Shown here one piece after another: positions 1 to 62,787 of a stretch of 62,787 nucleotides of DNA. Under the pieces are notes generated by a model. The model worked only from the letters and a program-made list of their open reading frames with translations, was not told where the DNA came from and did no database searches. Numbering within the stretch: the stretch's first letter is position 1; every line of letters begins with the position of its first letter. The translations under genes and the position numbers were made by a program. Source of the DNA: an uncultured beta proteobacterium (GTDB taxonomy: Bacteria > Pseudomonadota > Gammaproteobacteria > Burkholderiales > Burkholderiaceae_C); the NCBI GenBank assembly GCA_903897005.1, contig CAITZZ010000203.1:1-62787 (forward strand). Reading direction: 5' to 3'.

Positions 1-573
1 CCGATGCGCCCTAGCCTGTTGTCCAAACTGTCCGACCAGGGCGCGCAGATCCTGTCGCAACTGGAAGAAACCACGCGCCGCGTCAACCTGCTGCTGGCGC
101 CAGCCAACCAGCAAAACCTGATGTCGGCCATTGCCAGTCTGGGTCAGGCGGCCGGCGGCGTCAGCAGGTTTTCTGGCGCAGCCGCCGAGGCGATGCCGCA
201 GTTGGTGCAAGAGGCCAGCACGACGCTGAAGATCATCAAGGACACCTCGGTGCGGGTCGGCGAGAGCGCTGACGAAGCGCGTCGCTCAGCACGCGCCTTC
301 AGGGCGGTGACGCAACGAATGAACGAGGCGGGCGGCACGCTCGACCAGATTGCCAATGGCAGTCAGACGCTCGAGCGCAGCGGCCAGAATCTGAACAGCA
401 GCACCCTGCCGCGTGCCAACCGCGCGCTGGAGGACGCTGCGCGCGGCGCGCGCCAGCTCGGACGCGCCGCCAGCACCGTCAGCGAAAATCCGCAGTCGCT
501 GCTCTTTGGCAACACGGCGCCGGAGCCCGGCCCCGGAGAACCTGGCTTTTCCGCCAACCCCACCAAACCATGA
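1..573 (+). CDS. MCE/MlaD-family ABC transporter substrate-binding protein, C-terminal part (5' truncated by window)
   Basis: ORF open at the left edge; coiled-coil rich MCE-type C-terminus; followed by an overlapping auxiliary lipoprotein ORF. Confidence 0.7.
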   Translation, partial: PMRPSLLSKLSDQGAQILSQLEETTRRVNLLLAPANQQNLMSAIASLGQAAGGVSRFSGAAAEAMPQLVQEASTTLKIIKDTSVRVGESADEARRSARAFRAVTQRMNEAGGTLDQIANGSQTLERSGQNLNSSTLPRANRALEDAARGARQLGRAASTVSENPQSLLFGNTAPEPGPGEPGFSANPTKP

Positions 574-1202
574 AGAACGCCATGCAAAGAGTGACGCTTG
601 CCCTGCTCCTTACCCTGGCGCTGTCCGGCTGTGCCCTGCAGAACCCAGCGCCGCGCGTCGCGGTTTATGACTTTGGCCCGGGGCCACTGAACAGTACTGC
701 GCCCACTCCAGGCAAGCCCTTGCCCACCTTGCTGCTGGAAATACTGGAAGCCCCGGCGGCCCTGGACAACACGGCCGTGTTGTACCGTCTGGCTTACGCC
801 GACAGCCAGCAAGTGCGCCCCTACGCGCTGGCCCGCTGGACCATGACGCCATCGCAACTGTTACGCCAACACTTCCGGCAGCAACTCGGGCAGCAGCGCG
901 CGTTGCTCAACCCCGGCGACAGCACCGGACCCAACGCCGCCAAGCCGCTGCTGCTGCAGATCGAACTCGAAGAGTTCAGTCAGCTATTCGAGAGCGCCGA
1001 CAAGAGCACCGGTCTGCTGCGTCTGCGCGCCACACTGACGCGCCCTGGAACCAAAGGCGGCCAGTGGCTGGCGCAACGCAGCCTGACCGTGCAGCACAAG
1101 GCCAGCACGGCCGACGCTGCGGGTGGCGTGCAAGCTCTGGCGGCCGCCACCGAAGCCGCAGCACAGGAGTTGGACCAGTGGCTAAGGGAGTTCGAAAGAT
1201 AA
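570..1202 (+). CDS. ABC-type transport auxiliary lipoprotein (PqiC/MlaD-associated)
   Basis: Lipobox LALSGCALQ; ATGA overlap with the upstream MCE ORF; PqiC-like composition. Confidence 0.7.
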   Translation: MKNAMQRVTLALLLTLALSGCALQNPAPRVAVYDFGPGPLNSTAPTPGKPLPTLLLEILEAPAALDNTAVLYRLAYADSQQVRPYALARWTMTPSQLLRQHFRQQLGQQRALLNPGDSTGPNAAKPLLLQIELEEFSQLFESADKSTGLLRLRATLTRPGTKGGQWLAQRSLTVQHKASTADAAGGVQALAAATEAAAQELDQWLREFER

Positions 1203-1264
1203 CCCGGATCGAGCCCCGACGCTGGCAAGAATGCAACAGGTGCGGGGCAAACCTCAAAATTCGT

Positions 1265-1278
1265 TTGATTTAAATCAA
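1265..1278. promoter_or_regulatory. Perfect FNR/Anr-type box TTGAT-TTAA-ATCAA
   Basis: TTGATTTAAATCAA matches TTGAT-N4-ATCAA; upstream of the first cytochrome gene. Confidence 0.7.
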
Positions 1279-1408
1279 CCAGAACCGATACCATCACCCC
1301 ACCCGCGCATCAAAAAGCGGCTGAAGGTTTATCCTGTCAACCAAGTAACCTTGGGTTGGCTTGAGGTTGCCTTAAACTATTGAAAACCGTAACCTGAAAG
1401 GCTTTGAA

Positions 1409-1747
1409 ATGAAACTGACAACACTCGCAGCGTCCCTCACCATCGCGGCGCTCGCTGGATTTTCGACCCAAACCATCGCAGCGGACGCCGATGCGGCAGC
1501 GGCGTTGTTCAAAAAGAACGACTGCAGCAAATGCCATTCGATCGACAAATCGAAGAAGGGCCCGGCCCTGAAGAAGATCGCTGCCAAGTACAAGGGCAAG
1601 GCCGACGGTCAGGCCAGCATCGTGAAGAGCATCACCAGCGGCGCCAAGGTCAAGCTTGACGACGGCAGCGAAGAAGAACACAAGATCATTGACACCAAGG
1701 ATCAAGCCGCCCTGAAGAATCTGGCTGACTGGGTTCTGGCACAGTAA
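1409..1747 (+). CDS. Periplasmic monoheme class I cytochrome c
   Basis: Signal peptide; one CSKCH; distal region typical of small c-type cytochromes. Confidence 0.9.
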   Translation: MKLTTLAASLTIAALAGFSTQTIAADADAAAALFKKNDCSKCHSIDKSKKGPALKKIAAKYKGKADGQASIVKSITSGAKVKLDDGSEEEHKIIDTKDQAALKNLADWVLAQ

Positions 1748-1880
1748 GGACCAGACTGCCCCTCGGGACGCAGAATGGTTCAGTAGTATCTAGAATGAAT
1801 TGCAAAGAGATAACGGTATCGCGCTAACCGCTTCGAGCAGTTCGTGTCGTGTCGTTTAACCTGGAAACGACGGAGAAAAA

Positions 1881-4400
1881 ATGAAACATTCATTGGCTCG
1901 TTGGGGTATCGTGGGTTTGCTGGCGGCCGCGGTTGCCGGTTGCGGTGGTGGCGGGGGATCTTCGCCAGCCGTGCCGGTAGAGCCGGTTGTTGCCACCAAT
2001 AGCGCAATCGCCGCAGCCAGCGCACTGGCTGCCAACGACACCTCAAGCAACGCTGCAGCACCGTTCACGGTGCTGCAAAGTGCTGGCATTGCAACCGTTG
2101 TCGTGAACGGCGCGCCGAAGGTCAACTTCGCGGTTTTCTCAAACGGTACCGTGAAAGCGGATCTGAAGATCACCGACGTCAGCTTCGCCATCGCCAAACT
2201 GGTTCCCGGCAGCAATGGCAACCCCGACCAGTGGGTCAATTACATCTACCGCAAGGAAACGGCAGCCACCGGTGTCGGCCCTGCCGGCAAGCCGGCGCTC
2301 GCCAGCGCGATGCAGGCGACCACCGATGCCAAGCAGACCGATGCTGCCCTGCTGGCAGCACAGCTGGTGTACAACGCCGACGGCTACTACACCTACACCT
2401 TCAAGACCAACATCCAGGATCCGGCGCAAACCAATGGCGTCGTTTTCGAGCCAGCACGCACGCACCGCGTCGCCATTCAGTTGAGCTACAAGAATGCGGC
2501 GGGCCAGGCAGTTCTGGTCAACCCTTACATTGACTTCACCGTGGACGCCGCAGGCAAATCGGTGCTGGTCACCGATCCGGCCAAGACGCGCAAGATGACC
2601 GATGTGTCGTCCTGCAACAGTTGCCATGAGAAATTGGGTCTGCATGGCGGCGGCCGGGTCGACACCCAGTACTGCGTGCTCTGCCACAACCCCGGCACGG
2701 TCGACGCCAACAGCGGCAACAACCTGAATCTCTCCACCATGGTGCACAAGATCCATGCCGGCAAGCGACTTGGCGCTGCCGGCGAGGACTACACCATCTG
2801 GGGTTACCAGAACAGCAAGCACAGCTACGCCGAAGTCGGCTTCCCGCAAGACCTGCGCAACTGCAGCAAGTGCCACTCTGCCGCCAACGCCAGCACGCCG
2901 CAGGGTGACAACTGGAAGAGCAAACCCAGCAAGGAAGCCTGCCTGAGCTGCCACGTCAGCGCGCTCGGCTCGGCCTGGGAAACACTGCACAAGGTCGTCG
3001 CCGTCCAGTACGCTGGCGCGGGCACGCCGGCGAGCGCCCTGCCGAACCAGGAATGCGTGCGCTGCCACGGCGCAGGCTCGGTGGTTTCAGCTGAAAACGT
3101 CCACTTCAACCAGGTTGAAGTCAACGCCGCCAAGTACAAGATGAACATCGAAAGCGTCGCCTTCAACGACACGGCAGATCACAAGGGCCGCAGCGTCACG
3201 GTCAAGTACTTCCTGTCGGATCCGACCAAGGGCGATGCCGCCTACAACCTGGTCACGCCCGACTGCACCAGCACGCCAAGCCTGAGCTGTGCCAACACCA
3301 CCAAATTCGGCAACCTGCGCTTCTATCTTGCCTACCAGAACATGGTCGGCCAGTATGCGGCGGTAACCGAATACTCCGCCTACAACAACGGCGGCAGCGC
3401 GGCCAACGCCTATGCCTACAAGGGCACGAACGATGGAAAGAATCACTACACGCTGAGCATCCCGTTGCCTGATGACACTGCCACCGCCGTTGCCACTGGC
3501 ACGGCCCGCGTCGTCAGCATCGGTCAGGTCAAGGAAGCCAAACTGGCCGCCACGTCCGGCGTCAATCCACGGCCCGAAGTCAGCCCCAGCGTGCAGGTGA
3601 ATACGCTGGTGCAGCACACTTCAATTGAACTCGCGCTCAGCGGCACACTGCAACCACGGCGCGCCATTGTTTCCAACGACAAGTGCAACGCGTGCCACAG
3701 CAACCTGGGCGCTGCCTCGGGCTCCAACACGCTGGCCAACGCCTTCCACGGCGGCGCCCGCAACAACGTTGACGCCTGCGTCCTCTGCCACGATGCCAAC
3801 CGTGTCTCGAGCACCGTCATGACCAACGGCATGGCGCTGAACGAGTCTTACCAGTTCAAGCGCATGATCCACGGTGTCCACGGCAACTCCAAGCGAACCT
3901 ACCCGTTCACCAACGGCAACATGACGCAAGGCGCTTTTGACATCGTGACCGGCGCACCCATCGCACCCTGGACCATTCCGATGAAGGACAGCTATGGACG
4001 CGCCATTGGCACGAGCGGACCTGGCCAGAGTGGCGTGGTCGGCCTGAGCACCGTCGAGAACTTCGCCGCCGAAGTGGCCTGGCCAGGCGTTGGCATCAAC
4101 TGCAACGCCTGTCACGTCAACAACTCCTACAAGATCGACCTGAGCCCGCTGGGTGCGGTGGTCAAGAAAGACACCGGCGTCACCGACCCGAACCAGTGGA
4201 AAGTGATTTCGCCCAAGGCTGCCACTTGCACCGCCTGTCATGACTCCGCCAAGGCAGTGGACCATGTGTCGAGTTTCGGCGGCGCTTACTTTGGCAACCA
4301 GACGCAAGCGCAGATTGCCGGGTCACCGCGCGAGACCTGCAATGATTGCCATGCCAGCGGCGGCGCCAAGAGTGTGGACCTCGTCCACGGTCAGAAATAA
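1881..4400 (+). CDS. OmcA/MtrC-family decaheme outer-membrane lipoprotein cytochrome c (copy 1)
   Basis: Lipobox VAGC; 10 CXXCH motifs counted; followed by MtrA- and MtrB-like genes. Confidence 0.92.
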   Translation: MKHSLARWGIVGLLAAAVAGCGGGGGSSPAVPVEPVVATNSAIAAASALAANDTSSNAAAPFTVLQSAGIATVVVNGAPKVNFAVFSNGTVKADLKITDVSFAIAKLVPGSNGNPDQWVNYIYRKETAATGVGPAGKPALASAMQATTDAKQTDAALLAAQLVYNADGYYTYTFKTNIQDPAQTNGVVFEPARTHRVAIQLSYKNAAGQAVLVNPYIDFTVDAAGKSVLVTDPAKTRKMTDVSSCNSCHEKLGLHGGGRVDTQYCVLCHNPGTVDANSGNNLNLSTMVHKIHAGKRLGAAGEDYTIWGYQNSKHSYAEVGFPQDLRNCSKCHSAANASTPQGDNWKSKPSKEACLSCHVSALGSAWETLHKVVAVQYAGAGTPASALPNQECVRCHGAGSVVSAENVHFNQVEVNAAKYKMNIESVAFNDTADHKGRSVTVKYFLSDPTKGDAAYNLVTPDCTSTPSLSCANTTKFGNLRFYLAYQNMVGQYAAVTEYSAYNNGGSAANAYAYKGTNDGKNHYTLSIPLPDDTATAVATGTARVVSIGQVKEAKLAATSGVNPRPEVSPSVQVNTLVQHTSIELALSGTLQPRRAIVSNDKCNACHSNLGAASGSNTLANAFHGGARNNVDACVLCHDANRVSSTVMTNGMALNESYQFKRMIHGVHGNSKRTYPFTNGNMTQGAFDIVTGAPIAPWTIPMKDSYGRAIGTSGPGQSGVVGLSTVENFAAEVAWPGVGINCNACHVNNSYKIDLSPLGAVVKKDTGVTDPNQWKVISPKAATCTACHDSAKAVDHVSSFGGAYFGNQTQAQIAGSPRETCNDCHASGGAKSVDLVHGQK

Positions 4401-4426
4401 CCGTGGACCTTTTGAAGGAATCTGGG

Positions 4427-5395
4427 ATGCGAATCAATCGTTTAATCGCCATCATCGGCCTGGGCCTGTTCACGCTGCTGGCCGCGCCCGCCTGGGCCGC
4501 CGGTGAGACCGGCGCCAAGCTTTGTGTCACCTGCCATGATGAAGAGGATCTGCCCGACATGAGCCGATCGGCGCACGGCTTCTCGGCCGACAAGCGGGTG
4601 CCCGACTGCATCACCTGCCACGGCGAGAGCCCGACCCATGCCAAAAAGCCCAGCGACGTGAAGGAGCGCCCACGCCCGGATCGCATGTACATCCGTTCCT
4701 ACGCCTCGCCGCCGAGCGTGCGCAACGCCGCCTGCCTGAGCTGCCACGCCAAGGACGCCAAACGCGCTTTGTGGGGCGGCAGCCAGCATGAGAATGCCGA
4801 TCTGGCCTGCAACTCCTGCCACAAGATTCACGCCAACCGCGACAAGGTGATGAACAAGGCAACCCAGACCGAGGTCTGCTACACCTGCCACAAGGAGCAG
4901 CGCGCCCAGTTGAACAAGCCTTCGCATCACCCGATTCCCGAAGGCAAGATGAGCTGCGCAGATTGTCACAACGTGCACGGCTCGGCCGGCCCGAAGCTGG
5001 CCAAGCGTGACAGCACCAACGCCACCTGCTACACCTGCCACGCCGAAAAGCGCGGCCCCTTTGTGCACCAGCATGAGCCGGTGGCCGAGGACTGCGCCAA
5101 CTGCCACAACCCGCATGGCAGCAGCGTGGCCGGCATGCTCAAAACCCGTGCGCCGCTGCTGTGCCAGCAGTGCCATACGCCGCACGTCGCCGGTGGTGTG
5201 GGCGCCGTGGCTGGTCAGCCTGGTGTGTCCAGTGCCGCGGCCGGTTTGACGGCGCCGCTGATCAACGCCACAACCAATGGCAAGAACGTCGTCAACCTGT
5301 GGCAGGGTCGCAGCTGCCTGAACTGCCATACGCAGATTCACGGTTCCAACAATCCGTCGGTCAGCAACCCGACGCCCCAGCTGATGCTGCGCTGA
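4427..5395 (+). CDS. mtrA: MtrA/DmsE-family periplasmic decaheme cytochrome c
   Basis: Signal peptide; 10 CXXCH motifs; located between OmcA/MtrC-like and MtrB-like genes; ORF-track start 4346 shortened to ATG 4427. Confidence 0.9.
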   Translation: MRINRLIAIIGLGLFTLLAAPAWAAGETGAKLCVTCHDEEDLPDMSRSAHGFSADKRVPDCITCHGESPTHAKKPSDVKERPRPDRMYIRSYASPPSVRNAACLSCHAKDAKRALWGGSQHENADLACNSCHKIHANRDKVMNKATQTEVCYTCHKEQRAQLNKPSHHPIPEGKMSCADCHNVHGSAGPKLAKRDSTNATCYTCHAEKRGPFVHQHEPVAEDCANCHNPHGSSVAGMLKTRAPLLCQQCHTPHVAGGVGAVAGQPGVSSAAAGLTAPLINATTNGKNVVNLWQGRSCLNCHTQIHGSNNPSVSNPTPQLMLR

Positions 5396-5411
5396 AGTAC
5401 CGAGAGCCATC

Positions 5412-7640
5412 ATGATCCCATCTGATTCTTCTTTCCGCTTTCACCGCAGCCTGCTGGCGCTCGCGCTGGCCGCCGCCTTCCTTCCCCTGCAGGCGCATGC
5501 CGAGGGCGATGATGCCACTCCGATCACCAGCGTCAGTTTTGGTCTGGGTCTGCAAAGCGGCTCCAGCGCCGACCACGCCCAGTACGGCCAGTACAACGGC
5601 CTGCGCTCAGACCGCAACTTCTTTGGCAACCTGGGTTTCAGTCACAGCCTGCGCGACACAGAAAAAAGCAACTGGCTGCAGATCGAGGGTTCCAACCTGC
5701 TGGGCGAGACCCGCGAACTCAGCCTGGTCAAGAAAGACCCCGGCAACTGGAAGCTCAGCGCCGCCTACGGTGAACTGGTGCGCTTTGAGCCCAACACGGT
5801 CAACACCGGCCTGCTGGGCGCGGGCTCCACGACGCCGCAAGTTGTCGCTCTGGCTGCTGGCAGCGCAAACGACCTCGAACTCAAGACCAAACGCAGCGCT
5901 CTGGGCCTGGGCTTTTCCAAAACCATCAACCCGGCACTGCAGTTTGACCTGGATCTGAAAAGCGAAAACAAGGACGGCGCAAGGCTCTCCGGTATTGGCA
6001 TCAACTGCCCCACCGTGATCGCTCCCGGTTGCCTGGGCACCACCCTCGCCAACACCGGCTGGGCCAGCCTGATGCTGCCCGAGCCCGTCAGCGCCAACCA
6101 CAGCCAGATCGAGGCACGCCTCACCTATGGCGCCGAAAAGCTGCGCTTCAATCTGGGCTACTACGGCTCTTTCTATCGCAACAACAACGCCGCGCTGAGC
6201 GGCACCATCCCGGGCAGCCTGTACAACCCGGTGGGCAGCCTGCTGCCCCTGAGCACCGGCCTGCGCGCTGTGCTGGGCCAGCCCGTGGCCTTGGCGCCGG
6301 ACAACCAGGCGCACCAGCTCGATTTGAGCGGCAGTTACGACCTCGGCAGCGCAACCCGCGCCAGCTTCAAGCTCGCACGCAGTGTGGCCACACAGAATGC
6401 AGACTTCGCCGCTGCCGGTTTGACCGGCGCCCCGGCTGGCGTAAGCAACCTGGACGGCCAGGTTCGCAACTCGCTGGCCAAGCTCAGCCTGAGCTCGCGC
6501 CCGGTGCGTCAGCTTTCCCTGCTGGCCGACCTGCGCTACGAAAAGAAGGAAGACCAGACACCGCTGGCCACTTACAACATCGAAGGCGCGGTACCTGCAC
6601 TGCCGGCGCTGCCCTTCACCTACACCAACCGCAATCTGTCGAGCCAGAAGGGCAACGCCAAGCTGCAGGCCAGCTGGCAGTTGAGCAGCGACTACCGCGC
6701 CACGCTGGGTGCGGATCGCGAAACGATTGACCGTGGCGAATTCACCGCCAGCAGCGCCATCTCGGGCATCAGCGCGCTGCGCCAGAAAACCAATGAAAAC
6801 ACGGTGCGCGCCGAACTGCGGGGTCGTCTGGCCGAGACTTTGACCGGCAGCGTGACAGTCTCGCGCAGCAAGCGCGACGGCTCCAACTGGCTGAAAGACA
6901 ACAGCGGCCTGGGCGTCACCGAAGTGATCAACCCGGCCGATCCGGTCACGGGCTTGCTGAACACCTCCGTCTTCATGCCAACGCTCTCAGATCGCCAGCG
7001 CAACAAGGTCAAGCTGTTTGCCGACTGGCAAGCCAGCGAGGCTTTGTCGCTCCAGCTCAGCGCCGAAAGCGGCAGCGACCGCTACACCACACCCAGCAGC
7101 TACGGCCTGCGTGACACCGGCGTGCATCAGTTCAGCCTGGACTGGGCCTATACGCTGTCTGACAACTGGGGCCTGACCGGCACCTTCTCGAGCAGCCAGC
7201 AAAGCCTGAACCAGGCGCGCGCCGCTGCTTACCTGATGGCCTTTGACAACAGCAACCTGGGTGCCAGCATCGGTGCCAACGGCAAGATCAACGCCAAGTT
7301 CGACGTCGGCGGCAGCCTGTCCTACGCCGGCGACAAGAGCGTCTATGGCCAGACCCTGGACAGCCTGGCTGGCAGCGACTCGGTCGCCCTGCTGGCCGCC
7401 ACCGGTGGCCTGCCTGACATCCTGTACAGCCAGACCGCGCTCAAGCTGTTTGGCAAGTACGCGCTGGAAAAAGGCTCGTCCGTGCGCGTTGACTTTGTGC
7501 ACCAGCGCAACAACGTCAACGACTGGACCTGGAGCTTGAACGGCGTGCCCTACGTCTATTCCGACGGCAGCACGGTGCTGCAAAAGGCCAACCAGAGCGT
7601 CAACGTCATCGGCGTGACCTACGTCTACCAGTTGCCTTAA
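5412..7640 (+). CDS. mtrB: MtrB/PioB-family decaheme-associated outer-membrane beta-barrel
   Basis: Signal peptide, long beta-rich sequence, position directly after mtrA. Confidence 0.9.
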   Translation: MIPSDSSFRFHRSLLALALAAAFLPLQAHAEGDDATPITSVSFGLGLQSGSSADHAQYGQYNGLRSDRNFFGNLGFSHSLRDTEKSNWLQIEGSNLLGETRELSLVKKDPGNWKLSAAYGELVRFEPNTVNTGLLGAGSTTPQVVALAAGSANDLELKTKRSALGLGFSKTINPALQFDLDLKSENKDGARLSGIGINCPTVIAPGCLGTTLANTGWASLMLPEPVSANHSQIEARLTYGAEKLRFNLGYYGSFYRNNNAALSGTIPGSLYNPVGSLLPLSTGLRAVLGQPVALAPDNQAHQLDLSGSYDLGSATRASFKLARSVATQNADFAAAGLTGAPAGVSNLDGQVRNSLAKLSLSSRPVRQLSLLADLRYEKKEDQTPLATYNIEGAVPALPALPFTYTNRNLSSQKGNAKLQASWQLSSDYRATLGADRETIDRGEFTASSAISGISALRQKTNENTVRAELRGRLAETLTGSVTVSRSKRDGSNWLKDNSGLGVTEVINPADPVTGLLNTSVFMPTLSDRQRNKVKLFADWQASEALSLQLSAESGSDRYTTPSSYGLRDTGVHQFSLDWAYTLSDNWGLTGTFSSSQQSLNQARAAAYLMAFDNSNLGASIGANGKINAKFDVGGSLSYAGDKSVYGQTLDSLAGSDSVALLAATGGLPDILYSQTALKLFGKYALEKGSSVRVDFVHQRNNVNDWTWSLNGVPYVYSDGSTVLQKANQSVNVIGVTYVYQLP

Positions 7641-7987
7641 ATCGGGTGTAGCTCCTCGCGAATCACTTCGCGCAGTGCTTCTTTGACGGCGTCCGCCTGC
7701 AGCCCGCGGCGCAGTGTCTCGTTGATGAGGGTCTGGTAGCCACGCCCACCGGCGCGTGCCTTGTAGGCGTGCAGCACCGCATCGTCGAGTTTGATCGTGA
7801 TGCGAGTCTTGCCAGTTGAAAGCATGGGCAAGACATCACCCAGTGGTCGCAGTTGGGCTGCCTCAGCCGGCGTCAACTCGGGGCTATCCTCGTCAATCGA
7901 GTCAGCCAGCGGAGCCGCCTCCACCGCCGCCCAGTCAATCGTTGGCGTCGAATCAGAGGGCATTAGCTTCAAATTTCTTTTGCTCAC
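7637..7987 (-). CDS. brnA: BrnA-family antitoxin
   Basis: C-terminal KTRITIKLDDAVLHAYKARAGGRGYQTLINETLRRGL is BrnA-like; GTG start; TTAA stop overlap with mtrB. Confidence 0.8.
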   Translation of the reverse strand: MSKRNLKLMPSDSTPTIDWAAVEAAPLADSIDEDSPELTPAEAAQLRPLGDVLPMLSTGKTRITIKLDDAVLHAYKARAGGRGYQTLINETLRRGLQADAVKEALREVIREELHPI

Positions 7988-8039
7988 GAATATTGGCCTT
8001 TCCCACAGCGTTCTTGTCCGGATTGCAGGTAAATTGCAT
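7953..8039 (-). pseudogene. brnT: BrnT toxin remnant with internal deletion (28 codons)
   Basis: My translation on minus strand: MQFTCNPDKNAVGKANIREQKKFEANAL*; start resembles BrnT N-termini (MxFxWDPxKxxxN), end resembles BrnT C-termini (ARKAxxREQ), middle missing; overlaps brnA start as in intact brnTA. Confidence 0.65.
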
Positions 8040-8050
8040 TGTCTGAATTG

Positions 8051-8070
8051 TGCATATTTTAATATGCACC
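8051..8070. promoter_or_regulatory. 20-bp palindrome GTGCATATT-TT-AATATGCAC, candidate BrnA operator
   Basis: Perfect 9-bp inverted repeat immediately upstream of the brnT remnant. Confidence 0.5.
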
Positions 8071-8081
8071 GTCAATCAAGG

Positions 8082-8117
8082 TCATCGGCGTGACCTACGG
8101 CTACCCGTTGCCCTGAT
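8082..8117 (+). repeat. Duplicated mtrB 3' tail (second copy of 7605-7640)
   Basis: 19-nt identity GTCATCGGCGTGACCTACG plus near-identical remainder through the stop; VIGVTYGYPLP* vs VIGVTYVYQLP*. Confidence 0.85.
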
Positions 8118-8245
8118 ACGCCCTTCATCGGCAATTAAGTCCGGTCGCCCATTCTTTAAGTAATAAATTTGTTGGTAGCGCTACCGCACGGCAGCCCCGT
8201 GCTCCGGGCCTTAGTCCGAAATAGCCCGTGGTATGTGCATTGCAG

Positions 8246-8259
8246 TTGATCTAAAGCAA
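8246..8259. promoter_or_regulatory. FNR-like box TTGATCTAAAGCAA with GAGAAT -10 at 8282-8287
   Basis: Same spacing (36 nt start-to-start) recurs upstream of copies 3 and 4. Confidence 0.65.
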
Positions 8260-8353
8260 ACTCGCGGCTTGTTGTGAAGGAGAGAATTCGTCGGTGTAAA
8301 CCCTTTGTAAAGTGTTTTTCCCGTGTGTTTTCTTAAGACTTAAGGAGTCTGAT

Positions 8354-11098
8354 GTGAAGTTATTTGACAAAAGCATGAATCAACCGCCCTCTCATTGGGC
8401 CAAGTTCGCTGCGGCGGGCTTGATTGTGGCTGCTGCCCTCGCCGGTTGCGGCGGCGGCAGTGACGGTGCAGCCGGCCCTGCTGGCGCGGCCGGACCCGCT
8501 GGTGCCGCTGGTGCTGCTGGCGCAACCGGACCGGCCGGCGCCAATGCCGTGGCGACGGTCCAGATCAAGGCGCTTTCGAGCGATCAATGGGCTGCACTGG
8601 CGCCCAAGGGTGAAGTTACCAAAGTCACTATCAGCAGTCCGCCTGTGGTCGAATTCAAGGTAACCGATGCCAACGGCTTCCCGGTCGTCGGTCTTGGCAA
8701 TACGTCCAAGAGCGCAACCGCCACCGTTGCCAGTTACCCGAATCTGGCATTTGCGCTAGCCAAGCTGGTGCCAGGCACCGCGAGCAGCCCCAGCAAGTGG
8801 GTTAGCTATATGGTGACCACCGTGCCCAGCACCACAGCGGCCCTGACCGCTACCCGTCCCTCCACCGACAACACCGGCACGCTGGTGGACAACGGTGACG
8901 GCAGCTACAAGTACACCTTCTACCGCGACATCACCAAGATCAAATCCGTGGTGGATGGCCTGACGCTGGTCAGCCCGAACGTCGCCGCCGACCTGGGCGA
9001 CCTGACTTACGAGCCCGCTTTGACACACCGCCTGACGGTCCAGATTTCGGGTAACGCCCCGGGAACCGGTAACAATACCGCCAATGCCGCAACGCTCATG
9101 CCGGGCGTTGCCATGGTCAATCCGGTCAACCTTATTTATGACTTCATTCCGGCCACCGGCAAAGCAGTCGCTGCAACCGACACGCAGCGCGAAGTTGTGA
9201 CGATTGCCAATTGCAACGAGTGTCACAACAAGCTCGCATTTCATGGCGGCGGACGCGTCGATACCCGTTACTGCGTGGTTTGCCACACCGATCAGCGCAA
9301 GTTTGGCTATGCCAACGTGGCGTCGGTCGCCGGTAAGTTCCCGGCGCTGACAGAAACCGCCACCGTCAATGCAACCACCGGCATTACCAGCTACAGCTAT
9401 TCCCCGGAAACCAGGATTGCCGACGGTGAAGTAGCAGGCAACTTCCCGATCATGGTCCACAAAATCCACAACGGTGCCGAACTGGTGAAGTCAAACTACA
9501 ACTACGCCAACGTGGCCTTCAATAACAAGGGCTATTCCATGCTGGGCGGCGGCCAGAAGATGTGCAGCAAGTGCCATGACAGCACCAAGGCAGCACAGGC
9601 CGACAACTGGAGTTCCAAGCCGAGTCGCCTGGCCTGCGGTTCCTGCCACGACGGCATCAACTGGGCCACCGGTCTGGGTTCGACACTGGCTGACAAAGCC
9701 GCCGCTACCGCTGTTGGCGCCGTGATGGCCACCACCGGCCACATCGGCAAAATGCAAACCAGTGACGCCACCTGCGTGCTGTGCCATGACGCCGCTGCGG
9801 TCAAGGTCTATCACCAGACTGAAAACAAGACCGCACACAATCCGACCATTGCTGCTGGCTTGAAGACCTTTACCTACGAGATCAAGTCCGCCGTGGTGAA
9901 CGCCACCAGCAACGATGTCACCATCGTGTTCAAGGTGAGCGCCGATGGCACGCCAGTCACCTTCCTGGCCCCGGCAGCCGCCATGGCCAATCCGCTGACT
10001 GGTTTCACGGGTAGCCCGGGCTTCCTGCTGGCCTATGCAACGGCGCAGGATGGCGTCGCAGCACCGATCGACTACAACAACACCGGCGTCAAACAGGCGC
10101 AAGCGGTCAGTGTTTCGATTGCCAACCTGCTTGACACGACCAAGACCGCTGACGGTTCACTGTCGGCCACGGCTGATGCCAGCGGCTACTACACCGCCAC
10201 CCTCAAGGGTACGGGCACCAAGAAGTTCCCGGTCGGTGCCACGCTGCGCGCGGTCGGCCTGCAAGGCTACTTCACGCAGAATTCACTCGGCGTTGGTCAA
10301 GCTGCCGTAGCGCGTCACGCGATCTCGGTGGTCAAGACTGTCACGGGTGATACGGCACGCCGTACCGTGGTGGATCCGACCAAGTGCTCGAGCTGCCACG
10401 AATGGTTTGAAGGCCATGGCGGCAACCGCGTCTATGAAACCCAGGTTTGCGTCATGTGCCACACGCCAGGTCTGGCGACCAGCGCCCGTGGCATCTCGGA
10501 TGCGGCCCTGATGGCCTATCCGTTCAGCGCCAACGATGTGAAGATCCTGGGCTACTGGAAGTTTGACAAGACCGTGCTGAACGCTGCCTTGAACTTCCCT
10601 GTCGTTACCAACAACTTCAAGGACATGATCCACGGCATCCACGCTGGTCGGGACCGCGTGACACCGTTTGTTGACGCACGCGACCGCACGCCCTCGGCCA
10701 TCACCCTTCTCGACTTCAAGAGAATGGACTTCCCGGGCAAGCTCAGCAAGTGTGAGAGCTGCCACACGACCGGCACGGCTGCGATTACCACCTTCAACAC
10801 GGTGCCCAAGGGTGCTTTGGCTTCGACCTACGAGTCCGTCAACGCAGCCTACATAGCAACGCCCACACCGGCGACTGCGAAAGCCGCTTTGAGCACAGCC
10901 AACCCGGAAGACAAGGTCACCACGCCTTTTGCCGCAGCCTGTGTCAGTTGCCATGACTCCGCGCTTGCCCAAGGTCACATGAGCCGCGAAGGTGGCCAGA
11001 TCAAGGTCAGCCGCAGTGCCATCAACCTTGCTGGCGAAGGTTGCGCCCTGTGCCACGGCGCTGGTGCAGACTTTGACCCGGTCAAGGCGCACAAGTAA
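8354..11098 (+). CDS. OmcA/MtrC-family decaheme outer-membrane lipoprotein cytochrome c (copy 2), collagen-like linker
   Basis: GTG start with SD AAGGAG; lipobox LAGC; 10 CXXCH motifs; nine Gly-X-Y triplets after lipobox. Confidence 0.9.
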   Translation: MKLFDKSMNQPPSHWAKFAAAGLIVAAALAGCGGGSDGAAGPAGAAGPAGAAGAAGATGPAGANAVATVQIKALSSDQWAALAPKGEVTKVTISSPPVVEFKVTDANGFPVVGLGNTSKSATATVASYPNLAFALAKLVPGTASSPSKWVSYMVTTVPSTTAALTATRPSTDNTGTLVDNGDGSYKYTFYRDITKIKSVVDGLTLVSPNVAADLGDLTYEPALTHRLTVQISGNAPGTGNNTANAATLMPGVAMVNPVNLIYDFIPATGKAVAATDTQREVVTIANCNECHNKLAFHGGGRVDTRYCVVCHTDQRKFGYANVASVAGKFPALTETATVNATTGITSYSYSPETRIADGEVAGNFPIMVHKIHNGAELVKSNYNYANVAFNNKGYSMLGGGQKMCSKCHDSTKAAQADNWSSKPSRLACGSCHDGINWATGLGSTLADKAAATAVGAVMATTGHIGKMQTSDATCVLCHDAAAVKVYHQTENKTAHNPTIAAGLKTFTYEIKSAVVNATSNDVTIVFKVSADGTPVTFLAPAAAMANPLTGFTGSPGFLLAYATAQDGVAAPIDYNNTGVKQAQAVSVSIANLLDTTKTADGSLSATADASGYYTATLKGTGTKKFPVGATLRAVGLQGYFTQNSLGVGQAAVARHAISVVKTVTGDTARRTVVDPTKCSSCHEWFEGHGGNRVYETQVCVMCHTPGLATSARGISDAALMAYPFSANDVKILGYWKFDKTVLNAALNFPVVTNNFKDMIHGIHAGRDRVTPFVDARDRTPSAITLLDFKRMDFPGKLSKCESCHTTGTAAITTFNTVPKGALASTYESVNAAYIATPTPATAKAALSTANPEDKVTTPFAAACVSCHDSALAQGHMSREGGQIKVSRSAINLAGEGCALCHGAGADFDPVKAHK

Positions 11099-11150
11099 AC
11101 CGGTGTACCGGAGACCGGGAGGCACTCTCCCGGTCTGTTTGACAAGCTCA

Positions 11151-11187
11151 CAACCCGGCTGCGGCGACGCAGCCGGGTTGTTTTTTT
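11151..11187 (+). terminator. Intrinsic terminator
   Basis: CAACCCGGCTGCG-gcga-CGCAGCCGGGTTG followed by T7. Confidence 0.92.
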
Positions 11188-11242
11188 GCGACTGGCAAGC
11201 CCAGTCTCAGGTCCAACCAATCGAAAACGAAGTGTCGCAAAG

Positions 11243-11256
11243 TTGATCTAAAGCAA
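11243..11256. promoter_or_regulatory. FNR-like box TTGATCTAAAGCAA with GAGAAT -10 at 11279-11284
   Basis: Identical to 8246-8259; identical spacing to -10. Confidence 0.65.
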
Positions 11257-11349
11257 ACCCACATCCTGGCTGCCCATGGAGAATCGCGCCTTGTGTAAAG
11301 GATTAGTAAAGTGTTTTTTGTGTGTAACTTGAGGCTTAAGGAGTCTGAC

Positions 11350-14082
11350 GTGAATTTTTTAAATCAAAGTAGAGGCAGGCCGTCCGCTCAATGGACCAAG
11401 CTCGCTGCTGCCAGCCTGCTGGCAGCAGCTGTCCTCGCCGGTTGCGGCGGCGGCAGCGATGGCGCACCGGGTGCTACCGGCGCCACCGGCCCAGCAGGTT
11501 CTGCTGGCGCCACCGGCCCCGCCGGTAGCAACGCCGTTGCCACGGTTCAAATCAAAGCCCTGTCGCCCGACCAGTGGGCTGCTGCCAATTTCTCCGCGAC
11601 CATCACCGGCGTTACCATCGCCAGCACGCCCGTGGTCAGCTTCAAGGTCACAGACGCCGCCACCGGTTACCCGGTCGTCGGCCTGGGCAGCAGTTCCAAG
11701 AGCGCAACCGCCACCGTTGCCAGTTACCCGAACGTGGCCTTTACCATAGCCAAACTGGTGCCCGGCACCAACGGCAGTCCGAGCAAGTGGGTCAGCTACA
11801 ACGTGACCACCGTGCCGACCACCACAGCAACCACCGTCCTGCCAGCCAAGCCCACCACTGACAACGCCGGCACCCTGGTTGACAACGGCGACGGCTCCTA
11901 CAAATACACCTTCTACCGCGATGTCACCAAGGTCAAGGACGTCGTGGCCGCAGCCGCTGCAGCAGCGACGGCCGCCAACGCCAACAACAAGGTGGCTGAT
12001 CTGGGTGATCTGACTTATGAGCCAGCGCTGACACACCGTGTCGTGCTGCAACTCTCGGGCAATGCCCCGGGTACCGGCACCAACACGGCAACCGCCCTTC
12101 AGTTGGTCCCGGGTGTCGCCCTGAAGAACCCGCTGAACGTGGCCTATGACTTCATCCCCGCCACCGGCAAGGCCGTCGCTGCCACCGACACGCAGCGCGA
12201 AATTGTTGCCAAGGCCGCTTGTCTGGAATGTCATAGCAAGTTTGCCATCCATGGCGGTGGCCGCCAGGATCCCAAGCTGTGCGTGACCTGCCACAACGAG
12301 CAGCGCAAGTACGGCAATGCCGAAGCCACGACAACGGCCACCGGCTACTCCGGCTTCACCTACAAGATCAACGACCGGGCGGTTGGCAACATGCCTGACT
12401 TCCTGCACCGCGTGCACATGGGCAAGGAACTGACCAAGACCGGCTACAACTACGCCAACGTCCTGTTCAACGAAATCACTTACCCGCAACCGGTGACGAA
12501 CTGCGTCAAGTGCCATGACGGCGCCAAGACCGCGCAGGGCGACAACTGGAAGAAAGTACCCAGCGCCACGGCCTGCGGCACCTGCCACGACGGCATCAAC
12601 TTCACCACCGGTCTGGGCACCACACTCATGGGCGCCACCACCGGCCACATCGGCAAGGCGCAAGCCAACGATTCCACCTGCGTGCTGTGCCATGACGCCG
12701 CCAGCAATGTGGTTTACCACGTGACGGTGGATCCTACCGGTGCCAATGGCCGCGGCGGCTATCCGCTCAACACCGCGACCGACGTGCCAACGGTAGGCTT
12801 CCCATCCGGGCAAGGTCCATCGATTCCAGTCGCCTCGCAGCTGAACATGCCGGCTGGCGTTTACAAGATCGGCTTTGAAATCAAGCAGGTCACCGTTGCC
12901 GGTGCTGCCGGTGCCAAGAAGGCCACCGTTGTTTACCGTATCCTGAAAGACGGCGCACCGGTCACATTGAACGCTACCGGCTTCCTGATGACCAATGTTG
13001 ACGGCACGCCTAGCGTCTATGTCGGTTATGGTCTGCCGCAAGATGGCATCACCACACCGGTGGACTGGAACGCCAGCATCAGTGCCACCGTGCTGCAGCT
13101 GCGCGACAAATCGGCCGGCAATAGCCAGACCGGACCTGATGCCAGTGGTTACTACACGGCAACCTTGGCCGCAGTGGTTCCTGACGCCGCCAAGATGGTC
13201 ACCGGCGCGATCGGCATCAACTACAACGGCTTTGTGCAACTCGGTCTGGCCGCCTACCCGAAGGGCATCCGCCTGCGCGAACCCGCCTTTGTCATGAAGC
13301 TTGCTGACGGTTTCACCGCCCGCCGCGCCATTGTCAGCAATGCCAAGTGCAATAGCTGCCACGGCCAGTTGGGTGTAGGCCCATCGTTCCACAGCGGCGC
13401 TCGTAACAACGGCGAAGGCTGCGCCATCTGCCACCAGGCCAATACTGCAACCGGCCATGTCGGCGTAGCGTACAGCTTCGGCGGCGGTTGGAACGTCGGT
13501 GTCAAGAACATGGTGCACTCGATCCATTCCGGCAAGAAGCGCGAACAGGCCTTCACCTACGAAGCAACAGCGGCCAACCCGCTTGGCTTCAAGGAAGTCA
13601 CCTACCCGGGTGTGCTGAGCAATTGCGAACAGTGCCACGTGGCTGGCAGCTATGACTTCAGCACCGCAGCCAACGCCGCCGCTGTGCCGAACCTGCTGTG
13701 GACCACCGATGCCAAGGGCAATATGACCAACGATGCAGTGACCAACCCGACCGGCATTGCCTCCATTGGACTGTCACCCTGGGTTACCACGCTGGGTAGA
13801 GGCCAGGTCAACTATGCCACCGACAATCTGGTGACCTCGCCAGTGACTTCGGCCTGCTTTGGTTGCCACGACAGCAAGATCGCCGTCGCGCACATGCAAC
13901 TCAATGGCGGTACGGTCTATGGCTCGGTGTCCGCGGTTTCCAGCGGTGGACCGCGCCCCGCCAATCCGTCGGCTTCTGCCGCGCCGGCAGCAACCACCTT
14001 CAGCTTTAGCAAGGTGGAGACCTGCATGGTCTGCCATGCCACCGGCAAGCTTGCCGACATCAAGGCAGTGCACGCCAAATAG
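11350..14082 (+). CDS. OmcA/MtrC-family decaheme outer-membrane lipoprotein cytochrome c (copy 3), collagen-like linker
   Basis: GTG start with SD AAGGAG; lipobox LAGC; 10 CXXCH motifs; eight Gly-X-Y triplets. Confidence 0.9.
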   Translation: MNFLNQSRGRPSAQWTKLAAASLLAAAVLAGCGGGSDGAPGATGATGPAGSAGATGPAGSNAVATVQIKALSPDQWAAANFSATITGVTIASTPVVSFKVTDAATGYPVVGLGSSSKSATATVASYPNVAFTIAKLVPGTNGSPSKWVSYNVTTVPTTTATTVLPAKPTTDNAGTLVDNGDGSYKYTFYRDVTKVKDVVAAAAAAATAANANNKVADLGDLTYEPALTHRVVLQLSGNAPGTGTNTATALQLVPGVALKNPLNVAYDFIPATGKAVAATDTQREIVAKAACLECHSKFAIHGGGRQDPKLCVTCHNEQRKYGNAEATTTATGYSGFTYKINDRAVGNMPDFLHRVHMGKELTKTGYNYANVLFNEITYPQPVTNCVKCHDGAKTAQGDNWKKVPSATACGTCHDGINFTTGLGTTLMGATTGHIGKAQANDSTCVLCHDAASNVVYHVTVDPTGANGRGGYPLNTATDVPTVGFPSGQGPSIPVASQLNMPAGVYKIGFEIKQVTVAGAAGAKKATVVYRILKDGAPVTLNATGFLMTNVDGTPSVYVGYGLPQDGITTPVDWNASISATVLQLRDKSAGNSQTGPDASGYYTATLAAVVPDAAKMVTGAIGINYNGFVQLGLAAYPKGIRLREPAFVMKLADGFTARRAIVSNAKCNSCHGQLGVGPSFHSGARNNGEGCAICHQANTATGHVGVAYSFGGGWNVGVKNMVHSIHSGKKREQAFTYEATAANPLGFKEVTYPGVLSNCEQCHVAGSYDFSTAANAAAVPNLLWTTDAKGNMTNDAVTNPTGIASIGLSPWVTTLGRGQVNYATDNLVTSPVTSACFGCHDSKIAVAHMQLNGGTVYGSVSAVSSGGPRPANPSASAAPAATTFSFSKVETCMVCHATGKLADIKAVHAK

Positions 14083-14131
14083 ACAGCAAGTTCACTTGCA
14101 GCAGCTCACCCCCGGGGTGAGCTACATTAAC

Positions 14132-14166
14132 AAAACCCGATGGTGCTAACACTGTCGGGTTTTTTC
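14132..14166 (+). terminator. Intrinsic terminator
   Basis: AAAACCCGA...TCGGGTTTTTT; preceded by a second perfect hairpin AGCTCACCCC/GGGGTGAGCT at 14103-14123. Confidence 0.8.
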
Positions 14167-14204
14167 AATTCATCGCCCAGTCAAGGCATCGTAGAAAGAG
14201 CATC

Positions 14205-14573
14205 ATGAAAACCCGTTTCGCTAAAACCACCCTGATCGCCCTGGCGCTTGGCCTGTCAGTTGGCCTCGCACTGGCAGCAGATAGCAAGCCGCCTGTTGCC
14301 GCCCCAGCAAAGACCAGTGCCAAGCCAGCACCTGCCGCCTCTGCGGCCAAAGTCACATTGGTAGACATCAACAGCGCCAGCAAGGACGAGCTCAAAACCC
14401 TGCCCGGTGTCAGCGACGAGGTGGCGGTCAAAATCATTGCCGGCCGGCCCTACCTCTCCAAAGCACACCTGCTGACGCGCAAGATCGTGGATGCGGGTGG
14501 CTATGAAAACCTCAGAACGCTGGTCATTGCAAAGCAGAAAAGCAGCCCGGAAGCGAAACCCGCCAAGAAATAA
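14205..14573 (+). CDS. Exported helix-hairpin-helix (ComEA-like) DNA-binding protein
   Basis: Signal peptide; VDINSASKDELKTLPGVSDEVAVKIIAGRPY HhH signature. Confidence 0.8.
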   Translation: MKTRFAKTTLIALALGLSVGLALAADSKPPVAAPAKTSAKPAPAASAAKVTLVDINSASKDELKTLPGVSDEVAVKIIAGRPYLSKAHLLTRKIVDAGGYENLRTLVIAKQKSSPEAKPAKK

Positions 14574-14628
14574 GTGCTTGCGAACTCACTGGCGGCGGCC
14601 GGGATTTACATTCCTAAGCTCACCAAGT

Positions 14629-14642
14629 TTGATCTAAGACAA
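14629..14642. promoter_or_regulatory. FNR-like box TTGATCTAAGACAA with GAGAAT -10 at 14665-14670
   Basis: Same geometry as upstream of copies 2 and 3. Confidence 0.6.
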
Positions 14643-14736
14643 ACTTGACTCAGGTCAGGCCATGGAGAATCGCGCGGTGTAAAGTGAATGTAAAGTGGAA
14701 ATTTTCTATAAATTGTTAACGCCATAGGAGGCAATA

Positions 14737-17577
14737 GTGAAGCAAATAGAACTGTCAAGCAAGACAAGATCCTCGCCGCATTGGACCAAACTCGCTGCTG
14801 CGAGCCTGGTGGCGCTGTTCATCGCCGGTTGCGGCGGCGGCAGCGACGCCCCCGTAGTCACGCCACCCGTCGTGACCCCGCCGGTCGTGACGCCACCTGT
14901 GGTTGTCGTTCCTCCCGTGGATGCGCCCCCCGCCGGCACCGCCGTGTTGACGGCCGCTGCCGCGAGCCCCGCCACCACCAATACCGCTGCCAACCCGGCG
15001 CAGGCCTTTGGTCTGGTCTTCAAGGCCGGCGCCAATGCAGTGACAGTTCAAAGCCCGCCCGTGGTGCATTTCACCGTGATTGGCTCGGACGGCAAGTTTG
15101 TGCCCGGTCTGTCCTTGGTCGCTGGATCAGCAGCCGCTGCCACAGCGGATGCCAATTGCGGTGGTAACAATATCGCTGCTTTCGCCATCGCCAAGTTTGA
15201 TGGTAGCAACTGGCAGAACCTGATTTCGCGCCAGCGCCTGGACACCAGCAGCACCACACCGGCTGTCAAGTACGCCGTGGCCGAGGGCACAGCAGACCCG
15301 AAACCGACCGCGTACAACGCAAGCGCGGCAACCGCCAGAGCCAACCCGGCGACGGCGCTGGCCGATCCGACGACGCGTATCGTCGGCATGCTTGAAGAAA
15401 ACGCAGCCGGTGGTTATTACACCTACCGCTTCGCCACTGACGTGACAACGCCGCTGCTCCTTAAAGACGCGGTCGCTGGTCGCAGTGTGGCTGCCACGGC
15501 AGCCACCAGTTCCGCCCCGGCCTATCAGAACCGCATTTCCAATAACGGCAACGTGGCAGTGAAGGACGGCAAGACCATTCACCGCGTCGGCGCACAACTG
15601 TGCTACACCGACCCGGTCACCAAGGCCAAGGTCGTTGTTAACCCCACGGTTGACTTCACATTGGATGCCAAAGGTGTTGCGACTCCAGTCAAAGCAGCGG
15701 ATGGCTCACTTGCACTTGCCACCAAAGTGGTTGGGATTGAAAGCTGTAACACTTGCCACGCTCCGCTGGCCGCACACGGTACCCGCGTAGAACCGAACTA
15801 CTGCGTTGTCTGCCACAACAAGGGTAGCCTTGATTTCAACACCAACAACCCAATCGACCTGAAGAACATGATCCACCGACTTCACGGAGGCAAGAATGTT
15901 CTGACCAAGGACTACAAGATCGTCAACCTGGTGTTCAAGGCAACCGACCCGGTGACCAAAGAGGTTTCAGGCACCGCCTTCCCGCAGGACGTGAAGAACT
16001 GCACAACCTGCCACGAAACCAAGTACGCAGCGCAAGCCGCCAACTGGAAGACGGCACCATCGGTCAGTGCTTGCGGCTCCTGCCATGATGGTATTGACTT
16101 TGCTACCGGCCTTGGATTGACTTTGGCTGATGCCGAGAAGAACAAGCTGACAACCACGCTGGTCAAACTCACTGCATCGGCCTACGGTCACGTGGGCGGT
16201 CGTCAAGCTGACGACTCCAAGTGCGTTCTGTGCCATAGCGCAGCAGACACCCCGGTGTACCACGCTGCGGGCGTCAAGACCGAGCACAACGCGACACTGA
16301 TCGCCGGTGCCGCCGAGATTGCTTACGAACTCGGTAGCGTGACCATCAATGCCAGCAAACAGCCGGTCATCAGCTTCAAGATCACCAAGAATGGCACGCC
16401 TGTGACAGCACTGGCCGCAGCCACAACGGTTGTCAACACCACGGGTGCCACGGTACTGAATCCTGCCTACGAAATGATCCCGGGCTTTGCCAACGGGCCG
16501 GCGCTGTACGTTGCGTACGCGGTGCCACAGGACGGCGTTGCTGCACCTGCGGACTTCAATGCCAGGTCGAACGTGAACCTCAATACGCTGTTGCTGCCTG
16601 ACGGCTCGGCACTCAAGACGGGCTCTGTTACCGGACCGGATGCGGCAGGCTTCTTTAGCGCCACCCTGACCGGCACGACTGCCAGCCCGATCACCGTTCC
16701 TTCAACGGCAACCATGGTGACCGGCGCCATCATCGGCACCTTCCTGCAAAAGACAGTCGCGGCATACCCGTATACGGCTGCCAACGTGACGGTGCTGCCG
16801 GTATCCTCGGCCTCCGGTGGTCTGGTCATCAAGTCGATGCTGAAGCAAAAAGTGGCAACCGGCTTCACTGGTCGCCGTGCCATTGTGGACACCGCCAAGT
16901 GCAATAGCTGCCACGAGCAACTGGGTACGGACCCGGCCTTCCACGGTGGCGCCCGCAATGACGCAACCGCCTGCGCCATCTGCCACAACGTGAACATGAG
17001 CAGCAACGGCTGGACTGGCGACTCCAGGACTTTCGTGCACGCTGTTCACGGCCAGACCGCCCTGACCGCTTCCAGCAGGAAGCGTACTGTGCCCTACACA
17101 TGGACCGCTGTGTCGGCTGCCAACAACTACTCCAAGATTGTCTACCCGGGTGATCTGAAGAAGTGCTCTGCCTGCCACCTGGACGGCACCTATGACTACA
17201 CCGCTAGCGCCTACACGCCAGCGCTGCTGGCCAAAATGGTGGATGTGACAGTTGCCAGTGGCACGCCAAGCGCCACCAGCAACACGCACCGCAACTCGCC
17301 CTACATCGTTGGCGGCACGGCTTACGGCTCAGGCTTCAGCTTTGCTCCGGCCACCGGTGTGACGGTTGAAGCAGCTGCCACAACCAAGGTGAACTCGCCG
17401 ATCGCAGCGGCCTGCTTCTCCTGCCACGACACAGCCACGGCACAGACGCACATGGCAAACGACGGCGGTGGTGCGATCTACGAAGCACGGGCAACCGCGC
17501 TGGCCAAGGCCGAACGCTGCCTGGATTGCCACGCTGCTGGCAAGGCATCACCGATCAAGACCAAGCACAAACAATAA
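14737..17577 (+). CDS. OmcA/MtrC-family decaheme outer-membrane lipoprotein cytochrome c (copy 4), Pro/Val-rich linker
   Basis: GTG start; lipobox FIAGC; 10 CXXCH motifs; PVVTP repeats after lipobox. Confidence 0.9.
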   Translation: MKQIELSSKTRSSPHWTKLAAASLVALFIAGCGGGSDAPVVTPPVVTPPVVTPPVVVVPPVDAPPAGTAVLTAAAASPATTNTAANPAQAFGLVFKAGANAVTVQSPPVVHFTVIGSDGKFVPGLSLVAGSAAAATADANCGGNNIAAFAIAKFDGSNWQNLISRQRLDTSSTTPAVKYAVAEGTADPKPTAYNASAATARANPATALADPTTRIVGMLEENAAGGYYTYRFATDVTTPLLLKDAVAGRSVAATAATSSAPAYQNRISNNGNVAVKDGKTIHRVGAQLCYTDPVTKAKVVVNPTVDFTLDAKGVATPVKAADGSLALATKVVGIESCNTCHAPLAAHGTRVEPNYCVVCHNKGSLDFNTNNPIDLKNMIHRLHGGKNVLTKDYKIVNLVFKATDPVTKEVSGTAFPQDVKNCTTCHETKYAAQAANWKTAPSVSACGSCHDGIDFATGLGLTLADAEKNKLTTTLVKLTASAYGHVGGRQADDSKCVLCHSAADTPVYHAAGVKTEHNATLIAGAAEIAYELGSVTINASKQPVISFKITKNGTPVTALAAATTVVNTTGATVLNPAYEMIPGFANGPALYVAYAVPQDGVAAPADFNARSNVNLNTLLLPDGSALKTGSVTGPDAAGFFSATLTGTTASPITVPSTATMVTGAIIGTFLQKTVAAYPYTAANVTVLPVSSASGGLVIKSMLKQKVATGFTGRRAIVDTAKCNSCHEQLGTDPAFHGGARNDATACAICHNVNMSSNGWTGDSRTFVHAVHGQTALTASSRKRTVPYTWTAVSAANNYSKIVYPGDLKKCSACHLDGTYDYTASAYTPALLAKMVDVTVASGTPSATSNTHRNSPYIVGGTAYGSGFSFAPATGVTVEAAATTKVNSPIAAACFSCHDTATAQTHMANDGGGAIYEARATALAKAERCLDCHAAGKASPIKTKHKQ

Positions 17578-17603
17578 GCTGCTCCCGGCTCAAGCCGAAC
17601 TCA

Positions 17604-17640
17604 AAACCCCCGGCAGCGGCAACGCTGCCGGGGGTTTTTT
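17604..17640 (+). terminator. Intrinsic terminator
   Basis: AAACCCCCGGCAGCG-gcaa-CGCTGCCGGGGGTTTTTT. Confidence 0.9.
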
Positions 17641-17655
17641 ATGGCCTGGCCCAAT

Positions 17656-17669
17656 TTGCGCTAGATCAA
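17656..17669. promoter_or_regulatory. FNR-like box TTGCG-CTAG-ATCAA
   Basis: One perfect half-site; upstream of second monoheme cytochrome. Confidence 0.4.
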
Positions 17670-17825
17670 AGTCTCTGCACTTAGGGTGAGTCCGAACGGA
17701 TTATTGAAAATGGGCTGCTAAGATGCCACGCTGGATTTGCGCAGTCGTTCATTTTCAAGAAATGACGCGCGGAGATGAGACCGTGGCACCGCCACACAAC
17801 CCTTTTTCTTTTTAGGATGATCAGA

Positions 17826-18155
17826 ATGAAGATTCTTTCGACCCTGCTCGTGGCCGCTGGCCTGATGACGGCTTCTGTTGCCTTTGCTGCTGTGGACGCC
17901 GATGCGGCCCAGGCCCTGCTGAAAAAGAGCGATTGCATGAAGTGCCACGCTCTGGACAAGAAAAAAGACGGCCCGGCTTACAAGGAAGTTGCCAAGAAGT
18001 ACAAGGGCAAGGCTGACGCCGAAGACAAGATGATCAAGCACGTGACCCAGAGCCCGATGATCGAGATCGACGGCAAGAAGGAAGAGCACAAGTCGGTCAA
18101 GACCAAGGATGCGGCTGAAATCAAGAACATGGTTCAGTGGATCCTGTCACTGTAA
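17826..18155 (+). CDS. Periplasmic monoheme class I cytochrome c (paralog of 1409-1747)
   Basis: Signal peptide; CMKCH; shares DADAA.ALLKK.DC.KCH..DK.K.GPA and KKYKGKAD with the first copy. Confidence 0.9.
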   Translation: MKILSTLLVAAGLMTASVAFAAVDADAAQALLKKSDCMKCHALDKKKDGPAYKEVAKKYKGKADAEDKMIKHVTQSPMIEIDGKKEEHKSVKTKDAAEIKNMVQWILSL

Positions 18156-18239
18156 TCGTTTGAGGGTTTGACACGCATCACGGCGCCACGGCTTGACTGA
18201 TGGCCGCCCCGATGCGTGTTTTCTTTGAAGGAATGGCAT

Positions 18240-18860
18240 ATGCCTAAGAGATTATTCGCCAAGGTGCAACGGATGGTGACCGGCAACTCGGCCATCAAGG
18301 TCTTGCTTGGGGGCTTTGCCATGGGCATCATCGGCATGAGCCTGTTTGGTACCAGCATGATCTACACCGGCACCGAACAGTTCTGCGCCAACAATTGCCA
18401 CGAGATGGCGAACAACACCACAAAGGAGTACCGGGACACGATTCACGACAGGAACCGCACCGGTGTGCGTGCCATTTGTGCCGACTGCCACGTGCCGCAC
18501 GCCCCGGTACCACTCTATGTCGCCAAGATGGGGGCACTGAACGACTTGTGGAGCCATCACGTGACGAAGTCAGTGGATACACCAGAAAAGTTTGACGCGC
18601 AGCGCCCCATGATGGCGACCCGGGTCTGGACCTACATGAAGGGCAACGACTCACGTGAGTGCCGGTTCTGCCATGACGAGTCCAAGATGGATCCGGAAAA
18701 GCAGTCCGAAATGGCCAAAGCCCGCCACATCAAGGCCAAGAAGGAAAGAATGACCTGCATTGACTGCCATTACGGCATTGCGCACAAGGTGCCAGAGGGT
18801 CCGGGGCCACAGGAAATTGAAGTGGACAAGGCCTTCATTTCCAGAAGCTCGATTTTCTAA
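18240..18860 (+). CDS. NapC/NirT-family membrane tetraheme cytochrome c
   Basis: N-terminal TM, FCANNCHEM (CX3CH) plus three CXXCH; RTGVRAICADCHVPH signature. Confidence 0.88.
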   Translation: MPKRLFAKVQRMVTGNSAIKVLLGGFAMGIIGMSLFGTSMIYTGTEQFCANNCHEMANNTTKEYRDTIHDRNRTGVRAICADCHVPHAPVPLYVAKMGALNDLWSHHVTKSVDTPEKFDAQRPMMATRVWTYMKGNDSRECRFCHDESKMDPEKQSEMAKARHIKAKKERMTCIDCHYGIAHKVPEGPGPQEIEVDKAFISRSSIF

Positions 18861-18928
18861 GGCACGCATTATTGCGACAGTTTCCCCGCGCAACCGCTGC
18901 GTTGCGCGCACCTGAGGAGTAGATTCAA

Positions 18929-19528
18929 ATGTCGAAGGTTATTCAGAAATTTCGGGCGCTGGGTTCGCGCCGGGGTTCGATCCTGGTGCTGGCGGTCGGC
19001 CTGATTCTTGGCTTGGCCGTGTTTTTCTCGGCCGGCTCCTTCATGGTCTACGCCAACTCAGAGAAGTTCTGCGCCACCTCCTGCCACGAGATGAGCTATC
19101 TGGCGGTTGAGCACAAGGGCACGATTCACGACAAGAACCGCACCGGCGTGCGTGCCACCTGCAACGACTGCCATGTGCCGCACGGTTACATCACCAATTA
19201 CCTGGCCAAGCTCAATCTGTTCAACGACTATTGGGGTCACTTTGTCACGCGTTCGATAGACACCAAGGAAAAATTTGAAGCCAAGCGCTCCGAACTGGCC
19301 GTCAAGGTCTGGGTCTACATGAAGCAGAACGACTCGCGCGAGTGCCGGCATTGCCACACCACGGCCAAGATGGATCCTGACAAGCAGACCGAAAAGGCCA
19401 GGGCACGGCATGAAAAGCTGCGCACCGAGGGTCTGACCTGTATTGATTGCCACTTTGCCATTGCCCATACCGAGCCCAGTGGCCCGGGACCAAAGGAACT
19501 GTTTGCCACCGGTCCGGCCAAGAAATAA
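18929..19528 (+). CDS. NapC/NirT-family membrane tetraheme cytochrome c (second copy)
   Basis: FCATSCHEM (CX3CH) plus three CXXCH; paralogous to the preceding gene. Confidence 0.88.
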   Translation: MSKVIQKFRALGSRRGSILVLAVGLILGLAVFFSAGSFMVYANSEKFCATSCHEMSYLAVEHKGTIHDKNRTGVRATCNDCHVPHGYITNYLAKLNLFNDYWGHFVTRSIDTKEKFEAKRSELAVKVWVYMKQNDSRECRHCHTTAKMDPDKQTEKARARHEKLRTEGLTCIDCHFAIAHTEPSGPGPKELFATGPAKK

Positions 19529-19540
19529 AAGGAAGTCATC

Positions 19541-19789
19541 ATGCTCATCGATTGCTACGAATGCAAAGCCAAGGTCAGCGACACGGCGGCGAGCTGCCCG
19601 CATTGCGGCGCCCTGCCGCTGGACTCGGACAAATCGCTGTCGGTCGCCGTGTCCGACCTGGACATGAAGTTCATGACGATTTTCTGGTTTCTGATCAAGG
19701 CCTCGGTGGCCGCCGTGCCAGCCTTGGTGGTTCTCTATACCGCCTCGACCGTGATCGGCGGCATCGTCACGCCTTTGCTGAACCGCTAA
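19541..19789 (+). CDS. Small zinc-ribbon membrane protein
   Basis: CYECK...CPHCG zinc ribbon followed by one or two hydrophobic segments; 82 aa; 12 nt after the NapC-like gene. Confidence 0.6.
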   Translation: MLIDCYECKAKVSDTAASCPHCGALPLDSDKSLSVAVSDLDMKFMTIFWFLIKASVAAVPALVVLYTASTVIGGIVTPLLNR

Positions 19790-19848
19790 GCCGGGTGGAG
19801 TGACTGGGCGTGCCTTGCCCGATTTCAAGATCGGCAATCGCGGCTCGT

Positions 19849-19862
19849 TTGATCTATGTCAT
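19849..19862. promoter_or_regulatory. FNR-like half-conserved box TTGAT-CTAT-GTCAT
   Basis: Upstream of the b/c cytochrome fusion; one good half-site. Confidence 0.35.
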
Positions 19863-19936
19863 AGCTCTGTCACTCTTCCTCAGCGTGCGCAAGGCTGAAG
19901 TTACACTCGCTTTACTTATCTCCGGAGGTTCTTTAC

Positions 19937-21943
19937 ATGCGACTTGAGCGCTCGGTCCTGTCGACCATTTTTGCTTGTCTTGCGAGTGTTTTTCTGGCCC
20001 TCCCGGCTAGCGCCGCGCCAACGCCAGCGGCCCCTCCCTCACTTGATAACGCCACCTGTCTGACCTGCCATGACGGCAAGAAGGGCAAGCTCGAAGTTCC
20101 CGGATCCGACGGCAAGGCGCGCGCCCTGCGCAGCGTCGCCGGCGACAAGTTTGCCCAGAGCGTGCACGCCAACATGCAATGCGTGGCTTGCCACGCCGAC
20201 ATTGCAGACAACGCCGACAAGGCCAATGCCCACGTCAAGGACCCGGCACTGGCTCTGAAGAAGGTCGATTGCGCAGGCTGCCACACGGAGTTGTGGGAGC
20301 AGACCGAAAAGTTCGGCAAGGCTGCAGAGCGCCCGCGCCTGGGAGTGGTGGCCAAGAACATCGAGGCGTACAAGAAGTCCTTCCACGCACGTCCCAATTC
20401 AGACGACAAGACCAAGCCCAATGCCTCGTGCGACAGCTGCCACGATACGCACAGCTTCAGCGTGCCGGCCAAGGGCAGTCCACAGCGCACCCAGTGGCGT
20501 CTGCAGATTCCGACCGTCTGCGGCGCTTCCTGCCATACCGAACAGCTGGAAGCCTATCTGACCTCCGTCCACGGTCAGGAAAACAGCAAAAAACTGCTGG
20601 CGCAGGCTGCCGTCTGCTCCGACTGCCACACGGCGCACGGCATCACCAACACCTCGGGCGACGCCTTCAAGCTGACGGTATCGACCAGTTGCGGCAACTG
20701 CCACGTCGAGAAACTCGACACCTACAAGGACACCTTCCACGGCCAGATCAGTACGCTGGGCTATGCCTATACGGCCAAGTGCTACGACTGCCATGGCAGC
20801 CACCAGATCCTGAAGGTCAACGACCCGAAATCGATGGTCCATCCGAACAACCGGATGAAAACCTGCCAGACCTGCCACAACGCCAAGAAGGGCTTGCCTG
20901 ATGTGCCAGCAGCGTTCGCCAGTTATCAGCCGCACGGCAACGCCAACGATTTCAACAAATACCCGCAGATCTGGGTGGCCTGGCAAATCATGGTGCAGTT
21001 GCTGGTCGGCACCTTTGGCTTCTTCTGGCTGCATACCGCACTCTGGTTCTATCGCGAGTACAAGGAACGCAAGGATCGTGCTGGCAAACCGCACATCAAG
21101 CCTGACTCGGTGCCTGCGCAATTCAAGGGCAAGCACGTGCAGCGCTTCACTCCGGTCTGGCGCATCGCGCACCTGACTTTCGCGCTGAGCCTGATGGTGC
21201 TGACGCTGACCGGCATGCCGCTGTTCTACGCCGATGTCGGCTGGGCGCCGACCATCATGCGTGCGCTGGGTGGCCCGCACACGGCGGGTGTGATCCACCG
21301 CGTTGCTGCGGTGCTGTTTGCCGGTGTCTTCTTCTGGCACCTGATCTACATGACCTGGGGCATCATCCGCAACCGCAAGACCTTCAAGATCCTGGGCCCG
21401 AATTCCATGGTGCCCAATCTGCAGGACGGCAAGGACATGCTGGCCATGTTCCAGTGGTTCTTTGGCCAGGGTCCACGGCCCAAGTTCGACCGCTGGACTT
21501 ACTGGGAGAAGTTTGACTACTGGGCACCGTTCTGGGGCGTCACCATCATTGGTGTCAGCGGCCTGATCATGTGGCTGCCGGGCTTCTTCGGCGCCTTCCT
21601 GCCGGGCTGGGTTTTCAACGTGGCTGCCATCTTCCACGGTGAAGAAGCCTTCCTGGCGGTGGTGTTCCTGTTCACGGTGCACTTCTTCAACAACCACTTC
21701 CGTCCGGACAAGTTCCCGCTCGAAGTGGTGATGTTCACCGGCACCTTCTCGCTCGAAGAGTTCAAGCACGACCATGGCGTGGAATACCAGCGCCTGGTGG
21801 ACAGCGGCGAGCTGGAAAAATACCTGGTTGACGCTCCGTCGCCTGGCAAGCTGGCAGCCTCGAAAGTGTTGGGCTTTACCCTGATCACGTTCGGTCTGAC
21901 CTTGCTGACGCTGGTGGCGGTGGGCTTCTTCACGAGTCACTAA
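19937..21943 (+). CDS. CbcL-like fusion: N-terminal multiheme cytochrome c (8 CXXCH + 1 CX3CH) and C-terminal FdnI/HydC-type cytochrome b
   Basis: Heme motifs CLTCH, CVACH, CAGCH, CDSCH, CGASCH, CSDCH, CGNCH, CYDCH, CQTCH, then TM helices with conserved His. Confidence 0.85.
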   Translation: MRLERSVLSTIFACLASVFLALPASAAPTPAAPPSLDNATCLTCHDGKKGKLEVPGSDGKARALRSVAGDKFAQSVHANMQCVACHADIADNADKANAHVKDPALALKKVDCAGCHTELWEQTEKFGKAAERPRLGVVAKNIEAYKKSFHARPNSDDKTKPNASCDSCHDTHSFSVPAKGSPQRTQWRLQIPTVCGASCHTEQLEAYLTSVHGQENSKKLLAQAAVCSDCHTAHGITNTSGDAFKLTVSTSCGNCHVEKLDTYKDTFHGQISTLGYAYTAKCYDCHGSHQILKVNDPKSMVHPNNRMKTCQTCHNAKKGLPDVPAAFASYQPHGNANDFNKYPQIWVAWQIMVQLLVGTFGFFWLHTALWFYREYKERKDRAGKPHIKPDSVPAQFKGKHVQRFTPVWRIAHLTFALSLMVLTLTGMPLFYADVGWAPTIMRALGGPHTAGVIHRVAAVLFAGVFFWHLIYMTWGIIRNRKTFKILGPNSMVPNLQDGKDMLAMFQWFFGQGPRPKFDRWTYWEKFDYWAPFWGVTIIGVSGLIMWLPGFFGAFLPGWVFNVAAIFHGEEAFLAVVFLFTVHFFNNHFRPDKFPLEVVMFTGTFSLEEFKHDHGVEYQRLVDSGELEKYLVDAPSPGKLAASKVLGFTLITFGLTLLTLVAVGFFTSH

Positions 21944-21975
21944 AGCCGGGTTGCCATGGTGGGTTGTTGGTGGCT

Positions 21976-22029
21976 GTCATGCCGGACTTGATCCGGCATC
22001 CATGGATTGCGGGTCGAGCCCGCAATGAC
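21976..22029. repeat. REP-like two-hairpin intergenic element A
   Basis: GTCATGCCGGACTTGATCCGGCATCCATGGATTGCGGGTCGAGCCCGCAATGAC. Confidence 0.75.
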
Positions 22030-22073
22030 AGAGTCTTGTTGGTTGGAATCACTTCGGTGATGGAAAGGAAGAA

Positions 22074-23831
22074 ATGGAAATAGTCAATACCGATGTCGTC
22101 ATCATTGGCGCGGGGGGCGCGGGTTTGCGCGCCGCCATCGCGCTGGCCGAGACCGACCCGAAGCTGAGCGTGGCCTTGATCTCCAAGGTCTACCCGATGC
22201 GCAGTCACACCTGCGCGGCCGAGGGCGGTGCTGCTGGCGTCATCAAGAAGGACGACAGTTTTGACCTGCACTTTGACGACACCGTAGGCGGTGGCGACTG
22301 GCTCTCCGACCAGGACTGCGTCGAGTACTTTGTGCACGAAGCACCGAAGGAACTGACGCAACTCGAACACTGGGGTTGCCCCTGGAACCGCGAGGCTGAC
22401 GGTTCGGTTGCCGTGCGCCCCTTTGGCGGCATGAAAAAGCAGCGCACCTGGTTTGCCGCTGACAAGTCAGGCTTTCACATTCTGCATACGCTGTTCCAGA
22501 CGACGCTGCAGTTCCCATCGATTCAGCGTTTTGACGAGTACTTTGCGCTCGATCTGCTGGTCGATGACGGTCGCTGCCAGGGCGTCACGGCGATGGAAAT
22601 GCGCAGTGGCATGATCAAACAGTTCCACGCCAAGTCCGTCATTATTTGTGGCGGCGGCGCCGGGCGCATGTTCCCCTTCAGCACCAACGGCGCCATCAAG
22701 ACCGGCGACGGCATGGCACTGGCTTACCGCGCTGGTGTGCCACTGAAGGACATGGAGTTTGTGCAGTACCACCCGACCGGTCTGCCCAATACCGGCAGTC
22801 TGCTGACCGAAGCCTGCCGTGGTGAAGGCGGCGTGCTGCTCAACAAGAATGGCCGGCGCTACCTGCAGGACTACGGCATGGGCCCGGAAACGCCACTGGG
22901 CAAACCGCAGCTCAAGACCATGGAACTCGGCCCGCGCGACCGCGTCAGCCAGGCCTACTGGCACGAACTGCAAAAGGGCAATACCGTGACGACGCCGTGG
23001 GGCGAGTGCGTGATGCTCGATATGCGCCACCTCGGTGAAAAATACATCGACGAGCGTCTGCCACTGGTGCGCGAACTCGGTATCGCCTACCTCGGTGTGG
23101 ACATCGCCAAGGAAGCGATCCCGATCCGTCCCGTGGTGCACTACATGATGGGTGGCATCTCCACCAACACCCAGGCCGCCACACAACTGCCGGGTCTCTT
23201 TGCCGCTGGCGAATGCGCCTGCGTCAGTCTGAACGGTGCAAACCGCCTGGGCTCCAATTCGCTGGTCGAACTGCTGGTCTTCGGCAAGAGCGCTGCGCTG
23301 TCGGCCATTGCCCACATGCAGGGTCTGCCCAAGCCCAATACGGCAGCGCTGCAGGCACGCGCCAACGAGTCGCAAGCGCGCGTGCGTGAACTGTTCTCGC
23401 GCACTGACGGCACCGAATCGATGTCCGGTCTGCGCAAGGAGATGATGGACACGATGGAGAAGAACGCCGGCCTGTACCGCGAAGAAATCGGTCTGAAGGA
23501 AGCGGTTGCCAAGCTCGCCGAGCTGCGCCAGCGCTACAACAAGATCGTGCTGCACGACAAGAGCAACGTCTTCAATACCGACCTGTTCCAGGTGCTCGAA
23601 CTTGGCTCCATGCTCGACTGCGCCGAGGCTCTCGCCGTCAGCGCGCTGGCACGCAAGGAATCACGCGGCGCACACCAGCGTCTGGACTACGTCGAGCGCG
23701 ACGACCAGACCTTCCTGCGTCACAGCATGGCTTTCTACCAGGGCCTGAACCCGCCGCGTCTGGACTATCTGGATGTGGTCATTACCAAATCGCCACCGGG
23801 CGTGCGTGACTACTCGGGAGACCACAAATGA
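22074..23831 (+). CDS. frdA: Fumarate reductase / succinate dehydrogenase flavoprotein subunit
   Basis: GAGGAGLRAAIAL FAD motif; SHTCAAEGGAAGV; HPTGLPNTGSLLTEACRGEGG; FrdBCD-like genes follow. Confidence 0.88.
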   Translation: MEIVNTDVVIIGAGGAGLRAAIALAETDPKLSVALISKVYPMRSHTCAAEGGAAGVIKKDDSFDLHFDDTVGGGDWLSDQDCVEYFVHEAPKELTQLEHWGCPWNREADGSVAVRPFGGMKKQRTWFAADKSGFHILHTLFQTTLQFPSIQRFDEYFALDLLVDDGRCQGVTAMEMRSGMIKQFHAKSVIICGGGAGRMFPFSTNGAIKTGDGMALAYRAGVPLKDMEFVQYHPTGLPNTGSLLTEACRGEGGVLLNKNGRRYLQDYGMGPETPLGKPQLKTMELGPRDRVSQAYWHELQKGNTVTTPWGECVMLDMRHLGEKYIDERLPLVRELGIAYLGVDIAKEAIPIRPVVHYMMGGISTNTQAATQLPGLFAAGECACVSLNGANRLGSNSLVELLVFGKSAALSAIAHMQGLPKPNTAALQARANESQARVRELFSRTDGTESMSGLRKEMMDTMEKNAGLYREEIGLKEAVAKLAELRQRYNKIVLHDKSNVFNTDLFQVLELGSMLDCAEALAVSALARKESRGAHQRLDYVERDDQTFLRHSMAFYQGLNPPRLDYLDVVITKSPPGVRDYSGDHK

Positions 23832-24580
23832 CACAGCTAAAAAAGAGGATGGTTCAGCTCGAAGTGCTGCGCTACGACCCCGAAAAGGACAAAGAGCCGC
23901 GTTTCCAGAGCTACACGGTTGAGTGCAACGAAGAGTGGGTGGTGCTGGACGCGCTCACGGCGGTCAAGGAGACCATAGACCCGACGCTCAACTTCCGCTG
24001 GTCCTGCCACATGGCGGTCTGCGGCAGCTGCGGCATGATGGTCAACGGTGAGCCGAAACTCTCCTGCCACGCTTTCCTGCGCTCCTACGAGGGCGTGATC
24101 CGGGTCGAGCCGCTTGCCAACTTCCCGATCGAGCGCGATCTGGTCACGGTGGCGGACGACTTCATTGACAAGCTCAAGCGCGTCAAGCCCTATCTGATCC
24201 CCAAGGAAAAGAAGAGCATCGCCGAGGGCGAGTACAAGCAGACACCGGCGCAACTGATGAAGTACCGCCAGTTCTCGATGTGCATCAACTGCATGCTGTG
24301 CTACGCCGCCTGCCCTGAATATGGCTTGCAGCCCAAGTTCATCGGTCCGGCAGCGATCACCCTGGCGCACCGCTACAACCAGGACTCGCGCGACGGTGGA
24401 CGCGATGAGCGCCAGGAAGTCATTGCGACCAACGAAGGCGTCTGGGAGTGCTCGTTTGTCGGCGCCTGCTCCGAAGTGTGTCCGAAGGCCGTCGATCCGG
24501 CCAGCGCATTGCAGCAGGTCAAGGTTGCCAGCACCATCGACTGGTTCAAGGAACATCTGTTACCCGGAGGCGCAAAATGA
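23828..24580 (+). CDS. frdB: Fumarate reductase / succinate dehydrogenase iron-sulfur subunit
   Basis: CHMAVCGSCGMMVNG...C and CINCMLCYAACPE, CSEVCPKAVDP. Confidence 0.88.
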   Translation: MTQLKKRMVQLEVLRYDPEKDKEPRFQSYTVECNEEWVVLDALTAVKETIDPTLNFRWSCHMAVCGSCGMMVNGEPKLSCHAFLRSYEGVIRVEPLANFPIERDLVTVADDFIDKLKRVKPYLIPKEKKSIAEGEYKQTPAQLMKYRQFSMCINCMLCYAACPEYGLQPKFIGPAAITLAHRYNQDSRDGGRDERQEVIATNEGVWECSFVGACSEVCPKAVDPASALQQVKVASTIDWFKEHLLPGGAK

Positions 24581-24969
24581 GCCGCAAACCTTTTGTTCGC
24601 GAGGTCTCCAAGACCGGCTGGTACTTGAAGCATCCGCGCTATATGCGCTACATGTCGCGTGAAGTCACCTGCATCCCGATCGGCGCTTTTGCGCTGCTGC
24701 TGGTCTGTGCCGTCGAGCGTCTGGCCCAAGGGCAGCAAGCCTGGGACTCGTTCGTCGCAGCCCTCACCGGTCCCTGGAGTTTTCTGGGCATGGCGGTGAT
24801 CCTGGCTTTCGCAACCTACAACGCAACCAACTGGTTTAACGTGACGCCCAAGGCGATGCCGGTACAAACCGGCGAAGAGTTCCTGGATGGCAAGTACATT
24901 GTTGGTGCTCACTACGCGGTTTGGGCTGTAGCCACGCTGGTGGTCTTGTTTTTCGCAGGAGTGCTGTAA
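24577..24969 (+). CDS. frdC: Fumarate reductase membrane subunit C
   Basis: ATGA overlap with frdB; FrdC-like small three-TM protein, position. Confidence 0.8.
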   Translation: MSRKPFVREVSKTGWYLKHPRYMRYMSREVTCIPIGAFALLLVCAVERLAQGQQAWDSFVAALTGPWSFLGMAVILAFATYNATNWFNVTPKAMPVQTGEEFLDGKYIVGAHYAVWAVATLVVLFFAGVL

Positions 24970-24971
24970 CC

Positions 24972-25313
24972 ATGGCCAAGTCGAATAAACCCATCTTCTG
25001 GAGCCTGTTTGCCGCCGGCGGTACGCTGGCCGCCTTTCTGGCACCAGTGCTGGCGCTGCTGTTCCTGATGCTCTCGCTGGGCCACGCGCCCGATCTGCTG
25101 AGCTACGCCAGGCTCCACGCTTTTGCCGCACACTGGTTTGGCAAGCTGTTCCTGCTGGGCGTGATCACGCTCTTTCTGTGGCATGCGGCGCACCGCCTGC
25201 GCGTCACCTTTTTTGACTTCGGCCTGCGCAAAGACTCGCTGGTGGCCATCGTCGTCTACCTGGTGGCCGGCATTGGCACCATCGTGACGGCTCTGGCACT
25301 GCTGCGCATCTGA
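24972..25313 (+). CDS. frdD: Fumarate reductase membrane subunit D
   Basis: FrdD-like (KSNKPIFWSLFAAGG..., HAAHRLR); immediately after frdC. Confidence 0.8.
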   Translation: MAKSNKPIFWSLFAAGGTLAAFLAPVLALLFLMLSLGHAPDLLSYARLHAFAAHWFGKLFLLGVITLFLWHAAHRLRVTFFDFGLRKDSLVAIVVYLVAGIGTIVTALALLRI

Positions 25314-25361
25314 CCGATCTGGTTTAAGATAGGCGCATGAACCCGGGCTGCCGTGGCCCGG

Positions 25362-25386
25362 GAGCCCCCTTTGGGGGCTTTTTTTT
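25362..25386 (+). terminator. Intrinsic terminator / possible attenuator between frdD and rquA
   Basis: AGCCCCC-ttt-GGGGGCT followed by T-run. Confidence 0.85.
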
Positions 25387-25396
25387 AAGGTTTTTT

Positions 25397-26119
25397 TTGA
25401 GCTCAAAAGAATCCGCAGGCGCCGCCAGCGCCGAGTCAAGCCTGTCCCTGGTGCCGGTTCCCAAGTATCTGCAGGAAACCTATTGGTGGGCCTATGTGCA
25501 TCCGAATGCGGTGCGTGTTTTCGAGCGCCAATGGCTGGTCAATCTGATCCTTTGGGGTAATTTTGCGCGGCTGCGCAATGCGGCGCTGGACGAACTCAAG
25601 GACGCCTCTGACGGCAAGATCCTGCAGGTGGCCTGCGTCTATGGCGACTTCACCGAACATGTGCTGAACCGCCTGGGGCCTCAGGGTCATCTGGACGTGA
25701 TTGATGTGGCGCCCGTGCAGATCAAGAACCTGCACGACAAGTTGCAGGGACGACGCCAGTGGTCGGTATTGCGACAGGACTCGACCAACATGCAGTTTGA
25801 CGACGCCAGTCGCGATGCGGTCGTGGTCTTCTTCCTGCTGCATGAACAGCCGCTGGAAGTGCGACGCAAGACCGTCGCCGAAGCGCTGCGCATCACGCGA
25901 CCCGGTGGCAAACTGGTTTTTGTGGACTACCACCGACCGAAAGCGTGGAGCCCGTTTCGCTACCTGATGGTGCCGATTCTCAAAACGCTGGAGCCGTTTG
26001 CCATGGACCTGTGGCGCAATGACATCACCAGTTGGCTACCGGCCGACTGCCAGATAGCCAAGGTCGAGAAGCAGACCTATTTCGGCGGTCTCTACCAGAA
26101 AGTCGTGATCACGCGCTAA
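25397..26119 (+). CDS. rquA: RquA-like rhodoquinone biosynthesis protein (SAM-methyltransferase fold)
   Basis: YLQETYWWAYVHPNAVRVFERQWLVNLILWGNFARLRNAAL and LQVACVYGDFTEHVL resemble RquA; linked to frd genes; TTG start proposed at 25397. Confidence 0.75.
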   Translation: MSSKESAGAASAESSLSLVPVPKYLQETYWWAYVHPNAVRVFERQWLVNLILWGNFARLRNAALDELKDASDGKILQVACVYGDFTEHVLNRLGPQGHLDVIDVAPVQIKNLHDKLQGRRQWSVLRQDSTNMQFDDASRDAVVVFFLLHEQPLEVRRKTVAEALRITRPGGKLVFVDYHRPKAWSPFRYLMVPILKTLEPFAMDLWRNDITSWLPADCQIAKVEKQTYFGGLYQKVVITR

Positions 26120-26131
26120 AAGCGGTCATCG

Positions 26132-26214
26132 TTGTCATTGCACCCTCGTTGTCATTGCACCGTCGTTGTCATTGCACCGTCGCTGTCATTGCACCCTCGT
26201 TGTCATTGCGGACT
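26132..26214. repeat. 17-bp tandem repeat (4 full units + partial)
   Basis: Units TTGTCATTGCACC[C/G]TCG at 26132, 26149, 26166, 26183 (last begins C). Confidence 0.9.
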
Positions 26215-26270
26215 TGATCCGCAATCCAGTGAATGCGCGGCACTGGATCCCGGGTCGAGCCCGGGATGAC
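26202..26270. repeat. REP-like two-hairpin element B
   Basis: GTCATTGCGGACTTGATCCGCAATCC...GGATCCCGGGTCGAGCCCGGGATGAC. Confidence 0.75.
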
Positions 26271-26310
26271 CGCTCCTGACACCCGGGATGACCGCTCCTG
26301 ACACCCGGGA
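26260..26310. repeat. 22-bp tandem repeat (2 full + partial unit)
   Basis: CCCGGGATGACCGCTCCTGACA at 26260 and 26282, partial at 26304. Confidence 0.9.
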
Positions 26311-26321
26311 TGACAGCCCGC

Positions 26322-26498
26322 TCAGGCGACGCGCTCGAGCACCAGCACACCAAAGAAGCCCAGGCCGGCGAAGATCACCCATTTCAGGATCAGCAGGCCC
26401 CAGCGCTTGTAGCGGGCCTCGCCGGTGGTGGTGTAGAACAGAAACGATACTGCAGAACCGAGCAGCAGCAGGAGAATGAGCCAGCGAAAGAGCAGCAT
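26322..26498 (-). CDS. Small hydrophobic membrane protein (58 aa), absent from the supplied ORF track
   Basis: My translation MLLFRWLILLLLLGSAVSFLFYTTTGEARYKRWGLLILKWVIFAGLGFFGVLVLERVA*; two TM segments; just downstream of lpxC. Confidence 0.6.
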   Translation of the reverse strand: MLLFRWLILLLLLGSAVSFLFYTTTGEARYKRWGLLILKWVIFAGLGFFGVLVLERVA

Positions 26499-26522
26499 GG
26501 TGAAATCCTTTTCCCGCTTCTG

Positions 26523-27446
26523 TTACCAGGCCCGGGCCAGTTGTGCAAAACCACTCGGGGCCAGCTTTTCATCTTCAAAGCTCACCACTTCCCAAGCGTC
26601 GGTGCGATTGAGCAACTCGCGCAGCAGCAGGTTGTTCAGCGCGTGGCCTGAGCGAAAGGCACTGTAACTGGCCAGTAGCGGCTTGCCGATCAGATAAAGG
26701 TCACCCATGGCGTCCAGGATCTTGTGCTTCACAAACTCGTCGTCATAGCGCAGACCCTCGGCGTTGAGCACCTTGTAGTCATCCATCACGATTGCGTTGT
26801 CCAGTCCACCGCCTAGCGCCAGACCATTGGCACGCATCATCTCCACATCCTTGGTGAAACCAAAGGTGCGAGCCCGCGCGATGTCTTTCGAGTAGGAGCC
26901 GCTGCTCATGTCGAACACCACGCGCTGGCCGGTTGCATCCACCGCCGGATGGTCAAAGTCAATCTCGAAACTGAGCTTGTAACCGTGGTAGGGCTCAAGC
27001 CGTGCCCACTTCTGCGCGGCGCCCTGCCCCTCCTTGACCTCCACTGTCTTGAGCAGTCGAATGAAGCGCCTGGGTGCGTTTTGCAGTTCAATGCCAGCAC
27101 TTTGCAGCAAGAACACAAAAGAAGCCGCCGAGCCATCGAGTATCGGTACTTCTTCGGCGTTGATGTCAATGTACATATTGTCGACCCCGAGGCCGGCGCA
27201 GGCGGACATCAAATGCTCAACGGTATGCACCTTGGCGTTGCCGTTGGCCAGCGTGGATGCCAGCCGGGTATCAGAAACCGCGGTGGCCGTGGCAACAATA
27301 TCGACCGCCTCGGGCAGGTCCACCCTGCGGAACACGATGCCGGTGTCTGGCTGCGCCGGGCGCAGCGTGAGTTCCACACGCTGGCCACTGTGCAGACCGA
27401 CACCCACAGCGCGGGTCAGGGATTTGAGAGTACGTTGCTTGAGCAC
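26523..27446 (-). CDS. lpxC: UDP-3-O-acyl-N-acetylglucosamine deacetylase
   Basis: [43 protein letters not shown]. Confidence 0.95.
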
Positions 27447-27458
27447 TGTTTGATTTTA

Positions 27459-28700
27459 CTAATCCGCCTGTTTGCGCAGGAACGCCGGGATCTCGAAATC
27501 ATCCATGCCACCGGAGGCCAGCGCATCCACCTTGGCTGCAGCCTGGCTGCGGTCGCGCGTACGCCAGACGCTCGGAGTCGTCATCGACTGGTAGTCGGGC
27601 TGCGTTCCGATCGTCTGCGCGGCCGGTGCTTGCCCGCCGGTGCTCGTGTTCAGGCTGGGTACCTGGAAACCGATGTTGTCGGTTCCGGTGCGCAATACAG
27701 CCGTTGGCACGACCGACATGGCGGGCTTGCGGCCCTGGCCCTGGCGCGACAGGCCAGTGGCCACCACGGTGACGCGAATCTGCTCACCCAGTTCATCGTC
27801 GTAAGCGGTGCCGTAGATCACATGGGCATCGGGCGAAGCATAGGCGCGGATGGTGTTCATGGCCAGCTTCGATTCGCTGAGCTTGAGCGAACCCTTGGCC
27901 GCCGTGATCAGCACCAGCACGCCTTTGGCGCCCGACAGGTCAATGCCTTCAAGCAGCGGGCAGGCCACCGCCTGCTCGGCCGCAATGCGGGCGCGATCAG
28001 GTCCGGCAGCGATGGCGGTTCCCATCATCGCCTTGCCGGGCTCGCCCATGACGGTGCGCACATCTTCGAAGTCGACGTTCACATGCCCCGGCACATTGAT
28101 GATTTCAGCAATGCCGCCGACGGCATTTTTGAGAACATCATTGGCGTGCGCAAACGCCTCATCCTGGGTGATGTCGTCACCCAGCACTTCGAGCAGTTTC
28201 TCGTTCAGCACCACGATCAGCGAATCCACATTGGCTTCGAGTTCGGCCAGGCCGCCGTCGGCATTGCTCATGCGCCTGCCACCTTCAAAATCAAAGGGCT
28301 TGGTGACAACACCGACCGTCAAAATACCCATCTCGCGTGCCACGCGAGCGATCACGGGCGCCGCGCCGGTGCCGGTGCCACCACCCATGCCGGCGGTGAT
28401 GAACAGCATGTGCGCACCGGCAATGGCCGAGCGGATGTCGTCCACAGCCAGTTCGGCAGCGTCGCGTCCCTTGTCCGGCATGCTGCCGGCACCCAGGCCG
28501 CTGCTGCCGAGCTGGATCGCCTTGTGCGCTGCGCTGCGACCCAGCGCCTGGGCATCGGTATTGGCACAAATAAATTCCACGCCCTGTACCGCACAACCAA
28601 TCATGTGCGCGACGGCATTGCCGCCGCCGCCACCGACACCGATGACCTTGATCTGGGTGCCTTGGTTGAACGCTACTTCTTCAATCATTTCGATGGGCAT
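27459..28700 (-). CDS. ftsZ: Cell division GTPase FtsZ
   Basis: VGGGGGNAV, GMGGGTGTGAAP. Confidence 0.97.
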   Translation of the reverse strand: MPIEMIEEVAFNQGTQIKVIGVGGGGGNAVAHMIGCAVQGVEFICANTDAQALGRSAAHKAIQLGSSGLGAGSMPDKGRDAAELAVDDIRSAIAGAHMLFITAGMGGGTGTGAAPVIARVAREMGILTVGVVTKPFDFEGGRRMSNADGGLAELEANVDSLIVVLNEKLLEVLGDDITQDEAFAHANDVLKNAVGGIAEIINVPGHVNVDFEDVRTVMGEPGKAMMGTAIAAGPDRARIAAEQAVACPLLEGIDLSGAKGVLVLITAAKGSLKLSESKLAMNTIRAYASPDAHVIYGTAYDDELGEQIRVTVVATGLSRQGQGRKPAMSVVPTAVLRTGTDNIGFQVPSLNTSTGGQAPAAQTIGTQPDYQSMTTPSVWRTRDRSQAAAKVDALASGGMDDFEIPAFLRKQAD

Positions 28701-28908
28701 TTTTTTCTCCTGAAGTTTCAAAATTGTTTACAGTTGCCGAATGGGGTTCAAATTTTTTGTTGGGACTCATGAAGGTGGATCCGTCCCTCGCCATCGCCAG
28801 TAAGGCGGCTGATAGTTCCTGCGGTGTTGTGTGGTCATTGCGAGCCTCCCGAATCCGGCCCGATACCGTACGGACCAACCTGAAACCGTCATCCCGGACT
28901 CGGCAGCT

Positions 28909-28978
28909 GTCATCCCGGATCTGATCCGGGATCCAGTGCCACGCGAGCCATGGATTGCGGGTCGGGGCCCGCAATGAC
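28909..28978. repeat. REP-like two-hairpin element C (plus decayed partial copies upstream ~28833-28908)
   Basis: GTCATCCCGGATCTGATCCGGGATCC...GGATTGCGGGTCGGGGCCCGCAATGAC. Confidence 0.75.
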
Positions 28979-28999
28979 AAGCAAGGGTGTATCTGTTCA

Positions 29000-30229
29000 T
29001 CAAAAATTCCCGATAAACCAGTCTTTGACCTGGCCGAACGCGGTTTTCATGGAGCCATTTTTTTGCGCCACCTTGAAGCCGCGCAGCCGTGCCAGCCGCG
29101 CTTCTTCGAGCAGGCCCATGACGGTCGCTGCGCGCGGTTGCGCCACCATGTCGGACAGCGCGCTCGAGTATTTGGGAATACCCCGGCGCACCGGTTTGAG
29201 AAAGATGTCTTCACCTAGCTCGACCATGCCGGGCATGATGCAGCTGCCGCCGGTGAGCACGATGCCGCTGGAGAGCATTTCCTCAAAACCGGACTCGCGC
29301 ATGACCTGATGCACCAGCGAGAAGATCTCTTCGACGCGCGGTTCAATCACACCAGCGAGTGCCTGCCGACTCAGCATGCGCGGACCCCGGTCGCCCAGGC
29401 CCGGCACCTCGACCTGGGCATCCGGATCGGCCAGCAACTGCTTGGCGTAGCCGCTCTCGACCTTGATGTCTTCGGCGTCCTTGGTCGGCGTGCGCAGCGC
29501 CATCGCAATGTCGCTGGTAATCAGGTCGCCGGCAATCGGGATTACCGAGGTGTGGCGAATCGCACCGTTGGTGAAGATCGCCACATCCGTGGTGCCAGCG
29601 CCAATATCCACCAGCGCCACACCCAGCTCTCGTTCATCTTCTGTCAGCACCGACAGACTCGACGCCAGCGGATTGAGCATCAACTGCTCCACCTCCAGGC
29701 CGCAACGACGCACACACTTGATGATGTTTTCGGCCGCACTCTGCGCGCCGGTCACGATGTGCACCTTGGCCTCGAGCCGGATGCCGCTCATGCCAATGGG
29801 TTCCTTCACGTCCTGTCCGTCGATCACAAATTCCTGCGGTTCCACCAGCAAGAGCCGCTGATCGGTCGAGATATTGATGGCCCGCGCTGTCTCCAGCACC
29901 CGGGCTACATCAGCGGCACTGACCTCACGGTCCTTGATGGCGACCATGCCGCTGGAATTGATGCCCCGGATGTGGGCGCCGGTGATGCCGGTGTAGACCT
30001 TGGTGATCTTGCAGTCGGCCATCAGTTCAGCCTCTTTCAGGGCCTGCTGAATGCTCTGCACGGTGGCGTCGATGTTGACCACGACACCGCGCTTGAGTCC
30101 GTTGCTTGGTGCCAACCCCAGGCCGGCGAGCTTGAGTTCGCCGCCGGGCATCACCTCAGCTACCACCACCATCACTTTGGCGGTGCCAATGTCCAGCCCT
30201 ACGACCAGATCTTTGTATTCTTTCGCCAT
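29000..30229 (-). CDS. ftsA: Cell division protein FtsA
   Basis: MAKEYKDLVVGLDIGTAKVMVVVAE; actin-like ATPase motifs; dcw order. Confidence 0.95.
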   Translation of the reverse strand: MAKEYKDLVVGLDIGTAKVMVVVAEVMPGGELKLAGLGLAPSNGLKRGVVVNIDATVQSIQQALKEAELMADCKITKVYTGITGAHIRGINSSGMVAIKDREVSAADVARVLETARAINISTDQRLLLVEPQEFVIDGQDVKEPIGMSGIRLEAKVHIVTGAQSAAENIIKCVRRCGLEVEQLMLNPLASSLSVLTEDERELGVALVDIGAGTTDVAIFTNGAIRHTSVIPIAGDLITSDIAMALRTPTKDAEDIKVESGYAKQLLADPDAQVEVPGLGDRGPRMLSRQALAGVIEPRVEEIFSLVHQVMRESGFEEMLSSGIVLTGGSCIMPGMVELGEDIFLKPVRRGIPKYSSALSDMVAQPRAATVMGLLEEARLARLRGFKVAQKNGSMKTAFGQVKDWFIGNF

Positions 30230-30263
30230 ATGTTCACCTGTTGCTTGTGTTGCCGTTGTTAAG

Positions 30264-31049
30264 CTACTTCTTCTGCCCAATGGCTGCCAGCGTGCTGACG
30301 CCGCGCAGCCGCAAGGCATAACCATCTTGATGCCGTAAATCCGCCGTCTCCAGTGCATCGCTCTTGCGGCCATAACGCGAGGTCACTTGTGTCAAGGTCC
30401 TGAGAAATCGTTGCGTGCGCGCCAGCACCTCGGGCACGCTGCCGCTGCCAAGCTCGACCGTCGCCCCTTCCTCAAAGTGGGCACGCCAGCCGCCGTGTCC
30501 GGTCAGTTCAAGCTGATCGAGCGTCATGTCCATTTCTTCAAATGGCGTCTGCAAAGCCTCAAACATCAGCAGCACCTGGGGCGCCTGACCCTCCGGGCCA
30601 TGCATGCGTGGCAGGGCATCCTGCTCAACCTCGCCGAGATTGCCTTCAAATACTTCGCCAAAATTGTTAAGCAGTTTGGGCTCGCCTTCGATGCCCCAAT
30701 ACGCCACCGCCTTGTGTTCCTGCAAGGTGACCCGCAGGCGATCGGGGAACTCACGCCGCACCACCGCCTTGCGCACCCAGGGCAAGGACTCGAAGACGAG
30801 TCGGGTGCGCTCCAGATCGATGCTGAAGAAAGTGCCACTCAAGCGCGGGGTGACATTCGCGCGCAGTGTCACGGCATTGTTGTGCGTCAACTCACCGGTC
30901 ACTCCAATGCCATGCAGGAAGAAGACCGGTTGACGCGCCACCCAGAGCGCCGCCGCGCCCAGCAGCAAGGCAGCAAACGCCAGCAGCATGACCCAGGCCA
31001 TCAGATTCATCAGTCTGATGTCCAGTGGCAGGCTCAGCTCATCGCTCAT
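30264..31049 (-). CDS. ftsQ: Cell division protein FtsQ
   Basis: N-terminal TM, POTRA-like region, dcw order. Confidence 0.93.
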
Positions 31050-32014
31050 GGCACTCCCCTGACCGCGATGTCGGCATAGTCGAGTGTCGCCAACTCGAGC
31101 ACCTGCAGACACAGCGCCGGATAACTGATGCCCGCCGCCTTGGCCGACATGGGCACCAGCGAGTGCCCGGTCATGCCCGGCGAGGTGTTGATCTCCAGCA
31201 AATAGGCTTGCCGCGTCTGCTGGTCAATCATCACGTCGGTGCGGGCCCAGCCGCGGCAGCCCAGGCTACGGTAGGCCTTGAGCACCAGTTCCTGAATCTG
31301 CTCTTCTTCGCCGGCTGGCAAGCCGGCTGGCACCAGGTACTGCGTGGTGTCGGTGAAGTATTTGTTCTGGTAGTCGTAATTGCCGTCGGCCGCAACAATC
31401 CTGATCAGCGGCAGCGCGTGCGCCGCAGCACCCGAGCCCAGCACCGCAATCGTGACTTCATCACCGCTGATGAACTGCTCGCACAGGACTTCGCTGTCGT
31501 GTTGTGCCGCCAGTGCGTAGGCCGCCTGGCACTGCGCCAGGGCAGTCACCTTGGTCAGGCCGATGGTCGAGCCTTCGCGTGCCGGCTTCACGATCATCGG
31601 GCTGCCGAGCTCGGTGAAGGCCTGCTCGGTGGCGGCGGCGCTGTCAACCTGATACCAACCCGGTGTCGGCAAACCGTCGGCGCGCCACAGCCGCTTGGTC
31701 ATGACTTTGTCAATCGCAATGCTGGATGCCATGACGCCGGAACCGGTGTAGGGGATGCCCAGCAGTTCAAGCGCACCCTGCACCGTGCCGTCTTCGCCAA
31801 AGCGGCCATGCAAGGTGATGAAGCAGCGCGCAAAGCCATCGCGCTTGAGCTCCGAGAGCTCACGTTCAGCCGGGTCGAAAGCATGTGCGTCCACCCCTTG
31901 CGAGCGCAAGGCCTGCAACACACCCTGTCCCGACATCAGCGAGATTTCGCGCTCCGCCGACGCCCCGCCCATCAGCACGGCGACTTTCCCTGGATCTGCA
32001 TCAGGTCGATTCAT
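31046..32014 (-). CDS. ddlB: D-alanine--D-alanine ligase
   Basis: [22 protein letters not shown]-grasp. Confidence 0.95.
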
Positions 32015-33444
32015 ACCCGTATTTCCTCCTGCACCAAACTCGCTGAACCGGTTTGCATGGTCAGCACTTTTGCCGGCACCGCACCAATCGATCCAGCACC
32101 CATGCACAGCACCACATCGGTATCACGCGCCTGCGCAAGAATGGCCTGCGGCATGGCTGCGATGTCCTCGATAAAACTGAGCTCGACCTGCCCGGCCAGC
32201 CGCACCGCCTGTGCCAGACTGCGGCCATCGGCAGCGGCAATGCGCGCCTCACCGGCGCTGTAAACCTCGGCCAGCAGGACCGCATCGGCCTGCGCCAGCA
32301 CCTTGACAAAGTCATCGAAGCAGTCGCGCGTGCGGCTGTAACGGTGCGGCTGAAACGCCAGCAACAAGCGACGACCCGGAAAGGCGCCACGCGCTGCCGC
32401 CAGCGTGGCTGCCATCTCTGCCGGATGGTGGCCATAGTCGTCCACCAGCGTAAAAGTGCCGCCGTCGCGGGCTTGGATTTCTCCATAGCGCTGAAAGCGT
32501 CGCCCCACCCCCTTGAATTCGGCCAGCGCGCGCAACACGGCCTGATCCGCCAGCTTGAGCTCGTGCGCCACCGCGATCGCTGCCAGTGCATTGAGCACGT
32601 TGTGTCGACCCGGCAAATTGAGCACCACCTGCAGATCGGCCAACGCCGGGCCAACACGCCGCTGCACCGTGAAATGCATTTGACCCGCCACCGCGCGCAC
32701 GTCCACGGCCCGGATCTGCGCCGCTTCGTTGAAGCCGTAGCGCGTCACCTTGCAACTCACCTGCGGCGCAATTTCGAGAATCGCCGGGTCGTCGCTGCAC
32801 AGGATGGCGTTGCCGTAAAAAGGCAGACGGTGCAGAAAGTCAAGAAAGGCCTGCTTCAGACGCCCAAAGTCGTGGCCGTAGGTGTCCATGTGATCGGCAT
32901 CGATATTGGTCACCACCGCCAGCACCGGCAGCAGATTCAGGAAGGAGGCGTCCGACTCATCGGCCTCGACCACGATGTAGTCGCCCTGACCGAGCCGCGC
33001 GTTGGCTGCAGCACTGTTGAGCCGTCCGCCGATCACAAAGGTCGGGTCCAGCCCGGCCTCGCCCAGCACACTGGCCAGCAGGCTGGTGGTGGTGGTCTTG
33101 CCGTGGGTGCCGGCCACCGCAATGCCCTGTTTGAGCCGCATCAACTCCGCCAGCATCAAGGAACGCGGCACCACGGCAATGCCCTGCTCGCGAGCGCTGC
33201 GCACCTCGACGTTATCGGCAGGGACCGCACTGGAAGTCACGACCACATCGGGCCCCTCCATGTTGCTTGCGGCATGCCCGACATGGGTCTGGATTCCCAA
33301 GGCGGCCAGACCTCGCAGCGTTGCGCTGTCGCTCTGGTCGGAGCCGCTCACCTGGTAGCCCAGATTGAACAGGATCTCGGCGATGCCTGACATGCCAACG
33401 CCGCCGATGCCGACGAAGTGAATGTGACGCACCGCGTGCTTCAT
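32011..33444 (-). CDS. murC: UDP-N-acetylmuramate--L-alanine ligase
   Basis: [29 protein letters not shown]. Confidence 0.96.
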
Positions 33445-34517
33445 GTTGTCAACTCCTCGCAGGCGTCGGCGATCTGACGACTGGCGTCCAGCTTTTCGAG
33501 CTTTCTTGCTGCCATGGCGCACGCCAACAGCGCAGTTCTATCGGTCTGCTGCAGCAGTTCGGCCAGGCGCTGCGGACTCATTTCTGTCTGCGGCAACAGC
33601 CAGCCGGCGCCCTGGTCGACCAGAAAGCGGGCGTTGCGGGTTTGGTGGTCGTCCACCGCAAACGGAAAAGGCACCAACAGGGCCGCCGCACCCACTGCTG
33701 CAAGCTCGGTCACCGTGCTGGCGCCAGCGCGGCAAAGAACCAGATCGGCGTCGGCAAAGGCCTGCGCCGTGTCGTCGATGAAGGGCGTCAGCTGCGCCTG
33801 CACAGCAGCGTTGGCGTAGTTGGCGCGCAGGGCATCAATCTGTGCTGCGCCGCTCTGATGCAGCACCGCGGGCCGTGCTGCCATTGGGATCAGCGCCAGC
33901 GCCTGCGGTACCACCTCGTTCAAGGCGCGCGCACCCAGACTGCCGCCCAGCACCAGCAAGCGCAAGGGGCCACTGCGACGGGCGAAACGTGCAGTCGGCT
34001 GCGCCACGCCGATGAAGGCCGCACGCAGCGGATTGCCAACCCAGCGAGCCTTGGCAAGCACATCCGGAAAGGCGCAAAAGACGCGGCTTGCGACCTTGGC
34101 CAGCAGCTTGTTGGCCATGCCCGCCACCGAGTTCTGCTCATGCAGCACCAAGGGCTTGCCCAACAGCACACTCATCAGTCCGGCCGGAAAAGTGATGTAG
34201 CCGCCCAGCCCCAGCACGACGTCGGGCTTGACACGACGCAAAACGACAACGCTTTGCCAGCAGGCGCGCAGCAGGCGCCAGGGCAGTGCCAACAAGGTGG
34301 CCCAGCCCTTGCCGCGCACGCCGGCAAAGTCAACCGCCTCAAAGGCAAAACCCTGCGGCGGCACCAGTCGGCTCTCCATGCTCGGCTGCGCCGCACTGCC
34401 CGTGCCACCGAGCCAGTGCACACGCCAGCCACGCTCCCGCAAAACCTGCGCCACCGCCAGCCCCGGGAAGATATGCCCTCCGGTGCCGCCTGCCATGATG
34501 AGTGCACACTTGGTCAT
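33441..34517 (-). CDS. murG: Undecaprenyldiphospho-muramoylpentapeptide beta-N-acetylglucosaminyltransferase
   Basis: [18 protein letters not shown]. Confidence 0.96.
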
Positions 34518-34562
34518 GGCTGGCAATACCGCGATGGGGTACTCGTCATTGCGTCCCGGATT

Positions 34563-34631
34563 GTCATTGCGGACCTGATCCGCAATCCATGGCCCGCGCG
34601 GCACTGGATCCCGGGTCGAGCCCGGGATGAC
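34563..34631. repeat. REP-like two-hairpin element D between ftsW and murG
   Basis: GTCATTGCGGACCTGATCCGCAATCC...GGATCCCGGGTCGAGCCCGGGATGAC. Confidence 0.8.
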
Positions 34632-34659
34632 AACAATGACGAGCTGAGGCGACGCTGGT

Positions 34660-35838
34660 TCATACCCGGCCTCCGCGCATCATCAGGCGGTTTTCGAAGT
34701 CGATGCGCAGCACGACGGCCACGGCGATGAGATTGACCAGAATGGCCGAGCCACCGTAACTCATGAGCGGCAGGGTCAGGCCCTTGGTCGGCAAAGCGCC
34801 CAAATTCACGCCCATGTTGATAAAGGCCTGAAAGCCCATCCAGATGCCCACACCCTGCGCCACCAGCCCGGCAAAGACCCGGTCCAGTGCAATCGCCTGG
34901 CGTCCGATGTGAATCATGCGGCGTGTCAGCCACAGGAACAGGCCAATCACGCAGACCACGCCGACCAGTCCGAACTCTTCACCAATCACGGCCAGCAGGA
35001 AGTCGGTATGGGCCTCGGGCAGCCAGTGCAGCTTCTCCACACTGCCGCCCAGGCCGACGCCGAAGATTTCGCCACGCCCGATGGCAATCAGGGAGTGCGT
35101 GAGTTGATACCCCTTGGCCAGCGCGTTCTTTTCACTCCAGGGGTCAAGGTAGGCAAAGATGCGCTCACGGCGCCACTCGCTCATCGCAATCATCAGTACA
35201 AAGGCCACCAGCAGGACTGCGGCGATCAGAAAGAACATGCGGGCATTGACGCCACCCAGGAACAGGATGCCCATGGCAATCACGGCAATCACCATGAAGG
35301 CGCCCATGTCGGGCTCGGCCAGCAGCAGCATGCCGACCACCGCCACCGCCACGCCCATCGGGGCCACGGCGCGAAAGAAGTGCTCCTTGACGTCCATCTT
35401 GCGCACCATGTAATCGGCGGCGTACAGCAGCACCGCGAACTTGGCCAGCTCCGATGGCTGAAAACCAAAGGGGCCGATCGAGATCCAGCGCCGCGCGCCG
35501 TAAACGACCTTGCCAATGTAGGGAATCAGCACGGCAATCAGGAACACCAGGGAGAGAATGAAGAGCCAGGGTGCGGCCTTTTCCCAGCTTGCCACCGGCA
35601 CCTGGAAGGCCAGCACGGCCGCCACAAAAGACATCAGCAGCCACAGCACATGGCGCGTCAGGAAATACGTGTGCGTGTACTTGGCAAAGCGCGGGTTTTC
35701 GGGCATCGCAATCGAGGCCGAGTACACCATCACCATGCCCCAGATCAGCAGCACCAGCGTCACCCACAGCAGTGGCTGGTCAAAACTCACCACGCGCGTT
35801 GGCGCGCTGCTGTTCAGACGCGTGCCGAGGGTGCTCAC
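34660..35838 (-). CDS. ftsW: SEDS peptidoglycan glycosyltransferase FtsW
   Basis: Multi-[18 protein letters not shown]; dcw order. Confidence 0.95.
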
Positions 35839-37442
35839 TGCACTCCCTCCAGCACGCTGCCGGCGGCATTGGCTGTTTCCCTGACCGCCGCCACGAAGAC
35901 GCGGGAGCGATGCTCATAGTTGTCAAACATGTCAAAGCTTGAGCAAGCGGGTGACAGCAGTACCGCATCGCCCGCTTGCGCCAGCGCGCTGGCCTGTGCC
36001 ACCGCGTCTTCCATCGAGTCGGCATCGACCAGCGTGACACCGGTCGCTGCCAGCACCTCGCGAATCTGTGCTGCGGCACGACCGATCAGCACCACAGCGC
36101 GCACGTGGCGCGCTACCGGCTGCGCCAGGGGTGCAAAGTCCTGCCCCTTGCCCTCACCACCAAGGATGGCAACCAGGCGCCGCTCCAGCCCCAGGCCGGA
36201 CAAGGCAGCGACCGTGGCACCGACGTTGGTGCCTTTGCTGTCGTCAAAATATTCGACCTCATTGACGATGGCCACCGACTCCAGGCGATGCGGCTCACCC
36301 CGGTATTCGCGCAAGCCATACAAAAGCGGTCCCAGCGCACACCCCGCGGCCTGACTCAGTGCCAGCGCCGCCAGCGCGTTCAAGGCGTTGTGGCGTCCCC
36401 GGATGCGCAGGGCGTCCGATGGCATCAGGCGCTGGATGTGCAGTTCTTCCTCGGTGTCTTTGCGCTTTCGGTTGGTTTCGTCCGCCTCCAGCGCGCGCAC
36501 CAGCCAGTGCATGCCGTTGACTTCTTCCATGCCAAAGTCACCCGGACGCGTGGGACGGTCTGCGCCGAAGGTGACATAAGAACGGCACTGCGGCTTCTGC
36601 AGCTTGCCCTTGACCTTGATCGGCTCCGGCAGCAAAGCCATCACTGCGGGATCGTTGCGATTGAGCACCAGCAGGGCTTGCTGACCAAAGATGCCGGCCT
36701 TGGCGCGACTGTAGGCCAGCATGGAACCATGCCAGTCAAGATGGTCCTGCGTGATGTTGAGCAGCGCTGCCGCGCTGGGCTCGAAACCGGATGCTGCGTC
36801 AAGCTGAAAACTTGACAACTCCAGCACCCACACTTCGGGCAGGGCGTCGGCGTCGAGTTGTGCCCTCAGCGTATCGAGCAGCGTCGGTCCGACGTTACCC
36901 GCCATCGCAACCGTCTTGCCGGCACGCGCCACCAGCTGTGTGGTCAAGGAAGTCACGGTCGTCTTGCCATTGGTGCCTGTCACGGCGAGCACCTTGGGCG
37001 CGTAATTGCGCGTAGCGCGCAAGTCTGCCAAGGCCTGCGAAAAAAGTTGCAACTCGCCCGCCACCGGCAGTCCGATGGCGCGTGCTGCGTCTGACACCGG
37101 CGCGCATTCGACTGGCGTCAAGCCAGGACTGACATAGACCGCCTTGACATCGCTGCCTTCAATCAGTGCGGCACTGAAAGGACCAGGAACAAAACTCGTG
37201 GCCGGCAGCTCGCTCTGCAACGCGGCAAGCTGCGGCGGCTCGGCGCGCGTGTCTGCCACAGTGACCTGCGCGCCTTCACGCGTGCACCAGCGCGCCATCG
37301 CCAGGCCGGACGTACCCAAGCCCAGGATCAGAACGTGTTGTCCACGCAGTGAGCACGCCGTGCCGGCGCCGGGCCGCCCCAAGCCGAGCACAGCCCCCTC
37401 GGGGGGCAGCGCAGCACATGAAATGGCAAGCGTGGGGGCCAT
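35835..37442 (-). CDS. murD: UDP-N-acetylmuramoylalanine--D-glutamate ligase
   Basis: [14 protein letters not shown]; dcw order. Confidence 0.95.
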
Positions 37443-37446
37443 CCAG

Positions 37447-38625
37447 TTACCTCAGCTTCAGCGTTGACAAGCCAACCAGGCACAACAGCATGGTGATGAT
37501 CCAGAAGCGCACCACCACCTGGGTCTCCTGCCAACCACTCTTCTCGAAATGATGGTGCAGCGGCGCCATCTTCAGGATGCGGCGACCCTCGCCATATTTC
37601 CTCTTCGTGAACTTGAACCAGCTGACCTGCAGCATGACCGACAGCGCTTCCGCAACAAAGATGCCACCCATGATGGCCAGCACGATTTCCTGGCGCACGA
37701 TGACGGCAATCGTGCCCAGTGCGGCGCCAAGCGCCAGCGCGCCGACATCGCCCATGAAGACCTGCGCCGGGTGCGTGTTGAACCACAGAAAGGCCAGACC
37801 GGCACCCGCCATAGCCGAGGTGAATATCAACAACTCTCCGGACCCTGGGATGTAGGGGAAGAACAGGTATTTTGAGTAAACCGAACTGCCCGTGACGTAG
37901 GCAAAGATGCCCAGGCAGGCACCCACCATCACCACCGGCATGATGGCCAGACCATCCAGACCATCTGTCAGGTTCACTGCATTGCTGGAGCCCACAATCA
38001 CCAGGTAAGTCAGAATGACAAATCCGAGCACGCCCAACGGGTAGCTGATTTCCTTGAAGAAGGGCAGCAGCAGACCGGCCTTGGGCGGCAGGTTCAGGTC
38101 AAAGCCCGATTGCACCCATTTGAAAAAAAGCTCCAGCACGCGCCAGTTGGAATTCTCCGAGATGCTGAACACCAGGTACAGCGCCGCGAGCAGGCCAACG
38201 ACCGATTGCCAGAAATATTTTTCCCTGGAACTCATGCCCTCCGGGTTCTTGTCCACCACCTTGCGCCAGTCGTCGGTCCAGCCGATGGCGCCAAAGCCCA
38301 GCGTGACGAGCAGAACAATCCAGACAAAGCGGTTGCTCAGATCGGCCCACAACAGCGTGGAGATGGCGATGCAAAGAAGAATCAGTGCGCCACCCATGGT
38401 CGGCGTGCCGCTCTTGACCAGATGCGAGGCCATGCCGTAGCCGCGAATCGGCTGTCCGATCTTGAGTTCGGTCAGGCGGCGAATGACAAACGGGCCGGCC
38501 ACCAGGCCGATCAACAGCGCCGTCAAGGCCGCCATAACAGCGCGAAAGGTCAGGTACTGAAAGACGCGAAAGTGCCCAAATTCGGGCGACAGCGACTGCA
38601 ACCATTGAGCCAGACTCAAGAGCAT
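37447..38625 (-). CDS. mraY: Phospho-N-acetylmuramoyl-pentapeptide transferase
   Basis: Multi-[24 protein letters not shown]. Confidence 0.96.
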
Positions 38626-38646
38626 GGGACGATCCTGACTTTGAGG

Positions 38647-40077
38647 CTAAACCGCATTTATTTCTTCCTTGTCTCGGACGGCGTGGTCCGTCAGTGCCGC
38701 CACCACACGCTCCATCTTCATAAAGCGTGAACCTTTGACCAGCACACTGCCGATCTGACCCATTTGCGCCAACACAGCCTGCTGCAGCGAGGCCACGTCG
38801 CGGAAGTGCCGGCCGGCGCCAAAGCTGCTGGCGGCGGCCTGCGAGAGCTCGCCCAGGGTGAACAAGGCGTCCACGCCCAGGCTGCGCGCGAGTGCGCCGG
38901 CTTCGGCATGAAAAGCCGGGCCCTGGTCGCCGACTTCACCCATATCCCCCAGCACCAGCAAACGTGGCGCTGGCAGTGTCGCCAGAACTTCGATGGCGGC
39001 GCGGACCGAATCCGGGTTCGCGTTGTAGCTGTCATCCACCAGGGTGACGCTGTGCTCACCGAACTTGAGCAACTGTGCGCGTGAGCGACCCTTGACCGGC
39101 TCAAATGCCTCCAGGCCCCGTGCGATGGCTGGCAGGCTGACGCCCGCGGCCAGCGTGCAAGCCACGGCCGCCAAAGAGTTTTTCACGTTGTGCAGGCCAG
39201 CAATGTGCAAGGCGTAGCGCAGTGCCCCCACCGGTGTGGCCAGCGTTACCTGCCAGGCTTCGCCCGACCAGTTCGCGGCCGTGCAACGAACGTCGGCAAA
39301 GGCCCCGGCGCTGGCGCTAAATTGCGAAACCGAGCGCGCGCCAGCCCTGGCAAGCCAGAGAGCGCTGAAGGCGTCGTCTGACGGAAACACCGCCGTACCG
39401 TCGTCCCACAGTGCGTCGATCACCGAGCCGTTCTCCCGCGCCACTGCCGCCACCGTATCCATGAACTCCAGATGTTCGCGCTGCGCGTTGTTGACCAGGG
39501 CCACCGTCGGCTGCACGATGGCCGCCAGCTGTGCAATCTCCCCAGGGTGATTCATGCCCAGTTCAAACACCGCCAGTTCGTGGTGAGCGCGCAGACGCAG
39601 CACACTCAGCGGCACACCGATGGCGTTATTCAGATTGCCCTGGGTGGCCAGCCAGGCCTCGGGTTTGAAGGCGCGCAGGATGGCCGCAATCATCTGCGTC
39701 ACGGTGGTCTTGCCATTGCTGCCAGTCACGGCAATCACCGGCAACCTGAACTGCGCGCGCCACTTCGCTGCCAGTTGGCCGAGCGCCTGCTGCGCATCAG
39801 CCACCACCAGTCCCGGTAGCCCGGCCGCCAGCAGTCGCTCGTCCGCATCGCCCTGGCACAGTGCTGCTAGCGCTCCCCTGGCCTTGGCCTCCAGCAGGAA
39901 ATCGTTGGCATCAAAGCGCTCACCACGCAGGGCCACAAAAAGGTCGCCCGGCTCCAGCGTGCGGGTGTCGCTGTGCACACGCAAGAAACTCACTGCAGCG
40001 GCGCTGGCATCGTCACCAACCAGGCGCGCTGCGCCCAGCCACTGCTGCAGCTGCCCTAGCGTGAGCATTTCAACCAT
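38647..40077 (-). CDS. murF: UDP-N-acetylmuramoyl-tripeptide--D-alanyl-D-alanine ligase
   Basis: VTGSNGKTTVTQMIAAIL; dcw order. Confidence 0.95.
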   Translation of the reverse strand: MVEMLTLGQLQQWLGAARLVGDDASAAAVSFLRVHSDTRTLEPGDLFVALRGERFDANDFLLEAKARGALAALCQGDADERLLAAGLPGLVVADAQQALGQLAAKWRAQFRLPVIAVTGSNGKTTVTQMIAAILRAFKPEAWLATQGNLNNAIGVPLSVLRLRAHHELAVFELGMNHPGEIAQLAAIVQPTVALVNNAQREHLEFMDTVAAVARENGSVIDALWDDGTAVFPSDDAFSALWLARAGARSVSQFSASAGAFADVRCTAANWSGEAWQVTLATPVGALRYALHIAGLHNVKNSLAAVACTLAAGVSLPAIARGLEAFEPVKGRSRAQLLKFGEHSVTLVDDSYNANPDSVRAAIEVLATLPAPRLLVLGDMGEVGDQGPAFHAEAGALARSLGVDALFTLGELSQAAASSFGAGRHFRDVASLQQAVLAQMGQIGSVLVKGSRFMKMERVVAALTDHAVRDKEEINAV

Positions 40078-41596
40078 GCGCCACCTCCCCTGCGGTGCGC
40101 TGCAGCACCGGCTTGCTCTGCAAGCGGCGCACCTGCGCCAGATCCGAAAAGGGCAGACGCTGGCCCGCTACTTCCTGGTAGTCCTCATGGCCCTTGCCAG
40201 CCAGCAGCACGACATCCTCTGGCGCTGCCTGCGCCAGGGTCTGCGCGATGGCCAGGGCACGATCGGGCTCGACGATGCGGGGCCGCTGGCCCTTGCAGCC
40301 GAGCAGTATCTGACTGATGATCGCCTCCGGCTTTTCGCCGCGCGGGTTGTCGCTGGTTAGCACCACTTGATCGGCGTACCGGGCGGCCATGGCACCCATC
40401 AGCGGCCGCTTGGTCGCATCGCGGTCGCCGCCACAACCGAAGACACACCAGAGCTGCCCACCGCGCTGCCGGCTCACCGGCCGCAAGGCAAGCAGTGCTT
40501 GCGCCAGGGCGTCGGGCGTGTGCGCATAGTCGACCGCGACCAGCGTCTGGCCGGACTGGCCAACAAACTCCATGCGTCCCGGCACCGGCGCCAGCCCCGC
40601 ACAGGCATCCACAGCGGCCGCCAGCGGCACGCCGACGGAGCGCATCGCCGCCAGCACACCGAGCAGGTTGGAGGCGTTGTACAGGCCGATCAAGCCTGTT
40701 TGCAGCAGATAGCCTTGTGCTGCGTCGTCAGCACCGCGCTCGCGCACGGTGAAGCACAGACCACCCGGCGCGTGACTGATGTCGCAGGCCTGTAGCCTGG
40801 CCGGTCCGACGCAGGACACGCTCCAGAGATCGAGCGCACCGGCATCCAGCGTGGCGAGCAATTCCAATCCCTTGGGATCGTCGACATTGACCACCGCAGC
40901 GCGCAAACCAGGCCAGGCAAACAACTCGCGCTTGGCCTGCCAGTAGGCCTGCATGCTGCCGTGGTAGTCGAGATGATCCTGCGTGAAATTGGTAAACAGG
41001 GCAGTGTGAATCTGGCAACCCTGCAGGCGCGACTCGGCCAGGCCGATGGAGGACGCCTCGATGGCGCAGGCCACAACACCGCTGTTGACAAATTCACGCA
41101 GTGTTTTCTGCAGCAGAACCGGATCCGGTGTCGTCAAGCCCGTGCTCCGCACGACCGGTGGACGGCCCACACCCAGCGTGCCAACCATGGCGCAAGGCAG
41201 GGGTGCCACCTGCTTGAGCTGGGACAAGGCCTGGGCCAGCCACCAGACGCTGGAGGTCTTGCCATTGGTGCCAGTTACCGCGAGCAGCTTGAGCTGCTGC
41301 GATGGCTGCTTGAAGTAGGCCGCTGCGATGGGGCCGCTGGCGACCTTGAGCTCTGTATAGCTGGCCACGCGCGGGTCGCTAAAGGCGTAGGGCTCAACGC
41401 CGGTTTTCTCTACCAGGCACGCCGCCGCACCCTGCGCCAGTGCCACCGCGACATGCTGGCGCGCGTCGCTGGCGGCTCCCGGCCAGGCGATGAAACCGTC
41501 GCCCGCTTGCAGTTGGCGGCTGTCACTTTGCAGTGTGCCGGTAACGTGCTCCTGCAGCCAGCAGGCGGCATCGGATGGCGTAGAGAAGTCAAGCAT
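40070..41596 (-). CDS. murE: UDP-N-acetylmuramoyl-tripeptide synthetase MurE
   Basis: [18 protein letters not shown]; start set to ATG 41596 (MLDFSTPSDAACWLQ), overlapping ftsI stop. Confidence 0.94.
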   Translation of the reverse strand: MLDFSTPSDAACWLQEHVTGTLQSDSRQLQAGDGFIAWPGAASDARQHVAVALAQGAAACLVEKTGVEPYAFSDPRVASYTELKVASGPIAAAYFKQPSQQLKLLAVTGTNGKTSSVWWLAQALSQLKQVAPLPCAMVGTLGVGRPPVVRSTGLTTPDPVLLQKTLREFVNSGVVACAIEASSIGLAESRLQGCQIHTALFTNFTQDHLDYHGSMQAYWQAKRELFAWPGLRAAVVNVDDPKGLELLATLDAGALDLWSVSCVGPARLQACDISHAPGGLCFTVRERGADDAAQGYLLQTGLIGLYNASNLLGVLAAMRSVGVPLAAAVDACAGLAPVPGRMEFVGQSGQTLVAVDYAHTPDALAQALLALRPVSRQRGGQLWCVFGCGGDRDATKRPLMGAMAARYADQVVLTSDNPRGEKPEAIISQILLGCKGQRPRIVEPDRALAIAQTLAQAAPEDVVLLAGKGHEDYQEVAGQRLPFSDLAQVRRLQSKPVLQRTAGEVAHG

Positions 41597-43338
41597 CAAA
41601 AGCTCTCTTCTTCCGTCTTGGCCATGATCTGGGGCTTGACCGCCATGTCCGGCGCAACACCCATCATGCGCAAGGTCTGCTGCACTACTTCGCTGAACAC
41701 CGGTGCTGCCACGGCACCGCCGTAGTACTGTCCGGCACTCGGCTCGTCGATCATCACGGCGACAATGACACGCGGTTTTTCCACCGGCGCCAGACCGACA
41801 AACCAGCCCCGGTATTTGCGATTGCCTGCGCTGCCGTAACCTTTGCCGATTTGCTTGTACGCGGTACCTGATTTGCCACCAACCGAATAGCCAATGGTCT
41901 GCGCCCGCTGTCCGGTGCCACCAGGACCAGCGGCCATCTGCAGCATCTTGCGAACCTGACCGGCGGTACGCGCCGACAGCACCGGCACGCCCAGCGCCGG
42001 CTCGGCGCTTTTTTGCATGGTCACCGGAATGATCAGTCCGTCGTTCGTAAAGACCGTGTAGGAACGCGCCATCTGGAACAGGGAAGCCGACAATCCATAG
42101 CCGTAAGACATGGTGGCCTGTTCGATCGGGCGCCAGGTCTTGTAGGGTCGCAATTTGCCCGACACGGCGCCCGGAAAGCTGATCTGCGGTTTCTGGCCAA
42201 AGCCGGCACTCGAGAACATCTCCCACATTTCGCGTGACTGCATCTGCATGGCGATCTTGGTAGTGCCAATATTGCTCGATTTCTGAATCACGCCCTCGAC
42301 CGTGAGCACGCCATTGGGATGGGAGTCGGAGATCGTCGAGCCGGTGATGGTCAGCTTTCCATTGCCCGTATCAATCAGGGTCTGCGGCGTGACGCGCCCG
42401 GTCTCCAGACCCAAGCCGATCGTGAAAGGCTTCATGACCGAGCCCGGCTCGAAGGTATCTGTCAGCGCCCGGTTGCGCAACTGCTCGCCGCTCAGATTCT
42501 GCCGTTTTCCGGGCGCATAGCTCGGGTAATTGGCCAGCGCCAGCACTTCACCGGTAATGACATCGAGCACCACCACACTGCCAGCCCTGGCCTTGTTGAG
42601 CAGCACGGCGTCACGCAGTTTTTGATAGGCAAAAAACTGCACCTTGCTGTCCACGCTGAGCTGCAGATCAGGGCCATCCACCGGTGCAATCTGTTCGCCC
42701 ACATCCTCCACCACGCGCCCCAGGCGGTCCTTGAGAACGTGGCGTGAACCATTGCGGCCGGACAGTTCCTTGTTGAAGGCGAGCTCAATCCCCTCCTGCC
42801 CGATATCCTCGACATTGGTAAACCCGACCACATGCGCTGCGGCTTCGCCTTCGGGATACTGACGTTTGTATTCCTTGCGTTGATAGACACCTTTGAGCTG
42901 GAGCGCCATGATCTGCTGCGCCACCGACTCCTCGACCTGGCGCTTGAGCCAGACAAAGGTCTTGTCTTCATTCTCCAGACGTCTGCCCAGTTCTGCCACC
43001 GGCATCTCCAGCAAAGCTGCCAGCTTGCGCAACTGAGCCGGGTCGCGCTCGATGTCTTCCGGAATCGCCCAGATGCTGGGGGCCGGCACGCTGGAAGCCA
43101 GAATCACACCGTTGCGATCCAGAATACGGCCACGATTGGCGGGCAACTCCAGTGTTCGGGCAAAACGCACTTCACCCTGACGCAGGAAGAAGTCATTCGC
43201 ATAGACCTGGATATAGGCGGCGCGCGCGGCCAGAGCGGCAAAGCCCAGAGCGATCGCAGCCACGATGAATTTGCTGCGCCAGACCGGCGTCTTGCTGGCC
43301 AGCAGGGGGCTTGAGGTGTAAACAACGCTGCGGCTCAC
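41596..43338 (-). CDS. ftsI: Septum-formation penicillin-binding protein FtsI (PBP3)
   Basis: FEPGSVMKPF, SSNIGTTKIA, GKSGTAYK. Confidence 0.96.
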   Translation of the reverse strand: MSRSVVYTSSPLLASKTPVWRSKFIVAAIALGFAALAARAAYIQVYANDFFLRQGEVRFARTLELPANRGRILDRNGVILASSVPAPSIWAIPEDIERDPAQLRKLAALLEMPVAELGRRLENEDKTFVWLKRQVEESVAQQIMALQLKGVYQRKEYKRQYPEGEAAAHVVGFTNVEDIGQEGIELAFNKELSGRNGSRHVLKDRLGRVVEDVGEQIAPVDGPDLQLSVDSKVQFFAYQKLRDAVLLNKARAGSVVVLDVITGEVLALANYPSYAPGKRQNLSGEQLRNRALTDTFEPGSVMKPFTIGLGLETGRVTPQTLIDTGNGKLTITGSTISDSHPNGVLTVEGVIQKSSNIGTTKIAMQMQSREMWEMFSSAGFGQKPQISFPGAVSGKLRPYKTWRPIEQATMSYGYGLSASLFQMARSYTVFTNDGLIIPVTMQKSAEPALGVPVLSARTAGQVRKMLQMAAGPGGTGQRAQTIGYSVGGKSGTAYKQIGKGYGSAGNRKYRGWFVGLAPVEKPRVIVAVMIDEPSAGQYYGGAVAAPVFSEVVQQTLRMMGVAPDMAVKPQIMAKTEEESF

Positions 43339-43676
43339 GGGATTCGCCCCGCAACAGCCGAGGCGCCTGGCGCCGAAGCCGGATCAGCGGCGCGCTGCGC
43401 CGACGCCGCCGCACCCGCATAGCTCGCATAGTGCGTAATGGCCGGCGTAACCGTGCGCATCTGCAACTGCTCTTTGGCCAGTTTCTCGACCCGCAAGGGT
43501 GCTGCCTGGGCGCGCTTTTCCACTTGCAGGCGCTCAAAGTCGGTCTCGATGCTGCGTGCCTGCGAGCGCGCCCGATCCAGCTCGGAGTAGATCTGGCGCG
43601 ATTCGTACTGCACGTTGACCAGATACAGCGCACTTGCCATGACTGCCAACAGCAGAAAAAACGAAAGCCGAGTCAT
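43335..43676 (-). CDS. ftsL: Cell division protein FtsL
   Basis: Short bitopic coiled coil between rsmH and ftsI. Confidence 0.92.
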
Positions 43677-44611
43677 GCCGCCGTCCTCTGCGCGACGCGC
43701 ATGATGGCGCTGCGCGCACGTGGATTGGCAGCCAGTTCGGCTGCGCCGGGCTTGATGCGGTGCAAGGCCTTCAAGCGCATCACCCTGGCTGGCGCAAAAG
43801 GCGTGCGCCGGTCATATTCGTCGCGCGAATGCCGCGCAATGAACTGTTTGACGATGCGGTCTTCGAGTGAATGAAAGCTGATCACCACCAGCCGGCCGCC
43901 GGTCTGCAAGACATCGAGACTGGCCGCTAGGGCCTGTTGCAACTCTTCAAGCTCGGCGTTGATGAAAATCCGAAAAGCCTGAAATGTGCGCGTTGCAGGG
44001 TTCTGGCCCGGCTCGCGGGTCTTGACGGTGTCCGCCACGAGTTGGGCCAACTCGGTAGTGCTTGAAATTGCACCCCGCTCCTGTCGGCGAGCAACAATCG
44101 CCTTTGCAATCGAGCCAGCAAACCGTTCTTCGCCGTAGTCACGTATCACCTCCGCAATTTTTTCAACTTCTGCCGTCTGCAGCCACTGCGCCACACTGAT
44201 TCCCCGCGTGCTGTCCATGCGCATGTCCAGCGGGCCTTCAAACCTGAAACTGAAGCCCCGCAACGGGTTATCGATCTGCGGTGAACTGATGCCCAGATCG
44301 AGCAGCACGCCGGCGATGCTCGCCTTTGGCAACTCTGCCAGCTGCGAAAAGCCCTGATGCCGGATCGAAAAGCGGGGATCCTGGATGCTGGAAGCCTCAA
44401 CCAGAGCCTCCGGATCCTTGTCAAACGCAATCAAGTGTCCTTGCGCTTGCAACCGGGAGAGAATCAGGCGGCTGTGACCGCCGCGCCCAAAGGTGGCGTC
44501 CACATAAGTCTGGTTGGCAGCGCTGGAATCGTCGCTCGCGTCCGGGTTCGTGAACAGAGCGTCAACAGCTTCGTTCAACAATACGGTGGTATGGCTCCAT
44601 GGGGTGTCCAC
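43673..44611 (-). CDS. rsmH: 16S rRNA (cytosine(1402)-N(4))-methyltransferase
   Basis: [27 protein letters not shown], dcw order. Confidence 0.96.
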
Positions 44612-44620
44612 CGTCGGCCT

Positions 44621-45049
44621 TCAGAAAGAAAACTCTTTAAAGACGTCAGGCATGTCGCCCTGCATGGCCTTGGCTTCCTGGGCGTCGTACGTCGCCTTGT
44701 CCCAAAGCTCGAAATGGTTGCCCATGCCCAGCAGCATGGTGTCCTTGGCGATGCCTGCCGCCTGGCGCAATTCAGGTGACACCAGAACACGGCCGGTGGC
44801 ATCCATTTCCACATCCATCGCGTTGCCCAGAAAAATCCGCTTCCACCACTGCGCAGACATCGGCAAAGCGGCAATGCGTTCGCGAAACTTTTCCCACTCG
44901 GGACGCGGAAACACCATCAGGCAACCGTGGGGATGTTTTGTGATCGTCAGCTGCCCCGCCGCCGTGGCGCTCAGGACGTCGCGGTGCCGGGTCGGTACAG
45001 ACAACCTGCCCTTGCCATCCAGACTCAATGACGAAGCACCTTGAAACAC
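44621..45049 (-). CDS. mraZ: Division/cell wall cluster transcriptional regulator MraZ
   Basis: [26 protein letters not shown] start at 45049. Confidence 0.94.
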
Positions 45050-45098
45050 CGCCGTACACCCTTTCGTTGCGGAAACAAAAAAACCAGTGGCGCCAACA

Positions 45099-45132
45099 CA
45101 CTTTTCACCACTTAATTGCACTTTTTTGCACT
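45099..45132 (-). promoter_or_regulatory. MraZ operator: four AGTGN direct repeats with 10-bp period
   Basis: On minus strand AGTGCAAAAA AGTGCAATTA AGTGGTGAAA AGTGTGTTGG; ~50 bp upstream of mraZ. Confidence 0.8.
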
Positions 45133-45331
45133 GTACCAGCAAATGCTCGCCGCGCAAGCCCTCTTGCAACAAATTTTTTCAATGAAATCAAGGACTTAGA
45201 ACCGATTCTGAAGCGCTTTTTGCAAAGAAAAACGTTCAAAATGAAGGACTTAGCACATGTTGTGAATGTGATGCCTCAAGGGTGGGCCCTGTTTCGAGTT
45301 GAGGACAGAGCTGAAGATCTGTCCCGCAAGG

Positions 45332-46654
45332 TCACAGGATATACCTCGAAAGATCTTCGTCGCGGCTGAGTTCGCCGAGTCGCGCGTCAACGTAGGCGGC
45401 ATCAACCAGAATGGTTTGTCCGGCCAGATTGGCCGCATCGAAACTGACTTCGTCGAGCAGCCGCTCCATGACCGTGGAGAGTCGGCGCGCACCAATATTT
45501 TCGGTTCGCTCGTTCACCTCGAAAGCAATCGCTGCCAGGCGCCGGATGCCGGCGTCCTGGAACTCAATATGCACATCCTCTGTGGCCAGCAAAGCCTGAT
45601 ACTGCTTGACCAGGGAAGCATGGGTCTGCGTCAGGATGGCAACAAAGTCCTCGACTGACAAAGACTGCAACTCAACACGAATCGGAAACCGGCCCTGCAG
45701 TTCGGGAATCAGGTCACTGGGCTTGCTCAGGTGAAAGGCGCCCGAGGCAATGAACAGGATGTGATCGGTCTTCACCATGCCGTATTTGGTGGAAACCGTG
45801 GTGCCCTCCACCAGCGGCAACAGATCGCGCTGCACGCCCTGGCGTGACACTTCAGCGCCATTGCCTTCGGAGCGCGAGGTTACCTTGTCAATTTCGTCAA
45901 TGAACACAATGCCGTTCTGCTCGAGCATGTACAGCGCCTGCGTCTTGATGTCTTCGTCGTTGACCAGTTTGGCCGCTTCTTCATCGACCAGCAATTTCAT
46001 CGCTTCGGGGATCTTGAGCTTGCGTGTCTGGCGCTTGGCTTGACCCATTTGACCGAACATGCCACGCAATTGCTCGGTCATTTCTTCCATGCCAGCCGGA
46101 CCCATGATCTCCAGCTGCGGTGCTGCCTGGGATACCTCTATTTCAATCTCGCGCTCGGCGAGTTGCCCCTCGCGCAGTTTCTTGCGAAAAACCTGCCGCG
46201 CCGTGCTCTCTGGCTCGTTGCTGGGTAACACACCAAATTCAGCGCGAGGTGGCGGAATCAGGATATTGAGGACCCGCTCCTCGGCGGCGTCTTCGGCACG
46301 CACGCGCACCTTCTTCATTTCGGCAACACGCGTCTGCTTGACTGCTATGTCAGCGAGGTCGCGAATAATGGCATCGACATCCTTGCCAACATAACCCACC
46401 TCGGTAAATTTGGTTGCCTCCACCTTGATGAAAGGGGCATCTGCCAAGCGCGCCAGGCGACGCGCAATTTCGGTCTTGCCAACGCCGGTGGGGCCTATCA
46501 TCAGAATGTTCTTCGGTGTGATTTCAGCGCGCAGTCCGGGCTCCACCTGCTGGCGCCGCCAGCGATTGCGCAGGGCAATCGCGACGGCTCGCTTGGCCTG
46601 ATGCTGGCCAACAATGTGCTTGTCGAGTTCGACAACAATTTCCTGGGGTGTCAT
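45332..46654 (-). CDS. hslU: ATP-dependent protease ATPase subunit HslU
   Basis: [15 protein letters not shown]; paired with hslV. Confidence 0.97.
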
Positions 46655-46662
46655 GGTCGCGC

Positions 46663-47214
46663 TCAGTCCCCCAGGGTTTCAACGATGTGATTCATGTTCG
46701 TGTAGATGCACAGTTCACCGGCAATCTCCAGCGAGCGCTTGACAATATCCGGCGCCGACAACTCGGTGTGGTTGAGCAGCGCAATTGCCGCCGCTTGCGC
46801 GTAGGCTCCACCGGAGCCTATCGTCACAATGCCATTCTCGGGTTCGAGTACATCGCCATTGCCGGTGATGATCAGTGAGGCTTCGGCGTCGGCCACCGCC
46901 AGCATCGCTTCAAGGCGACGCAACACACGGTCGGTGCGCCAATCCTTGGTCAATTCGATGGCTGCACGTACCAGATGCCCCTGGTGCTTTTCCAGTTTGG
47001 CTTCGAAACGCTCGAACAGGGTGAACGCGTCGGCGGTGGCGCCGGCAAAGCCAGCCAGCACCTTGCCATGGTAGAGCTTGCGCACCTTGCGTGCCGTGCC
47101 CTTGACCACGATGTTGCCCAGTGTGACCTGGCCATCGCCACCGATCGCCACCTGGTTGCCCTGAGCCGTCTTGCGCCTTACGCTGATGATGGTGGTGCCG
47201 TGAAACTGTTCCAT
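46663..47214 (-). CDS. hslV: ATP-dependent protease peptidase subunit HslV
   Basis: [33 protein letters not shown]. Confidence 0.97.
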
Positions 47215-47232
47215 GCGGTGCTAGCCTTGAGG

Positions 47233-49017
47233 TCAACGGCTGCGCAACACAACCCGTGCATGTTCGCTGATACCGATCACGTTGAAAAATGCAGCCACCA
47301 GGCGCGGTACATCACGAAACTGAACGTGACAACCCTCCGCCTCGCGCGCCGCAACCCAGTTGAGGATGCTTCCAGCAGCAGAAAAATCGACCCGAACCAG
47401 TTTGTCGCAGGAGACAACCAGTCGATTGGCCCCTTTGAAATCGGTCTGAAGCTTGTTCAGCGCCTGCGCGGCGTCTCCCAGAACCTGCCCCGAGAGCTCA
47501 AACACCTGGGCTGAAATTTCGTTGATGTCCATGGGCTCCGTGCTCTCAAGTGTCGTCTGGAACTCCGCTCCGGGCACGGTGACAAGTTCATCTTCATTCG
47601 GTGACGAGAGCGCTTTCCTGACTGTCATCCGCTCCGCCGTGTAGGCGCACAGTGCGTTCTCCCAGGGCGGGGGAGAAACCTCATAGGTGACGCAGTAGTC
47701 CAGAGCCGCCAGTTCAAACTCGTCCTGCAGATGCATGACGCGCAAGGCATCCAGGCGCAAGCGCCACCAGAACAAGGCCAGCGCCTTGTCACCCGAACTG
47801 GTAGTGCCACGCAGCACTTTTTCCAGCACTTCGGCGCCATCAAAATGCAAGCCAAGCGACTGTGTGCACCACTGTGCAAACAGATCGGCCAGAGCCTGCC
47901 CGGCATCCGGATTGATCGTCTTGAGCTGCCGCCAACTCAAACGCCAGGGTTGCGGCGCGGTCAACAATTTACCCTGCAGATTCTGCAAAGCCCTCAGATC
48001 AAGTTGCGCTGGACATTCCCAAAGCGCATCAACAGCTTGCTCGGAATCCGAATCCTCCGCCAGCACCGCCTGTTCGCTGGCGCGCTCCAGTTCCGCCGGT
48101 GTCGAGAACCACACCGGTGCGGCGTGCCCGAAGCGCTGCGCATATTCCATCGCAACGCGGTCAAAACTGGCCTGTTGTCCGGTGGCCCGGTACAAGTCAA
48201 ACAAGGCAGCAGCCCAGCCCTTGACGACGTCGGCGCGGACGTTGTCGGTCCGCAGCGCCGCCAGCAATCCATCCGCGGCACCAGCGTCGTCGCCATTGGC
48301 GAAACGGATGGCAGCTTCCTCCATCTCGGTATCCGCAAGACTGTCGCTCAACTCGATGGCAAACAGATTGGAGGGTGAAAAACCGCTGCCGCTGGAGGCC
48401 GGCTTGCTGCTTGCCAAATCGATCGTCTCGCCCATTTGCGGCAAAGTTTCAGCACCGTCACTGTCGTTTGTCTCGGACTCACCGGGTTCGGTTGGATGGA
48501 AATCGGTGCTGGACCCCTCTTCTGCCGCGGGCACGACCGTTCCCTTGCGTACGCTGCCACCAGAAAAGTCAGCGCCCTGCGGCAAATGCAGACTGGCTGA
48601 AAGCTGGAAATTGCCACCTTCCACCGTGGCTTCGTCCTGCTTGCCCTTCCACCACTGCTTGGACATCTGGGCTTCGATTTCATCGATCTTCTTGATCGTG
48701 TTGGCCCGTTCCTCCAGATTCGAAGTGGTCGTGGTTCCCTGAAAAAAGGAAGGTCGTCCAGCCGCTTCGGTGCCTGATCCCGGTCCGGCCCGACGCATCT
48801 TTCGCAACTCGTCAAATTCACGTCGGCGGACGAAGTCATTCTGCCGCTTGCGCTGGATCATCTCCTTGAGCGCTTGTTTGCTGTAGCCCCGATCAGGCTC
48901 CGCCTCGGGCGCCGGCTCGACCCCTATCTTGTCCAGTTCAGACCAGTCCTTCGTCGGATGACGAACGGCCTTGAACATCTTCGACAGCAAGCCAGCGGTG
49001 GTGCCTTTAGTCGCCAT
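47233..49017 (-). CDS. Large protein with C-terminal STAS-like domain
   Basis: C-terminal NRLVVSCDKLVRVDFSAAGSILNWVAAREAEGCHVQFRDVPRLVAAFFNVIGI resembles STAS; N-terminal charged region. Confidence 0.65.
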   Translation of the reverse strand: MATKGTTAGLLSKMFKAVRHPTKDWSELDKIGVEPAPEAEPDRGYSKQALKEMIQRKRQNDFVRRREFDELRKMRRAGPGSGTEAAGRPSFFQGTTTTSNLEERANTIKKIDEIEAQMSKQWWKGKQDEATVEGGNFQLSASLHLPQGADFSGGSVRKGTVVPAAEEGSSTDFHPTEPGESETNDSDGAETLPQMGETIDLASSKPASSGSGFSPSNLFAIELSDSLADTEMEEAAIRFANGDDAGAADGLLAALRTDNVRADVVKGWAAALFDLYRATGQQASFDRVAMEYAQRFGHAAPVWFSTPAELERASEQAVLAEDSDSEQAVDALWECPAQLDLRALQNLQGKLLTAPQPWRLSWRQLKTINPDAGQALADLFAQWCTQSLGLHFDGAEVLEKVLRGTTSSGDKALALFWWRLRLDALRVMHLQDEFELAALDYCVTYEVSPPPWENALCAYTAERMTVRKALSSPNEDELVTVPGAEFQTTLESTEPMDINEISAQVFELSGQVLGDAAQALNKLQTDFKGANRLVVSCDKLVRVDFSAAGSILNWVAAREAEGCHVQFRDVPRLVAAFFNVIGISEHARVVLRSR

Positions 49018-49058
49018 GAGGCCAGGGAGGAGTTATAGGGTGCACGGAGTCCGGTTGA

Positions 49059-50186
49059 TCAATCCCCAAACATCTTCTGTTTGAGTTCCCGGCGTTGCTG
49101 CGCTTCCAGCGACAAATTCGCCGTCGGGCGTGCCAGCAAACGCCCGACGCCAATCGGCTCTCCGGTTTCATCGCAATAGCCATAGTCGCCCGCGTCAATG
49201 CGGGCAATCGACTGTTCTATCTTCTTCAGGAGCTTGCGTTCCCGATCGCGCGTGCGCAGTTCAAGCGCATGTTCTTCCTCGATGGTGGCGCGGTCGGCCG
49301 GATCCGGCACCACCACGGTATCTTCCCGCAGATGCTCTGTGGTCTCGCCAGCGTTGCTCAGAATGTCCTTCTTCAACTGGACCAGCCTGCGCCGAAAAAA
49401 CGCCATCTGAAACTCGTTCATGTACTCCGCATCAGGCATCGCGATCAACTCGGCATCGCTCAATTGCTCAATCGATTTCGACTTCCAGTTGTTGGCAAGC
49501 CTGGGGTCTTTCTTGATGGCCGCCGCCAGTGGCGGAACAATCAGCGGCGACGCCAGTGTCTGTGTAAAGCTGGCCTTGGCGGCGGTTGAAGCCACCGACT
49601 GCGCCATCGAGGGCACTGTCAGTTGTGCCAGTCGAGAAGAGGGACGCCCCGCCCTCGCAGGGACTCCTGAATTGGCTGCCAACGGCGCCACCGGCGCTGC
49701 CTTGGCGGGCGTTGGCGCAGCGGTCTGCTTAGCCTGAACAACCTGGGATTTGGCTGGTTTATCGATCGTCTTATTCACTGAATCCTTAGTTTTGACTTTG
49801 GCAGCAGGCTTGACAGCCTTGACTGCGCTGGCCTTGCCCGCTTGGGGCTTGGCTTTCACAAGCGACTTGATGGTTTTGGCGCTTGCGCTCTTGTGCAGCT
49901 TGGGCGCCAGCTTCGCCACGGGTTTGCGCTTTGGTAGCGCGGCGCCAGCTTTCGCAGCTGCCTTGACTGGCGCGGCTTTCTTGACTGCATTCTTAACTGC
50001 GACAGCCTTGGCCATCGTCTTGCCACTTGACTTCGGCAAGGCCTTGGCCTTTTGGGGCGGTTTGGCCTTGGCTTTGACAGCCGCCTTGACGGCCGGACGG
50101 GGCTTCGCCTTGGCAGTGGTTTTCACCACTTTGAGGGCTTTCGTCGCTTTCGCAGACACTTTGACTATTGCGGTTTTTGCTTTCAC
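49059..50186 (-). CDS. dksA: RNA polymerase-binding DksA with ~200-aa Lys/Ala-rich N-terminal extension
   Basis: C-terminal DAEYMNEFQMAFFRRRLVQLKKDIL...DAGDYGYCDETGEPIGVGRLLARPTANLSLEAQQRREL; GTG start with AGGAG SD at 50186. Confidence 0.88.
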   Translation of the reverse strand: MKAKTAIVKVSAKATKALKVVKTTAKAKPRPAVKAAVKAKAKPPQKAKALPKSSGKTMAKAVAVKNAVKKAAPVKAAAKAGAALPKRKPVAKLAPKLHKSASAKTIKSLVKAKPQAGKASAVKAVKPAAKVKTKDSVNKTIDKPAKSQVVQAKQTAAPTPAKAAPVAPLAANSGVPARAGRPSSRLAQLTVPSMAQSVASTAAKASFTQTLASPLIVPPLAAAIKKDPRLANNWKSKSIEQLSDAELIAMPDAEYMNEFQMAFFRRRLVQLKKDILSNAGETTEHLREDTVVVPDPADRATIEEEHALELRTRDRERKLLKKIEQSIARIDAGDYGYCDETGEPIGVGRLLARPTANLSLEAQQRRELKQKMFGD

Positions 50187-50369
50187 TTTTCGTCTCCTCG
50201 CAGGATTTCCTGCGCCTTCACTTCGCTGTCTTAACCCTAACAATGCGCTTTTCAGCGCCTGCAATGCAGATTTGCGCTGGCGCGCGAGTGTACAGGTTAA
50301 CCCGATGGAACACCCATGAGTTGCAAAATCGAGACAAAGATCTGAATTCAAACATGCTGATTGACTCGA

Positions 50370-51416
50370 TCAGACCAGGCACTGCAACATGCCTTGCAAG
50401 AAGATGTCCTTCGGCAGATCGATGCCAATGAACACCATCTTGCTGTTTCGCTTTTCATCGACACCCCACAGCGGCCCCAGATCGCTGCCCATCAACTGGT
50501 GAACACCCTGAAAAATCACCTTCCGGTCGGTCCCGTTCATGTACAGCACGCCTTTGTAGCGCAGCATGCGGGGACCATAAACATTGACGATGGCACCCAG
50601 AAAATCCTCCAGCTTGGCCGGCTCAAAAGCGCGATCCGACTTGAAGACAAAACTCTTGACGTCGTCCTCATGGGCGTGATGGTGCGCACCACCGTGTTGA
50701 TGCGAGGGATGATCGCAGTCCTCCCCATGGGCATGATCATGCTCGTGTTCATGCTCCTCGTCCTTGAGAAAGTCGGGATCAATGTCCAGCTTGGCATTAA
50801 GGTTGAAGCCACGCAAGTCAAACACTTCGCTCAGCACCACCTCGCCAAAATGCACGGCTTTTTGCGGTGCGCGCGGGTTCATGTGCTGCAAACGATGCAT
50901 CAGCGCCGTGACTTCATCGGGACTGACCAGATCGGTCTTGCTGATGAAAATCTGGTCGGCAAAGCCGATCTGCCGGCGTGCTTCCTGGCGTTCATCGAGT
51001 TGCGTCCCGGCATGCTTGGCGTCCACCAGCGTCAGGATTGAATCGAGCAGGTAGCTCTCGGCGATTTCGTCGTCCATGAAGAAAGTCTGGGCCACCGGAC
51101 CTGGATCGGCCAGGCCCGTGGTCTCGATCACGACGCGGTCAAAGTCGAGTTCGCCCTTGCGCTTCTTTTCCGCCAGATCATGCAGTGCGGCACGCAGATC
51201 GTCACGGATCGTGCAGCAGATGCAGCCGTTGCTCATCTGGATGATGCGCTCCTGCGTGTCGGACACCAGAATGTCGCTGTCGATGTTTTCCTCGCCAAAT
51301 TCATTTTCGATAACGGCTATTTTCTGGCCGTGCGCCTCTTCCAGCACGCGTTTGAGCAGCGTCGTTTTGCCCGAGCCGAGAAAGCCCGTCAGGATGGTTG
51401 CAGGAATCAGACTCAT
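50370..51416 (-). CDS. COG0523/CobW-family GTPase, His-rich (metallochaperone candidate)
   Basis: GFLGSGKTTLL, CICC (GCICCTIRDDL), HEHEHDHAHGEDCDHPSHQHGGAHHHAHEDD. Confidence 0.88.
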   Translation of the reverse strand: MSLIPATILTGFLGSGKTTLLKRVLEEAHGQKIAVIENEFGEENIDSDILVSDTQERIIQMSNGCICCTIRDDLRAALHDLAEKKRKGELDFDRVVIETTGLADPGPVAQTFFMDDEIAESYLLDSILTLVDAKHAGTQLDERQEARRQIGFADQIFISKTDLVSPDEVTALMHRLQHMNPRAPQKAVHFGEVVLSEVFDLRGFNLNAKLDIDPDFLKDEEHEHEHDHAHGEDCDHPSHQHGGAHHHAHEDDVKSFVFKSDRAFEPAKLEDFLGAIVNVYGPRMLRYKGVLYMNGTDRKVIFQGVHQLMGSDLGPLWGVDEKRNSKMVFIGIDLPKDIFLQGMLQCLV

Positions 51417-51479
51417 CGCGTTTTGGTCAGGTTCAAATTGTCTTGAAGCAAGGGAGTGTAGCGGTCTATTGTTGCGGAC

Positions 51480-52661
51480 TTATTTACGCATCACCACCAG
51501 GCCCTTGAGGTACTCGCCTTCCGGGAAGTTGATGGTCATCGGGTGATCGGGCGCCCCCCCCAGGCGCTCGACGATGTAGCCGTCAACCTGGGCGTCGATG
51601 GCAGCGGATGCCACGATCTTGTGAAACAGGTCGGCACTGATGCCGCCCGAGCAGGAATAGGTGAATAAAACCCCTCCTGGCGAGAGAATCTTGCAGGCCA
51701 GCCGATTGATGTCCTTGTAGGCCCGCGCTGCGCGCTCCGCGTGCGCCACCGTCGGCGCGAACTTCGGTGGGTCAAGAACGATCGCGTCAAAAGTCCTGCC
51801 CTCAGCACCCAATTGCCTCAGGGAAGCGTTCACGTCAGCGTCCATGAAAGTTGCCCGGCCGGCGTCAAACCCGTTCAGTGCCACGTTGGCCCCGGCCTGC
51901 TGCAAGGCCGGCCCGGAAGAATCGATCGATGTGACATGGGCCGCGCCCCCGGTCAATGCCGCTACCGTGAAGCCGCCGGTGTAGCAATAGCAGTTCAGGA
52001 CCCGCTCAAACTTCAGTCGATGCGTGTAATCGGCGAACTTCTTGCGGCTGTCGCGCTGATCCAGATAAAACCCGGTCTTGTGCCCGGTGGCAATATTGAG
52101 TGCCAGTTGCCAGCCATGCTCGCGCAACACCAACTCGATCGGGCCAGCGCCGCGCAACCAGCCGCTGACCAGTGGCAAGCCCTCGCGCTCACGGCCGCTG
52201 GCGTCGGAACGCTCATAAAGCCTGGAAAGACCGGTAGCCGCCAGCAAGGCATCAACCAGCACCTCTTTCCAGCGCTCGGCTCCCGCCGACAGAAACTGCG
52301 CCACCAGGGTGTCGCCATAACGGTCCACGATCAGACCCGGCAGGCCGTCGGACTCACCGTGCACCAGACGCAGCGCGTCGCTCTGGATGTCAAAGCGCGC
52401 TCTGGCACTGACCGCCCTGGCGCAAGTCAGGTGGAAGAAGGCTGCGTCAATGCGCTGTGCCTCGTCAAAGCTCCAGGCCCGCGCCCGGATCTTGGAGACC
52501 GGGCTGAACGCCGCCCAGGCAAGAAACTGGCCTTCATGCGACTCGACCCGCACGGTCTCGCCGGCGTCGGCCGCACCGCGGGCGATGGCCGATTCAAAGA
52601 TCCAGGGGTGCCGGCGCAGCAGCGAGCGCTCCTTGCCGGGTCTTAATCGAATCGTCTTCAT
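51480..52661 (-). CDS. rlmI: Class I SAM-dependent rRNA methyltransferase (RlmI-like)
   Basis: PUA-like N-terminus; VLNCYCYTGGFTVAAL, VLDPPKFAP. Confidence 0.87.
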   Translation of the reverse strand: MKTIRLRPGKERSLLRRHPWIFESAIARGAADAGETVRVESHEGQFLAWAAFSPVSKIRARAWSFDEAQRIDAAFFHLTCARAVSARARFDIQSDALRLVHGESDGLPGLIVDRYGDTLVAQFLSAGAERWKEVLVDALLAATGLSRLYERSDASGREREGLPLVSGWLRGAGPIELVLREHGWQLALNIATGHKTGFYLDQRDSRKKFADYTHRLKFERVLNCYCYTGGFTVAALTGGAAHVTSIDSSGPALQQAGANVALNGFDAGRATFMDADVNASLRQLGAEGRTFDAIVLDPPKFAPTVAHAERAARAYKDINRLACKILSPGGVLFTYSCSGGISADLFHKIVASAAIDAQVDGYIVERLGGAPDHPMTINFPEGEYLKGLVVMRK

Positions 52662-52751
52662 GGGTCGATTGTGGGGCCTGTTGCCTTGGCCGCAAGTCGC
52701 GCATTTTCACGAGCCGCGGCGCTGCCCGGGCCCCGCCCTCAGCATAAGCGG

Positions 52752-53063
52752 CTAATAAGTAATCGCCATGGACGGCACATCGACCCGGATCATGGGCTTT
52801 TTCAGGGCGCCGTGAACCGCCTTCACGTAGTCGGCTGCCCATTTGGCATTCTCGAACCAGCTCACTCCGGCAGCCTCCGTCACCCGCAGGACCTTGTCAG
52901 CCGTCAGTACCTTGCCGCTGGCACGCAGCGGTTCGCATTCCAGTGCCGTGAACTGGGCATCGAGCCAGGCGCGCGCCACATCGTGCGCCATCGGCGGTCC
53001 CTCTTCCACATGAAAATGGAATTCAACGCCCTTGTCCAGAAAAACGAGTATTTGACTGCGCAT
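52752..53063 (-). CDS. Hypothetical protein (~103 aa)
   Basis: ORF MRSQILVFLDKGVEFHFHVEEGPPMAHDVARAWLDAQ... Confidence 0.55.
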   Translation of the reverse strand: MRSQILVFLDKGVEFHFHVEEGPPMAHDVARAWLDAQFTALECEPLRASGKVLTADKVLRVTEAAGVSWFENAKWAADYVKAVHGALKKPMIRVDVPSMAITY

Positions 53064-53134
53064 AAAGTACCTTTCTTTCAATACACCGAAGTTTCGCCGA
53101 ATTCGTGCCGAAAATTTGGACCTGGCGCGTGAAT

Positions 53135-54052
53135 TTACTTGATTTTGGCGCGCGGATGCGCTGCGTCATAGGCCTTGGCCAGGTGCTGGAAATCGAGCCG
53201 GGTGTAGACCTGTGTGGTGGTAATGCTGGCGTGCCCGAGCAACTCCTGCACGCCACGCAGATCGCTGCTGGACTGCAGCAGATGACTGGCAAAGGAGTGC
53301 CGCAGCATATGGGGGTGCACCGGCGTTGCCAGGCCGGCCTGCAGGCTGCGCAACCGCAAACGCTGCCAGATCGATTGGGAACTCAGGCGCGTTCCCTTGC
53401 GGCCCATGAACAGCGCCGCCTGCGCCGTGTAACTGCCGCCAGGGTCGCGTACAGCCAGCCAGTGCTGCAGTGCCTCCAGCGCCTTGCCACCCACCGGCAC
53501 GGTGCGCCGCTTGGAGCCCTTGCCCAGCACATGCGCCTCGCCCGCCTGCAAGTCGATCCAGCCGCGTGCGCTGGCGCTGGCCTGTACGTCCAGACCCGTC
53601 AACTCACCGACCCGCAGGCCACCGCCGTAGAGCAGCTCCACCATGGCGGCGTCACGGGCTTCGAGCCAGGGATCGCTGTTCTCACCCTGAAAACTCGCGA
53701 GCTGCACGGCCTGATCCACACTCAAGGCCTTCGGCAAAGGCTTGCCCGCCTTGGGCGCACGCACATCCTGCACCGGGTTGCTTGCCACCAGGCCCTGACG
53801 CCCCAGCCAGATATAAAAGCCCCGCCAACCTGACAGGATCAGGGCAATCCCGCGGCCAGTGCGCCCCGCGCTGTGCATCTGCGCGACCCAGCGCCGGATA
53901 TGGCTGTTTTGTACCTGAAGGAGTTCAACTTCAGCCTGCCTGGCAAAGTCAAGAAGCTTCTGCAAATCGAGCGAGTAAAGCTCTACCGTGCGCTCGGCCA
54001 GTCGCTTTTCGACCCGCGCATGCTCAAGGTATCGCTCGACCAGCGTATTCAA
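53135..54052 (-). CDS. xerC: Tyrosine recombinase XerC
   Basis: GGGLRVGELTGLD, HMLRHSFASHLLQSSSDLRGVQELLGHASITTTQVYTRLDF. Confidence 0.95.
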   Translation of the reverse strand: MNTLVERYLEHARVEKRLAERTVELYSLDLQKLLDFARQAEVELLQVQNSHIRRWVAQMHSAGRTGRGIALILSGWRGFYIWLGRQGLVASNPVQDVRAPKAGKPLPKALSVDQAVQLASFQGENSDPWLEARDAAMVELLYGGGLRVGELTGLDVQASASARGWIDLQAGEAHVLGKGSKRRTVPVGGKALEALQHWLAVRDPGGSYTAQAALFMGRKGTRLSSQSIWQRLRLRSLQAGLATPVHPHMLRHSFASHLLQSSSDLRGVQELLGHASITTTQVYTRLDFQHLAKAYDAAHPRAKIK

Positions 54053-54056
54053 TTGT

Positions 54057-54743
54057 TTACCTCAATCTGGACAGGGCGGCACTGGCCAGTTCGGCAATGC
54101 TCGCCAGAAAGTCGGTGCCCATGGTGCTATTGAAACGTTGTGCATCGGGCGAGGCCAGCACCAGCAGGCCAAAAGCGGGAACGCTGCCGCCAATCGGCCC
54201 GTCGCGCAGCGGCAGGATGGCCAGCGAACTGGCTGCGAGCGGCTCAGCCAGCCAGGCCGCCGCCTCAAAACCGGTATTGACACCGCAAAACGGCTCGGTG
54301 AGCGACGAGGTGAACAGTTTCACATCCTCGCTCACGCCGCTGGCAAAAGCGGCCTGAGCAAAGACCGGCGCCACGTCCCAGACCTTGATGGCCACCTGCG
54401 GAACCGAGAAATGCTCTGCAATCTGCTCGGCGAGCAGGTCAGGCAGGCGCAGCGGGTCGTTCACGCGAAACAGGCTGCCGGCCCAATTCATGAGCCGGTC
54501 TGACAGCATCGCGTTTTCGCTGCCGTTGCGAATCATGTCCATGATGCGGTGCTCCAGCGACTTGATCTTTTCGCGCAGCAAGCTGGCCTGACGCTCCTGC
54601 AGGCTGACCGCGCGCGCACTGTGCGGGCTGCTGAGCTGCACGGTTGCCAGCAACTCGGCGTGGCGTTCGAAAAAGTCAGGCGTATTGACCAGAAAGTTGG
54701 CAATATCGTCTTCGGTGATGGGATGGGTAAATGAAGTGCTCAT
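54057..54743 (-). CDS. DUF484 family protein
   Basis: [33 protein letters not shown]; between dapF and xerC as in many proteobacteria. Confidence 0.88.
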
Positions 54744-55615
54744 AAGTGGTCCGGTAAATCGATTTCGCCATGAAAAACTGTCGCCGCCTGCCCTGTCATC
54801 AGGACACTCGTGCCGGGTCCGTCCCAGCACATGCCAAGCTTGCCGCCACGAGCCTGCACTTCGACAGTGCCGTCGAGCAGGCCTAGCCGGATACCGGCAA
54901 CCACCGCCGCGCAGGCGCCCGAGCCGCAAGCCAGGGTTTCACCAGCGCCGCGCTCAAAGACCCGCAGCCGGATCTGGCCGCGGTCCACGATCTGCATAAA
55001 GCCGACATTGACGCCGCGCACAAAGGCCGGGTGCTTCTGCACCAGAGGCCCCTGGGCCAATACGGGGGCTGCATCGACATCGTCCACCAGCAGCACGGCA
55101 TGCGGATTGCCCATCGACAGAACGGCGGCCAGAACCGTACTGGACGGTAAGCCCGGCGCCAGTTCCAGCGGCCATAGCTGCCAGGCGCCGTAGACCAGGG
55201 CGTGCACAGCGCCGCCGTCAAACGGGACCGCGCTCAATTCAAACACCGGCTCACCCATGTTGACGACGACGCGGCCATCGGGCAGCAGACGAGGTTCAAT
55301 CACGCCGGCCAGCGTCTGCACCCGAATGGTGTCCTTGCTGCAGAGTCCCCGATCGCGAACAAAACGGGCAAAACAGCGCGCACCGTTGCCGCACTGCTCG
55401 ACCTCGGCGCCATCGGCGTTGTGGATGATGTACTGAAAATCAATGCCGGCTGCAGGAGAGGGGCGCACCGTCAGAATTTGATCGGCACCGACGCCAAAGT
55501 GCCGGTCCGCCAGCAAGCGGTAATGCGCGCTGCTCAGCCCGAACTGGCCAGCGGTTTCGTCAAGCACCACAAAATCGTTGCCGGCGCCCTGCATTTTGGT
55601 GAAACTGATTCGCAT
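54740..55615 (-). CDS. dapF: Diaminopimelate epimerase
   Basis: [53 protein letters not shown]. Confidence 0.96.
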
Positions 55616-55660
55616 CGGCGAATTATCCCTTTATCCTTGGGTCAATTTTGAAAGAAAACC

Positions 55661-56215
55661 ATGCGCATTCCTGACTGGACCCCAAGCCTCAAACCGCAAC
55701 CCCAGGCACTGCTTGATGCGATCCTGGCGCGCCGCAACGGTACCCTGCTCAACCTCGACAGAGCCCTGCTCTGGAGCGAGCCGTTGGCGCGCGGCTGGAA
55801 TGTTTTTCTGAAGGCGGTGCGCACAGAACTTTCTACCAGTCGGCGTCTGCGCGAGCTGGGCATCTGTACCGTCGCACTGCTGACTGGCGCCGATTACGAA
55901 TACCGGCACCACGCACCCGATTTTCTGGCCGCTGGCGGCACCCAGGCACAGCTCGAGGCCCTGCAGGCCTTTGTCAAATCCGACCCGCGTGGCCTGCCCA
56001 CTGACAGCGCCCTCGATGAGATTGACCGCCTGGTGATTCAGTACGCCGCGCAAATGACGCTGGATGTGAAAGTCAGCGACGTGCTCTTTGCCGCGCTGCG
56101 CGAGCACTTCGACAGCACCCAGATCGTTGAACTGACCAGCGCCATTGCCACCTACAACATGGTCGCGCGCTTTCTGGTGGCACTGCAAATCACACCGGAA
56201 TCTAATCAGCTTTGA
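55661..56215 (+). CDS. Carboxymuconolactone decarboxylase-family (AhpD-like) protein
   Basis: ELGICTVALLTGADYEYRHHAPDFLAAGGTQAQLEAL. Confidence 0.75.
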   Translation: MRIPDWTPSLKPQPQALLDAILARRNGTLLNLDRALLWSEPLARGWNVFLKAVRTELSTSRRLRELGICTVALLTGADYEYRHHAPDFLAAGGTQAQLEALQAFVKSDPRGLPTDSALDEIDRLVIQYAAQMTLDVKVSDVLFAALREHFDSTQIVELTSAIATYNMVARFLVALQITPESNQL

Positions 56216-57179
56216 TATTGTTGTCCTTCACCACCTTGCCCCAGATATCCATCTGACGTTCGATGAAGACGCGCGCCGAGTCCGAACTGCCAGCCACCAC
56301 ATCAATCCCCTGCGCATCCAGCCGTTTGGCAACGTCTGGCTGGCGCAGGATCTTGTTGAGTTCCTCGTTCATGCGCTTGAGGATTTCCGGTGGTGTCTTG
56401 GCTGGCGCGAGCACCGCCCACCAGGCTGGCGCGTCAAAACCGGCAAAACCGCTCTCAGCCATGGTCGGCACGCCCGGCAGATGGGGTGAACGTGCACTCG
56501 TTGTAACCGCCAGCGCACGCACGCGCTTGCTATCGATGTGCGGCTTGACCAGGAACACCGAGCCGATCGCCAGCGGCACATGGCCAGCCAGCGCGTCGTT
56601 CATCAAGGGGCCGCCGCCCTTGTACGGAATGTGCTGGAATTCCATGCCGCCACTTTTGGCCAGCAAGGCCATCGCGAGATGACCCAGGCTGCCAGAGCCG
56701 ATCGACCCATAGTTGGCCCCGCTCTTCTGCTTGGCTGCGGCCACGACATCGGCAAAGGTCTTGAAGTTCGACTCGGCCTGGGTTGCCAGCACCATGGCCC
56801 CGGTGCCTATCAGCACCACCGGTGCCAGGTCTTTCTTTGAGTCAAAAGGCAGCCCCGGAATCAGGCTCGGATTGACGCCGTGCGTATCAAACACTACGGC
56901 AAAGGTATAGCCGTCGGGCGGCGCAGCAGCCACCGCAGCAGCACCGATGGAGCCCGACGCGCCACCCTTGTTTTCCACCATCACGCTTTGCCCGAGTTGC
57001 ACGGACAAGGGCTGCGCCAGCAAACGCGCCACCTGATCAACCGAGCCACCCGGAGGAAACACCGCTATCAGTTTGATCGGCTGCTTGGTCGGCCAGGTTT
57101 GGGCCGTTGCCGCTGGCGGCGCAGCCAGGCAGGCGGCGGCACAAAACAAAAAACCCAGATTCCGAAGGTGATGATTCAT
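56202..57179 (-). CDS. Tripartite tricarboxylate transporter (Bug-family) substrate-binding protein
   Basis: Signal peptide; PIKLIAVFPPGGSVDQVARLLAQPLS, VENKGGASGSIGAAAVA. Confidence 0.92.
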   Translation of the reverse strand: MNHHLRNLGFLFCAAACLAAPPAATAQTWPTKQPIKLIAVFPPGGSVDQVARLLAQPLSVQLGQSVMVENKGGASGSIGAAAVAAAPPDGYTFAVVFDTHGVNPSLIPGLPFDSKKDLAPVVLIGTGAMVLATQAESNFKTFADVVAAAKQKSGANYGSIGSGSLGHLAMALLAKSGGMEFQHIPYKGGGPLMNDALAGHVPLAIGSVFLVKPHIDSKRVRALAVTTSARSPHLPGVPTMAESGFAGFDAPAWWAVLAPAKTPPEILKRMNEELNKILRQPDVAKRLDAQGIDVVAGSSDSARVFIERQMDIWGKVVKDNNIKAD

Positions 57180-57311
57180 CGTTGGTTTCCCATGAGCACA
57201 GAACAGTTTGCTGCAGAGGATACGCCGGCAGGCAGCCGTTGGCTCTCGGGGTTTACGCAAACATCACGCCGGCGACACCCGGTTCGCCGATTTTGGCTGT
57301 AAATTCAGACC

Positions 57312-58976
57312 ATGGCACGTTCTACCCAACTCCTGCACCCCCAGCGCACACCCGTGCCGACCCGGCCAGCGGCCACCGTGCTGCTGCTGCGCGACACCGC
57401 CGATGGCATTGAAGTGCTGATGACGCGCCGCTCCATGAAGGCCAGTTTTGCTCCGGGCGCTTATGTCTTCCCCGGCGGCGGCGTTGACGCGCTGGACGCC
57501 GCCAGCCACGCCCAGGCGCGCCGGCGTGCAACCCAAAGCGAACTGCACCTGACGCAAGCCATTGCCGCGATCCGCGAGAGTTTTGAAGAATTAGGCGTGC
57601 TGCTGGCGCGCCGCCACGATGGCGCGCCGGCCGACCACAGCGACATTGCGGCGCTGGACCGCTCGCAACCGTTTACCGCCCAGTGCCAGAGCCGGGGCCT
57701 GATGCTGGCCGCTGACGAGGTGTTTGTGCTGGCCCACTGGATTACCGACCGCGATCTGCCGCGCCGCTTTGATGTGCCCTTTCTGGTGGCCCGCATGCCT
57801 GAGGGGCAAACCCCGGTGGCCGACGAAGCAGAGCAGTTCGAGCCGGTCTGGGTGCGCCCCGCCGACGCCCTGAAACGTCATCGGGAAGGCCAATTTTTTA
57901 TCATCTTTCCGACCATACGCACGCTTGATCGCCTGCTTGCCTACCCATCCGTCGAGGCCGTCCTGCAAGCCTGCGCCGCCACCGAGCAGCCGCTATGGAC
58001 CAGTTGTCCGCGCGCCGGCCTGCTTGGCGGCCATGAAGCACGCTACATGGAGCAGGACCTGCCCTATGGCGAACTGGCACTGGTCTGCCCGGACGGACAG
58101 ATCGCGCACACGCTGGACTGGCAGTGCGAAGTGCCGGTGGCCCTGCTGAAGAACGTGCTGCGCCTGACAGCACCCAACCCGGGTCCCATGACCGGACCCG
58201 GCACCAACAGCTACCTGGTCGGCGACCCGCACACCGGCTACATCGCCATCGACCCGGGACCGGCCGACACCGAGCATCTGGAAAAGCTCTGGCGCGCCGC
58301 GGCTGGCGACATTCGCATGATCGTCTGCAGCCATTCGCACCCCGACCATTCACCGGGCGCAACACCGCTGCAGGCCATGTGCACGCCACACCCGCCAATT
58401 CTGGGTCTGCCGTCGCAGCCCAGCGCGCGCCAGCACAGCCAGTTCACTCCCGAACACGCGCTTGCGCATCGGCAGTTGTTGAAGCTGTCAGGACAGACTC
58501 AGGATGGCGAGGTGACGCACACGCTGCAGGTGCTGCACACACCGGGCCACGCGGCCAACCACCTGTGCCTGCTGTTACTGGAAGACCAGCTGCTGTTCAG
58601 CGGCGACCACATCCTGTGCGGCAGCACGACCGTGATTGACCCGCCCGACGGCGACATGACGCTGTACCTGGAATCCCTTGATCTGCTGAGCGCCGCCTGC
58701 GCCCAGCCCGGTATCGAGTTCATCCTGCCGGCGCATGGTTATGTCATGGGAGGCTATGAGGGTGAAGCGGCCAAGGCCATCGCGCGCCTGAAAGCGCATC
58801 GCTTGCAGCGCGAAGCCAAGATCATGCGGGTCATGCAGGCACTGCCGCAAGGCTCGCTCGACGACTGGGTGGCGCAGGCCTATGACGACGTACCCGAGCG
58901 CATGTGGCCGGTCGCCAAGCGCTCGCTGCTGGCGCATGTGGCGCGGATCGAAGGCACTTTGTCGCCGAACGATTGA
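57312..58976 (+). CDS. NUDIX + metallo-beta-lactamase-fold fusion protein
   Basis: N-terminal FPGGGVDALD...AAIRESFEELGVLL NUDIX-like; C-terminal CSHSHPDHSPGA and FSGDHILCG MBL motifs. Confidence 0.85.
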   Translation: MARSTQLLHPQRTPVPTRPAATVLLLRDTADGIEVLMTRRSMKASFAPGAYVFPGGGVDALDAASHAQARRRATQSELHLTQAIAAIRESFEELGVLLARRHDGAPADHSDIAALDRSQPFTAQCQSRGLMLAADEVFVLAHWITDRDLPRRFDVPFLVARMPEGQTPVADEAEQFEPVWVRPADALKRHREGQFFIIFPTIRTLDRLLAYPSVEAVLQACAATEQPLWTSCPRAGLLGGHEARYMEQDLPYGELALVCPDGQIAHTLDWQCEVPVALLKNVLRLTAPNPGPMTGPGTNSYLVGDPHTGYIAIDPGPADTEHLEKLWRAAAGDIRMIVCSHSHPDHSPGATPLQAMCTPHPPILGLPSQPSARQHSQFTPEHALAHRQLLKLSGQTQDGEVTHTLQVLHTPGHAANHLCLLLLEDQLLFSGDHILCGSTTVIDPPDGDMTLYLESLDLLSAACAQPGIEFILPAHGYVMGGYEGEAAKAIARLKAHRLQREAKIMRVMQALPQGSLDDWVAQAYDDVPERMWPVAKRSLLAHVARIEGTLSPND

Positions 58977-59231
58977 CCTGGCTGGGTCGGCGGGACCAAC
59001 CGGGGTGCTTCCTTTACCGCATTGCCAACTACCGTTTCAGACCCATACCCGGCGCTGAGCATTCAGAACTGCTTGCTCCAAAGCAGTAGCAGGAAATGCC
59101 TGAGGCGCGCTTCTCCAACGTCTCAATCCCATCAATCGGCCGACTGGGCAGATTCAAGTTTGCCGCAGATTGGTCGTAATAGTAGATACCGGCAAAGTCG
59201 ACCCAATAAACAATACAGAGGAGGGACTTGC

Positions 59232-61286
59232 ATGTCACTACTGCACCGCTTGAACCTGTCCCAGAAGTTCATTGCACTCGGGTTCATTGCCACATTGATG
59301 GTGTTGCTGCCATCAGCGCTGTATTTCAAGCGATCGATGTCAGACATAGATGCGGCAAAGCGCGAGGTACTTGGCGGCGGATCGTTGGTCGTTCTTAACA
59401 AGGTGATCCAGCTTAGCCAAACACACCGTGGTGTTTCAGCGAGCATGCTCAGTGGCAACGAGGAACTTGCAGCCAGAAGACCTGCTTTGCGGGACAAATT
59501 GGGCCAGGCGATGGATGCACTGGATTCGGAATTCAAACAGGCCGGAGCCAGTTCCAAAGTTCAAGCGCATTGGGCGGACCTGAAACGGCGCTGGATAACA
59601 CTTGAGCAAGGTGTTGCCAGCCGGCAACTGAAGACCCCTGAGAGTACCAGGCTGCACACCCAGCTGATCGCGGGTGAGTTGCTTCTGAGTGAAGAAGTAC
59701 TGGATGAATACGGACTGAGTCTGGACCCTGATGCAGATACCTACTTCCTGATTCAAGCTTCTCTTGTGAATATGCCTTGGGTGGCTGAGAACCTGGGTGT
59801 CATGCGGGCGATGGGGAGCAGCTTTCTGAGCCAGCGAACCATTCCCGTGGAAGGGCGGGCGACCTTGCAAGCACTGCAGAAGCGAGCACGAGAAGTTCAG
59901 GGCGACATGTTTCGTAACTTGAAAAAAGCAACAGACACCAATTCCAGCATGCGGCTGGATCTCGAGGGAAAAGCAGAAACCGGTAGAGCCGCGGTGGATA
60001 GGGCGCTGTCTCTGGCTGACAAGGAACTCATCAATGCGACTGATCTGACGCTTCCCGCCACGGTGTACTTCGATGAATTTACCAAGACCATTGATGGGCT
60101 CTTTGAGTTCAACTCTTTGGCGATGAAGGCCATGACTGGCGCGCTGGATCAGCGAGTGAGCCATTTGCATCGAACCGAGTTCATGATGTTGGGTCTGCTG
60201 CTTGTCGGAATGGGTGTTGCCGTATCTCTGTCCTTTGTTTTCATTCGCAGCATCACCTTGCCTGTTCGAGAAGCCGTTACGGTGGCCCGTGCCGTAGCGG
60301 ACGGTGACCTGCAGGTGCAGGTACCCGTGCGAGGCAGCAATGAATTGGGACAGCTGATGCTCGCCCTGTCCGAGATGAAAGATCATTTGGCCCAGGTGGT
60401 AAGAAAGGTCAGAGAGGGATCCGAAGGTGTGGCTACGGCCAGCGCTGAGATTGACTCCGGAAACCATGACCTGTCTGCCCGCACGGAGAGTCAGGCCAGT
60501 TCGCTCGAAGAAACCGCGGCCTCCATGGAACAGCTCAGTGCTACGGTAAAGCAAAACGCCACCAGTGCGGCGCAGGCAAATCAGCTGGCTATGAGCGCCT
60601 CAACCGTCGCTGTCAAAGGCGGAGACGCGGTAGGAAAAGTGGTTGAGACCATGAAGCATATCAATGACAGCTCCAGGCAGATCGCGGACATCATCAGCGT
60701 GATTGACGGAATTGCGTTTCAGACCAACATACTGGCACTGAACGCAGCAGTAGAGGCGGCTCGCGCCGGTGAACAAGGACGCGGCTTTGCGGTGGTGGCC
60801 AGCGAGGTCCGGTCCCTGGCGGGACGCTCAGCCAAAGCAGCAAAAGAAATCAAGACTTTGATTAGTGCCAGTGTTGACCGTGTGGCACAGGGGACTGCCT
60901 TGGTTGATCAGGCTGGGGCCACAATGACCGAGGTTGTTGCCAGTATTCGCCGCGTAACCGACATCATGGGTGAAATCAGTGCTGCGAGCAACGAACAAAG
61001 TCTGGGTGTCTCCCAGGTGGGCCAGGCAGTAACGCAAATGGATCAAGTCACGCAGGAAAACGCCGCTTTGGTCGAACAAATGGCGGCCGCCGCGAGTAGC
61101 CTCAAGAGTCAAGCGCAGGAATTGGTGCATACAGTTGCAACCTTCAAGCTCGATGGCAGCGCCACGTCGGCCCCGGTCCCTGTTCGTTCTCCCGTTCAGA
61201 AGCCATTTAGTGGGAATGATCGACGAACGGGTCAATCGACAAAGCCCACGCCAAAAAAGCACGTGGCTGAGTGGGAGATAGCTTGA
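59232..61286 (+). CDS. Methyl-accepting chemotaxis protein
   Basis: Two TM, HAMP, IADIISVIDGIAFQTNILALNAAVEAARAGEQGRGFAVVASEVRSLAGRSA. Confidence 0.93.
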   Translation: MSLLHRLNLSQKFIALGFIATLMVLLPSALYFKRSMSDIDAAKREVLGGGSLVVLNKVIQLSQTHRGVSASMLSGNEELAARRPALRDKLGQAMDALDSEFKQAGASSKVQAHWADLKRRWITLEQGVASRQLKTPESTRLHTQLIAGELLLSEEVLDEYGLSLDPDADTYFLIQASLVNMPWVAENLGVMRAMGSSFLSQRTIPVEGRATLQALQKRAREVQGDMFRNLKKATDTNSSMRLDLEGKAETGRAAVDRALSLADKELINATDLTLPATVYFDEFTKTIDGLFEFNSLAMKAMTGALDQRVSHLHRTEFMMLGLLLVGMGVAVSLSFVFIRSITLPVREAVTVARAVADGDLQVQVPVRGSNELGQLMLALSEMKDHLAQVVRKVREGSEGVATASAEIDSGNHDLSARTESQASSLEETAASMEQLSATVKQNATSAAQANQLAMSASTVAVKGGDAVGKVVETMKHINDSSRQIADIISVIDGIAFQTNILALNAAVEAARAGEQGRGFAVVASEVRSLAGRSAKAAKEIKTLISASVDRVAQGTALVDQAGATMTEVVASIRRVTDIMGEISAASNEQSLGVSQVGQAVTQMDQVTQENAALVEQMAAAASSLKSQAQELVHTVATFKLDGSATSAPVPVRSPVQKPFSGNDRRTGQSTKPTPKKHVAEWEIA

Positions 61287-61356
61287 GCATGTGAATTCAT
61301 CTCAAAGCGTCAACAGGCTCACCGTGCGAGCACCAAGCATGGTTAACATCCATGCC

Positions 61357-62115
61357 ATGACTGCACACGTGAATCCGCCACCTGATACACCACGTTCCGA
61401 CGAGCGACTGGCCAAGCGCGTGGCAGCCATGCTGGCGTGTTCACGCCGTGAAGCCGAGCAGTACATCGCCGGTGGCTGGGTGAGGGTGGACGGCAAGGTG
61501 GTGGAAGAGCCGCAATTCAGGGTCCTCCAGCAAAAGGTGGAGATTGACCGCGACGCCAGCCTGATGGGCGACACCGCAGTGACACTGCTCTTGCACAAGC
61601 CGGCCGATTGCCCGGACGGTGCCGCCGCTCTGGCACTGCTCAGACCGGACAGGCAACTGGCCAATGATCCGTCAGGCATTCGCGCGCTCAAGCGACACTT
61701 TGCCGGCCTGAATTCGCTGGTGGCACTGGAAACCGGCGCCAGCGGCTTGCTGGTATTCAGCCAGGACTGGCGCGTGGTACGCAAGCTGACGGAAGATGCC
61801 GACCTTGTCGAACATGAAGTCATTGTCGAAATCGAAGGCCAGGTCAGCAGCGACGCGCTGGAGCGACTGAACCGCGGCTTGAGCGTCGAGGCCAAGCCCT
61901 TGCCGCGCGTCCGGGTCAGCCTCAACAGCGGCAACGAGACCTCCAGCAAACTGCGCTTTGCCGTCAAAGGCAGCCATCCCGGTCTGCTGGCGTATCTGTG
62001 CGAGCGCCTTGGTCTGAAGATTCTCGGCATGAAGCGCCTGCGCGTCGGTCGCGTTGCCATGGGACAGTTGCCGCTCGGGCAATGGCGCTATTTGCAGAGT
62101 CACGAGCGCTTCTAA
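61357..62115 (+). CDS. S4-domain RNA pseudouridine synthase
   Basis: RLAKRVAAMLACSRREAEQYIAGGWVRVDG; ETGASGLLVFSQD. Confidence 0.82.
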   Translation: MTAHVNPPPDTPRSDERLAKRVAAMLACSRREAEQYIAGGWVRVDGKVVEEPQFRVLQQKVEIDRDASLMGDTAVTLLLHKPADCPDGAAALALLRPDRQLANDPSGIRALKRHFAGLNSLVALETGASGLLVFSQDWRVVRKLTEDADLVEHEVIVEIEGQVSSDALERLNRGLSVEAKPLPRVRVSLNSGNETSSKLRFAVKGSHPGLLAYLCERLGLKILGMKRLRVGRVAMGQLPLGQWRYLQSHERF

Positions 62116-62191
62116 GGGCCGGGTCAGCTGCGGCGCCGGTGCCAAGGAAAAATATTCGATAATCGAATCCAGCTTTGATTTGGATCCATCT

Positions 62192-62787
62192 ATGTTTTTG
62201 CGCTCTTTTAAATTGTTCGTCGCCGCCCTGGCTGCCGCGCTTGTGCTTTTGTCAGTGGGCTGCGGTAACGGCGAACCGGCACCCGCCCCCACCGGGCTGA
62301 CCGTCAGCGCGGGAGAAGCCAGCGCGACCGTGACGTGGGACATGACAGACGGCGTTGAGTACTGGCTGTTTTTTGGTCCGAGCAGCGTCGCGCCGACGAC
62401 GACTTCATCGATGCAGGGCTGGTTTGGCCTGCCGGGCGGCAACGTGTTGCTCAAAGCAACGTCGCCCTACGTCGTGACGGGTCTGCCCGATGGCTTGAGT
62501 TATTCGTTTTCCGTCAACGCCCGGACCAATGGTGGCCCGGGTGGGCCGGGCAGCACCGCCGTCACGGTAACGCCCCGAATTGCCGGCGCCAGTTGGCTCG
62601 CCGGCAGCACCATCCCGGCTACAACGGACTTGCGCAGCGTCACCTTCGGCGTCACTACCGGCACTACTACCACGGTGCCGGTCAACACCTACGTGGCAGC
62701 GGGCACGGGCGGCGCGATCTATTCCAGCCTTGATGGCGCCACCTGGAGCGCTGCCAATTACACCAGCAGCAGAAATATCAATGCGGC
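62192..62787 (+). CDS. Lipoprotein with fibronectin type III-like domain (3' truncated by window)
   Basis: Open frame to the window end; lipobox LLSVGC; PAPTGLTVSAGEASATVTWDM FnIII-like. Confidence 0.65.
   Translation, partial: MFLRSFKLFVAALAAALVLLSVGCGNGEPAPAPTGLTVSAGEASATVTWDMTDGVEYWLFFGPSSVAPTTTSSMQGWFGLPGGNVLLKATSPYVVTGLPDGLSYSFSVNARTNGGPGGPGSTAVTVTPRIAGASWLAGSTIPATTDLRSVTFGVTTGTTTTVPVNTYVAAGTGGAIYSSLDGATWSAANYTSSRNINA

Follow-up and report, generated by a model that had tools for sequence, protein, structure and literature searches.

Organization of the mtrB-omcA region

The window (the whole stretch of DNA that was analysed, 62,787 nucleotides) carries an intact mtrB gene (5412..7640, plus strand) encoding a 742 aa outer-membrane porin (MtrB/PioB; PF11854, E = 3e-135 over 53-741), which is present as a single copy in the genome and forms the anchor of the insertion described here. 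Behind it, on the minus strand, lies an intact 116 aa antitoxin gene, brnA (7637..7987), whose product matched the BrnA antitoxin domain of the BrnTA type II toxin-antitoxin (TA) system (PF14384, E = 4.8e-14, above cut-off) and which has 96% nucleotide identity to its counterpart in a close relative (locus L050). The cognate toxin gene is reduced to a relic of 28 aa (7953..8039, minus strand; MQFTCNPDKNAVGKANIREQKKFEANAL), recognised by comparison with the 91 aa BrnT of L050 (PF04365, E = 9.5e-14). With respect to the latter, an internal in-frame deletion of ~189 nt has removed about 63 of the 91 codons; the remnant gave no Pfam match, and an intact BrnT ribonuclease toxin is absent upstream of brnA. 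Judged from this gene structure, the window holds what is an orphan-antitoxin relic, with a presumably dead brnT. Further copies of the brnTA cassette were not found in the window genome, and a search of plasmids for similar DNA gave no match.

Sequence inspection placed the proximal junction inside the last Pro codon of mtrB, between TTGCC and TTAA, so that the TTAA of the cassette provides the stop of mtrB and, on the opposite strand, that of brnA. Upstream of brnT, a near-palindrome (8050..8069, GTGCATATTTTAATATGCAC) that is conserved in L050 is a candidate BrnA operator/promoter. Native mtrB-omcA intergenic DNA (8117..8311; 85% identity to L050, 77% to two other relatives, L029 and L030) leads into the first omcA-like decaheme cytochrome gene of an array (8312..11098, plus strand, 10 CXXCH motifs).

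Within the array (window 8312-17577), the first omcA after mtrB in the window and L050 is a different paralogue from that in L029 and L030 (identity about 71% between the two pairs, 85-88% within them), hence the omcA array has gained or lost a member beside the TA site. Genes for a small secreted protein with a helix-hairpin-helix (ComEA-like) look repeatedly follow omcA genes in these clusters (window 14205-14573; L050:20153-20641; L030:6299-6802).

The end of mtrB is present twice. Positions 7600-7636 and 8076-8112 of the window align without gaps at 92% identity across 37 nt (spacing 476; blastn-short E = 1e-9 in a 4.5-kb subject) and have in common an identical 19-nt run (GTCATCGGCGTGACCTACG). 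The proximal copy (7605..7640, plus strand) reads VIGVTYVYQLP and stops with TAA; the distal copy (8081..8116, plus strand), the stranded ancestral mtrB tail (see below), reads VIGVTYGYPLP and stops with TGA. The repeat had been noted in a preliminary description of this DNA, and its 19-nt identity, common frame and stop position, and the location of brnA in between were all borne out; the coordinates given there hold for the proximal copy (7605-7640), whereas the distal one, placed at 8082-8117, is really found one base leftward, at 8081-8116. An assembly artefact is disfavoured, because L050, which was assembled independently, has the same architecture.

Empty and intact sites in close relatives

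Close relatives were found through a scan of species genomes. In L050, the MtrB of which is 97% identical to that of the window, an intact brnTA pair (PF14384, PF04365) lies between mtrB and a second tail (36/37 identical), and both junctions are common to L050 and the window. In L029 (85%) the site is empty, with no insert after mtrB. Aligned to the native mtrB end of L029, the distal tail of the window and the 36 nt downstream of it match in an unbroken stretch of 72 nt at 80.6% identity. Since the distal copy thus runs on into the same DNA as the lone mtrB end of L029, it is the original end of mtrB, and the proximal end is the newcomer.

Two explanations had been put forward in the preliminary description. 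The first, by which a TA cassette entered at the end of mtrB and the tail was reconstituted, proved essentially right, as indicated by L029 with its empty site, L050 with its intact cassette, and the parallel insertions found elsewhere; it had left unspecified which copy was new, and can now be refined in that the distal copy is ancestral and the proximal one came with the insertion. According to the second, the distal copy would be what remains of an additional mtrB that was lost, which is conceivable inasmuch as some mtr clusters have paralogues and the array of omcA genes here is an expanded one. The genome, however, has one mtrB, the distal copy continues into DNA colinear with the mtrB-omcA intergenic region of the single-copy site in L029, and a longer second mtrB was never found at this site in relatives, which have tails of 14-130 nt only. 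We consider such an origin extremely improbable.

Other cassettes between mtrB and omcA

Among other Rhodoferax-like genomes, the gap between mtrB and omcA harbours unrelated TA or nucleotidyltransferase genes (MntA-HepT, HicBA, YjjJ-like HipA, HipBA and NTP_transf_8), and some of these inserts are followed by stranded mtrB tails of 14-130 nt. By our own count, inserts are present in nine of ~26 sampled mtrB loci in which an omcA-type gene comes next. L032 carries MntA-HepT flanked by two identical 40-nt mtrB tails (40/40), followed by HicBA. Its hepT (L032:3829-4233) lacks a stop of its own, and the reading frame runs on through the stranded mtrB tail to the stop codon of that tail, ending in ATENDGVIAVTYSYQLP, a read-through that is predicted to give a HepT-MtrB-tail fusion. 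A decayed YjjJ-like HipA gene precedes a 130-nt stranded mtrB piece (85%) in L088, and an intact HipA-like gene (462 aa) precedes one of 50 nt (90%) in L100. HipBA of L102, on the minus strand, is without a stranded tail. A nucleotidyltransferase of 335-353 aa (NTP_transf_8) is present in L030, L050 and L098/L039, in the last case without a stranded tail. One further candidate, a partial mtrB at a contig start (genome G333, L089), was rejected as a stranded tail, being a truncated paralogue beside a TolC-like gene.

A distal repeat without brnTA had been named beforehand as evidence that would speak against an insertion. Taken literally, such repeats occur in L032, L088 and L100, yet each of these loci has a different TA gene at that place, and they extend the insertion reading rather than refute it.

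Some sites are stacked. From mtrB onwards, L050 has brnTA, a tail, the nucleotidyltransferase and a 14-nt tail, while L030 shows the opposite order (mtrB, nucleotidyltransferase, degenerate tail, brnA remnant). The remnant in L030 consists of fifty-odd bases of decayed brnA that abut the degenerate mtrB tail (about 1170-1290 nt past the mtrB stop) and, as far as its sequence can be read, is the footprint of a lost brnTA. The nucleotidyltransferases of L050 and L039 are 90% identical and their mtrB genes only 71%, which indicates that this gene reached the same site horizontally.

Genus-wide survey of flanking repeats

Direct repeats spanning a gene (at least 25 nt, at least 85% identity) were searched for in 90 genomes of the genus around the best 30 loci each of the BrnT, HepT, NTP_transf_8, HicA and ParE families, and, as controls, around the best 30 loci each of RidA, acetyltransferase and glycosyltransferase 2. 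They flanked BrnT in 7/30, HepT in 3/30, NTP_transf_8 in 6/30, HicA in 5/30 and ParE in 4/30 cases, and were 25-296 nt long. Overall, 25/150 TA-type loci versus 0/90 controls were spanned (one-sided Fisher p = 3e-6, a somewhat optimistic value as the 25 loci are not all independent and L145/L152 look like one event), a contrast that may reflect recent acquisition in general and not TA genes specifically, the controls being conserved or generally distributed genes.

Several of the repeats are 3' gene tails with the whole gene on one side: that of a MacB-like permease (L138), those of a PotA-like ATPase in two genomes (L145, L152) and of lpdA in two genomes (L276, L277), and others (L178, L198), all named from reading their translations. 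At L276 and L277, the lpdA tail (209-460 nt) is found on either side of a HicA locus, and its differences are nearly all third-position. In the PotA-like pair (L145/L152) the tails resemble each other to about the same degree whether compared within one genome or across the two, and donor and recipient could not be told apart. Two 75-nt attC-like repeats (GCCTAAC...GTTAGGC; L130:310-384 and 955-1029) surround a BrnT gene that, from its sequence context, is apparently an integron cassette and thus a separate phenomenon, though counted in the 25; mobile or repetitive DNA may account for the repeats of L129, L133, L206 and L215.

The recurrent use of one target could be explained by site-specific, integron-like recombination, with the mtrB tail serving as attachment site and the cassettes being excised and reinserted as circles. 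Although several families do use the same target, the cassettes are ordered differently in L050 and L030, and the window and L029 resemble clean single-tail products, the cassettes come without an integrase, the tail length is variable, and there is no core common to mtrB, lpdA, PotA-like and other targets. At mtrB no resemblance to dif or attC was noted, and inspection of the ORFs and sequences between mtrB and omcA revealed neither an integrase nor attC sites. We regard this route as quite improbable.

Codon positions and the route of insertion

The position of differences within codons was used to approach the origin of the two copies. A duplicated, stranded tail would drift evenly over the codon positions and the intact copy mostly at the third, so that under duplication at most about half of the differences are expected there. 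Between intact and stranded tails, differences at positions 1/2/3 amounted to 30/25/98 (98/153 at the third, 64%; p = 3e-4 for an excess over 50%). The signal beyond 50% stems from the two lpdA loci (L276/L277; 51/61, p = 5e-8); the cases without lpdA (47/92) are compatible with either mechanism, and at mtrB the tails offer too little sequence or too few cases to decide (third-position differences 12/21 in L088 and 1/3 in the window). For lpdA at least, the two copies gathered their differences while functional in different genomes, and were brought together afterwards.

These numbers bear on a long target duplication, in which a cassette entering at the end of mtrB would come to lie between two copies of the recipient's own tail, as reported for restriction-modification systems. 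The geometry would be the same, and the identical or near-identical tails of L032 (40/40) and L050 (36/37), the codon-position data outside lpdA, and the long direct target repeats that flank inserts (33-130 nt at mtrB and as much as ~460 nt at other loci) all fit. An origin of both repeats from one recipient sequence is, however, compatible with the data at mtrB and contradicted at lpdA, where the bias lies far over the 50% ceiling; as a general mechanism, pure target duplication was ruled out at these loci and not elsewhere. Further arguments against it are the range of tail lengths (14 to about 460 nt) and that, to our knowledge, insertion with long target duplication has not been linked to any enzyme. 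We deem it unlikely, though still a serious contender.

We favour one-sided homologous (homology-facilitated illegitimate) recombination as the route by which brnTA and a fresh mtrB end were probably placed behind mtrB. The incoming DNA, a 3' part of mtrB followed by a TA unit, would be anchored in mtrB by homology at one end, and its far end would be joined illegitimately a short distance upstream of the recipient's stop codon. The outcome would be a whole mtrB, an added TA unit, and a join marked by a stranded tail of arbitrary length; in the window, the recipient's last ~33 nt of mtrB would have been left beyond the cassette, continuing into the original intergenic DNA. Repeated use of the same anchor would produce mtrB-tail-TA-tail-TA-tail stacks. 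The window cassette later lost most of brnT and retains the orphan antitoxin.

In all tail cases the geometry fits a homology junction in the anchor and an illegitimate one at the other end, and copies that diverged in different genomes, as at lpdA, are what such a route would lead one to expect. Against one-sided recombination count the inserts without a stranded tail (the L098/L039 nucleotidyltransferase and L102 HipBA) and that no donor genome was found for any of the mtrB cases; moreover, the mtrB data fit it and target duplication alike and do not separate the two. Homology-facilitated illegitimate recombination has been proposed for the immunity-gene arrays of the Vibrio type VI secretion system (T6SS; PMC5361080) and was demonstrated, at low frequency, in conjugation experiments with E. 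coli (PMC3240628). More tentatively, the 3' ends of conserved genes, mtrB foremost, could be recurrent docking points, with homology to the tail alone sufficing for TA modules to be stacked there and exchanged between species. Chromosomal TA modules would then spread in an integrase-free, integron-like manner, and each stranded tail would stand for one past acquisition.

Comparison with known systems and significance

The locus is reminiscent of the T6SS effector-immunity arrays of Vibrio cholerae (PMC5361080), where new toxic/immunity modules are found directly behind an anchor gene, earlier modules and the 3' ends of genes have been pushed downstream, and stacks form without an integrase. 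There, however, the toxic C-terminus of the anchor is swapped, whereas here the electron-transfer porin remains unchanged and the cargo is made up of TA modules from several, unrelated families. Rhs loci with orphan 3' tips (cited in PMC5361080) likewise have displaced gene ends in a row behind a constant gene, but those tips encode toxin domains and the mtrB tails are non-functional relics. Restriction-modification systems show long, variable target duplications, on the order of 100 bp (PMC3874152, PMC3031569; Nobusato 2000 and Furuta 2010, reviewed in PMC3874152). The likeness lies in addiction-type units between long, variable direct target repeats without a mobile element; the difference, in that here one target is used repeatedly and the codon-position bias points, in some cases, to an inter-genome origin of the two copies. 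With chromosomal integrons the mtrB site has in common TA cassettes stacked beside an anchor, the newest probably proximal, but it is without integrase and attC sites. In a literature search of incomplete coverage, neither one-sided recombination nor long target duplication was reported for TA modules. While the kind of route is already known, a pattern in which TA modules are acquired at the 3' ends of genes and the former end persists as a scar appears to be new.

The different TA pairs at the same mtrB spot in several relatives, together with similar scars across the genus, suggest how chromosomal TA modules move without an attached mobile element or mobility machinery of their own. Stranded gene tails are countable footprints of acquisition, which give its direction and order and, through synonymous differences, tell whether DNA from another genome took part. 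The mtr electron-transfer locus offers a natural series (empty, single, stacked and decayed) on which the mechanism can be tested, and it also suggests that a respiratory cluster passed on horizontally might be stabilised by TA modules.
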